Positions 1 through 37,551 of a stretch of DNA of 37,551 bases are shown one piece after another. The DNA is from Leucothrix pacifica (GTDB lineage Bacteria; Pseudomonadota; Gammaproteobacteria; Thiotrichales; Thiotrichaceae): assembly GCF_003172875.1 (NCBI RefSeq), contig NZ_QGKM01000026.1, positions 1-37,551 on the forward strand. Direction: 5' to 3'. The notes below the pieces were generated by a model. The model was not told the origin of the DNA. It was given only the letters and a program-made list of their open reading frames with translations, and ran no database searches. The translations under genes were made by a program, and so were the position numbers. Each line of letters opens with the position of its first letter. The first letter of the stretch is position 1.

Positions 1-583
1 ACTGGGATGCGTTCATATAGGTGGTAATAATCTTGAGCTCACGCCCACTGTTGGTAAATGCCTCCAATTCCTTACAAAAAATGCGAATCCCTGCCCACTT
101 GATAAATGAAACGAGCCAGTAGATTTTGTCAGCAGAAAGTATCTCGCGCTTTAGCTCAGACTCCAAAGACAGTCCGGCATTGCTACCACAGAACAGTTCG
201 CTTTGCGTCAAACCCGTCAGTGGAAAAATGTTCTCAACATACTTTCTTAAATCTGAGGATACGGGGTTTTCGAGCTCGTAAATTGCCGTTAGAATTTTTC
301 CTTGGGTATCCAGCAAGTTTTCCTCGAAAAAGTCCTCATCTTGAAACTTTCCCTTCAACCACATGAGTAATTCATTCGAGAACTCGATTTGTTTTTGCAG
401 CTGATCATCGCCTTTGGGAATAGCTTTAATCGCAAACTCTAGAATATTGCTAAGAAAGCGGGACAACCAAATTGATGCATCAGCACTCTCTAACTGGCGG
501 TCACCGATATAAAAACGATCTCGATCTAAGTGGCTTTCAATGAGCTGGGTGATCAGCTGTTCGTAGATGCCGACTTGTTGCAT
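1..583 (-). CDS. DUF3427/PLD-type DEAD-box helicase, N-terminal part (runs off window)
   Basis: An open frame on the minus strand starts at ATG 583-581 and stays open to base 1, giving 194 codons with no stop. A good ribosome site (GGAAGG) lies 6 nt upstream. The N-terminus (MQQVGIYEQLITQLIE) is followed near residues 145-190 by LESELKREILSADKIYWLVSFIKWAGIRIF and by KIITTYMNAS. This is the start of the phospholipase-D-like (NgoFVII-like) domain that precedes the superfamily II helicase and DUF3427 domains in large DNA helicases often found in defence or mobile regions. Helicase motifs would lie beyond the left edge and cannot be seen. The plus-strand reading frame over 106-366 is its antisense shadow. 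Family assignment rests on the LVSFIKWSGIR-like motif from memory, so the family is fairly sure and the exact role is not. Confidence 0.72.
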   Translation of the reverse strand, partial: MQQVGIYEQLITQLIESHLDRDRFYIGDRQLESADASIWLSRFLSNILEFAIKAIPKGDDQLQKQIEFSNELLMWLKGKFQDEDFFEENLLDTQGKILTAIYELENPVSSDLRKYVENIFPLTGLTQSELFCGSNAGLSLESELKREILSADKIYWLVSFIKWAGIRIFCKELEAFTNSGRELKIITTYMNASQ

Positions 584-698
584 GCGATGCCTTCCGTGTT
601 TTTAAGTTATTCAGCGATGATTGGATCTTCGCATATAGTTAGTATTTTAACCATTTTTGGTAGCTTTTAGTGTGCTACTAGTAGGTTCTTAATTTTTC

Positions 699-726
699 TT
701 GTAAGCCAGCAGGTAAGCGATATAAT
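699..726 (+). promoter_or_regulatory. sigma70-type promoter for a leaderless transcript
   Basis: TTGTAA at 699-704 and a consensus TATAAT at 721-726 are separated by 16 bp. The only plausible start codon of the next gene (734) begins 8 nt after the -10 box, about where transcription would start. No Shine-Dalgarno sequence precedes it, so a leaderless mRNA is predicted. Confidence 0.6.
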
Positions 727-733
727 CCCTAAT

Positions 734-973
734 ATGCTAACCAAAACCCTCTACTACGCCAGCTACTTCTTGGGTCTACTCGGCATACTCTCCGCCTACC
801 TGAGCTACTCCGTCTGGCACTACCCATACGATGAAACCGGCCGATATTTCGAACCCGTCGAGAGCATTGTCTATCACCAGCAAACACTGGAGGCGTATGT
901 CTTCATGGCGGTGGTGTGTTTGGCCTTAACCGTTGTATTACTGACGGCGGCCATTTTCAGAAGCCGACAGTAG
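734..973 (+). CDS. small two-helix inner-membrane protein, unknown function
   Basis: This is a 79-aa protein with two predicted transmembrane segments, about residues 6-26 (ASYFLGLLGILSAYLSYSVW) and 52-73 (LEAYVFMAVVCLALTVVLLTAA). They are joined by a polar loop rich in Tyr, Glu and Asp, and the protein ends in RSRQ, consistent with a positive-inside tail. I do not recognise a family. The next methionine is inside the second helix, so the start at 734 is the only sensible one. It directly abuts a strong -10 box, suggesting leaderless expression. It is convergent with the antitoxin-like gene at 1060-1320, and a dispersed repeat lies between them. Confidence 0.6.
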   Translation: MLTKTLYYASYFLGLLGILSAYLSYSVWHYPYDETGRYFEPVESIVYHQQTLEAYVFMAVVCLALTVVLLTAAIFRSRQ

Positions 974-1016
974 CGGAGCCGTTTGTTCTTGGTTATTGTG
1001 AGGCGGCTGGGTGGCT

Positions 1017-1057
1017 TAGGATAGTCTGTCTTTGACTCTGGAGATGTGATCCATTCT
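1017..1057. repeat. 41-bp dispersed repeat, copy 1
   Basis: This 41-bp stretch matches 11991-12031 without gaps at 36 of 41 positions; both begin TAGGATAG and end GTGATCCATTCT. It fills the gap between two convergent genes and ends 2 nt from the stop codon of the antitoxin-like gene. I see no other copy in the window. Confidence 0.7.
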
Positions 1058-1059
1058 CA

Positions 1060-1320
1060 TTAATTCTTACTCAGTGCACGAAGTGCATTTTCGGTGATTT
1101 CTTTGACTGTAAGAGGGGAAACGCCATTTTCTTTTGCGTCATCCAAGCGGCTATTGAGTTCCGTTTTTAGGTTTTCCCAAGCGGCTTGTTCGGCTATCTC
1201 ATCATCTGTTCTGAATAATTTAGCAATAATGTAGTCCTTGATGCTTTTACCTTGCATCGCTGCCATTACTTTAATTTGCTGATGCTGGTCGCTTGAGACT
1301 TCTATGGTTAATCTGCTCAT
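1060..1320 (-). CDS. ribbon-helix-helix antitoxin-like DNA-binding protein, no toxin partner seen
   Basis: The 86-aa product begins MSRLTIEVSSDQHQQIKVMA, the beta strand and first helix of a ribbon-helix-helix (MetJ/Arc, ParD-like) DNA-binding domain, followed by a helix with QGKSIKDYIIAKLF. The charged C-terminal half (residues 38-86) would be the toxin-binding tail in type II antitoxins. In ParD/RelB-type modules a toxin gene normally follows directly. Here only 86 bp separate this stop from the convergent membrane-protein gene, and no ParE/RelE-like frame is present, so it looks like an orphan or solitary regulator. Its promoter carries a perfect palindrome at 1351-1365, as expected for autoregulation. 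The RHH fold is confident; its partner is unknown. Confidence 0.8.
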   Translation of the reverse strand: MSRLTIEVSSDQHQQIKVMAAMQGKSIKDYIIAKLFRTDDEIAEQAAWENLKTELNSRLDDAKENGVSPLTVKEITENALRALSKN

Positions 1321-1346
1321 GTTGTATCTCTGTGCTTGTTGCTTTT

Positions 1347-1374
1347 ATCATAACATCAAATGTTAAAATGTAAA
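1347..1374 (-). promoter_or_regulatory. promoter with embedded palindromic operator of the RHH gene
   Basis: On the minus strand TTTACA (1374-1369) and TATGAT (1352-1347) are spaced by 16 bp. Lying inside the spacer and overlapping the -10 box is the perfect inverted repeat TAACAT-CAA-ATGTTA (1351-1365). This is the arrangement expected for repression by the RHH protein encoded just downstream. That the RHH protein binds here is inferred. Confidence 0.6.
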
Positions 1375-1627
1375 AAAAGACTAGGGCGTGATTGCCTAGG
1401 TGCTTTCCCCTTAAATAATCTTGTGTTGGGTAACGTTTAACCAAGGGTAGTTAATGTGGTTAGACTATTTCGGACACATGGATACAAGTATTCTTTCATG
1501 CTAATTGGCAAGCACTGCTAAAGAGCCCCGCTCATCGTGAATTCTGAATTTGTTTTCAACGGCTTAGGTTTAGTTAGTCCTGTTGCTGTGCTATGTTTTG
1601 ATTTATAGAGAAAAATGGTAGGCCACT
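1375..1627. other. intergenic stretch without recognisable gene
   Basis: No convincing reading frame, RNA gene or strong repeat was found between the RHH promoter and the Uma2 gene. A weak TTGCTG/TATAGA pair with a 15-bp gap near 1580-1610 could be the Uma2 promoter. Confidence 0.4.
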
Positions 1628-2209
1628 ATGTCAAAAGCAGTGATCAAAACAACATTGTCAGCTGAAGAGTATTTGGACGGAGAAAAGCGTGCGGAAACTC
1701 GTCATGAATATGTGACAGGTGAAGTTTATGCAATGGCGGGGGCAGGTGAACGGCACAACCGTATTGCGCTAAACGTTGCTTTCCAACTCCGAAGCAAAGC
1801 GCGTGGAGGAAACTGTGGTGTCTTCATGAGCGATATGAAGCTTCGTATAGAAAACGGAGAGCGTTTTTATTACCCGGACGTTATGCTGGTGTGTAATGAG
1901 AACGACGATCATAGTCATTACAAAGATGCGCCGTGTTTAATTGCTGAAGTACTATCCCCATCGACAGAGGCCGTTGACCGACGTGAAAAGTGGTTGGCTT
2001 ACAGTGAGCTAGATAGTCTTCACTATTACCTTCTTATTTCTGCTGACAGAAAGCATGTTGATTATTACCAACGAGATGAAGAGGGGGCATGGCAAGTTTC
2101 AGCGCTTTCTTCGATGGATACTATCCTTGTGCAATGCGAGGACGGGACTAGTCACTTCAGTGCAGGCTTGTGCCTTGATGATATTTATGAGGATGTTACT
2201 TGGCGGTGA
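1628..2209 (+). CDS. Uma2-family putative restriction endonuclease (DUF820)
   Basis: The 193-aa protein has the hallmarks of the Uma2 (DUF820) branch of the PD-(D/E)XK nuclease fold. The N-terminal LSAEEYLDGEKRAETRHEYV and GEVYAMAGA match the opening motif. A YYPDVMLV segment supplies Asp84, AEVLSPST supplies Glu107, and the downstream REKW segment carries the conserved lysine near residue 121. Length is typical (180-200 aa). These proteins are common in cyanobacteria and filamentous bacteria, often in many copies. Nuclease activity is predicted from the fold, and the biological role is not established. It stands alone in a small accessory patch with no methylase beside it. Confidence 0.85.
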   Translation: MSKAVIKTTLSAEEYLDGEKRAETRHEYVTGEVYAMAGAGERHNRIALNVAFQLRSKARGGNCGVFMSDMKLRIENGERFYYPDVMLVCNENDDHSHYKDAPCLIAEVLSPSTEAVDRREKWLAYSELDSLHYYLLISADRKHVDYYQRDEEGAWQVSALSSMDTILVQCEDGTSHFSAGLCLDDIYEDVTWR

Positions 2210-2505
2210 TGAGTTGAAGTTTGAAGTAAAACGGTTAGGTAAAAACACTTACTAAATCACCTCAACCCAACTCTGGCTAGTATTAATGATCACTACCGAT
2301 GAAAGGTACCGAATCAAACTAAAGATCTTTAGATTTAAGGCGCTGTCGGAATTTTTGGTTAATCACCTGAAGCCTCCAGCCTTGATGATTTTCCTGACAG
2401 AGTGAGTAATATTCCTACTAGACCGGTTGTCACCATATTCTATTTTTGAAGGGTTTATTGTGAGATAGTACCTAGGATACGTGCAATACATTCTGGTACA
2501 AGAAC
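2210..2505. other. intergenic stretch, no gene seen
   Basis: This 296-bp stretch between the Uma2 gene and the zinc-ribbon gene holds no frame with homology that I recognise. There is no tRNA-like fold and no clear terminator with a T tract. Confidence 0.35.
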
Positions 2506-2736
2506 ATGACATTACGAATCCACGATAAGATAATTTATAAGACCAACGTGACCTGCCCTGGTTGCGGTTGTATAGATACCAGAGTGATGAAATTTGAGGT
2601 AGTAGAACAAACCTATCATTGCCCGTCCTGCCAAAATGTATACGCTAAAAAGCTTGGCTCTTGCTGTATTTATTGCTCATACGGGAGTAAGAACTGCCCT
2701 GTTATTCAAGATATTCAGCTAAAGCTAAATCATTAG
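2506..2736 (+). CDS. small zinc-ribbon protein of the GDCCVxC type
   Basis: This is a 76-aa protein with two CxxC pairs, TCPGCGC (residues 17-23) and YHCPSCQ (about 37-43), forming a zinc ribbon. They are followed by LGSCCIYCSYGSKNCPVIQ, which resembles the GDCCVxCSYGxxPCPPIQ tail of the 'GDCCVxC domain (seleno)protein' family. In the usual family members the motif starts GDCC; here the Asp is replaced by Ser (GSCC). The protein is longer than typical members by about 10 residues at both ends. The cysteine-rich tail suggests metal or redox chemistry, but the function is unknown. No strong ribosome site precedes the ATG, so the start is less certain than the family. Confidence 0.68.
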   Translation: MTLRIHDKIIYKTNVTCPGCGCIDTRVMKFEVVEQTYHCPSCQNVYAKKLGSCCIYCSYGSKNCPVIQDIQLKLNH

Positions 2737-2864
2737 GGCTAACGGATCTTCGAATTTTAGGGCTTGAAAGACGGAAAACCTCTGAACACAACAATTTAGA
2801 AATCCACGATTGAAAAGCCATACAAGTGATCCAGACCGTAGTGAAACAGGCTTTTCCCATGTCG

Positions 2865-2993
2865 GGTATGGGCTTTGATTCTTTCAGGTTTACGGTAGAA
2901 TATCGGCGCTATTTCAATCTCTGGTTTCAGTACCCGAAGCCCCCGCTCGATATCGGCCCATCGGTCCCTTTCCAGCGCGACTCGACCAATGTC
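2865..2993 (-). pseudogene. fragment of an IS4/IS1634-type transposase
   Basis: On the minus strand the frame reads DIGRVALERDRWADIERG, then LRVLKPEIEIAPIFYRKPERIKAH. This closely resembles the conserved C-terminal block (ADIERGFRVLKSEIEIAPVYHRLPERIRAH) of IS1634/IS4-family transposases. It ends abruptly after KAH and continues into unrelated residues. Everything upstream of this block and the catalytic core are missing, so only about 43 codons of a decayed insertion sequence remain. No intact terminal repeats were found around it. Confidence 0.65.
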
Positions 2994-3014
2994 ATAGGTA
3001 AACCATCCTAGCAC

Positions 3015-3295
3015 ACTTAATTTAGACTAAGGGTTACACAGACGGTTAAAAACCATCTCATTCATGCTACAACTCACTCCAATAAAACATTAATCCTAAA
3101 AGTCTTTTTTCTATTCAGTGTTGATTCATCTGTAGGTGATTAAAGTGCGAATAATGTTCATATTTAACATGAATATTGATAAGTAAAAAATAATAAGCCA
3201 AGTATCAGATCTGATTTATAAGCGGTATTGGTTGATTATGATTAGTTTAAATAATAAATACACAAATAAGCGCTAGTAATCAGTTGGGGTAACAA
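3015..3295. promoter_or_regulatory. AT-rich upstream region of the giant secreted protein gene
   Basis: The last 200 bp before the giant gene are strikingly AT-rich. An imperfect inverted repeat (AATGTTCAT at 3153-3161, ATGAATATT at 3169-3177, 8 of 9 bases complementary) is a possible regulator site. No unambiguous -35/-10 pair could be chosen. The ribosome site before 3296 (TTGGGG) is weak. Confidence 0.35.
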
Positions 3296-6200
3296 ATGGC
3301 TTCTAAGAAAACGTTTCAGTTTTTATTCCTATGCCTAAGTCTGCTAATTTTGCTTTGCTCAAGCATATCGGCACACGCATCCGGCTTAGACGCCAACAAA
3401 AGCTTTATGCCCGCAACGGTTTTACCCAAAGAAGTCTCCCGGCTCACAGTCGAATTACAAAACTCGAACACAGTAGTTGCTACAAACACCACCTTTACCG
3501 ACGTGTTTCCAGCTGGTGTTTTTGTAGCTGCCACACCGAACGCGACCACGACCTGTGGTAGTGGCACAGTCACCCATAGTAACAGCGCTACGGAAGGCCA
3601 ACTTACGCTGAGCGGTGGCACGGTTCCGGCAGGAGACGGGATTAATCCTGGGAGATGTAAGGTCGAGATCGATGTTCTTGCACCTACCAAAGGCACCTAT
3701 ATCAATACTATTGCTGCCGGAGATGTAACGGCGACTGCTAGTAGCAGCAGTATCAGCACTGATCAGGCAACCAGTGCAACACTCACTGCACTGATCAATC
3801 CGTTTACCGTTCAGATAAGTTCAGATACAAGTTCTTACAGTAGCTTTGTTTACCTCAAAGGCGAAGATGTCGCTACCATGACGTTGACACTCACTAACCC
3901 GAATGCAGTGTCCTTAACCGATGTCAACATGGACTGGGACTTTACCACTATTGCGCACCTGATTGACGGCACTGGGGGAGGTACCTGTGGTGGTACAGTA
4001 TCTGTCATCGATGCGGGCAGCAGTTCAACCACCTACCGTGAGGAAACGGATTTCAGTTATACCGGTGGTACGATACCCGCTAACGGTTCCTGTACCATTA
4101 CCGTGCAACTTCAGACACGCGCTTATGCCGATCAATCCTACAGAAACTATGATTATGGTCGTGCCGCGATTGCACCCAACACCTTTAGCACGGCGGAAGG
4201 CGCGACCAATACCACCACCACTGGTTATTTTTATAGTTACCACGGCATAGAGGTTGAAAAAACCTTTGATGATGAGACCCTTAAACAGGTGCATGCCATT
4301 TCAGGAGTAGCAACGTCCCAGTTAAAACTAGTGTTCGAAAACCTACAGGTAGTCCCGGTTACGCTAAATATAGCGGATATTATGCCAACGTCACCAGGGC
4401 AGATGACCGTTGATAGTATTGACAGCAATACGTGTGGCGGCACTATTTCAACCAATGGCGGCACTGAAATCACACTGACAGGTGGCAGCTTACCAGCCTC
4501 TCCCCGTATTGGTCGCTCATTTTCAAGCTGTGAAATTCTCGCCACCGTTTCTGTATTGACAGACGGCACTTACACCAATGACATTCCATCAGGTACTACC
4601 GGGGGTTATACATACGGTTCAACATCAGCCAGCCTGATCAAAACCAGCGGTGCGGCCACTATCACCAAAGCAAGACAAAACGAATCCATTCGCACCGGTG
4701 ATGAAAACGTCTATATCTACACCATTTCCAATCTGTCTGATCCCACCACCGGTGATGACATCCTGAATTTACGTTTACGCGATAACTTTGAAGTTAAGAA
4801 AGGCACCACCAATTACGGCAGCTTGCTCACCGTCTCACAGGCAAATGTGATGAGTTCAACCTGTGCCGGAACCGTATTTAACTCAACACCGGGCGATGAA
4901 TTTTTTGATATTAGCGGAGTCACTGTACCCAAAGGCACCAGCTGCCAAATCAAGGTGCAAGTCTCACATAAAGCCAATGATGAAGATTACGCTTATCAGG
5001 CCTTTGAAAATATTGCCGTCAAAACCAATCTCGCCGACGCCACAGAGGAAGGGGTCGTGTTTGATACCGGAAGCAGTACCAATAATATTTTTGGCGCTGA
5101 AGTGCTGCTGCAACACACTCAGTATAATTCATTTTCCATGGATATGGACTTCATCCCGGATGCGGTGAATGTCGGCGGTATTGCACGCCTGAGGTATGAA
5201 CTTATTTCGTCAATGATAACCAATCAGGCAATCAACAATCTTTCGTTTAAGAACACCCTGCCTACCGACCTGACTGTCGCCGCTAATCCAAATTTCAGCT
5301 CCACTTGCGGTGGTACCCTTAACGCCGTACCCGGCTCCAGCTATGTCGAGTTCAGCGGTGGTTATATGACGGGCAATGTTCTAACTGCACCAATCAGCAG
5401 TGGAAGCATCACACGAAGATGCTGGGTTGAAGTCGATATTCAGGCACCGCCAGTAGCCGGTTCGTACAGCACCAGTATTCCGGGCGAGAATAAACTCACC
5501 CCGTTTACTGACTTAGATGCCACTGGAGAAAAAGCCGGTGAAATCGCACCTTATAAATACTTCTATAAAATCTATGCAAATACCGCAACCCTGACCGTTA
5601 ACCCGGTTGATATTGGTGTAAACAAAACTTTCCTGACCCCACTGATCGGTGGTGGTGAGCCAAGCCGAGTAAGAATTACCATTGCGAACAACACAACAGG
5701 AGCACCAGCTCTAACCGGCGTAACGGTCACTGATGCCTTTACCGGTAGCGATATGTACCTGTACAGTAATGTTGATGCCACTTTTACAGACACATCAGGC
5801 AGTGATTCTGACGGTTGTCGTAACGCTACCATTACCGGTAATCCTGGTGATGGTTCTATTACGTTATCCAATGCTGATATTGACAATGGAGAAATTTGCC
5901 GGTTTGAATTCAATGTTACTGCTAATGTCGGTGGTAACCACATTAACAGTATCGGTGTTGGTGAAGTCACCTCAGATCAAGGTATTACTAACCCAACAGC
6001 CGTTTCTGCAACTCTTACCGTTGAACGCGAATTAAACCTGTCTAAAGGTTTCACTCCAAGTCACGTTGGCCCCGGCGAAACATCAGTACTGACTATCGAA
6101 ATCACCAACTCGAACCAGGCACCGGCAAACTACACCGGTGCTGTGTTGGCACTGATTGATGAAATGCCAGCTGGTGTTGATGTGCAGTCGATCATCTCAA

Positions 6201-9200
6201 ACACCTGTGGCGGTACTGCTACCATCGGCACGCAAAACGGAAATGATACCGTCCAGCTATCTGGGGGTAACTTCAACGCAGAGAACGCTTGTCGTATCAA
6301 AGCCAATGTCACCGCTGCCAGCACAGGAACGTATACTAATACTATCCCGTTGGGTGCCTTGCAAACCAATGAAGGTGCAACTAATGGCGGACAGACCGAA
6401 GCCACACTGAGTATCAACGAACCTCCTATCATCAACAAATCGTTCTCCCCATCCACTATTGGGCCGGGAATGGACAGTACGATTACTTTCCGGGTATACA
6501 ACACTACCGATGTCGCATTAACCGGGATTAACTTTACTGACACCCTGACCAATATGAACCTGACCAGTCCGATGGTGGTCGGTGGTAGCTGCCAGAGTGT
6601 GAATTATAATGCGACCGCCGGAGGCAGTGTGTTTGAAGTCACTGGTGGGGTGATTCCAGCTAACGGCAACTGCACGATTACGGCAAAGGTCACCAGCTCA
6701 ATCGTTGGAGTACATGACAATACCACTACCGGTGCTGATTCTGACCAGACCGGTATCGGTCCGGTTTCCAATACAGCCAAGTTGACCGTGCAGGAACCAC
6801 CTGTGCTCAATAAAAGCTTTACCCCATCGGTGATTCAGGTCGGTACGATTTCTACTCTCACCTTTACTTTAACGAATAACAATGACACCTCAGTACGAAT
6901 GGAGAGCTGGCCACATGCTTTTCAGGACTTTTTTCCCAACGGAATGACGGTTGCTGCGACGCCAAATGTCACCATGACCTGTAGCTCAGGGGCGCTCAGA
7001 AACGATGCCAATGATGCAGCGCCTGTTGCAGGGGATATCGGAGTGACTTTTGATTATGGTTTTGTACCGGCCAATGGCTCTTGTACGGCATCGGTAGATG
7101 TCACCGTGGCGAATCCGGGTAGTTATGTGAATACTACCACCGCTGCTAAGACGGAGTACCTTGGTTATATTCCGGCGGCCACTGCAACGCTTACTGCTAC
7201 TGCGGGCGCACCGCCGAGTTACGACTATGGTGATGCACCGACAGCTGGTACCGCACCTTCCGGTGCGGGCAGTAATAACTACGGTGAAGCACGGCACCAG
7301 GTAGTGGCTGGTCTGCATTTAGGGGCAGTTGCGCCGGATAATGATGCGTCTTATCAATCCTCTGCGAGTGCGGATGGCGATGATACAGATGGGACGGACG
7401 ACGAAGACGGAGTATCCGTATTCCCACGCCTCTCAGTTGAGGACAGTAGTTACACAATTCCAACGGCTAACATCATAGCTAACGGCGACGGCACGCTGCA
7501 TGCCTGGATTGATTTTAATGGTGACGGTAGTTTTACCAGCAACGAACATACAAGCGTTAGTGTAAGCGCAGGAACGTTAAGTGGCGCCTTGCAGTGGACG
7601 GGTTTGAGTGGGCTTTCGGCCATGAATACTTTTGTCCGGCTACGCCTGACCACCGACAGCTTAGTGACAGCATCGGCACCATCTATCCCGGCCGGTGATG
7701 GTGAGGTTGAGGATTATGCGGTTACTATCACTGCAGCGCCTTCTGGCCCGGCCTTCTCCTGTACTGCAGATATTTACATGTCAACTGCTGCAAACTCTAC
7801 AGCCAATACCCTGCTCTCAAAAATTGAAAAATCAGGTAGTTCTTATGCATTAACATCAGTGGGTTCTGGTGATAATTACAACGCCCTGGGATATTCCACA
7901 GCCGACAACTACCTGTATGCTATTGGCAACAGCCGTAACCTGCTGCGTGTTTATGCGGACGGCTCAACCAGCAATCTGGGTAATATTACCGGTTTGCCTG
8001 ATGTTGACGGGTTCCGGTATATTGCGGCTGATATGGATGGTGCCGGTAATCTTTATGTTGCCGATGATCCTGCTCCAAGTGGTGCGAGCAGTCCACTCAA
8101 TAGCATTTATGTTGTCAATGTTAACTCGGTGTCTGTGACGCAAACTATTTCATTGAGTCCTGCCATACCTGTTGCTACAAATACTTATAACAGTGCTTAC
8201 TCCGGTTCTTATGTCAATGACTTGGCTTACAGTCCGGCTGATAATCAAATTTATGCCTTTATCCAAAGTGGTCATCTGTACAAAATTAACCCTAGTACAG
8301 GAGCTACCACCCAATTAAACAGCACTATCGGCGTAGCAGGCTCAAGCGGCAATACCTCATCCGGTATTTTTGGTGCTGCCTTCGCTGATCAGTATGGAGG
8401 CCTTTATGGCATTGATAACATGACTGGGGACCTCTATTCCTTCCACCGAACCACGGGTGTAATGACCTATGTGTCACCTGCTCAGTCGGGTACTTTTAAC
8501 GATGGTGCGGCTTGTCATGATGCCAGGTTATTTGCCCAATATGATTACTCTGATGCTCCGGTAGTCGGTATAGCTCCCGATGGCATCAGCACCAACAACT
8601 ACGGTGAGGCCAGCCACGTCATCTCAAGTGGTACTTACTTGGGCGCGGGCGCACCTGATGCCGATACAGCCAACCAGCCAACAGCCAATGCGGATGGTGA
8701 TGATGCTGACGGTACAGACGACGAAGATGGTGTCACTATGCCAGCAATGACACAGGGCGCAAGTGTAACTATCCCGGTCAACGTCACCGGTGTAGGCGGC
8801 TATTTGCAAGGCTGGATTGACTTCGACGGTAACGGTACATTTGATGTTAGCGAACAAGTTGCGACGAATATTCAAGATGGTGGTGCAGGTGATACTGATA
8901 ATACCGCTAACGGCGCAATCACTTTTGATGTCAGTGTACCTGGAACAGCGACGACGAATCAGACCTATGCGCGTTTCCGCTGGTCAAGCACACAGAATCT
9001 CGATAGCACTACGGCTGCAAGTGATGGTGAGGTTGAGGATTATGCTATTACCTTGCTTCCTCCGGCGCTGACTTTTGATCCTTGTTCAGCTGGCCCGGAT
9101 ACTGATTCTGATGGTGTAAAAGACAGTTGCGACCTGGATGATGATAACGATGGAATTTTGGATTCGGTCGAAGCGCCGAGGAATTATCAGCTCGTTCTGG

Positions 9201-11971
9201 CGTCTGATCTGGGACTAGCGGCGGGGGAGACTGCTCAAACCGGTTCTAAGGATATTAGTACCTTGTTGGGCGTTCCTGCTGGCAGCGTGATTGTGTCGTG
9301 GAGTAATGCCAATACCAATGCCAGTAGTGGTAATTTATCGGTTTCTGACACGCAGTGGACTGACTTTACTCTCTCCGGAAGTTTGGCTGCATTCGTCAAG
9401 GTTTCTCATGGCGGTAACTTAGCGGATGCAGGGGACAGTGATGGAATCGTCGCACTGGATGGTGCGCCTTACACACTGAACACTAGCTTGGAGAGTGGGT
9501 ATTACGAAAGCAGTGATGGTAGTAATTACTGGGTGTATGCCGATGGTTCTGAGGGTGGAAATCAGGTTGGTAATTTCTTATGGGAGTCGGCGATTCCGGT
9601 GACTTCCTGGCGTGTGACTACTAACAATACTGGCAGCTTTAATAATAATTACAGCTTTCTGTTGGCTGTGGTGCCTGACTCTGATGAGGATGGTTTTTCG
9701 GATCATCTGGATTTAGACAGCGATAATGATGGTATTCCCGATAATGTTGAGGCGCAAACCACTGCTGCTTATATCGCTCCGGATGGTTCTGTAGGGGCAA
9801 ATGGTGTTGATACGGCTTATGCAGGTGGGTTGACGCCAGTGAATACTGACGCTTCTGAAACTGGTGGTGATACGACGGCTGATTATCTTGATCTTGATTC
9901 GGATGCCGATGGTGCACTTGATATTGTGGAAAGCGGCCAAGGCCTGACGGATGGCAATGGTGACGGGCGCACCGATGGCAGTGTCGGCAATAATGGCTTG
10001 GATAGTGCGGTTGAGTCCGCGGATAACTATGCCGATGTGAATGGCACGGCGTATGACAATGCAGGTGATGTATTCACGTTAGCGGATACAGACCGTGATA
10101 CGGAGGATAGCGGTGTTGGCGCGGTGCCCTTGTCTGAAGACTTTGATTACCGTGATACCGTGAGCCTTGATTTCGGTGACGCTCCGGACACTTATGCCAC
10201 TTATGAAACTAGTGCAGGCCCGCAACACGGTGTGATTAATGGTGTTTATCTTGGTTCAACTGCGCCGGATACTGAGAGTGATGGTCAGCCTTCGGCGACT
10301 GCAGCAAACGATGGTGCAGATGAGGATGCAGTGAGTAGCTTACCAGTACTCACAACCTCCGACCGGACGTACAGCACCACCGTGAAAGCCAGTAATGATA
10401 CTAGCGATCCGGCAACTCTCATCGCCTGGATTGACTTTGATGGCAATGGCACGTTTGATGCGGATGAGGCTGCGATCAGAACGGTTGAAGCAGGAAGTAA
10501 TCAAACCAATTACACATTGAATTGGTCGAATATTCCGGCGGATATCGCCGAAGGTAGTACGTATTTACGTCTGAGGCTGACCACCGATTCTTTGAATAAC
10601 CGTGAACCCGGTGGTGCAAAAACCGATGGTGAAGTTGAGGATCATCCAATCAGCATAACGACTGCCGGTGTGACGGTGAGTGGTCGGGTGTTCCGCGATG
10701 TGAATGTCAACGCCGCAAACGACAGTGGCGAGGTGGGTGTGACTCAATTGCCAGTGGTGTTGTATGACACGGTTAATGACACTTGTGTGAGTACCCGCAC
10801 TGATGGCAATGGCGATTATGTGTTTGCGGATGTGACGCCCGGAACGTATCAGGTGTATGAGGCCTCACGACAAAGCGTGCCGGTTCCTGCTGACTGTGGC
10901 CCGGCATTTGCCAAGAATCCGGCAAGTTATCGCTCAACCACGGCTGACGTGCGTGATGCCTTTACTGTCACCACTAGCGACATTACTGATCAGGACTTTG
11001 GTGAGGTGAAACCACCAGTCTTTGAGCCTGACAATTCAGGGCAGGTATTACCGGGTAATGTGCTGTTTTATGAGCATAAATTCACAACGCCGACCAAGGG
11101 CAGTGTGAGTTTTACCAGTGTTTCCAGTGGTAATACGAGCAGTGGCTGGTCTTCGATTTTGTATCGGGATGCTAACTGTGATGGTGTGTTAAATGGTAGT
11201 GAAGGTGCTGCTCCACTCACTAGTCCGGTTGCGCTGTCTGCTGCCAGCAGTGTGTGTTTGATTAATAAAGTCTATGCGCCGTCCAATGTGGCCGCCAATG
11301 ATACGTATATTCAAACAATTACTGCCGCGTTTGATTATGAAAATACGTATGCCGGTACTCAGTCTTTGGTGGTTAGGGATGTGACGACCTCACAGCAAGT
11401 TCAGGCACCGACGTTACCTGCCACTCCTGAGGTGGTCGCAACCCCAGCGGTTCCGGCTCAACCTGCTCAGCCTGCCACGCCGAATGTGCCGGCTACCATT
11501 GGTGAGCCAGCAACCGACACCACGCCAGCAGTGCCCGCCACACCGGAAGTGCCATCGACACCCTATATTCCGGAAACAGATCCTGAACCTGCACAAGCGC
11601 CGGTTGCTGCAACGCCTGTGGTGGAAGAGCTTGGGCCATCGCGCTTGGAGCTGCGTAAAACGGTGAGGAATGTTACTAAAGACAGTGAAGAAACCGCGAC
11701 GGTCAACACGGCGGAACCGGGTGATCGGCTGGAGTATCGTATTTATTACAGTAATACCGGTACCGGGCCGATTACCGATTTGGTAGTGAACGATACTGTG
11801 CCGCCTTATACAACACTGTTTGGAAATGCCAGCTGTGGCACAGAGCCTAGTGGAATGAGCTGCACAGCTAGTCCGCTTGGGTTAGATGATTCACTGAAGT
11901 GGACATTTACCGGGACGTTGAGTGGTGGGTCGGGCTCTTCGGTTAGTTATCGAGTGGAGATTGATAAGTAG
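3296..11971 (+). CDS. giant secreted multi-domain protein (DUF11-like repeats, GEVED, Ca-binding, SdrD-B-like)
   Basis: The 2891-aa protein has a Sec signal peptide (residues 1 to about 28, hydrophobic FLFLCLSLLILLCSS, then AHA). Residues about 30-1305 hold roughly nine DUF11/DUF7933-like Ig-fold repeats, with K-F-P near the start, TCGGT in the middle and N-T-I at the end. Clear copies begin near residues 770, 910, 1042 and 1168. Three GEVED domains follow (about 1306-1480, 1746-1922, 2292-2455), each with WIDFxGxGxF and DGEVEDY/H. Between the first two is a probable beta-propeller region (about 1486-1745, DUF6923-like). Thrombospondin-3-like Asp-rich calcium sites lie near 1926-1960 and 2127-2220. 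A SdrD-B/Cna-B-like domain (about 2460-2570), a Pro/Ala/Thr-rich stalk (about 2702-2778) and a final DUF11 domain (2780-2891) end the protein. No LPXTG, PEP-CTERM, T9SS or autotransporter barrel is visible. It is likely an extracellular or surface structural or adhesive protein; the export route is unknown. Confidence 0.88.
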   Translation: MASKKTFQFLFLCLSLLILLCSSISAHASGLDANKSFMPATVLPKEVSRLTVELQNSNTVVATNTTFTDVFPAGVFVAATPNATTTCGSGTVTHSNSATEGQLTLSGGTVPAGDGINPGRCKVEIDVLAPTKGTYINTIAAGDVTATASSSSISTDQATSATLTALINPFTVQISSDTSSYSSFVYLKGEDVATMTLTLTNPNAVSLTDVNMDWDFTTIAHLIDGTGGGTCGGTVSVIDAGSSSTTYREETDFSYTGGTIPANGSCTITVQLQTRAYADQSYRNYDYGRAAIAPNTFSTAEGATNTTTTGYFYSYHGIEVEKTFDDETLKQVHAISGVATSQLKLVFENLQVVPVTLNIADIMPTSPGQMTVDSIDSNTCGGTISTNGGTEITLTGGSLPASPRIGRSFSSCEILATVSVLTDGTYTNDIPSGTTGGYTYGSTSASLIKTSGAATITKARQNESIRTGDENVYIYTISNLSDPTTGDDILNLRLRDNFEVKKGTTNYGSLLTVSQANVMSSTCAGTVFNSTPGDEFFDISGVTVPKGTSCQIKVQVSHKANDEDYAYQAFENIAVKTNLADATEEGVVFDTGSSTNNIFGAEVLLQHTQYNSFSMDMDFIPDAVNVGGIARLRYELISSMITNQAINNLSFKNTLPTDLTVAANPNFSSTCGGTLNAVPGSSYVEFSGGYMTGNVLTAPISSGSITRRCWVEVDIQAPPVAGSYSTSIPGENKLTPFTDLDATGEKAGEIAPYKYFYKIYANTATLTVNPVDIGVNKTFLTPLIGGGEPSRVRITIANNTTGAPALTGVTVTDAFTGSDMYLYSNVDATFTDTSGSDSDGCRNATITGNPGDGSITLSNADIDNGEICRFEFNVTANVGGNHINSIGVGEVTSDQGITNPTAVSATLTVERELNLSKGFTPSHVGPGETSVLTIEITNSNQAPANYTGAVLALIDEMPAGVDVQSIISNTCGGTATIGTQNGNDTVQLSGGNFNAENACRIKANVTAASTGTYTNTIPLGALQTNEGATNGGQTEATLSINEPPIINKSFSPSTIGPGMDSTITFRVYNTTDVALTGINFTDTLTNMNLTSPMVVGGSCQSVNYNATAGGSVFEVTGGVIPANGNCTITAKVTSSIVGVHDNTTTGADSDQTGIGPVSNTAKLTVQEPPVLNKSFTPSVIQVGTISTLTFTLTNNNDTSVRMESWPHAFQDFFPNGMTVAATPNVTMTCSSGALRNDANDAAPVAGDIGVTFDYGFVPANGSCTASVDVTVANPGSYVNTTTAAKTEYLGYIPAATATLTATAGAPPSYDYGDAPTAGTAPSGAGSNNYGEARHQVVAGLHLGAVAPDNDASYQSSASADGDDTDGTDDEDGVSVFPRLSVEDSSYTIPTANIIANGDGTLHAWIDFNGDGSFTSNEHTSVSVSAGTLSGALQWTGLSGLSAMNTFVRLRLTTDSLVTASAPSIPAGDGEVEDYAVTITAAPSGPAFSCTADIYMSTAANSTANTLLSKIEKSGSSYALTSVGSGDNYNALGYSTADNYLYAIGNSRNLLRVYADGSTSNLGNITGLPDVDGFRYIAADMDGAGNLYVADDPAPSGASSPLNSIYVVNVNSVSVTQTISLSPAIPVATNTYNSAYSGSYVNDLAYSPADNQIYAFIQSGHLYKINPSTGATTQLNSTIGVAGSSGNTSSGIFGAAFADQYGGLYGIDNMTGDLYSFHRTTGVMTYVSPAQSGTFNDGAACHDARLFAQYDYSDAPVVGIAPDGISTNNYGEASHVISSGTYLGAGAPDADTANQPTANADGDDADGTDDEDGVTMPAMTQGASVTIPVNVTGVGGYLQGWIDFDGNGTFDVSEQVATNIQDGGAGDTDNTANGAITFDVSVPGTATTNQTYARFRWSSTQNLDSTTAASDGEVEDYAITLLPPALTFDPCSAGPDTDSDGVKDSCDLDDDNDGILDSVEAPRNYQLVLASDLGLAAGETAQTGSKDISTLLGVPAGSVIVSWSNANTNASSGNLSVSDTQWTDFTLSGSLAAFVKVSHGGNLADAGDSDGIVALDGAPYTLNTSLESGYYESSDGSNYWVYADGSEGGNQVGNFLWESAIPVTSWRVTTNNTGSFNNNYSFLLAVVPDSDEDGFSDHLDLDSDNDGIPDNVEAQTTAAYIAPDGSVGANGVDTAYAGGLTPVNTDASETGGDTTADYLDLDSDADGALDIVESGQGLTDGNGDGRTDGSVGNNGLDSAVESADNYADVNGTAYDNAGDVFTLADTDRDTEDSGVGAVPLSEDFDYRDTVSLDFGDAPDTYATYETSAGPQHGVINGVYLGSTAPDTESDGQPSATAANDGADEDAVSSLPVLTTSDRTYSTTVKASNDTSDPATLIAWIDFDGNGTFDADEAAIRTVEAGSNQTNYTLNWSNIPADIAEGSTYLRLRLTTDSLNNREPGGAKTDGEVEDHPISITTAGVTVSGRVFRDVNVNAANDSGEVGVTQLPVVLYDTVNDTCVSTRTDGNGDYVFADVTPGTYQVYEASRQSVPVPADCGPAFAKNPASYRSTTADVRDAFTVTTSDITDQDFGEVKPPVFEPDNSGQVLPGNVLFYEHKFTTPTKGSVSFTSVSSGNTSSGWSSILYRDANCDGVLNGSEGAAPLTSPVALSAASSVCLINKVYAPSNVAANDTYIQTITAAFDYENTYAGTQSLVVRDVTTSQQVQAPTLPATPEVVATPAVPAQPAQPATPNVPATIGEPATDTTPAVPATPEVPSTPYIPETDPEPAQAPVAATPVVEELGPSRLELRKTVRNVTKDSEETATVNTAEPGDRLEYRIYYSNTGTGPITDLVVNDTVPPYTTLFGNASCGTEPSGMSCTASPLGLDDSLKWTFTGTLSGGSGSSVSYRVEIDK

Positions 11972-11990
11972 ACTATTCTGGGTTGAGGGC

Positions 11991-12031
11991 TAGGATAGCC
12001 TGCCCTTGACTCGGGATATGTGATCCATTCT
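11991..12031. repeat. 41-bp dispersed repeat, copy 2
   Basis: This is the partner of 1017-1057, with 36 of 41 bases identical and no gap. It begins 19 nt after the stop of the giant protein gene, again between convergent genes. Confidence 0.7.
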
Positions 12032-12061
12032 TTCATGGCTGCTATGAAATCACTCAAACTG

Positions 12062-12104
12062 GGACTATATTCCTATTTTTAGTCGAAAAGTGGGAATATA
12101 GTCC
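12062..12104. terminator. 12-bp perfect inverted repeat between convergent genes
   Basis: GGACTATATTCC (12062-12073) is exactly complementary to 12093-12104, with a 19-nt loop that can add TTTT/AAAA pairs. It lacks a T tract, so it may be a 3'-end stabiliser or a weak bidirectional terminator for the giant-protein and cytochrome genes. Confidence 0.5.
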
Positions 12105-12110
12105 TTGTTG

Positions 12111-12131
12111 TAAGCATCAATGCGATGCTTA
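12111..12131 (-). terminator. hairpin just downstream of the cytochrome c gene
   Basis: TAAGCATC (12111-12118), a 5-nt loop and GATGCTTA (12124-12131) form an 8-bp stem that starts 9 nt past the cytochrome stop codon. There is no clear T tract, so calling it a terminator is tentative. Confidence 0.4.
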
Positions 12132-12140
12132 GGCGGTTAA

Positions 12141-12635
12141 TTACTGAGCTTTAGGCTTCTCACCATGCTCTTCTTCGTAGTGCTCTGCGTACCAGTCCGG
12201 CAGTTCCATATCACTATCAAACAGAAATTCTGCAACAGCCACTGCTTGTTCGTCACTTAATTGCGGCATGGCAGGCATCAGGCCAAATTTACGCACAGCA
12301 CCCGGCATTAATACATCGTCTGCATTAGGTGCTTTGACCCATTCTGTAACGCGTTTTACAAAGTCTTCGCGCTCAGGATACTCAGCGGTGACGTGATTTT
12401 TTACGGCAAAAATTGGTGGAGCGATGGTAGGCATGCCTTCACTGACATGACAGGCGATGCAGTAGGTTTGGTAGACCTCTTTGCCTGATACGGTTTCTGT
12501 GGTTTCAGTCGTTGCCTCAGTGGTTTCAGTAGTAGCTTCTGTGGTTTCCGGTGTTTTTGTGTCGTCAGCGGCGATGGCGATATTGGTGGTGAGCACTGCG
12601 CTGAGTAGCACACCGCTTAAAGTCAGTAATTTCAT
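12141..12635 (-). CDS. periplasmic class I c-type cytochrome
   Basis: This 164-aa protein has a Sec signal peptide (MKLLTLSGVLLSAVLTTNIA, cleavage after about AIA or AAD). Next comes a low-complexity Thr/Glu linker of TTEATTE-type repeats (residues about 29-48), then one haem-binding motif CIACH at 59-63. The distal methionine is probably in GLMPAMPQL (Met120 or Met123), as in small monohaem cytochromes. C-terminal residues are acidic and end in a Lys/Pro tail. It should carry electrons in the periplasm; the partner enzyme is not in the window. The Thr/Glu linker is encoded by an imperfect tandem DNA repeat whose copy number could vary. It is convergent with the giant protein gene. Confidence 0.88.
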   Translation of the reverse strand: MKLLTLSGVLLSAVLTTNIAIAADDTKTPETTEATTETTEATTETTETVSGKEVYQTYCIACHVSEGMPTIAPPIFAVKNHVTAEYPEREDFVKRVTEWVKAPNADDVLMPGAVRKFGLMPAMPQLSDEQAVAVAEFLFDSDMELPDWYAEHYEEEHGEKPKAQ

Positions 12636-12703
12636 ATTCCTTTCCTGTTTTGGTTTGATTGTAGGGAAAGGAGTATGGTTATCCCGTTAGTGCTCCCTGT
12701 CTA

Positions 12704-13981
12704 TTATGCTTTGGGAATAGACAGGCGGAAGTCTTTGTGTAGTTGGCCCCAGTGTTTGGTGAGTGTTTGTTTATGTATCTCATTCATGGGTAGGTCTTTT
12801 AAGGCTTCAGGCCATAAGCTTCTGGCTTTGGAGAGTGTATCGTCAAGGTGTGGCTTAATGCGTCTCCATGGTAAACCCGCACGTTCAGCCCAGGCCTCAA
12901 AGTGTGCGTAAGAAGCTTCATACCAGTCTTTATTCTTTCCAAGGTTCAGAGCGAATTGGCGTTCTCCCTGAATATAAACATGGGTGGTCACAATGTCATA
13001 AGCCGGTGAAAGTTGGGCAGTGATTTGGTCGGGATAGATGAGACTCCAGTTTTTGAGGTGAGCATCGCCATTTGCTAATAAAATATTGACTAATAAACGC
13101 CTCGCAAACTGTTGTGCGTTTGCTAATCCGTCACCGGTATACAGAGATAGAATTTTACCTATTTGTTCGTAGTTGCCTGCACTGTATTTTTCATGAGGAT
13201 ACTTCACTAATACTTGTGCGAAGTCTTCGGAGTGAATGCGAGTCTCCTTGTCCCGGTCAAAGCGTTTAATGGCAAAAGCGTGGGTTTCATTGGGTAGGTT
13301 AATGGGGGGCAGGTTGTCGAGTTTGTTAAGTTCAACCAGTTTTATTTCAGGAATATCCACGCCAGCTAGTGAGGCAAGTTTCATTGCGGTGTATTCGTTG
13401 AGGGGGACGTCCTTGTGAATGGTGGAGGGCGTTTTGATGATCCAATCGCCCAACGCTTGATTGTTTGTGGGCAGGGTGTAGCGGTCAGCTTGTGCTTTCA
13501 TTGAGAGTTTCATTTGCACACCTGCCAGTGAGAAGCGGTTGTTAGCCGTCATGTGATCAAAGCTGACTGCCTTTGTGTTGGCGTAGGTGTTTAGAATACT
13601 GTCAGGTACGTCTTCGGCTTGCATCGGTTCGGCTATTAATGCACCGGGGAGATCTCTTCCCAAGTGCGACAGTATCTGGAATTCGTTTTCTGTGTGGACC
13701 TTGAGCGAGTGCGCGATCAATTCCCTTAGTGCGCCTTCGGGTAGTAGGTTTGACAAGGTGGGGTGTAGTCTGTGATTTCTGGCTAAAGGGCTGGAGATCA
13801 GTTTTTCAGACCCCTGAAAGTTGGGGTGGGTGATCAGGCTAAAGGTGGGGCGTTTTGGGTTGTGCCGAAAGGATTCAGCAAAGCTCAACACATTACGTCC
13901 ATTATGAAATCCTGCCAGATAGCCGACAAGCTGACCGTGTAAGCTTAACCTGAGTACATTGGCTTCATTAGCGTTAGTCAT
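12704..13981 (-). CDS. hipA: HipA-type serine/threonine kinase toxin
   Basis: The product is 425 aa from the preferred start. The HipA N-terminal domain spans about residues 8-110, including the SNLLPEGALREL motif. The kinase core contains the loop SLAGVQMKLSM (E. coli VAGAQEKTAL equivalent), the catalytic NGDAHLKNWSL and the metal-binding LSPAYDIV. HipA kinases phosphorylate translation factors such as GltX and induce persistence; HipB neutralises them. An upstream in-frame ATG at 13990 exists, but GAGG sits directly against it, whereas it lies 9 nt before the ATG at 13981. That second start also gives an 8-nt ATGACTAA overlap with hipB, typical of translational coupling. All key kinase residues appear present, so the toxin should be active. 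Confidence 0.9.
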   Translation of the reverse strand: MTNANEANVLRLSLHGQLVGYLAGFHNGRNVLSFAESFRHNPKRPTFSLITHPNFQGSEKLISSPLARNHRLHPTLSNLLPEGALRELIAHSLKVHTENEFQILSHLGRDLPGALIAEPMQAEDVPDSILNTYANTKAVSFDHMTANNRFSLAGVQMKLSMKAQADRYTLPTNNQALGDWIIKTPSTIHKDVPLNEYTAMKLASLAGVDIPEIKLVELNKLDNLPPINLPNETHAFAIKRFDRDKETRIHSEDFAQVLVKYPHEKYSAGNYEQIGKILSLYTGDGLANAQQFARRLLVNILLANGDAHLKNWSLIYPDQITAQLSPAYDIVTTHVYIQGERQFALNLGKNKDWYEASYAHFEAWAERAGLPWRRIKPHLDDTLSKARSLWPEALKDLPMNEIHKQTLTKHWGQLHKDFRLSIPKA

Positions 13982-14291
13982 CTGAAACATCCTCTAACAG
14001 CCCCTTCCATGGATCTTCTTCGACCTCAATGGGATCAGTGAGTGGAGTGGAGTATTCGTAAGCAGTGCCGTCAAGAATTGCCTGTACTGCTTTGAGTTTG
14101 TCGTTGGGAATGAGTAACAGTTCGCTATCCAAGCCATCCGCCACTAATTCCAGCGTGTTGAGTCGTGGGTTACCCTTGGACTCAATCTGTTGGTATTGCT
14201 GCCGGGAAAGTCCCGCGCGTAGCAACATATCGCTCTGTTTCAGTTTGAGTGCAAGGCGTCGTGCTTTAATTTGCTTGAGGAGTGGATGCAT
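13974..14291 (-). CDS. hipB: HipB-type antitoxin / autorepressor (XRE family)
   Basis: The protein is 105 aa and starts MHPLLKQIKARRLALKLKQS. It has an XRE helix-turn-helix at about residues 5-60 (SDMLLRAGLSRQQYQQIESKGNPRLNTLELVADGL), where SRQQYQQIES is the recognition helix region. The remaining 45 residues are acidic and would contact HipA. It precedes and overlaps hipA on the same strand, the normal toxin-antitoxin order. Three regularly spaced palindromes upstream are the presumed binding sites for HipB or the HipBA complex. No clear Shine-Dalgarno sequence precedes the ATG at 14291; the start is chosen because it begins a complete HTH domain and no earlier one fits. Confidence 0.88.
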   Translation of the reverse strand: MHPLLKQIKARRLALKLKQSDMLLRAGLSRQQYQQIESKGNPRLNTLELVADGLDSELLLIPNDKLKAVQAILDGTAYEYSTPLTDPIEVEEDPWKGLLEDVSDD

Positions 14292-14293
14292 TT

Positions 14294-14373
14294 TGTAAAC
14301 AAATAAGTTGCTTAAAACAGTATAAGAAACACATTAGTTTCTTTTTTGGTTATAAGCAACTTATTTGTTTCTT
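14294..14373 (-). promoter_or_regulatory. three tandem palindromic operators of hipBA, 30-bp period
   Basis: Three 20-bp sites of the form AAG(A/C)AAC-N6-GTT(T/G)CTT occur at 14294-14313 (left half degenerate, TGTAAAC), 14324-14343 and 14354-14373, each start exactly 30 bp after the last. Their outer parts create a perfect 18-bp inverted repeat, 14297-14314 against 14353-14370. A candidate -10 (TATACT on the minus strand) lies inside the array. This resembles the multi-operator control region of E. coli hipBA but with a different site sequence. Confidence 0.7.
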
Positions 14374-14380
14374 TTGATCA

Positions 14381-15835
14381 CTACTTAATAATCACCCGAT
14401 AGGTATAAATAGCACTAGGGTGTGATGGTGGATAGGCAGCAAATGAGCCTTGTGGTTTCAGGCGAATGTGGGTGATCGAGGAGTCTGCCCCTTCTCCGTC
14501 TGCCGTGGGCACGTAGCTGAAGTCGCTACCATCATCTGAAAAATCAATACTATCGGTCTGGCTGGATAAGCTGGTGAATACCCAGTTGGTTTGGCTGCTG
14601 GTGGCGCCGTCGGTAAATCCGATTGGCCCACCCGTGCCGCCGGGGATGTCACTGACCAGCAGGGCGGTATCCGGTGGTAAAGCGTCTGATATCGCAAACT
14701 GGTTGTTGTCGGTGTAGTCGTGGCCGGTATTGGTGACGACCAGTGTGTATTCAACGATGGCTCCGGGAATGGCTTTGGGGTTGGTCATGTTGTTAATCGG
14801 GTCTGAGATGACGCGGGAGGTTTTTTTCATGGTAAAGCCGGGTGGGAAGTTGGCATCAAATGCTCTGGAAAAACTCAGTATACCCGCGGCTTCTGCATCG
14901 GCTGTGGTGATGCTTCGCTCGTTGTCATTATCGGTGTCTTCATCCACGCGCAGTCTGATGGTGGTGGTTGTGGTGTTGCTATTACGGCGTAACCAACCGC
15001 CGTCCGGGTTGTTGCGGGTATTTTTGGTGAAGATGCTGATCGGTGCGCTGCTAAATGCGGTGCCATAGCTGTGAATGGTGTCGCCGTTACTCCAGCCACG
15101 GATGTTGGTAGAGGAGGTTTCACCAAGGTATTCAACGCTTATATTTTGGCTGTCTGTAAAGCTGCCGCTGGCGTTTTGTGCAATGGCGATATAGCCGATT
15201 TGTTCGTTCTGGGTGACGCTGCCTTGGCTGGACTCGGAGCGTTCCAGAGCGACATTAAAGCTGCTGGCGGTAATGTTATCCATGGCGATGGTTAGCCACG
15301 GCAGTGAGGAGACGCTGGGGGCTTGTGAGCCGTTTTCACCGGTTTCATTATTCATGGTTTGGATGGCTGCCACGATGGTGGGTGGTGAGCCAAAGTTGTG
15401 CTGCAGGGTGACGTTTTCCCAGCTGCTGACGCCACCGACATTACTGGCCTGTTGGGTGCGGCTAGTATTTACAAATCCGGCTTCGATCACCGTGCCATCC
15501 GGAAAAAGGTGAACGCCGGGTTCAACCGCCAGGTAGGCACTGGCCATGGCAACGTGCGGCCCGTCTCGGGCGTAAACCTCGACCGGACTGACTTCAAAGC
15601 CGTTTTTATCTACGTTTCTAATGCGCGTCGTTGACGGATCACCACCCGCAGTTGTGGGGATGGTCACCACTACCGGAATGGCGGTATAGCTCTGTCTGAA
15701 GCCTATGCTCTGCCACGAGCTGTCGTTAAAGGTGTTGTGAGTGGTAAAGGCCGCTGCCTCTGTTTTCCACGCCATTGCAGGTGAGATAAAAGAGTAGGAG
15801 CCGACAAGGACTAAGCTGAGTAGTAAATTGCGCAT
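14381..15835 (-). CDS. secreted protein with beta-rich repeats and C-terminal DUF11 domain
   Basis: The 484-aa product begins with a signal peptide (MRNLLLSLVLVGSYSFISPA, cleavage near AMA-W). An earlier in-frame ATG at 15907 would add 24 non-signal residues, so 15835 is preferred. Residues about 25-330 contain two or three beta-rich units with phrases such as FRQSYTAIPVVVTIP, HNFGSPPTIVAAIQTM and NEQIGYIAIAQ, reminiscent of H-type-lectin-like modules. Residues about 335-484 form a DUF11-like Ig domain (GAIVEYTLVVTNTG, ISDALPPDTALL) ending YTYRVIIK, similar in style to the end of the giant protein (YRVEIDK). It probably works at the cell surface. It lies just upstream of the hipBA operators on the same strand. 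Confidence 0.72.
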   Translation of the reverse strand: MRNLLLSLVLVGSYSFISPAMAWKTEAAAFTTHNTFNDSSWQSIGFRQSYTAIPVVVTIPTTAGGDPSTTRIRNVDKNGFEVSPVEVYARDGPHVAMASAYLAVEPGVHLFPDGTVIEAGFVNTSRTQQASNVGGVSSWENVTLQHNFGSPPTIVAAIQTMNNETGENGSQAPSVSSLPWLTIAMDNITASSFNVALERSESSQGSVTQNEQIGYIAIAQNASGSFTDSQNISVEYLGETSSTNIRGWSNGDTIHSYGTAFSSAPISIFTKNTRNNPDGGWLRRNSNTTTTTIRLRVDEDTDNDNERSITTADAEAAGILSFSRAFDANFPPGFTMKKTSRVISDPINNMTNPKAIPGAIVEYTLVVTNTGHDYTDNNQFAISDALPPDTALLVSDIPGGTGGPIGFTDGATSSQTNWVFTSLSSQTDSIDFSDDGSDFSYVPTADGEGADSSITHIRLKPQGSFAAYPPSHPSAIYTYRVIIK

Positions 15836-16069
15836 AGCATTATTTTTATTATGTTTTTTATTGAGTATAACGACTGGCGATGGCTGTAAACAACCAAAAT
15901 CCGCCAAGCGTTCTGTTCAGAGTCGTTCTGTTCCTGAGCGACTAACAGTTAAGTCACTTTTCATCACAACTTGGTTCAGCCACCTGATATTCGGTAAAAG
16001 GAAACCGTATACATCACACCGCCTACGGGGAGAGCGTCATGACTTATTGCATTAGTTGTTAGAGGAGTA

Positions 16070-16141
16070 GGAGCTTGGGTGTATCACGCCGCGAATCGTT
16101 TCAAGCGCAGCTTGTGTGAGCAAGTGATATACCCAAGCTCC
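16070..16141 (-). repeat. hairpin element with conserved 36-nt core, copy A
   Basis: Arms 16070-16087 (GGAGCTTGGGTGTATCAC) and 16124-16141 pair over 18 bp with a single G-T wobble. They enclose a 36-nt core (16088-16123) that is 34/36 identical to 22415-22450. The element begins 10 nt after the stop codon of the E2 gene. In that gene's sense the core can form an inner CAAGC-TGC-GCTTG hairpin, or alternatively pair GCTGCG with CGCGGC. There is no T tract after it. Confidence 0.75.
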
Positions 16142-16151
16142 GGCATACTGA

Positions 16152-17593
16152 CTACTCAATAAAGAGCGTCGCCGGATGTTCCAAGTGTTCCCGCAAGCAC
16201 TGTATGAATTGCGCTGCTTCATAACCATCAACGATGCGATGGTCAAATGAGGAGGAGAGATTCATGATGTGTCGCGGTACGAATCCACCGTCTTTATACA
16301 CCGGTTGAGTCTGGATTTTGTTGACACCTATCACGCAGATTTCCGGGCTGTTGATCACGGGTGTGGAAACCAGCCCCCCCAGTTTTCCAAGGCTGGAGCA
16401 GGTGATGGTGGAGCCGCTGAGTTCGTCTTTGGCGAGTGTGCCCAAACGCGCCATGTCAGCGAGTCGTTTGATGCCTGCGGCGCTTTCCCAGATGTCCATT
16501 TGATCGGCATGACGCAGTACGGGAACCAGCAGACCACGGTCGGTTTGGGTGGCTACGCCGAGGTGTAATGCCTGATATTGGTGTAGCTTGCCGTTGACGT
16601 CGTCATAGTGCGCATTCATCACCGGGTAAACACGCGTGGCGAGGGTGATGGCGCGAAACAGCATGGGCAGTAGCGATAGTTTCGGCTGGTCATCGCGTCG
16701 TTGTTGGTTGAGGTGGGCGCGCAGCGATTCCAGTTCGGTGACGTCGATGGCTTCTACATAAGTGATGTGCGGGATGCGTTGTTTGGCATCTTGCATGCGT
16801 TCGGCGATTTTACGGCGTAGGCCGATGATGGATGTGGTGGTGGTTTCGCCTGCGTCTGCCAGCACCATTGGGCCAACACGTTGTGGCGTGACGAGTTGCT
16901 CTGCTTCCTGCTGCATTGGCGCGGTGTTTGTGAGCGCTTGGCCGATTGCCGGAGTGCTGATTGGTTCTGGTATATCGATGGCGGTAGGGTGACTGGCCTG
17001 AAGCAATAACTGGTCAAGATCCTGATGGAGTACACGACCATCCGGCCCACTGCCTAAGACGGTGTTGATGTCGATGCCGAGGTTTTTGGCGCGTTGCTTG
17101 ACTGCGGGTGCGCTGAGTTGGCGACTCAGGGTTGAAGTTTGTGCCGATTGTGTTGGTTCGGCAGTTGCCGTGATGGTCTCGGCTGTGCGCTCAGGGGAAA
17201 TTGTTGCATTGTTAGCCTCGGCTACCAGCTTTGCTGCGACAGGCTTGGTAGCTTGCGCCTGTTTCGCTGGCTTAACCGGTTCTGATTTAGCAATGGTCAT
17301 TTTGGGCGCTTCAGATTTTTCAGGTGCTTCAGATGTTGCTTTGGCGCGCGCGACATCAGCCACTTCCAGCACCACAATCACTGTTCCTACTGGTACTAAT
17401 TCACCGACTTCACCAGATAATTCGGTAATCACACCATCCACCGGTGAGGGTATCTCTACCACGGCTTTATCCGTCATGACGCCAGCAATCACATCGTCTT
17501 CTTTGACGGTGTCGCCGACTTTGACTTGCCATTCGACGATTTCACACTCGGTCATGCCTTCGCCGAGATCCGGCATTTTGATTTTGCAGAGAC

Positions 17594-17597
<4 letters not shown>
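16152..17597 (-). CDS. bkdB: branched-chain 2-oxoacid dehydrogenase E2 (lipoamide acyltransferase)
   Basis: The 481-aa protein is the acyltransferase core of the 2-oxoacid dehydrogenase complex. The lipoyl domain covers residues 1-80 with the lipoylated Lys44 in MTDKAVVEIP. A long Ala/Pro/Lys linker follows, then the peripheral subunit-binding domain at about 163-197 (APAVKQRAKNLGID, GSGPDGRVLHQDL). The catalytic domain starts about 250 and carries the active-site SFDHRIVDG near residue 453. It moves acyl groups derived from Val, Leu and Ile to CoA. The start ATG overlaps the E1-beta stop (ATGA), so the genes are co-translated. The expected E3 gene does not follow; instead a hairpin element lies 10 nt downstream. 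Confidence 0.92.
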
Positions 17598-20043
<2,446 letters not shown>

Positions 20044-20496
20044 TTGGATAAGATAGATAGAGCGATATTGGATGAATTACAGCAGAACGCCCGTATCCGC
20101 ATCACTGAGTTAGCCGAGCGGGTTAACCTCTCGCCCACACCTTGTGCCCGTCGTGTGGCTGCGCTGGAAGAGTCCGGCATCATCGAGCAATACGCCACGA
20201 TTTTGGATCAGCAAAAACTGGGTTTGCCGGTGAGCGTGTTTATTTCGGTGGAGTTAAAAGATCAGACAGCGGCTAGTATCGATGCGTTTGAAGCGCACAT
20301 TAACGATTTTGAGGAGATTATGGAGGGGTATTTGATGACCGGCTCGCGGGACTTTTTACTGAGAGTCGTAACGGCGGATTTGCAGACGTATGATAAGTTT
20401 TTGCATGATAAATTGACCGTGGTGCCGCAGGTGCAGTCTATTAGGTCGAGGTTTGCGATTAGGCAGTTGATCCGGCGGTCGCGGTTGCCGTTGTGA
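20044..20496 (+). CDS. bkdR: Lrp/AsnC-family regulator, BkdR-like
   Basis: This 150-aa protein starts at TTG 20044 after GAGGAAA. An N-terminal winged helix-turn-helix (MDKIDRAILDELQQNARIRITELAERVNLSPTPCARRVAALEESGII) is followed by the AsnC-type ligand-binding domain from about residue 65, with EGYLMTGSRDFLLRVV and a C-terminal arm. The NLSPTPC..RV..LE motif and YLMTG.RD.LLRV match P. putida BkdR, which activates the bkd operon in response to branched-chain amino acids. Divergent placement next to bkdA1 supports the same role. Downstream there is no co-transcribed gene. Confidence 0.85.
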   Translation: MDKIDRAILDELQQNARIRITELAERVNLSPTPCARRVAALEESGIIEQYATILDQQKLGLPVSVFISVELKDQTAASIDAFEAHINDFEEIMEGYLMTGSRDFLLRVVTADLQTYDKFLHDKLTVVPQVQSIRSRFAIRQLIRRSRLPL

Positions 20497-20576
20497 AGGT
20501 TTCTACTAGCTACAGTAGTATTGAAGTAGCCGCACAATGCAGGTGATATGTGACGACTTGGCTACTTGGTGATTCC

Positions 20577-22136
20577 TCAGTTGTTATATGCCTGCCAGTC
20601 AAAGCCAACAATATTCCGCTGCGCCTTACTAAACTCGATACCAATCAGGAAAATGTGAATCTCGCCATCATCATATTTAGCGGCGTAGTCTTTGTCGTGT
20701 AGCTGTTTCATGGCACTGCCGTCGCCTGTTTCACCGTCAATCACTTTGAACTCAAAGATATACACCTGTTTTTGTCCGTTCGCGAGTTTAAAGCGCAAAC
20801 TCAGGTCAATCCTTCCTTTATTGCTGGTGTCTTCTGCAATGGCGTCAATGCCCAGCGAACAAAGGTAGGCGTACATAACAGAGGCATAATAGCCTTCATA
20901 TTCTGCAATCGGATTCTTGCGATAATTATCGTTGGCGATGCCTGAGAACAGTGCTTTGAAATGCTGGTGCAAAGCATCAAAATCATTTTTCAGTAAGGCA
21001 CGAAGTACGGGTAAGCGTTCAGAGGGCTGGTTGGTTAAGTAACGATCCAAAATAACTTGGTTAAAGGTACTGCGCACTTCACGGTTGGGGTAGTTAAGCA
21101 GGAAAATGGTTTCTTCGAAGAGGGTTTCTTCGTGCTTAATGGTGAGGTAGCCGGTCTGGAATAACAGCGTTTCCAGCCGGATATGGTCGATATCAAAGTC
21201 ACTTAACTGAGTACTGCTGACCTCCATATTTTCGAAGTCCGGAATGTGGTAATTGCCTGATTTGAGCAGCGAAATAAGAAATGAGGGCGTGCCGGTTTCG
21301 AACCAATAAGGGCGGTAAGTTTTTTGCTTACTGAAAAATAGTAGTACATCGAATGGATTGTAAACGCCTTCACCTAACCATTGATAACCGTTGTACCAGC
21401 TCTTCATTTCTTCGCGGTCAACACCTTCCATATAGTCGGCAAAGACGGATTCCAGTTCACTTTGGGTATAGCCACAAATGGTGCTGTATTTGGCATCCAG
21501 CGTGATGTCTTCAAGATTATTCAGGCCACTAAAGACGGACACTTTAGAGAATTTACTGACACCCGTCAGAAAGGCAAAACGCACATATTCGTCATTGTCT
21601 TTAATCACGGAATAGAAATTGCGTAAGCCGTTACGCATCTCCGCAGCCATCTCCGGCTCGGTGATGTTATCGAGAATGGGTTTGTCGTATTCGTCGATCA
21701 GTACAACAGCACCATGGCCGTATTGCGTTTTAGACTTGCGAATCAGCTCCGCAAAGCGTCCCTTATTACTGGAACTGCTAAGCGATTCGATACCGAGTTG
21801 TTCGGAGCAAAGCTGTAAAGCCTCTTCGATGTGTTGGTCCAGATCGGTTTTATTGCGCAGCACACCCGCACCAAAGCTGATATTGATGACCGGGTACTTA
21901 ACAGACCAATCCCAGTGCGGGTGGATGTGCAGTCCTCGGAACAGAGTCTCGTTACCGGAGAATACTTCTGCCAGTGTGTTGACCATTAGAGATTTGCCGA
22001 AGCGGCGAGGTCGCGATAAAAAATAATACTTACTGGAGCTCAGTAAATTAAGTACGTGCTCTGTTTTGTCGACATAAGTAAAACCACCTTCGATAATGTT
22101 CGCTAAGGTACTCATGCCTACAGGTAATTTTTTCAT
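20577..22136 (-). CDS. AAA-ATPase-like protein with PD-(D/E)XK nuclease tail (PF09820 + DUF1703)
   Basis: The 519-aa protein begins MKKLPVGMSTLANIIEGGFTYVDKT, the standard opening of this family. A Walker-A-like SRPRRFGKSL lies at 41-50 and Walker B LIDEYDKP at about 146-153. A helical middle domain includes SWYNGYQWLGEGVYNPFDVL. The C-terminal DUF1703 nuclease-like domain (about 410-515) carries GRIDLSLRF and IFEFKVIDG, with the D and ExK residues of a PD-(D/E)XK site. The family is frequent, often in many paralogues, in Bacteroidetes, fusobacteria and filamentous gammaproteobacteria. Its role is unknown and it may be selfish or defensive. A 14-bp perfect palindrome lies just upstream. Confidence 0.88.
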   Translation of the reverse strand: MKKLPVGMSTLANIIEGGFTYVDKTEHVLNLLSSSKYYFLSRPRRFGKSLMVNTLAEVFSGNETLFRGLHIHPHWDWSVKYPVINISFGAGVLRNKTDLDQHIEEALQLCSEQLGIESLSSSSNKGRFAELIRKSKTQYGHGAVVLIDEYDKPILDNITEPEMAAEMRNGLRNFYSVIKDNDEYVRFAFLTGVSKFSKVSVFSGLNNLEDITLDAKYSTICGYTQSELESVFADYMEGVDREEMKSWYNGYQWLGEGVYNPFDVLLFFSKQKTYRPYWFETGTPSFLISLLKSGNYHIPDFENMEVSSTQLSDFDIDHIRLETLLFQTGYLTIKHEETLFEETIFLLNYPNREVRSTFNQVILDRYLTNQPSERLPVLRALLKNDFDALHQHFKALFSGIANDNYRKNPIAEYEGYYASVMYAYLCSLGIDAIAEDTSNKGRIDLSLRFKLANGQKQVYIFEFKVIDGETGDGSAMKQLHDKDYAAKYDDGEIHIFLIGIEFSKAQRNIVGFDWQAYNN

Positions 22137-22154
22137 CTGGAATTTCTCTATCTA

Positions 22155-22168
22155 CTTCCAATTGGAAG
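22155..22168 (-). promoter_or_regulatory. 14-bp perfect palindrome upstream of the AAA-ATPase gene
   Basis: CTTCCAATTGGAAG is fully self-complementary and sits 18 bp upstream of the start codon at 22136, where an autoregulatory site would be expected. A TATGAT sequence lies slightly further upstream on the minus strand as a possible -10. Confidence 0.4.
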
Positions 22169-22393
22169 ATTACATCATAACGTAAAATGCTGAGTTGTGA
22201 GGAATCAGTCGTATGGACTGCTAACTAAGTAGTCAGGATGGGAGTGAGAAAAAACAGAAGTGTTGCCGGAGAAGTGATTGCACGGCTGGAAAGGTAGTAC
22301 AGCGTAAATATGGAATAGTCAGAGGGTAGGTAGAAAGGATGTTGTTGGCCTTGATTATGAAGATACCACCAACACTAACGCTACATTAAAGCA

Positions 22394-22471
22394 GGCGAGT
22401 GCAGGGCATAGGGTGCCGCGAATCATTTCAAACGCAGCTTGTGTGAGCAAACCTTATGCCCGGCACTCGCC
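22394..22471 (-). repeat. hairpin element with conserved 36-nt core, copy B
   Basis: Arms 22394-22414 and 22451-22471 form a 21-bp stem with one A-G mismatch and one G-T wobble. The core 22415-22450 matches 16088-16123 at 34 of 36 positions with no gap. The stem sequence is unrelated to that of copy A. It begins 9 nt after the stop codon of the DUF2853 gene, in the same orientation as copy A relative to its upstream gene. Nothing else recognisable lies in the 344-bp gap between the two genes apart from the palindrome listed separately. Confidence 0.78.
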
Positions 22472-22480
22472 GGAAACAAA

Positions 22481-22822
22481 TCAAGAATAAACGGACTCTT
22501 TCTTGAAGTGTTTAGCAAGCAAGTAGTAAACCACTGCACGCTGTTTATTAGGGTTAGACTTACCATAAGTCTCAAGCACAGAAGCAATTGCATCATCCAG
22601 CTCAGGGCCATCTTCAAGACCAAGCTTCTTAATCAGGAAGTTGTTCTTCACTGTCTCAAGCTCTTTCTTGTCGCTACCTGCAACACTTGCCGAATCTTTG
22701 TTGTAGATAGAAGGGCCACAACCGATAGTGACTTTAGTCAGGAAGTCCATGTCTGGTTCAATCCCACATTTGTCTTTTAAATCCGATGCATACTTAGCAA
22801 TTAAATCATCTCTTTTGCTCAT
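22481..22822 (-). CDS. DUF2853 family protein
   Basis: This is a 113-aa soluble protein, MSKRDDLIAKYASDLKDKCG followed by PDMDFLTKVTIGCGPSIYNKDSASVAGSDKKEL and a C-terminal KRAVVYYLLAKHF-type helix. These motifs and the length match DUF2853, small all-helical proteins of unknown function. No signal peptide or membrane segment is present. It is transcribed alone and divergently from the metallophosphoesterase. Its 3' end is followed after 9 nt by the conserved hairpin element copy B. Confidence 0.82.
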   Translation of the reverse strand: MSKRDDLIAKYASDLKDKCGIEPDMDFLTKVTIGCGPSIYNKDSASVAGSDKKELETVKNNFLIKKLGLEDGPELDDAIASVLETYGKSNPNKQRAVVYYLLAKHFKKESVYS

Positions 22823-22985
22823 GGTGTCCTCTGTTTTTTACATTATTGGTGCACATACTGTACATCACTCTGGCAACCGATAACAGGGGATAAAAGAACG
22901 ACAAATTCATTATTATTTGATTTAAACTAGCATTTACCCGCAAATGACATCAGTCCACTAAAATCGTCGGCAGAACCACTGGAAA

Positions 22986-23942
22986 ATGACTAATAAAAAT
23001 CCCACATCTTATGACTTCATCGGTGACATACACGGTTGTCACGATACGCTCGTTTCCTTGCTGCAAGCGTTGGATTATCAATACAGCGATGGTTGTTACC
23101 GTCATGAGCGTCGTCAGGCGGTGTTTGTGGGGGACTTTGTGGATCGTGGGCCGCATCAAATCGAAGTGATTGATACGGTGCGAGCCATGGTAGATGCCGG
23201 GCAAGCGCATGCGGTGATGGGAAATCATGAGTTTAATGCGATTGCCTATGTCACCGAAGATAAAAAATATGGTGGCTATCTTCGAGCGCATACGGAGCGA
23301 AATGAGCGCAACCATTGGGCGTTTTTAGAGGCCATGCAAGCCAGCCCAGAGCGTTATGATGAGTTACTGGAATGGTTTATGACGCTGCCTTTGTGGCTGG
23401 ACTTAGGCGATGTGCGAGCGGTGCATGCCTGTTGGGATCGTGACGGCATTGCTTTTTTAAAAGAGAAGTATGCCACCGATGGGCTAATGACTGAGGCGTT
23501 GCTGCATGCGGCTTCTGACCCTGAAAATCCTGAGTTTGAAATCGTTGAGAATTTGCTGAAGGGTAAAACGATTAAACTGGCTGATGGTTTGAGTTATCAG
23601 GACTCGGTGGGTGTTACCCGTCACTATATGCGGGTGCGCTGGTGGGATGCGGATGCAACGACGTATAAAGCGGCATTTATTGGCCCGCCGGCTGCGCTAA
23701 GTCATATCGAAGATGACCCGATTGATGGCGATCATCTGATTGAATACGGACATAATGAACCACCCTTGTTTATCGGGCATTACTGGATGCAGGGTAAACC
23801 CACGCCCTTATCGCCGAACATTGCCTGTGTGGATTACAGCATTGCCCGACGTGAGATTGGTAAGTTGTGTGCCTATCGTTGGGATGGCGAGACTGAGCTG
23901 GATGCGCAAAAGTTTGTGTGCGTACCGCGACTAGAGCCTTAG
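22986..23942 (+). CDS. calcineurin-like metallophosphoesterase
   Basis: The 318-aa cytoplasmic protein shows the phosphoesterase signature in order: GDIHGC (14-19), VGDFVDRGP (about 48-56) and MGNHEFNA (about 78-85). A later histidine, in VHACWDRD, could be another metal ligand. It resembles the PrpE/ApaH-like serine/threonine or dinucleotide phosphatase branch, but is longer owing to an insert (about residues 95-130) and a C-terminal extension ending with FIGHYWMQG and the VDYSIARREIGKLCAYRWDGE segment. Substrate cannot be predicted from sequence alone. Its stop codon overlaps the convergent aminopeptidase stop by 4 bp. Confidence 0.85.
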   Translation: MTNKNPTSYDFIGDIHGCHDTLVSLLQALDYQYSDGCYRHERRQAVFVGDFVDRGPHQIEVIDTVRAMVDAGQAHAVMGNHEFNAIAYVTEDKKYGGYLRAHTERNERNHWAFLEAMQASPERYDELLEWFMTLPLWLDLGDVRAVHACWDRDGIAFLKEKYATDGLMTEALLHAASDPENPEFEIVENLLKGKTIKLADGLSYQDSVGVTRHYMRVRWWDADATTYKAAFIGPPAALSHIEDDPIDGDHLIEYGHNEPPLFIGHYWMQGKPTPLSPNIACVDYSIARREIGKLCAYRWDGETELDAQKFVCVPRLEP

Positions 23943-25039
23943 TGGTCTGGCTTCAGGCCTTCAGTCTCTAGCTTTTGTAGCTGTTTACGGCGCTCGGCTT
24001 TGTCCAGCTTGGTGAGGGCTTCAACCTTGTCATAGAAGGATGGCCAGTCACCATTGGCTTGCTTGAGCAGTGTTTCAAATGCACCCAACCAGCCGTGATA
24101 ATCACCAAATAAAACCAGCGAGGCGTTGTTTAAGTCGCCTGCAAACCAACGGTCATAACCCGGACTGCCACCACCTTGTGCACGTAAGGTTTTATAAGCG
24201 GCACGCAATTCATCAAAGCCTTTTTGCTTCACTTTAGCCAGTCGTTTCGTGTCATCAGCAGGTGTGGCTTTATAGGCGGCTGCTATCTGCTTGCGGTGTT
24301 TAAGAATCAGCGCGACAACGTCTGCATTAATCTTCTTGGATTGCCGGTATTGAGAGACTGATTGCTGCTGTTGCTGAGTTTTGTCTTGTGCCTCTACCCA
24401 GGCATCCACTCCGGCTAATTCCACCGCCATGGCAAAGGACTCGTTAAAGGCGGTATCACCAGCTTGATAGACTCGCTGATGGGCCAGTTCGTGGAACACC
24501 AGTCCTGCCAAGGCTAAGTCCGAGCGGCGTAACATGGTATTGAGAACCGGGTCAGAGAACCAGCCTAACGTTGAGTAGGCGGCAGCACCACTAACGATAG
24601 CGTCATAGCCTTGTGCTTTTAGTTTATCGGCATGTGCCTGTGCGGCATCTTTACTAAAGTAACCACGATACGATACGCAGCCTGCAACAGGAAAACAGTG
24701 TTGAATGGGGTGCGTGTCATAGGCTTTTGTTGCCACCACATTCCACACCGCATAGGGACGTTCGATATCGGCATACTGAGTATAGCTTCCGTTATTGGGA
24801 AGCTTGAGTTCATTGATCGCGAACAAGCGTGCTTTTTGGATCAGCTGGAGTTTGCGACGGACTTCATCGTTAGTATCCGGTGATTTCAGGACGTCGCTAA
24901 TGTCCTGACGCTTCAACATCATCTGCGAATGGCCTTTGACGGCCTGTGCGTAAAACTGGACGGATTCACACGCGGTCAGGCTGAGTAACAGCACGCCACT
25001 CAACGCTGCCAAGCCAAATTTGATGATGCGTTTATTCAT
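23939..25039 (-). CDS. putative zinc aminopeptidase lipoprotein (PF10023)
   Basis: The 366-aa protein begins with a lipoprotein signal, MNKRIIKFGLAALSGVLLLSLTAC, with the lipobox LTAC and lipidated Cys24. The zinc-binding HELAHQ motif is at 183-188 and the third ligand Glu is in NESFA (about 199-203). Surrounding sequence (YFSKDAAQAHADKLKAQGYD, AYSTLGWFSDPVLNTML) is typical of the PF10023 family of predicted aminopeptidases. Serine follows the cysteine at +2 (C-E-S has Glu at +2), and no Asp retention signal is present, so an outer-membrane location is likely. The gene is convergent with the metallophosphoesterase gene and overlaps its end by 4 bp. Confidence 0.87.
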   Translation of the reverse strand: MNKRIIKFGLAALSGVLLLSLTACESVQFYAQAVKGHSQMMLKRQDISDVLKSPDTNDEVRRKLQLIQKARLFAINELKLPNNGSYTQYADIERPYAVWNVVATKAYDTHPIQHCFPVAGCVSYRGYFSKDAAQAHADKLKAQGYDAIVSGAAAYSTLGWFSDPVLNTMLRRSDLALAGLVFHELAHQRVYQAGDTAFNESFAMAVELAGVDAWVEAQDKTQQQQQSVSQYRQSKKINADVVALILKHRKQIAAAYKATPADDTKRLAKVKQKGFDELRAAYKTLRAQGGGSPGYDRWFAGDLNNASLVLFGDYHGWLGAFETLLKQANGDWPSFYDKVEALTKLDKAERRKQLQKLETEGLKPDH

Positions 25040-25163
25040 ATGCCTTCCTTATTGTTCTGCATCCGACTGACCGATGGTCGCGTATTTTGCTTAATGACCT
25101 GAACTCTTGACAGGCTTAAGGTCGTATTTAAAAACAATCGTAGCAAAGAAAAGGTATTGATCA

Positions 25164-25817
25164 ATGAAAAATAAGATTCTATTCACTACGTGTGCACTTT
25201 TATTCTCTGGGGCAGCAATGGCTGATGGTGCACGAGTTGATCTTGGTGAGTTTTCTAAGGGGTCACTGACAGGCTGGGAAAGTAAATCCTTCGCAGGTAC
25301 AACACAGTATCAACTTGAGCAGCAAGGCAATAAGCAAGTTCTCAAGGCAAACTCAAATAAGACAGCGTCTATTATGGGGCGTCGTATGCGTATTGATTTG
25401 ACCAAAACGCCGTTTTTAAACTGGAGCTGGAAGATTGATAAAGCACTGCCGCCACTAAAAGAGGCAACCCGTGCCGGTGATGATTATGCGGCGCGTGTCT
25501 ATGTGATTATTGATGGTGGGGTGTTTGTTTGGAAAACCCGCGCACTTAATTATGTCTGGTCAAGTGCACCGAATAGTCGGGGTACTAAGTGGAATAATGC
25601 CTTTAAACCAAAAAATGCCCGTATGCTAGCGGTTCGGGATAAGCGGGATGCTGCCGGGCGTTGGTTGTATCAAAAACAAGACGTGGCCGCTGACTTTAAG
25701 ACGTTATTCGGTTTTCAGCCACGATTCATTGATGGTATAGCCATTATGACGGATACCGACAATAGCGGTGGTACCGCTGCTGCCTCTTATGGCGATATCT
25801 TTTTCTCGGAAAAATAA
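25164..25817 (+). CDS. secreted DUF3047 protein
   Basis: The 217-aa protein has a signal peptide (MKNKILFTTCALLFSGAAMA, cleavage after AMA) and then a beta-sandwich-like DUF3047 domain covering almost all the mature chain. Typical phrases are LNWSWKIDKALPP, GDDYAARVYVIIDGG, ALNYVWSS, PKNARMLAVRDKRDAAGRWLYQKQDVAADF and IDGIAIMTDTDNSGGTAAASYGDIFFS. Function of the family is unknown; it is periplasmic or secreted. AAAGG serves as ribosome site. Two hairpins follow the stop codon. Confidence 0.88.
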   Translation: MKNKILFTTCALLFSGAAMADGARVDLGEFSKGSLTGWESKSFAGTTQYQLEQQGNKQVLKANSNKTASIMGRRMRIDLTKTPFLNWSWKIDKALPPLKEATRAGDDYAARVYVIIDGGVFVWKTRALNYVWSSAPNSRGTKWNNAFKPKNARMLAVRDKRDAAGRWLYQKQDVAADFKTLFGFQPRFIDGIAIMTDTDNSGGTAAASYGDIFFSEK

Positions 25818-25824
25818 TCACTAA

Positions 25825-25854
25825 GGGGAGGCGTGATTCCCTTCACACCTCCCC
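25825..25854 (+). terminator. GC-rich hairpin after DUF3047 gene
   Basis: GGGGAGGCGTGA (25825-25836), loop TTCCCT and TCACACCTCCCC (25843-25854) pair at 11 of 12 positions. It starts 7 nt after the stop codon. There is no T tract after it, so it could act as an RNA-stabilising 3' end. Confidence 0.5.
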
Positions 25855-25856
25855 CC

Positions 25857-25893
25857 AAAGCTACCACTTGTCACCCCCCTGACAGTTAGCTTT
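25857..25893 (+). terminator. second hairpin after DUF3047 gene
   Basis: AAAGCTA (25857-25863) pairs with TAGCTTT (25887-25893), and CTTGTCA (25867-25873) with TGACAG (25880-25885) around a C-rich loop. The symmetrical A and T flanks would let it act on either strand, but the T run is only three bases long. Confidence 0.45.
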
Positions 25894-26169
25894 GTACGGT
25901 AATAATACATACTGTTTTTTATCGTTAACCTTAATCTTTCATGAATCTTTGCTTAAAAACTACCGCTTATCTTTTGCTCAGCAAAAAGTGACCAGTCATC
26001 CCAATTGGGGGTGTGCCGAGACTCCGAAACCCCTATTGTTAGTTCAACCGCAGAGAAGACATCAACCCCCGATGGATTCGGTATCACACGGTGTGGTACA
26101 CGCATTAATTATAAAAATAGGTACTAACACGAGAACGGCCAGGCAGCCAAGTCTCAGGAGATAAGCAAG
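25894..26169 (+). other. long leader of the sugar-transferase gene
   Basis: This 276-bp stretch before the sugar-transferase gene holds no convincing protein frame. It can form small hairpins: TTTTGC-TCA-GCAAAA near 25975, GGGGT/ACCCC around 26006-26034, and a hyphenated palindrome GTATCACAC/GTGTGGTAC at 26081-26099. I do not recognise a known riboswitch or the ops/JUMPstart element on the coding strand. It may be a regulatory 5' leader. Confidence 0.35.
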
Positions 26170-26820
26170 ATGAGTGTCACAATTTCAGAATTAAATAACA
26201 ATAACGCACAGTCTTTAAATGATGTAGTTTCTAATCAATATCTTGGCACTAAGCGAGTTTTAGATTTAGTTGTAATCGCAGCGGTATTACCCTTTGTAGC
26301 AGTGATCATGGCTGTTACGGCGGTTGTCATCAAATTAGAGTCTTCGGGTTCTGTTTTTTTCTGGCAAAAGCGTGTCGGTATGAATGGTAAAACATTCAAT
26401 ATGATGAAGTTTCGCAGTATGACTTCTGATTCGGAAGCAAAAGGTTCTCAGTTTGCTCAGACCAATGACATGCGAGTCACACGTGTAGGTAAATTCATTC
26501 GTAAGTTTCGTATCGACGAACTACCACAGCTTTGGAACGTTGTGAAAGGAGATATGAGTATTATTGGACCACGCCCTGAGCAGGAGAGCTTTGTCAGCGA
26601 GTTCAACAAAACGATTCCTAACTATTCAATGCGTCACATGGTTCGCCCTGGCATTACTGGCTTGGCTCAAACTGAGCAAGGTTATGTTGCGGATGCAGAC
26701 GGAACAGTCACTAAGTTGAAGTATGACTTGTACTACATTAAGAACTTATCGTTCATGACGGATGTGCAGATCACATTAAAGACGATTTACACCATTCTGA
26801 CTGGATTCGGCGCACGATAA
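26170..26820 (+). CDS. polyprenyl-phosphate sugar phosphotransferase (bacterial sugar transferase)
   Basis: The 216-aa protein is a stand-alone catalytic unit of the WcaJ/PssA type. A short cytoplasmic N-terminus is followed by one membrane helix (about residues 31-56). The catalytic domain then carries SSGSVFFWQKRVGMNGKTFNMMKFRSM, RKFRIDELPQLWNVVKGDMSIIGPRPEQ and MVRPGITGLAQ. The DELPQ and GPRPE motifs are the family signature. It would transfer a sugar-1-phosphate from a nucleotide sugar onto undecaprenyl phosphate, the first membrane step of exopolysaccharide or glycan synthesis. The N-terminal CoA-binding-like and extra membrane helices of full WcaJ are absent. AGGAGA precedes the start. 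No other polysaccharide genes are nearby, which is unusual. Confidence 0.9.
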   Translation: MSVTISELNNNNAQSLNDVVSNQYLGTKRVLDLVVIAAVLPFVAVIMAVTAVVIKLESSGSVFFWQKRVGMNGKTFNMMKFRSMTSDSEAKGSQFAQTNDMRVTRVGKFIRKFRIDELPQLWNVVKGDMSIIGPRPEQESFVSEFNKTIPNYSMRHMVRPGITGLAQTEQGYVADADGTVTKLKYDLYYIKNLSFMTDVQITLKTIYTILTGFGAR

Positions 26821-26840
26821 TTTTGAATCTGGCTAAAAAA

Positions 26841-26869
26841 CTTTGCGGAGACAGGGAGTTTCTGCAAAG
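26841..26869 (+). other. RNA hairpin preceding the terminator
   Basis: CTTTGCGGAGAC (26841-26852) pairs with GTTTCTGCAAAG (26858-26869) over 12 bp including two G-U pairs, with a 5-nt AGGGA loop. It lies between the stop codon and the terminator, 7 nt from the latter's stem. Confidence 0.55.
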
Positions 26870-26876
26870 ACACCCC

Positions 26877-26901
26877 AGAGCGACTTCGGTCGCTCTTTTT
26901 T
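26877..26901 (+). terminator. Rho-independent terminator of the sugar-transferase gene
   Basis: AGAGCGAC-TTCG-GTCGCTCT (26877-26896) is a perfect 8-bp stem with a stable tetraloop, running into a T run that ends at 26901. This is a textbook intrinsic terminator. Confidence 0.92.
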
Positions 26902-27041
26902 ATGCCTGTTAACAATGTCTGATGAGTCGTGTTTCATGACTTACTATCCCTTGTGAGGGATATGATTAAAGTGGCGGGATAAGGTGCTCTCATGTTATAG
27001 AATTAGAATCGTTTCCCGTCGAGCCGGAGGTCTGATTCATT

Positions 27042-27884
27042 ATGTTACGTCTAAATTCCATTGCTACCGCCTTAACGCTGTGCATTCCCTTGTTGTTTAC
27101 TCCCGGTTTATCGTTCGCCGACAATGCGCTGGCGCATGTAGATGGCAAGCCAGATATTGCGCGCGAGAAACGTCTGGTTGCTGAAATCGAAGATGGCATT
27201 TTCGATGGTGAGGTAATTTTTCTGGATGCTGGTGAAGCTTCAGATGGTCATGAGTTTATGGCGATTGATATGGAGCCAGATGACGAGGCGCGTGGTGCGG
27301 TGATTTTACTGCATGGACGTGGTTATCATTCAGACTGGGGCGATGTAATTAATCCGGTGCGGGTGACGTTGGCAGAGGAGGGCTGGCGTACCTTGTCACT
27401 GCAAATGCCAGTGCTGGAGAAGGACGCAAAGTACTACGACTATGTCCCGCTGTTTGATGATGCTCATCCACGCATTGAATCAGCGATTACTTACCTAAAA
27501 GAGCAAGGTATCGATAATATTGTGTTGTTTTCTCACAGTTGCGGTGTGCATATGGCGATGGATTGGGTGAGGCACAAAGGCGATGACAAGATCGCAGCGT
27601 TTATTGGTGCAGGTATGGGAGCGACTGACTACCAGCAAAAGATGGCTGAGCCATTTCCTTTAGACAAAATGAAAGTTCCGGTGTTGGATATTTACGGCAG
27701 TGATGAGTTTAATGGTGTGTTGCGCATGGCACCTGAGCGCTTAGCGGCAATGAAGAAAGCCAATAACCCGAAGTCTCTGCAACAAGTCCTTGAAGGGGCA
27801 AATCACTATTTTAATACCGATGAGCAAAGTGAAGCGCTAGCCGAAGCAGTGTCTACTTGGTTAGACACCTTGAGCGACGATTGA
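27042..27884 (+). CDS. secreted alpha/beta-hydrolase-like protein (DUF3530)
   Basis: This is a 280-aa protein with a signal peptide (hydrophobic ATALTLCIPLLFTPGLSFA, cleavage after about residue 26). The hydrolase fold shows an HGRGYHSDW oxyanion region (GAVILLHGRG), a nucleophile elbow FSHSCGVH, an aspartate in DIYGSDEFNG and a histidine in EGANHYF, giving a complete Ser-Asp-His set. This matches DUF3530. GGAGG lies 11 nt before the ATG. It is the first gene in a co-directional run with nnrD 17 bp downstream. Substrate unknown. Confidence 0.83.
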   Translation: MLRLNSIATALTLCIPLLFTPGLSFADNALAHVDGKPDIAREKRLVAEIEDGIFDGEVIFLDAGEASDGHEFMAIDMEPDDEARGAVILLHGRGYHSDWGDVINPVRVTLAEEGWRTLSLQMPVLEKDAKYYDYVPLFDDAHPRIESAITYLKEQGIDNIVLFSHSCGVHMAMDWVRHKGDDKIAAFIGAGMGATDYQQKMAEPFPLDKMKVPVLDIYGSDEFNGVLRMAPERLAAMKKANNPKSLQQVLEGANHYFNTDEQSEALAEAVSTWLDTLSDD

Positions 27885-27901
27885 GTTAACTCCTGAGTCG
27901 G

Positions 27902-28804
27902 ATGAAAACACAGACCTCGTTAGCATTGCCCATCGATCAACGTAAGCTCCGGCTTGCGTTACGCCCTCGCGCCAGAGATGCACACAAAGGTGACTTTGGT
28001 CATGCACTGATTGTCGGGGGTGACAAGGGCATGGCAGGTGCTGCGCTGATGGCTGGTGAAGCGTGCGCCAGAACGGGGGCTGGTAAGGTTAGTATTGCAA
28101 CCCGATCTGAACATATCCCTGCCTTTATTGCCCGGACGCCTGAGTTAATGGCACGGTCGGTGGAGTCTGCGGATGACTTGATGCCGCTGTTAACGATGGC
28201 GACGGTGGTTGTTATCGGGCCGGGGCTGGGTCAAACCGACTGGTCAAAGGCAATGCTAGGGGCAGTGTTAGCGACCGATTTACCGTTAGTGGTGGATGCG
28301 GATGCCCTGAATTTATTAGCGCTAATGTGTTATCGCGATAACAACGATACGGCCCAAGCGGCGAAAGAGGCTTTAGCAGGTGATGCTTGTGTTCAGTTGC
28401 AGCGTGACAATTGGATACTCACGCCTCACCCCGGTGAAGCCTCAAGACTACTAAATACCTCCACCCGACAAATCGCCGAAGACCGTCTGCAGCATGCACA
28501 GGATTTACAACAACGCTTTCAGGGTGTGGCAGTGTTGAAAGGTAAAGGCAGTTTAATCGCGACACCAGAGGCAATTTACCAATGCAGGCGGGGCAATGCC
28601 GGCATGGCCAGTGGTGGTATGGGTGATGTGCTCAGCGGTATTATCGGCGGCTTATTAGCCCAAGGCTTTAGCGTGAATGACGCGGCCTGTTTTGGGGTAG
28701 AGTTACATGCCCATGCGGCTGATATAGCAGCTAAACGTGATGGTGAAAGAGGTTTACTGGCAACTGATTTACTTTCACCTCTGCGTACACTCCTTAACCC
28801 TTAA
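27902..28804 (+). CDS. nnrD: ADP/ATP-dependent NAD(P)H-hydrate dehydratase, stand-alone
   Basis: The 300-aa protein is the carbohydrate-kinase-like YjeF C-terminal domain. It has GDFGHALIVGGDKGMAGAALMAGEAC near residue 30, LTPHPGEASRLL in the middle, KGKGSLIATPE, and the ATP-site GMASGGMGDVLSGIIGGLLAQG near 240. It dehydrates the S-hydrate of NADH or NADPH back to the normal cofactor. The usual fused N-terminal epimerase (NnrE/YjeF_N) domain is missing and no separate epimerase is in the window. It follows the DUF3530 gene by 17 bp. The ribosome site before ATG 27902 is poor. Confidence 0.9.
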   Translation: MKTQTSLALPIDQRKLRLALRPRARDAHKGDFGHALIVGGDKGMAGAALMAGEACARTGAGKVSIATRSEHIPAFIARTPELMARSVESADDLMPLLTMATVVVIGPGLGQTDWSKAMLGAVLATDLPLVVDADALNLLALMCYRDNNDTAQAAKEALAGDACVQLQRDNWILTPHPGEASRLLNTSTRQIAEDRLQHAQDLQQRFQGVAVLKGKGSLIATPEAIYQCRRGNAGMASGGMGDVLSGIIGGLLAQGFSVNDAACFGVELHAHAADIAAKRDGERGLLATDLLSPLRTLLNP

Positions 28805-28903
28805 GTGGTATGCTGTTAGTCACTTCCGGATAAAACACCTTAAAGTTCCCCAAAATTATTGGTGTTTCTTTATCTGAGAATCCATCTGTTGCAATGTTAC
28901 CGA

Positions 28904-28922
28904 CCCGCTTTCAAAAAGTGGG
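28904..28922 (+). other. leader hairpin before amn
   Basis: CCCGCTTT-CAA-AAAGTGGG forms an 8-bp stem with one G-U pair, 21 nt before the AAGGAG ribosome site of the AMP nucleosidase gene. It is in a 153-bp gap that might also contain an internal promoter. Confidence 0.35.
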
Positions 28923-28957
28923 CCCGACAGATATACATTATAAAAAGGAGAAAAATA

Positions 28958-29728
28958 ATGAAAACAAAACAAGAAATTGTATCCAACTGGTTACCTCGTT
29001 ATACCGGTATTCCTCTGGAGTCTATTGGCTCGTATGTCCTGCTGGTCAACTTTAGTAGCTATGTCACCTTATTTGCTGAGTGGAATAACGTTAAGGTGGA
29101 AGGTGGTGATCGTAATATGATCAGCGCGACAGCGAATGATATTACGATTATCAACTTCGGCATGGGCAGTGCCAATGCGGCGACGATTATGGACTTGCTG
29201 ACAGCCGTGAAGCCTAAAGCCTGCCTGTTTCTGGGTAAATGTGGTGGTCTCAAAGTGAAAAATAAACTGGGTGATCTGATTATACCAATCGCTGCGATAC
29301 GCGGTGAAGGTGCATCGAATGACTACATGCCGCCCGAAGTGCCTGCCATGCCAGCCTTTAGTTTACAAAAAGCTGTCTCTGCAACAATTTGTGAACACAG
29401 CTGTGATTATTGGACGGGGACGGTTTACACTACTAACCGCCGTGTGTGGGAGCATGACGACCGTTTTAAAGAACACTTGCGTAAGCTTCGCTGTATGGCT
29501 ATCGATATGGAAACGGCGACATTATTTATAGCCGGTTTTAATAACGAGATTCCAACGGGTGCACTATTGCTGGTTTCTGACCAACCGATGGTGCCTGAGG
29601 GCGTAAAAACGGAAGCAAGTGATGAGGTAGTCACACAGCAGTTCGCTCACCGCCACTTACAAATTGGCATTGATTCACTCAATGAATTGAAAAACCAAGG
29701 GGTGTCCGTCAAACACCTGCGTTTTTAA
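28958..29728 (+). CDS. amn: AMP nucleosidase
   Basis: The 256-aa product starts at ATG 28958, 7 nt after AAAGGAG; an in-frame ATG 33 codons earlier has no ribosome site and adds unrelated residues. It belongs to the nucleoside-phosphorylase fold: NFGMGSANAATIMDLL and FLGKCGGL at the front, TGTVYTTNRRVWEHD in the middle, and the base-binding AIDMETATLFIAGF plus LLVSDQPMVPEG near the end. The short form resembles AMP nucleosidases of about 255 residues that lack the N-terminal regulatory domain of E. coli Amn. The enzyme cleaves AMP to adenine and ribose 5-phosphate. The FAD dehydrogenase gene follows by 10 bp. Confidence 0.87.
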   Translation: MKTKQEIVSNWLPRYTGIPLESIGSYVLLVNFSSYVTLFAEWNNVKVEGGDRNMISATANDITIINFGMGSANAATIMDLLTAVKPKACLFLGKCGGLKVKNKLGDLIIPIAAIRGEGASNDYMPPEVPAMPAFSLQKAVSATICEHSCDYWTGTVYTTNRRVWEHDDRFKEHLRKLRCMAIDMETATLFIAGFNNEIPTGALLLVSDQPMVPEGVKTEASDEVVTQQFAHRHLQIGIDSLNELKNQGVSVKHLRF

Positions 29729-29738
29729 GGATAAATTT

Positions 29739-31106
29739 ATGCAAACACATATTGATGCTCTGACCGAGTTATTAGGCGCAGATCAGTTATTAACCGGTAG
29801 TGACATTAGTGAACGCTATCAGGTGGACTGGAGTAAGGAAGCCCCGCACATGCCTGAGTTTGTAGTACGCCCCAGAAATACGGCGGATGTGAGTACCTTC
29901 CTGCGCTATTGCTCGGAGCATAAGCTGCCGGTGGTACCTCAGGGTGGTTTGACTGGACTAGCTGGTGGTGCGACGCCTCGTGACGGTGAGATTGCTTTGT
30001 CACTGGAGCGTTTAAATGGCATTACTGAGTTGGACAAACAGTCCATGACCATGACGGTTAAAGCCGGAACGCCCTTGCAAGTGATTCAACAGGCAGCTGA
30101 GGCTGAGGGTTTGCGGTTGCCGGTGGACTTGGGAGCACGTGGTTCCTGCCAAATCGGTGGTAATGTATCGACCAATGCAGGCGGTAACCAAGTACTCAGC
30201 TTCGGCATGACGCGCGCTTTAGTGCTAGGTCTGGAAGCGGTGCAGGCTGATGGCACTATTGTCCCTGCTTACAATAAAATGCTGAAGAACAACGCGGGTT
30301 ATGATCTTAAACAGTTGTTTATTGGCAGTGAAGGCACCTTGGGTATTGTCACTGAAGTGGTGCTGCGCCTGTTCCCGCTGGCACGTAATAAACACACCGC
30401 CGTGGTTGCCTTGGATAGTTTTGAAAGCGTCGTAAAGTTGCTCAATACAACTCAGTCGAAGTTTGCACGTCTCAGTGCATTTGAGGCGATGTGGAATAGT
30501 TTTTTCCAGTGCTCGGTGGGTGCCAATCCTAATCTCAGCGACCCGTTTGATGAGCAGTATCCTTTCTATGTCTTGCTTGAGTCTGAAAATGATGCGTTGG
30601 ATCAATTCCAGCAGGTGCTATTTGATGAGTTAGAAGCGGGCAATGTGCTGGATGCAGTGATTGCGCAGTCCGGAAAAGACAGTGATCAGTTCTGGGCGAT
30701 TCGTGATTCGATTCCTGAAGTGATGTCGACGATTCCTCAGCCATACGCGAATTTTGATGTCGGTTTGCCAGTGAGTCAGATGGAAGATTTCCTTGATAAG
30801 GTGCAGTCGTCATTGAGTGAGCGCTTTGAAAACGTCGAGTCTCTGACATTCGGGCATTTGGGAGATGGCAATATTCACATACTCGCCTGGACCACGCATG
30901 AAGACAACAGTCAGGCTATTTATAAGCACGTTTACCAACTTTTAAATGAATTTGGTGGCACAGTGACCGCGGAACATGGCATTGGTTATATGAAGGCTGA
31001 TTATCTGAAACTATGCCGCAGTCCTGAAGAAATAGCTTTGATGCGTGTCTTAAAGCAAGCCATGGACCCAAATAATATTCTCAATCCGGGCCGTGTATTA
31101 AGTTGA
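29739..31106 (+). CDS. FAD-binding D-2-hydroxyacid dehydrogenase (GlcD / D-2-hydroxyglutarate type)
   Basis: The 455-aa protein has an N-terminal PCMH-type FAD domain (VRPRNTADVSTFLRYCSEHKLPVVPQGGLTGLAGG, then GARGSCQIGGNVSTNAGG). The C-terminal domain carries the metal/substrate motifs GHLGDGNIHI and TAEHGIG and ends MDPNNILNPGRVL. Length and motifs fit D-2-hydroxyglutarate dehydrogenase, D-lactate dehydrogenase and GlcD; the exact substrate cannot be set from sequence. No cognate glcE or glcF lies alongside. Its stop codon overlaps the TTG start of the next gene, so they are likely coupled. Confidence 0.88.
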   Translation: MQTHIDALTELLGADQLLTGSDISERYQVDWSKEAPHMPEFVVRPRNTADVSTFLRYCSEHKLPVVPQGGLTGLAGGATPRDGEIALSLERLNGITELDKQSMTMTVKAGTPLQVIQQAAEAEGLRLPVDLGARGSCQIGGNVSTNAGGNQVLSFGMTRALVLGLEAVQADGTIVPAYNKMLKNNAGYDLKQLFIGSEGTLGIVTEVVLRLFPLARNKHTAVVALDSFESVVKLLNTTQSKFARLSAFEAMWNSFFQCSVGANPNLSDPFDEQYPFYVLLESENDALDQFQQVLFDELEAGNVLDAVIAQSGKDSDQFWAIRDSIPEVMSTIPQPYANFDVGLPVSQMEDFLDKVQSSLSERFENVESLTFGHLGDGNIHILAWTTHEDNSQAIYKHVYQLLNEFGGTVTAEHGIGYMKADYLKLCRSPEEIALMRVLKQAMDPNNILNPGRVLS

Positions 31107-31843
31107 ATACGATTGGTTTGAATAAGCGCCAGCAAGTGTCAGACTCGCGTGAGATTTACACCAATCAAAGTGGGGTGCATGATAACCTTGAAAAGGTGGT
31201 CACAAAGCACCTGAATGCTGAGTTTCGTAAGCCGCCTGCCGAACATACTGTGAATGCCTTCCATGCGGTTGCGGCAGTGATTGCCTCTCAGCCTGACAGG
31301 CCGCTGATCATGGATTCTTGTTGCGGAACCGGCGTGAGTAGTCGGTTGATAGCACAAGCTCATCCGCAGGCTTGGGTGATCGCCTTGGATCGCTCGGCGA
31401 AGCGTTTAGCCAAAGAGTATGACGAGCCGCTACCGGAGAATCTAATCTTTGCACAAGTAGACTGTGTCGATTTCTGGAAGCTGGCACGAAAGGCTGGCTG
31501 GCAGTTACACAAGCATTATCTGCTGTATCCCAACCCTTACCCTAAGTCAGTACAGCTGAAATATCGTTGGCACGGACATCCTGCGTTGGCGGATTTATTG
31601 GCCTTGGGTGGCTTGCTGGAAGTTCGTAGTAACTGGGCGCTGTATATCGAAGAGTTTTGTGTTGCGTTAGGCATTGCAGGCTATACAACGCACACCTCAG
31701 AGGCTGCTGAAGTGATGGTGTCATCAGTGACGAGTAATCATTACGAGGCGTTTAAACCGGGTGATGAGTATATGACTTTGTTTGAGCGCAAGTACTGCCA
31801 GAGTGGGCAGACGGTCTATTGTTGCCTTAGTCAGCTTTCATAA
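31103..31843 (+). CDS. TrmB-like SAM-dependent methyltransferase, divergent
   Basis: The 246-aa protein probably starts at TTG 31103, overlapping the previous stop (TTGA). The SAM site is MDSCCGTGVSSRLIAQAHP with VIALDRSAKRL after it. A motif YLLYPNPYPK corresponds to the NxPDPWPK block of tRNA m7G46 methyltransferase TrmB. The usual RHxKRR that follows is replaced by SVQLKYRWHGHP, so it is a distinct branch, and substrate may differ. A conserved acidic block SNWALYIEEF matches the TrmB C-terminal region. A start at a later codon cannot be ruled out. Confidence 0.75.
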   Translation: MNTIGLNKRQQVSDSREIYTNQSGVHDNLEKVVTKHLNAEFRKPPAEHTVNAFHAVAAVIASQPDRPLIMDSCCGTGVSSRLIAQAHPQAWVIALDRSAKRLAKEYDEPLPENLIFAQVDCVDFWKLARKAGWQLHKHYLLYPNPYPKSVQLKYRWHGHPALADLLALGGLLEVRSNWALYIEEFCVALGIAGYTTHTSEAAEVMVSSVTSNHYEAFKPGDEYMTLFERKYCQSGQTVYCCLSQLS

Positions 31844-31858
31844 GCACTGATGAGAAAT

Positions 31859-31911
31859 ACTAACCGGCCCCTTTTCGAACAGCCAAGGTGACTCTTGGGT
31901 AACCGGTTAGT
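31859..31911. terminator. compound hairpin between convergent genes
   Basis: ACTAACCGG (31859-31867) pairs with CCGGTTAGT (31903-31911); within the 35-nt interior CCAAG (31883-31887) pairs with CTTGG (31894-31898). It separates the methyltransferase from the convergent cobT gene. No T tract follows on either strand, so a terminator role is probable only by position. Confidence 0.5.
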
Positions 31912-31935
31912 GATATCTATTGTCAGGCGGTTTGA

Positions 31936-32952
31936 TTAGGTCGCATCAGACTCAGATACGCCTGCTGATTCGAAACTTGCCATGTCATTGAGGAATGCCA
32001 CTGCGCTTTGAATCAATGGATAAGCCACCGCACAGCCTGTGCCTTCACCCAAGCGCATGCCGAGATTAACCAGCGGCTCTACTTTAAGATGATCCAGCAT
32101 GAGCTGATGACCCGCCTCGCCAGAGGTGTGACAGAAAATCGCGTGGTCTTTGAGGGCAGGATTAATAGCGACAGCCACCAAATAGGCAGCAGTTGCGATA
32201 AAGCCATCAACCATCACGATCATGCCGTGCTTTTGTGCTGCCAACATAGCGCCACACATTTGAGCAATTTCAAAGCCACCGTAAGTTTGCATGACCAAAC
32301 GCGGGTCCGTGATGTCTCCATGTAACGCCTGAACTTGAGTCAGCAGGTCTGTCTTGTGATGCATGCCTTCGTCATCTAAGCCAGTCCCGCGACCGACACA
32401 ACGCTCAATCGGCAGCTGACACATCGCGCTCATAATCAGGCTGGATGATGCTGTATTTCCAATTCCCATCTCACCAAAACCGATGACGTTACAACCATCC
32501 TTGGCAACATCAGCAACTATTGCCGCTGATTTGTCAAAACAGTCCTGAAGCTGCGCTTCTGTCATGGCTGTCCCTGTGATGTAGCTGGCGGTGCCATGAG
32601 CAACCTTCGCATCGATCAAACCCGGCGCTGCTTCAAAATCAAAGTTAACGCCCGCATCAACCACATGCAGGGTGATCTGATTTTGCTGGCAAAACGCATT
32701 GATTGCCGCGCCACCATTAAGGAAATTCATGACCATCTGGAAGGTAACTTCCTGTGGAAAGGCACTGACGCCTGCTTTGGCAGCGCCGTGATCACCTGCG
32801 AAAGTTAAAATGGTTGGCTGCTTAAGTTGAGGGGTTAGTGATTGCTGAATAGTCGCGACTTGCTTTGCGATGGCTTCCAGCTTACCAAGAGCGCCTAACG
32901 GCTTGGTTTTGGTATCGATTTTGTGCTGGATTTGTTCTTCAAATGTGCTCAT
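31936..32952 (-). CDS. cobT: nicotinate-nucleotide-dimethylbenzimidazole phosphoribosyltransferase
   Basis: The 338-aa protein shows the CobT signature from the start: KIDTKTKPLGALGKLE, LTFAGDHGAAKAGVSAFPQEVT, FGEMGIGNTASSS, QTYGGFEIAQMCGAML, ATAAYLVA and the catalytic RLGEGTGCAVAYPL (the glutamate of GEGTG acts as base). It makes alpha-ribazole phosphate for the lower ligand of cobalamin. The ferredoxin gene ends 9 bp before its start, so they are probably one transcript. No other cobalamin genes and no B12 riboswitch are visible here. Confidence 0.94.
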   Translation of the reverse strand: MSTFEEQIQHKIDTKTKPLGALGKLEAIAKQVATIQQSLTPQLKQPTILTFAGDHGAAKAGVSAFPQEVTFQMVMNFLNGGAAINAFCQQNQITLHVVDAGVNFDFEAAPGLIDAKVAHGTASYITGTAMTEAQLQDCFDKSAAIVADVAKDGCNVIGFGEMGIGNTASSSLIMSAMCQLPIERCVGRGTGLDDEGMHHKTDLLTQVQALHGDITDPRLVMQTYGGFEIAQMCGAMLAAQKHGMIVMVDGFIATAAYLVAVAINPALKDHAIFCHTSGEAGHQLMLDHLKVEPLVNLGMRLGEGTGCAVAYPLIQSAVAFLNDMASFESAGVSESDAT

Positions 32953-32961
32953 TTTGATGAC

Positions 32962-33282
32962 TCAGAATTGTGATTCAGGGAGGTGCACGACTAGGCCATC
33001 CAGTTCATCTTTCATCATAATCTGGCAACTCAGGCGGCTGTTTTCCTTAGGATCGCTCACCACTTCCAACATGTCTGTTTCCATTTCACTTGGCGGCTCA
33101 ACCTTAGCAGTCCAGGCCTCGTCCACATAAATATGACAAGTTGCGCAGCTTAACGCACCACCACACTCTGCCAATATACCGTCGATGCCATTATTCACTG
33201 CACCCTCCATCACAGAGTTACCGGTAGGAACGTCAGCTTCAAATTTTGAGCCATCATGTGTTACGTAGAATACTAGTGCCAT
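32962..33282 (-). CDS. adrenodoxin-type [2Fe-2S] ferredoxin
   Basis: The 106-aa product starts at ATG 33282 after AAAGGAG; an upstream ATG at 33369 has no such site. Cluster ligands are Cys40, Cys46, Cys49 and Cys86 (C-X5-C-X2-C ... C) in AECGGALSCATCHIYV and RLSCQ, the adrenodoxin/putidaredoxin pattern. It donates single electrons to oxygenases or P450-like enzymes, or serves in cluster assembly. Its partner is not in the window. It sits directly upstream of cobT and divergently from the patatin gene. Confidence 0.92.
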   Translation of the reverse strand: MALVFYVTHDGSKFEADVPTGNSVMEGAVNNGIDGILAECGGALSCATCHIYVDEAWTAKVEPPSEMETDMLEVVSDPKENSRLSCQIMMKDELDGLVVHLPESQF

Positions 33283-33492
33283 GTTGGAATCTCCTTTATG
33301 GTTATTTCGATGGCGGCAGTGTATCAAGCTTTTAGCCAGCACAACAAAATACAATTTAATATGCACCACTATTCATTTATTTGAAATGAAATCGATTTTT
33401 CTGACAGGTATCATAAGCACGCGAGAGACTGGGGGCTGTATGATGTCGCTCTGTTTCAACCACGTTAATATAAAAATATAAGCAGGTTTACC

Positions 33493-35712
33493 GTGACTAT
33501 TTTAAGGATTCGCCAGTGGCTGTTTAAAGCGGCTGCATTGTTCATACTCCTCCTGAGCAGCAGCGTGAGTATCGCTGACACCCAGCGCCCCAAAGTGGGA
33601 TTAGTCCTTGGTGGTGGTGGGGCTGCAGGGATTGCACATGTGGGCGTGCTCAAAGTGCTTGAGGAGCAGAAGATTCCGATTGATATGATTGCCGGAACCA
33701 GTATGGGGGCGATAGTCGGGAGTTTATATGCCTCGGGTATGAAGGCCGGTGAGATTGAGAAGGTTGTTAACGCCTTGAACTGGGATGAGCTGTTTAATGA
33801 TGAAATCTCCCGTCGTGACCAAGGTTTTCATCGCAAAGATGAAATGTCGAGCTTCTTCGATAGCTTCACCATTGGGGTCAATCGTAAAGGGGTAAATCTG
33901 CCGCGAGGTGCAGTGAAAGGCCACAAACTCACCTTTGAATTAAGACGCTTACTGGATCACGTCAGTCATATTAATCAGTTTGATAAATTACCGATTCCGT
34001 TTCGGGCCGTCGCGACTGATATAGAAAATGGCCAGGAAGTGGTGCTGAAAAAGGGTAATCTAGCGACTGCGGTACGCGCCAGTATGTCCATCCCGGCAGT
34101 ATTTCCACCGGTTGAAATTGATGGCCGTTTATTGGTTGATGGCTTTGTGTCTAACAATGTGCCGGTGAATGTGGCGCAGCAAATGGGGGCTGATATTCTC
34201 ATCGTAGTTGGTCTGCCAACGGAGTATAAAACCAAGAAAGAATTAAACTCGGCGGTCGATGTGGCTTTGCAATCAATGTATCTGATGATGGCTAAAAGCA
34301 GCGAGCCACAGTTACAAAATATCAGGCAGCCACATATCATTTTGCAACCGGATATGAATGGCATTGAGTCACTCAGTTTTGACCGTGTGAAAGAGGCCGT
34401 TATTTTGGGTGAAAAACAGGCGCGTCTACAGTTAGCCGAGTTATTAACCGTCACAGCTGATGTACGCGGAAAAGCCTCGACTGCTGTCGCTCAGATACCA
34501 AGGAATAAGGCCTTCCGTGGAGTGATTGATAAAATCATTATTGAAAATGGTTCGGTACTCAACGATAACATTCTAAGAAATCGCCTTAACCTGAAAGTCG
34601 GTGACAGCTTGTCGTTGAAACAATTACAAAAAGGCTTAAATGCGATTTATTCCCTTGGCTATTTTGAGGTGGTGGATTATCGGCTGGAGCCACTTCAGGA
34701 CAACCGTTACACCCTGATCGTGAGTGCAGTCAAAGAGCCTGTGGGCAACAATACCCTGCGTGGTGGCTTCTCCCTGAGTGATGATTTTGACGGTAATGCC
34801 GCCTATCAAGCTGGTTTGGAATACAGTATGAAAGGTTTGAATTCATTGGGTGGTGAGGCTAAAGTTGGTCTGGCGATTGGCGACTCTTTGGCCATTACAA
34901 CGGACTATTATCAACCTCTCAATACCAACAGTACCTACTTTTGGAATCCTTCTGCAAGTTACGAGGAAAGCAGTGTTTTTGTTTATCCGGAAGGCAGCAG
35001 CACCAGTTCGGCGGAAGCAAGAATCCAAACGGTTGAAGCAAGATTCGAGGTGGGCCGTGAGATCAGTAATAAGGCGGAAGTGCGTTTGGGTCTGTTTTAC
35101 AAAAATCTCGAACCCAGCATTACCACCGGGTCAGTCGACCTGCCTGTGGACTCGTTTAATCTGGCGGGCATTAGCGTGAACTACCGTGAAGACACGCTGG
35201 ATGACCGCAGCTTTCCGGATGAGGGAAAGTGGTTAGACTTGAGTTATGACTATGGCAGCAGGACGTTAGGCTCTGATGAGAGTTATCACCGTTTGGATAT
35301 ACAAGGTGGTAAGGCGTGGCAGAAAGGGAGACATCACGTGATTGCGTCGGGCTCGATAGGCAGTACCTTTGACGATGACACGATCATTACGGAGCGTTTC
35401 CAGTTGGGTGGTTTTGCGCGATTGTCAGGTCTGGAAGATAATCAACTCACTGGTAATCACTATCTGCATGGTTTGTCCGCTTACTACTATGATTTAGCTA
35501 GCATCCCGAATATTGCAGGTTTAAATGCGGGCTTCATTCTTGAAACAGGTAATACCTGGAATGAAATGAGTGATGTGAGTTTGGGTGACACACGCTTTTC
35601 TGCAGCAGCTTTTATGGGGGCTAAAACGATCCTAGGGCCAGCTTATTTGGGGGCGGGGATTACTGAAGGGTTTGATACGCGGTATTTCTTGCAGTTTGGG
35701 CGGGCGTTTTGA
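33493..35712 (+). CDS. patatin-like phospholipase fused to POTRA and Omp85-type barrel (PlpD class)
   Basis: The 739-aa protein starts at GTG 33493 and has a signal peptide (hydrophobic FKAAALFILLLSSSVSIA). The patatin domain (about 33-310) carries the oxyanion GGGGAAG (40-46), the nucleophile Ser70 in GTSMG and the catalytic Asp216 in VDGFVSNN. A POTRA-like domain (about 340-410) precedes a predicted 16-strand beta barrel related to BamA/TamA (about 425-739), ending FLQFGRAF with a terminal Phe typical of outer-membrane proteins. This is the P. aeruginosa PlpD arrangement, a type Vd secretion system in which the lipase is carried to the cell surface. No ribosome site better than AGCAGG is seen. 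Confidence 0.9.
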   Translation: MTILRIRQWLFKAAALFILLLSSSVSIADTQRPKVGLVLGGGGAAGIAHVGVLKVLEEQKIPIDMIAGTSMGAIVGSLYASGMKAGEIEKVVNALNWDELFNDEISRRDQGFHRKDEMSSFFDSFTIGVNRKGVNLPRGAVKGHKLTFELRRLLDHVSHINQFDKLPIPFRAVATDIENGQEVVLKKGNLATAVRASMSIPAVFPPVEIDGRLLVDGFVSNNVPVNVAQQMGADILIVVGLPTEYKTKKELNSAVDVALQSMYLMMAKSSEPQLQNIRQPHIILQPDMNGIESLSFDRVKEAVILGEKQARLQLAELLTVTADVRGKASTAVAQIPRNKAFRGVIDKIIIENGSVLNDNILRNRLNLKVGDSLSLKQLQKGLNAIYSLGYFEVVDYRLEPLQDNRYTLIVSAVKEPVGNNTLRGGFSLSDDFDGNAAYQAGLEYSMKGLNSLGGEAKVGLAIGDSLAITTDYYQPLNTNSTYFWNPSASYEESSVFVYPEGSSTSSAEARIQTVEARFEVGREISNKAEVRLGLFYKNLEPSITTGSVDLPVDSFNLAGISVNYREDTLDDRSFPDEGKWLDLSYDYGSRTLGSDESYHRLDIQGGKAWQKGRHHVIASGSIGSTFDDDTIITERFQLGGFARLSGLEDNQLTGNHYLHGLSAYYYDLASIPNIAGLNAGFILETGNTWNEMSDVSLGDTRFSAAAFMGAKTILGPAYLGAGITEGFDTRYFLQFGRAF

Positions 35713-36137
35713 TGATGTGTTGGGGGAGGTTAACAAAAGTCCCTTGGTACTCAACATTGAGCACCATTTGAGTCGGTTTTGGTTCCCTGATAGTGACTAA
35801 AGGATTGGTGGGCGGCGTACTAAAATTACTAAAAATAAATGCAATCAAATTCATTTATCACACGTCTATCTTAAGACGAGCAAGCTTTTGGGTGGTGTGA
35901 AGTTAGCTAGGGTCTCAACAACTAATAGCTCACGTAATAAAGGTTTGTGATGAGCATTGGTTGTCTTTAGGGTTTGGATTTCATCGGTGTTGATGGATCT
36001 GATTTCACACTTTACACGTTATAAAAGTGTGCTCAAAAGGACAGATCAAGCAGCGTTCTAATCCCCGCTGTTTGTCTGCCGTCAGAGTTAGCCGTGAACT
36101 CACCCCTTTATTTAGCGACTAGCTCTAATATGGCGGA
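35713..36137. other. long intergenic region before the sigma factor gene
   Basis: No gene is convincing in this stretch. An 8-bp inverted repeat CACACTTT (36006-36013) with AAAGTGTG (36024-36031) may be a regulatory site. Together with the intrinsic terminator at 36138-36171 the region could encode a small RNA or an attenuated leader. Confidence 0.35.
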
Positions 36138-36171
36138 GGCGCGCTGTGTAAAACCACGGTGCGCCATTTTT
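36138..36171 (+). terminator. intrinsic terminator just upstream of the sigma factor gene
   Basis: GGCGCGCTGTG (36138-36148), loop TAAAAC and CACGGTGCGCC (36155-36165) form an 11-bp stem with two G-U pairs, followed by a five-T run (36167-36171). It lies 24 nt before the ATG at 36196. It either ends an upstream transcript or attenuates the sigma operon. Confidence 0.75.
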
Positions 36172-36195
36172 AAATTTTAAAAAGACCACCCGTAT

Positions 36196-36696
36196 ATGCT
36201 TGATAAACCACTTCTTAATCAGCTCTTTCGTTACGCAGTGTCTCTGACTAATCAAGAAGATCAGGCTTATGATGTCTTACAAAGTTGTGTGGAAAAGTTT
36301 CTGAGGATTGATCGCTCCGTGATTGAGTCTGCGGAAGCTTATTTGATGCGGATGATCCGCAATGAATTTATCGATCAGACCCGCAAGAAATGTTTTTACA
36401 GTGATGTTGGCCCGGAAATTGTCAGTAAAATCAGTGATGAATCGGCACTCAATGCCATCACGTTGGAAGATGTGTTCATACAGCAATCTGAGGTTGGGGC
36501 GCTGCTAGGAACCATGAGTGGAGATGAGCGAGAATTATTGTATCTTTGGGCGGTAGAAGAATATACGCTGGAAGAAATTTCACAGATGAAACAAGTGCCA
36601 AGGGGGACTTTGTTATCAAAGCTGCATCGTTTGAAAAAGCGCATACAGTTGCAACAAAACAGCGACAACGTGCTGAATTTGAGGGTTAAGTCATGA
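36196..36696 (+). CDS. ECF-type RNA polymerase sigma factor
   Basis: The 166-aa protein has sigma region 2 in residues about 5-65 (LLNQLFRYAVSLTNQEDQAYDVLQSCVEKFLR, then AEAYLMRMIRNEFIDQTRK) and region 4 in about 110-155 (DERELLYLWAVEEYTLEEISQMKQVPRGTLLSKLHRLKKRI), the minimal two-domain ECF layout. It redirects RNA polymerase to a stress or envelope regulon. Its stop overlaps the start of the anti-sigma gene (ATGA). There is no good ribosome site before ATG 36196 and a terminator is 24 nt upstream. Confidence 0.9.
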   Translation: MLDKPLLNQLFRYAVSLTNQEDQAYDVLQSCVEKFLRIDRSVIESAEAYLMRMIRNEFIDQTRKKCFYSDVGPEIVSKISDESALNAITLEDVFIQQSEVGALLGTMSGDERELLYLWAVEEYTLEEISQMKQVPRGTLLSKLHRLKKRIQLQQNSDNVLNLRVKS

Positions 36697-37415
36697 AGCA
36701 ATCTATGAAACCAATGGATGAGGCACTCAAAACGCATTACTCAGAAAAATCCCTATCTGACAGCCAGCTGGATCGACTTATGGCGCTTCAGGAAGATGTG
36801 GAGCAAGACGGCGTTACTTTGGTGCATGACCTGTCACCGGCAGGAATTCCTGCGCAACCACTTGAGCAAGCTCAACTAGCGGAAGGTTCGACACCTGGCC
36901 AGTCACGCCTGGCGTCTATGCGCAATAAGCTGAATGCTTTCCTGCCTGACTTTGGCCGTTATAGTTATGTCTATTATGCCAGTGCTTGCTTGCTGCTCAC
37001 GGGTTTGATTCTGTCTCTTAGCTTGTTTAACCAAAGCTCCTTAACGGAGCGTGTAATGGATGAAATTGCCTATAACCATCGCCAGGAAATGCCGGTTGAA
37101 GTCGCTGCAAACAGCATGCCTGCAATTGGTGGTTATTTGGATCGTCTGAGCTTTTCACTGATTTCTCCCAGAGCATTAGTCGACAGCGGCTGGCAAATTC
37201 TTGGCGGCCGTTACTGCTCCATTAATGGAAAACTGGCCGCGCAGTTGAAGGTGAGAAATGTCGCCGAAGACAAGGTGTACACGCTGTATCAGGCATCAAC
37301 AGAGGGGGACTTAACACAGACTGGTCTTTCGATGACCTCCAATATGGTCGGGGACGTCAAAGTCTCGATTTGGCAGGAGCAAGGATTGTTGCTCGGGCTG
37401 GCCAGTTCGCAGTAG
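36693..37415 (+). CDS. transmembrane anti-sigma factor
   Basis: The 240-aa protein overlaps the sigma gene by 4 bp. Its N-terminal 90 residues are cytoplasmic and hydrophilic (SDSQLDRLMALQEDVEQ) and lack the HxxxCxxC zinc motif of many anti-sigma domains. One membrane helix (about 91-112, YVYYASACLLLTGLILSLSLF) leads to a periplasmic domain of about 125 residues including DSGWQILGGRYCSINGKLAAQLKVRN. That domain resembles the sensor part of similar membrane anti-sigma factors. It should hold the sigma factor at the membrane until a signal releases it. Placement and topology are the main evidence. Confidence 0.82.
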   Translation: MKQSMKPMDEALKTHYSEKSLSDSQLDRLMALQEDVEQDGVTLVHDLSPAGIPAQPLEQAQLAEGSTPGQSRLASMRNKLNAFLPDFGRYSYVYYASACLLLTGLILSLSLFNQSSLTERVMDEIAYNHRQEMPVEVAANSMPAIGGYLDRLSFSLISPRALVDSGWQILGGRYCSINGKLAAQLKVRNVAEDKVYTLYQASTEGDLTQTGLSMTSNMVGDVKVSIWQEQGLLLGLASSQ

Positions 37416-37551
37416 AGTTATTGCACAAATCACGAGGTTCTCCTTATTCTCTCCATACTTGGCACATATTGATTGCACGGTTGTATAGATAATTAACTCA
37501 TCAGCAAATGGATTGCGTAACGATTGAGTTAATAACTGATGTTACGCAGTA
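37416..37551. repeat. window end with two interleaved inverted repeats
   Basis: ATTAACTCA (37492-37500) pairs with TGAGTTAAT (37525-37533), and TGCGTAAC (37514-37521) with GTTACGCA (37541-37548). The arms interleave, so they form either a pseudoknot or two exclusive hairpins. The last bases could also be the end of an insertion sequence cut by the window edge. No gene is seen. Confidence 0.45.

What the first reader, a model, noticed from the sequence alone, without database searches (positions are those of the whole stretch)
22394..22471. Conserved 36-nt core held inside two hairpins with unrelated but self-complementary stems
The cores at 22415-22450 and 16088-16123 are the same length and differ at only 2 of 36 bases. 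The flanking arms differ completely between copies, yet each pair forms a near-perfect stem (21 bp here, 18 bp in copy A). Such independent complementarity implies selection on structure: a structured RNA or a single-strand DNA hairpin element (REP or attC-like). Alternatively a 36-bp mobile unit may insert into loops of existing hairpins. Both changed core positions stay compatible with an inner CAAGC-TGC-GYTTG stem, or fall in the loop of a competing GCTGCG/CGCGGC stem. I know of no named family with this core.
Basis: partly seen in the sequence, partly recalled or inferred. Interest (0 to 1): 0.8.

Follow-up and report, generated by a model that had tools for sequence, protein, structure and literature searches.

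The report
Leucothrix hairpins: fixed cap, drifting stem
The two hairpins belong to a family of DNA repeats in the marine bacterium Leucothrix whose tip stays nearly fixed while the long stem keeps changing in matched pairs, which suggests that one folded strand is kept by selection, perhaps as a docking site for a protein not yet known.

Summary
Observation confirmed and extended. The window copies belong to a family of long intergenic hairpins, so far essentially confined to Leucothrix. Each has a conserved, bulged cap on a stem of median 23 bp.

Stem letters drift while pairing is kept: cells changed on both sides 105 vs 34 in shuffles (A, 19 copies), 601 vs 176 (B). Of 206 imperfect stem pairs on the core-sense strand, 93 are G·T, 26 A·C, 87 other: selection on one folded strand is likely. 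61 of 104 copies lie within 30 nt of a stop codon on their 3' side. Most are oriented against the inferred replication fork (21/25, 21/30; 13/13 between convergent genes); the window copies are exceptions.

Tested and not met: GTAG/CGTC REP (tag rare; no Y1 transposase in 6 of 7 genomes), attC (0/104), Rfam. The arms share a weak consensus, and one pair of loci shares the whole 82-bp hairpin with unrelated flanks: the unit is the hairpin, not a 36-bp insert. Best reading: REP-like element with a protein-read cap, more likely ssDNA than RNA. Partner unknown.

The parts
22394..22471 (+). hairpin copy 1 (family A): left arm 22394-22414, cap 22415-22450, right arm 22451-22471
   Evidence: (80 bits, E 8.1e-17)
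22415..22450 (+). conserved cap of copy 1; inner stem of the family consensus weakened by one substitution (CAAAC/GCTTG)
16070..16141 (+). hairpin copy 2 (family A): left arm 16070-16087, cap 16088-16123, right arm 16124-16141
   Evidence: (88.7 bits, E 4.0e-19)
16088..16123 (+). conserved cap of copy 2; family consensus structure: GC pairs, GAA bulge, inner stem CAAGC/GCTTG, GCA triloop
   Evidence: this inner stem is in the RNA fold but not in the DNA fold
22481..22822 (-). DUF2853 gene; its stop codon (22481-22483) begins 10 nt past the 3' foot of copy 1
16152..17597 (-). 2-oxoacid dehydrogenase acyltransferase (E2) gene; its stop codon (16152-16154) begins 11 nt past the 3' foot of copy 2

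Best explanation
The hairpins are members of a Leucothrix, REP-like dispersed element of about 70-110 nt: a stem of about 20-25 bp closed by a conserved bulged cap. SHOWN: many copies, two families with different caps, stems that change in matched pairs, a G·T over A·C excess on the core-sense strand, placement often just beyond stop codons, orientation bias against the inferred fork in two genomes, and one case of the whole 82-bp hairpin at two sites with unrelated flanks. INFERRED: the folded core-sense strand is the functional molecule; an unidentified protein reads the cap, while the stem only has to be a duplex and so drifts. Because orientation follows the fork even between convergent genes, and 36 of the 89 copies with both neighbours called are antisense to both, I think it acts as a single-stranded DNA hairpin exposed at replication, spreading as a non-autonomous element and perhaps serving the chromosome, more likely than as RNA.
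For: Copies: R1 matches in 6 of 7 genus genomes, R2 in the same 6. Covariation: A, 105 cells changed on both sides vs 34.2 in shuffles, covariation score 0.520 vs 0.176; B, 601 vs 175.7, 0.631 vs 0.151. Every outer-stem pair modelled (18 and 22) has a two-sided change, a weaker measure, since shuffles also give many. In 104 stems G·T 93, A·C 26, other 87 (G·T vs A·C p 5e-10); in the 19 copies found by core pattern 22 vs 1; in A found by model 30 vs 7; in B 41 vs 18. Wobble pairs kept inside the A cap (T·G in 13 of 19 at columns 31/48). Orientation: 21 of 25 in G003, 21 of 30 in G000, convergent sites 8 of 8 and 5 of 5. Right gene stop-facing in 68 of 95, within 30 nt in 61 of these; flanks A/C-rich, G-poor for about 30 nt on the core-sense strand. 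Whole-hairpin copy at two sites. Core inverted between kept arms at the ALDH gene.
Against: No partner found: PF01797 in 1 of 7 genomes, reverse transcriptase not in G003, integron integrase above cut-off in 3 of 7. [quoted passage not shown] Both window copies run with the fork inferred from contig skew. The two strands fold almost equally well in the window copies as DNA. G·T also suits RNA. Copies are not independent: several G003 copies are clustered near 4.35 Mb, and four lie near the assumed terminus. Within G003 alone G·T vs A·C is 12 vs 4 in anti copies (p 0.08) and 0 vs 0 in the others. Not every copy is kept: at the L124 site G005 has a decayed copy whose arms no longer pair. The two middle pairs of the B inner stem are non-standard in most rows (54 and 53). 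Protein binding was not tested.
Confidence: 0.4

Rival explanations
1. A structured RNA element: the core-sense strand is transcribed (from a neighbour or its own promoter) and the cap binds a protein or ribonuclease, for example to set mRNA 3' ends, or the hairpin is a small RNA.
For: G·T preferred over A·C, wobble pairs in the A cap, A/C-rich flanks and G-poor apical loops of 34-36 nt in 13 B copies, nearness to stop codons. Di Nocera et al. take G·T pairing in REP stems as a hint of RNA function (PMC3733652, part read).
Against: The folded strand is antisense to the right-hand gene in 68 of 95 and to both neighbours in 36 of 89; orientation follows the fork at convergent sites; no T tract after the hairpin on that strand; no Rfam family over the copies at gathering score. 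No expression data were at hand.
Confidence: 0.3
2. A palindrome kept up by mutation: hairpin-templated repair copies each change from one arm to the other, so covariation needs no selection; copies are inert debris of past spread.
For: Core inverted between kept arms at the ALDH locus; pairing extended into the cap in L047 and L049; paired transversions, seen by eye, in the orthologous stems L115/L121; a decayed copy in G005.
Against: Templated correction has no reason to leave G·T 3.6 times as often as A·C on one strand, nor to keep the cap nearly invariant.
Confidence: 0.15
3. Relics of classical REP elements mobilised by a Y1 (RAYT) transposase since lost.
For: Inverted pairs about 25-200 bp apart; GTRR at the 5' foot in 13 of 40 A vs 4 in a control position; intergenic, mostly after stops, as in REPs (PMC3733652); whole-hairpin copy at two sites.
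Against: GTAG at the foot in 5 of 40 A (control 2) and 1 of 64 B (control 1); stems much longer than the 6-13 bp of REPs; no Y1 domain in G003, which carries both families; signs of continuing selection on the stem.
Confidence: 0.1
4. attC-like recombination sites of an integron integrase.
For: Three of 7 genomes carry an integron integrase above the curated cut-off; structure more than sequence is kept.
Against: R''/R' box pairs at the foot in 0 of 104; R1 and R2 do not match around the integrases; no convincing attC array in 12 kb (G000, G006) or 3.2 kb (G004), only one weak candidate in L343 (repeats were sought in the first two only); G003 has none above cut-off but 25 copies.
Confidence: 0.03

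Closest known systems
REP / BIME / REPIN elements (GTAG families, RAYT-associated)
   Same: dispersed intergenic imperfect hairpins, often downstream of genes, inverted pairs, G·T pairs in stems, a bulge that may be read
   Different: stem about 20-25 bp with drifting letters (REP stems 6-13 bp, PMC3733652), GTAG rare, cap conserved rather than stem, Y1 transposase in only 1 of 7 genomes
CGTC REP families, described as lacking a dedicated transposase (PMC3733652)
   Same: dispersed palindromes without a known enzyme, some set inside longer palindromes
   Different: CGTC or its complement at the feet in at most 2 copies per family and end; long drifting stems
attC sites of integrons
   Same: folded strand with bulged bases; structure kept while sequence varies (recalled)
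   Different: no R boxes, no cassette array seen, conserved part at the apex not the base
Bacterial MITEs and stem-loop families (ERIC, NEMIS, SLS families)
   Same: intergenic, hairpin-forming, probably non-autonomous
   Different: there the terminal repeats are the shared part; here the arms are the most variable part
Structured RNAs with variable helices and conserved internal loops
   Same: covariation and wobble preference
   Different: no Rfam 15 family over the copies at gathering score; transcription unknown

Membership tests
GTAG REP (RAYT-associated) | GTAG tetranucleotide at one end (>90% of members in most families, PMC3733652) | tested here: not met
   5' foot: 5 of 40 A (control 2), 1 of 64 B (control 1); 3' foot 0 and 0
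GTAG REP (RAYT-associated) | short palindrome, stem 6-13 bp | tested here: not met
   median stem 23, range 11-33, in 104 copies
GTAG REP (RAYT-associated) | cognate Y1 transposase (PF01797) in the genome | tested here: not met
   no match in 6 of 7 genomes incl. G003 (two contigs); three of those six are 56-69% complete; G000 has three near-identical 149-aa copies
GTAG REP (RAYT-associated) | intergenic, mostly downstream of ORFs, often in inverted pairs | tested here: met
   right stop-facing 68 of 95; inverted pairs
CGTC REP | CGTC at one end | tested here: not met
   CGTC: 5' foot 0 of 40 and 1 of 64, 3' foot 1 and 0; GACG: 5' foot 0 and 0, 3' foot 1 and 2
integron attC | paired R'' and R' boxes at the stem base | tested here: not met
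   0 of 104
integron attC | integron integrase in every host genome | tested here: not met
   above cut-off in 3 of 7; not in G003
MITE | terminal inverted repeats conserved between copies | tested here: not met
   outer arm pairs vary most
MITE | shared ends with an autonomous element | not tested
   no autonomous element was sought
intrinsic terminator | G+C-rich stem followed by a T run | tested here: inconclusive
   T 0.13-0.14 in the 10 nt after the hairpin on the core-sense strand; about 0.40 on the other strand
known RNA family (Rfam 15) | covariance-model match at gathering score over the element | tested here: not met
   window 0; over loci only sub-threshold microRNA-like matches at two copies; none at E<=0.5 in 13 further loci
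protein-binding hairpin | bound by a specific protein | not testable with these tools
   none

The most novel reading that the evidence does not exclude
A new class of replication-polar hairpin element: a conserved bulged cap on a sequence-free stem, selected as one folded strand, spread by a non-Y1 enzyme or kept for a chromosome function at forks, with different caps (A, B, three-way and open-loop forms) evolving within one genus.
Probability: 0.3. Interest if true: 0.8.

Novelty: new variant of a known kind. Interest (0 to 1): 0.55.

Why it matters
In the dispersed bacterial palindromes I compared it with, the stem or the ends are the shared part. Here the cap is the shared part, the stem drifts in matched pairs, and the wobble pattern points to the strand that folds. 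That helps separate selection on structure from mutational upkeep of palindromes, which is usually hard. A REP-like family without a Y1 transposase in most of its hosts, with fork polarity, is a concrete system in which to look for another enzyme or host factor that reads hairpins.

Tried and rejected
Core as a 36-bp insert into old hairpins: rejected; the whole hairpin is shared by two sites with unrelated flanks and arms carry a family consensus. Empty sites between close relatives: 12 joined flank pairs (G001, G004) were searched in G001, G004 and G005; besides their own loci they matched only one more G001 contig and two G005 places. One of these, the L124 site, holds a decayed copy in G005; none gave a clean empty site. 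In more distant orthologues an element is present in one genome and not seen in the other (prpE G000 vs G006; L133 and L135 in G000 vs G003; L128 in G001 vs G006; L119 in G005 vs G000), but the DNA is too diverged to place an insertion point.

Reverse transcriptase as partner: none in G003. Phage, plasmid and viral carriage: no match for copy 1 in phages and plasmids, none for core patterns of A and B in viral contigs. Other genera: R1 none in 56 genomes of the order; R2 one weak match, G079; R2 none in the 273 genomes other than G000 drawn from the class; searches ran with stricter filters. A blind scan of 260 kb of G076 and 124 kb of G079 showed other long hairpins, not this cap, apart from the G079 match itself. 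G006 C37 skew was too mixed to use. Protein-structure tools were not used, since no protein is tied to the element.

Rows dropped: L034 and L037 (degenerate arms) and L126, L128 (near-duplicates) from A; L116 is in neither list; the loci L122, L129, L130 and L131 are counted in B under other locus ids. Of 80 R2 matches, 12 antisense or duplicate rows were dropped, then L234 (other genus), L278 at 687, L259 at 4268 and L289 (weak or truncated) from the stem and context counts. The near-identical orthologues L291 and L243 were both kept. The truncated L259 copy is in the orientation count; one search also counts L034, L037 and L289. ORFs come from a mechanical finder: it scored window copy 1 as not stop-facing because of an overlapping ORF, although the DUF2853 gene there is stop-facing.

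Full report
WHAT IS THERE. The window holds two hairpins, 22394-22471 and 16070-16141, with 36-nt cores differing at 2 positions and self-complementary arms. It is a whole contig (C66) of a 5.0 Mb, 146-contig genome, G000. An exact core pattern in genome-contig hit two contigs, both of an uncultured Leucothrix genome; their lengths equal two contigs of the same-genus genome G001, so I place the host in Leucothrix.

FAMILY A. A core pattern with up to 3 mismatches gave 12 matches in G000, 5 in G001, 3 in G003, 1 in G005, none in the other three genus genomes and none in 50 genomes of other genera; the reversed-pattern control gave none. A model from 19 copies gave 50 matches at E<=1 in 6 of 7 genus genomes, some of them antisense or really family B, and none at E<=0.001 in 56 other genomes of the order. 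On A1 88.9% of cells pair, against 70.4% in shuffles and 30-45% in slid controls.

FAMILY B. A blind scan of 400 kb each of G003, G000 and G006 found 8 long hairpins with loop >=14; 5 share another cap, AGTCCTTNCG...GTCGGCG, and none of the 8 is family A. Model R2 (8 copies) matched 6 of 7 genus genomes and once, weakly, G079 of another genus; in 274 genomes drawn from the class only G000 itself matched at E<=1e-4. On A4 (79 distinct rows, some antisense) all 22 outer-stem pairs show two-sided changes; cells changed on both sides 601 vs 176. The stretch GGTATT (pairs 9-14 from the foot) is the commonest in 51-71 of 79 rows. Some G001, G004 and G005 copies have an extra hairpin in the A cap (L115, L121, L123, L127) or, in 13 B copies, an open apical loop of 34-36 nt with 12% G.

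THE UNIT. L113 (G004) and L118 (G005) are 90% identical over 82 bp, that is the hairpin plus about 5 nt on each side, with no flank homology: the hairpin with its arms has been copied as one unit. At orthologous loci L115/L121 and L233/L250 pairing is kept while letters change; in L233/L250 the apical loop is replaced at nearly equal length. At the ALDH gene G000 (L047) and G003 (L036) share arms but the core is inverted. Beside one gene (93-95% identical) G000, G003 and G006 carry different hairpins, and a G005 copy at the L124 site has decayed: turnover is high.

WHICH STRAND FOLDS. In 104 stems (2335 pairs, 91% Watson-Crick) the rest are 93 G·T, 26 A·C and 87 other on the core-sense strand. 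G·T and A·C were scored alike in that alignment. In the 19 pattern-found copies it is 22 and 1; model-found copies can lean to the model's strand. Templated correction alone should leave both kinds alike. Replication-linked mutation bias could contribute; with the observed orientation I would expect it to favour A·C (inference).

PLACE AND POLARITY. The gene beyond the 3' foot is stop-facing in 68 of 95 copies with a right gene called (24 of 36 A, 44 of 59 B), within 30 nt in 61, two of them overlapping slightly. Proteins at 19 loci are unrelated to one another except two pairs; those I took for housekeeping enzymes were read by eye, except the window genes, searched in Pfam. In G003 (2 contigs) 21 of 25 elements run against the fork inferred from GC skew, 8 of 8 between convergent genes. 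In G000, with contig skew of at least 0.02, 21 of 30 (p 0.04; 23 of 33 without that filter) and 5 of 5 convergent among 28 typed copies. The window contig has skew +0.078, so both window copies are exceptions. Replichore borders (1.90 and 3.95 Mb) were set by me, and clustered copies are not independent.

MECHANISM. A nearly invariant cap on a free stem suggests a protein that reads the cap. That GCGNAGC mini-hairpins are unusually stable in DNA is recalled, not from a call. RNA remains a serious rival.

COMPARISON. Of Di Nocera et al. 2013 (PMC3733652) I read parts 1-3 of 8: GTAG and CGTC tags, short stems, G·T pairing, location mostly downstream of ORFs, no dedicated transposase for CGTC REPs. 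Of PMC8266576, PMC2267715 and PMC2800124 I saw passages; of PMC6006769 the start of the abstract. Paper searches listed nothing that I recognised as this family; they cover only open-licence papers. The elements live like REPs but fail the REP, attC and MITE features tested, so I call them a new variant of a known kind.

LIMITS. Draft genomes, mechanical ORF calls, fork direction from skew, model-based copy finding, no expression or binding data.

Noticed in passing
G000:C63, locus L345 2789-4623 and 4879-7175: A CRISPR array of 27 repeats, followed by ORFs two of which are short and Cas2-like (named by eye); three family A copies lie around it, two with broken arms.
   Followed up: partly
L325, L326, L327 (G004, G000, G006): Integron integrases scoring 429-444 bits, with no convincing attC array in the DNA fetched around them.
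   Followed up: partly
window 1017-1057 and 11991-12031: A 41-nt direct repeat (88% identical) on either side of the 2891-aa ORF.
   Followed up: no
window 14297-14370: A 34-nt inverted repeat (85%) with a 6-nt loop beside an HTH_3 gene.
   Followed up: no
window 20577-22136: A predicted AAA-ATPase_like plus PDDEXK_9 nuclease protein.
   Followed up: no
L009 1143-1285 (minus strand): An FMN riboswitch (116 bits) near one family A copy.
   Followed up: no
L139, L140, L141 (G000): Three near-identical 149-aa Y1 transposase genes, IS200-like; no match in the other six genus genomes.
   Followed up: partly
L234 (G079, another genus): A long hairpin with a cap partly like family B, the only match outside Leucothrix.
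   Followed up: partly
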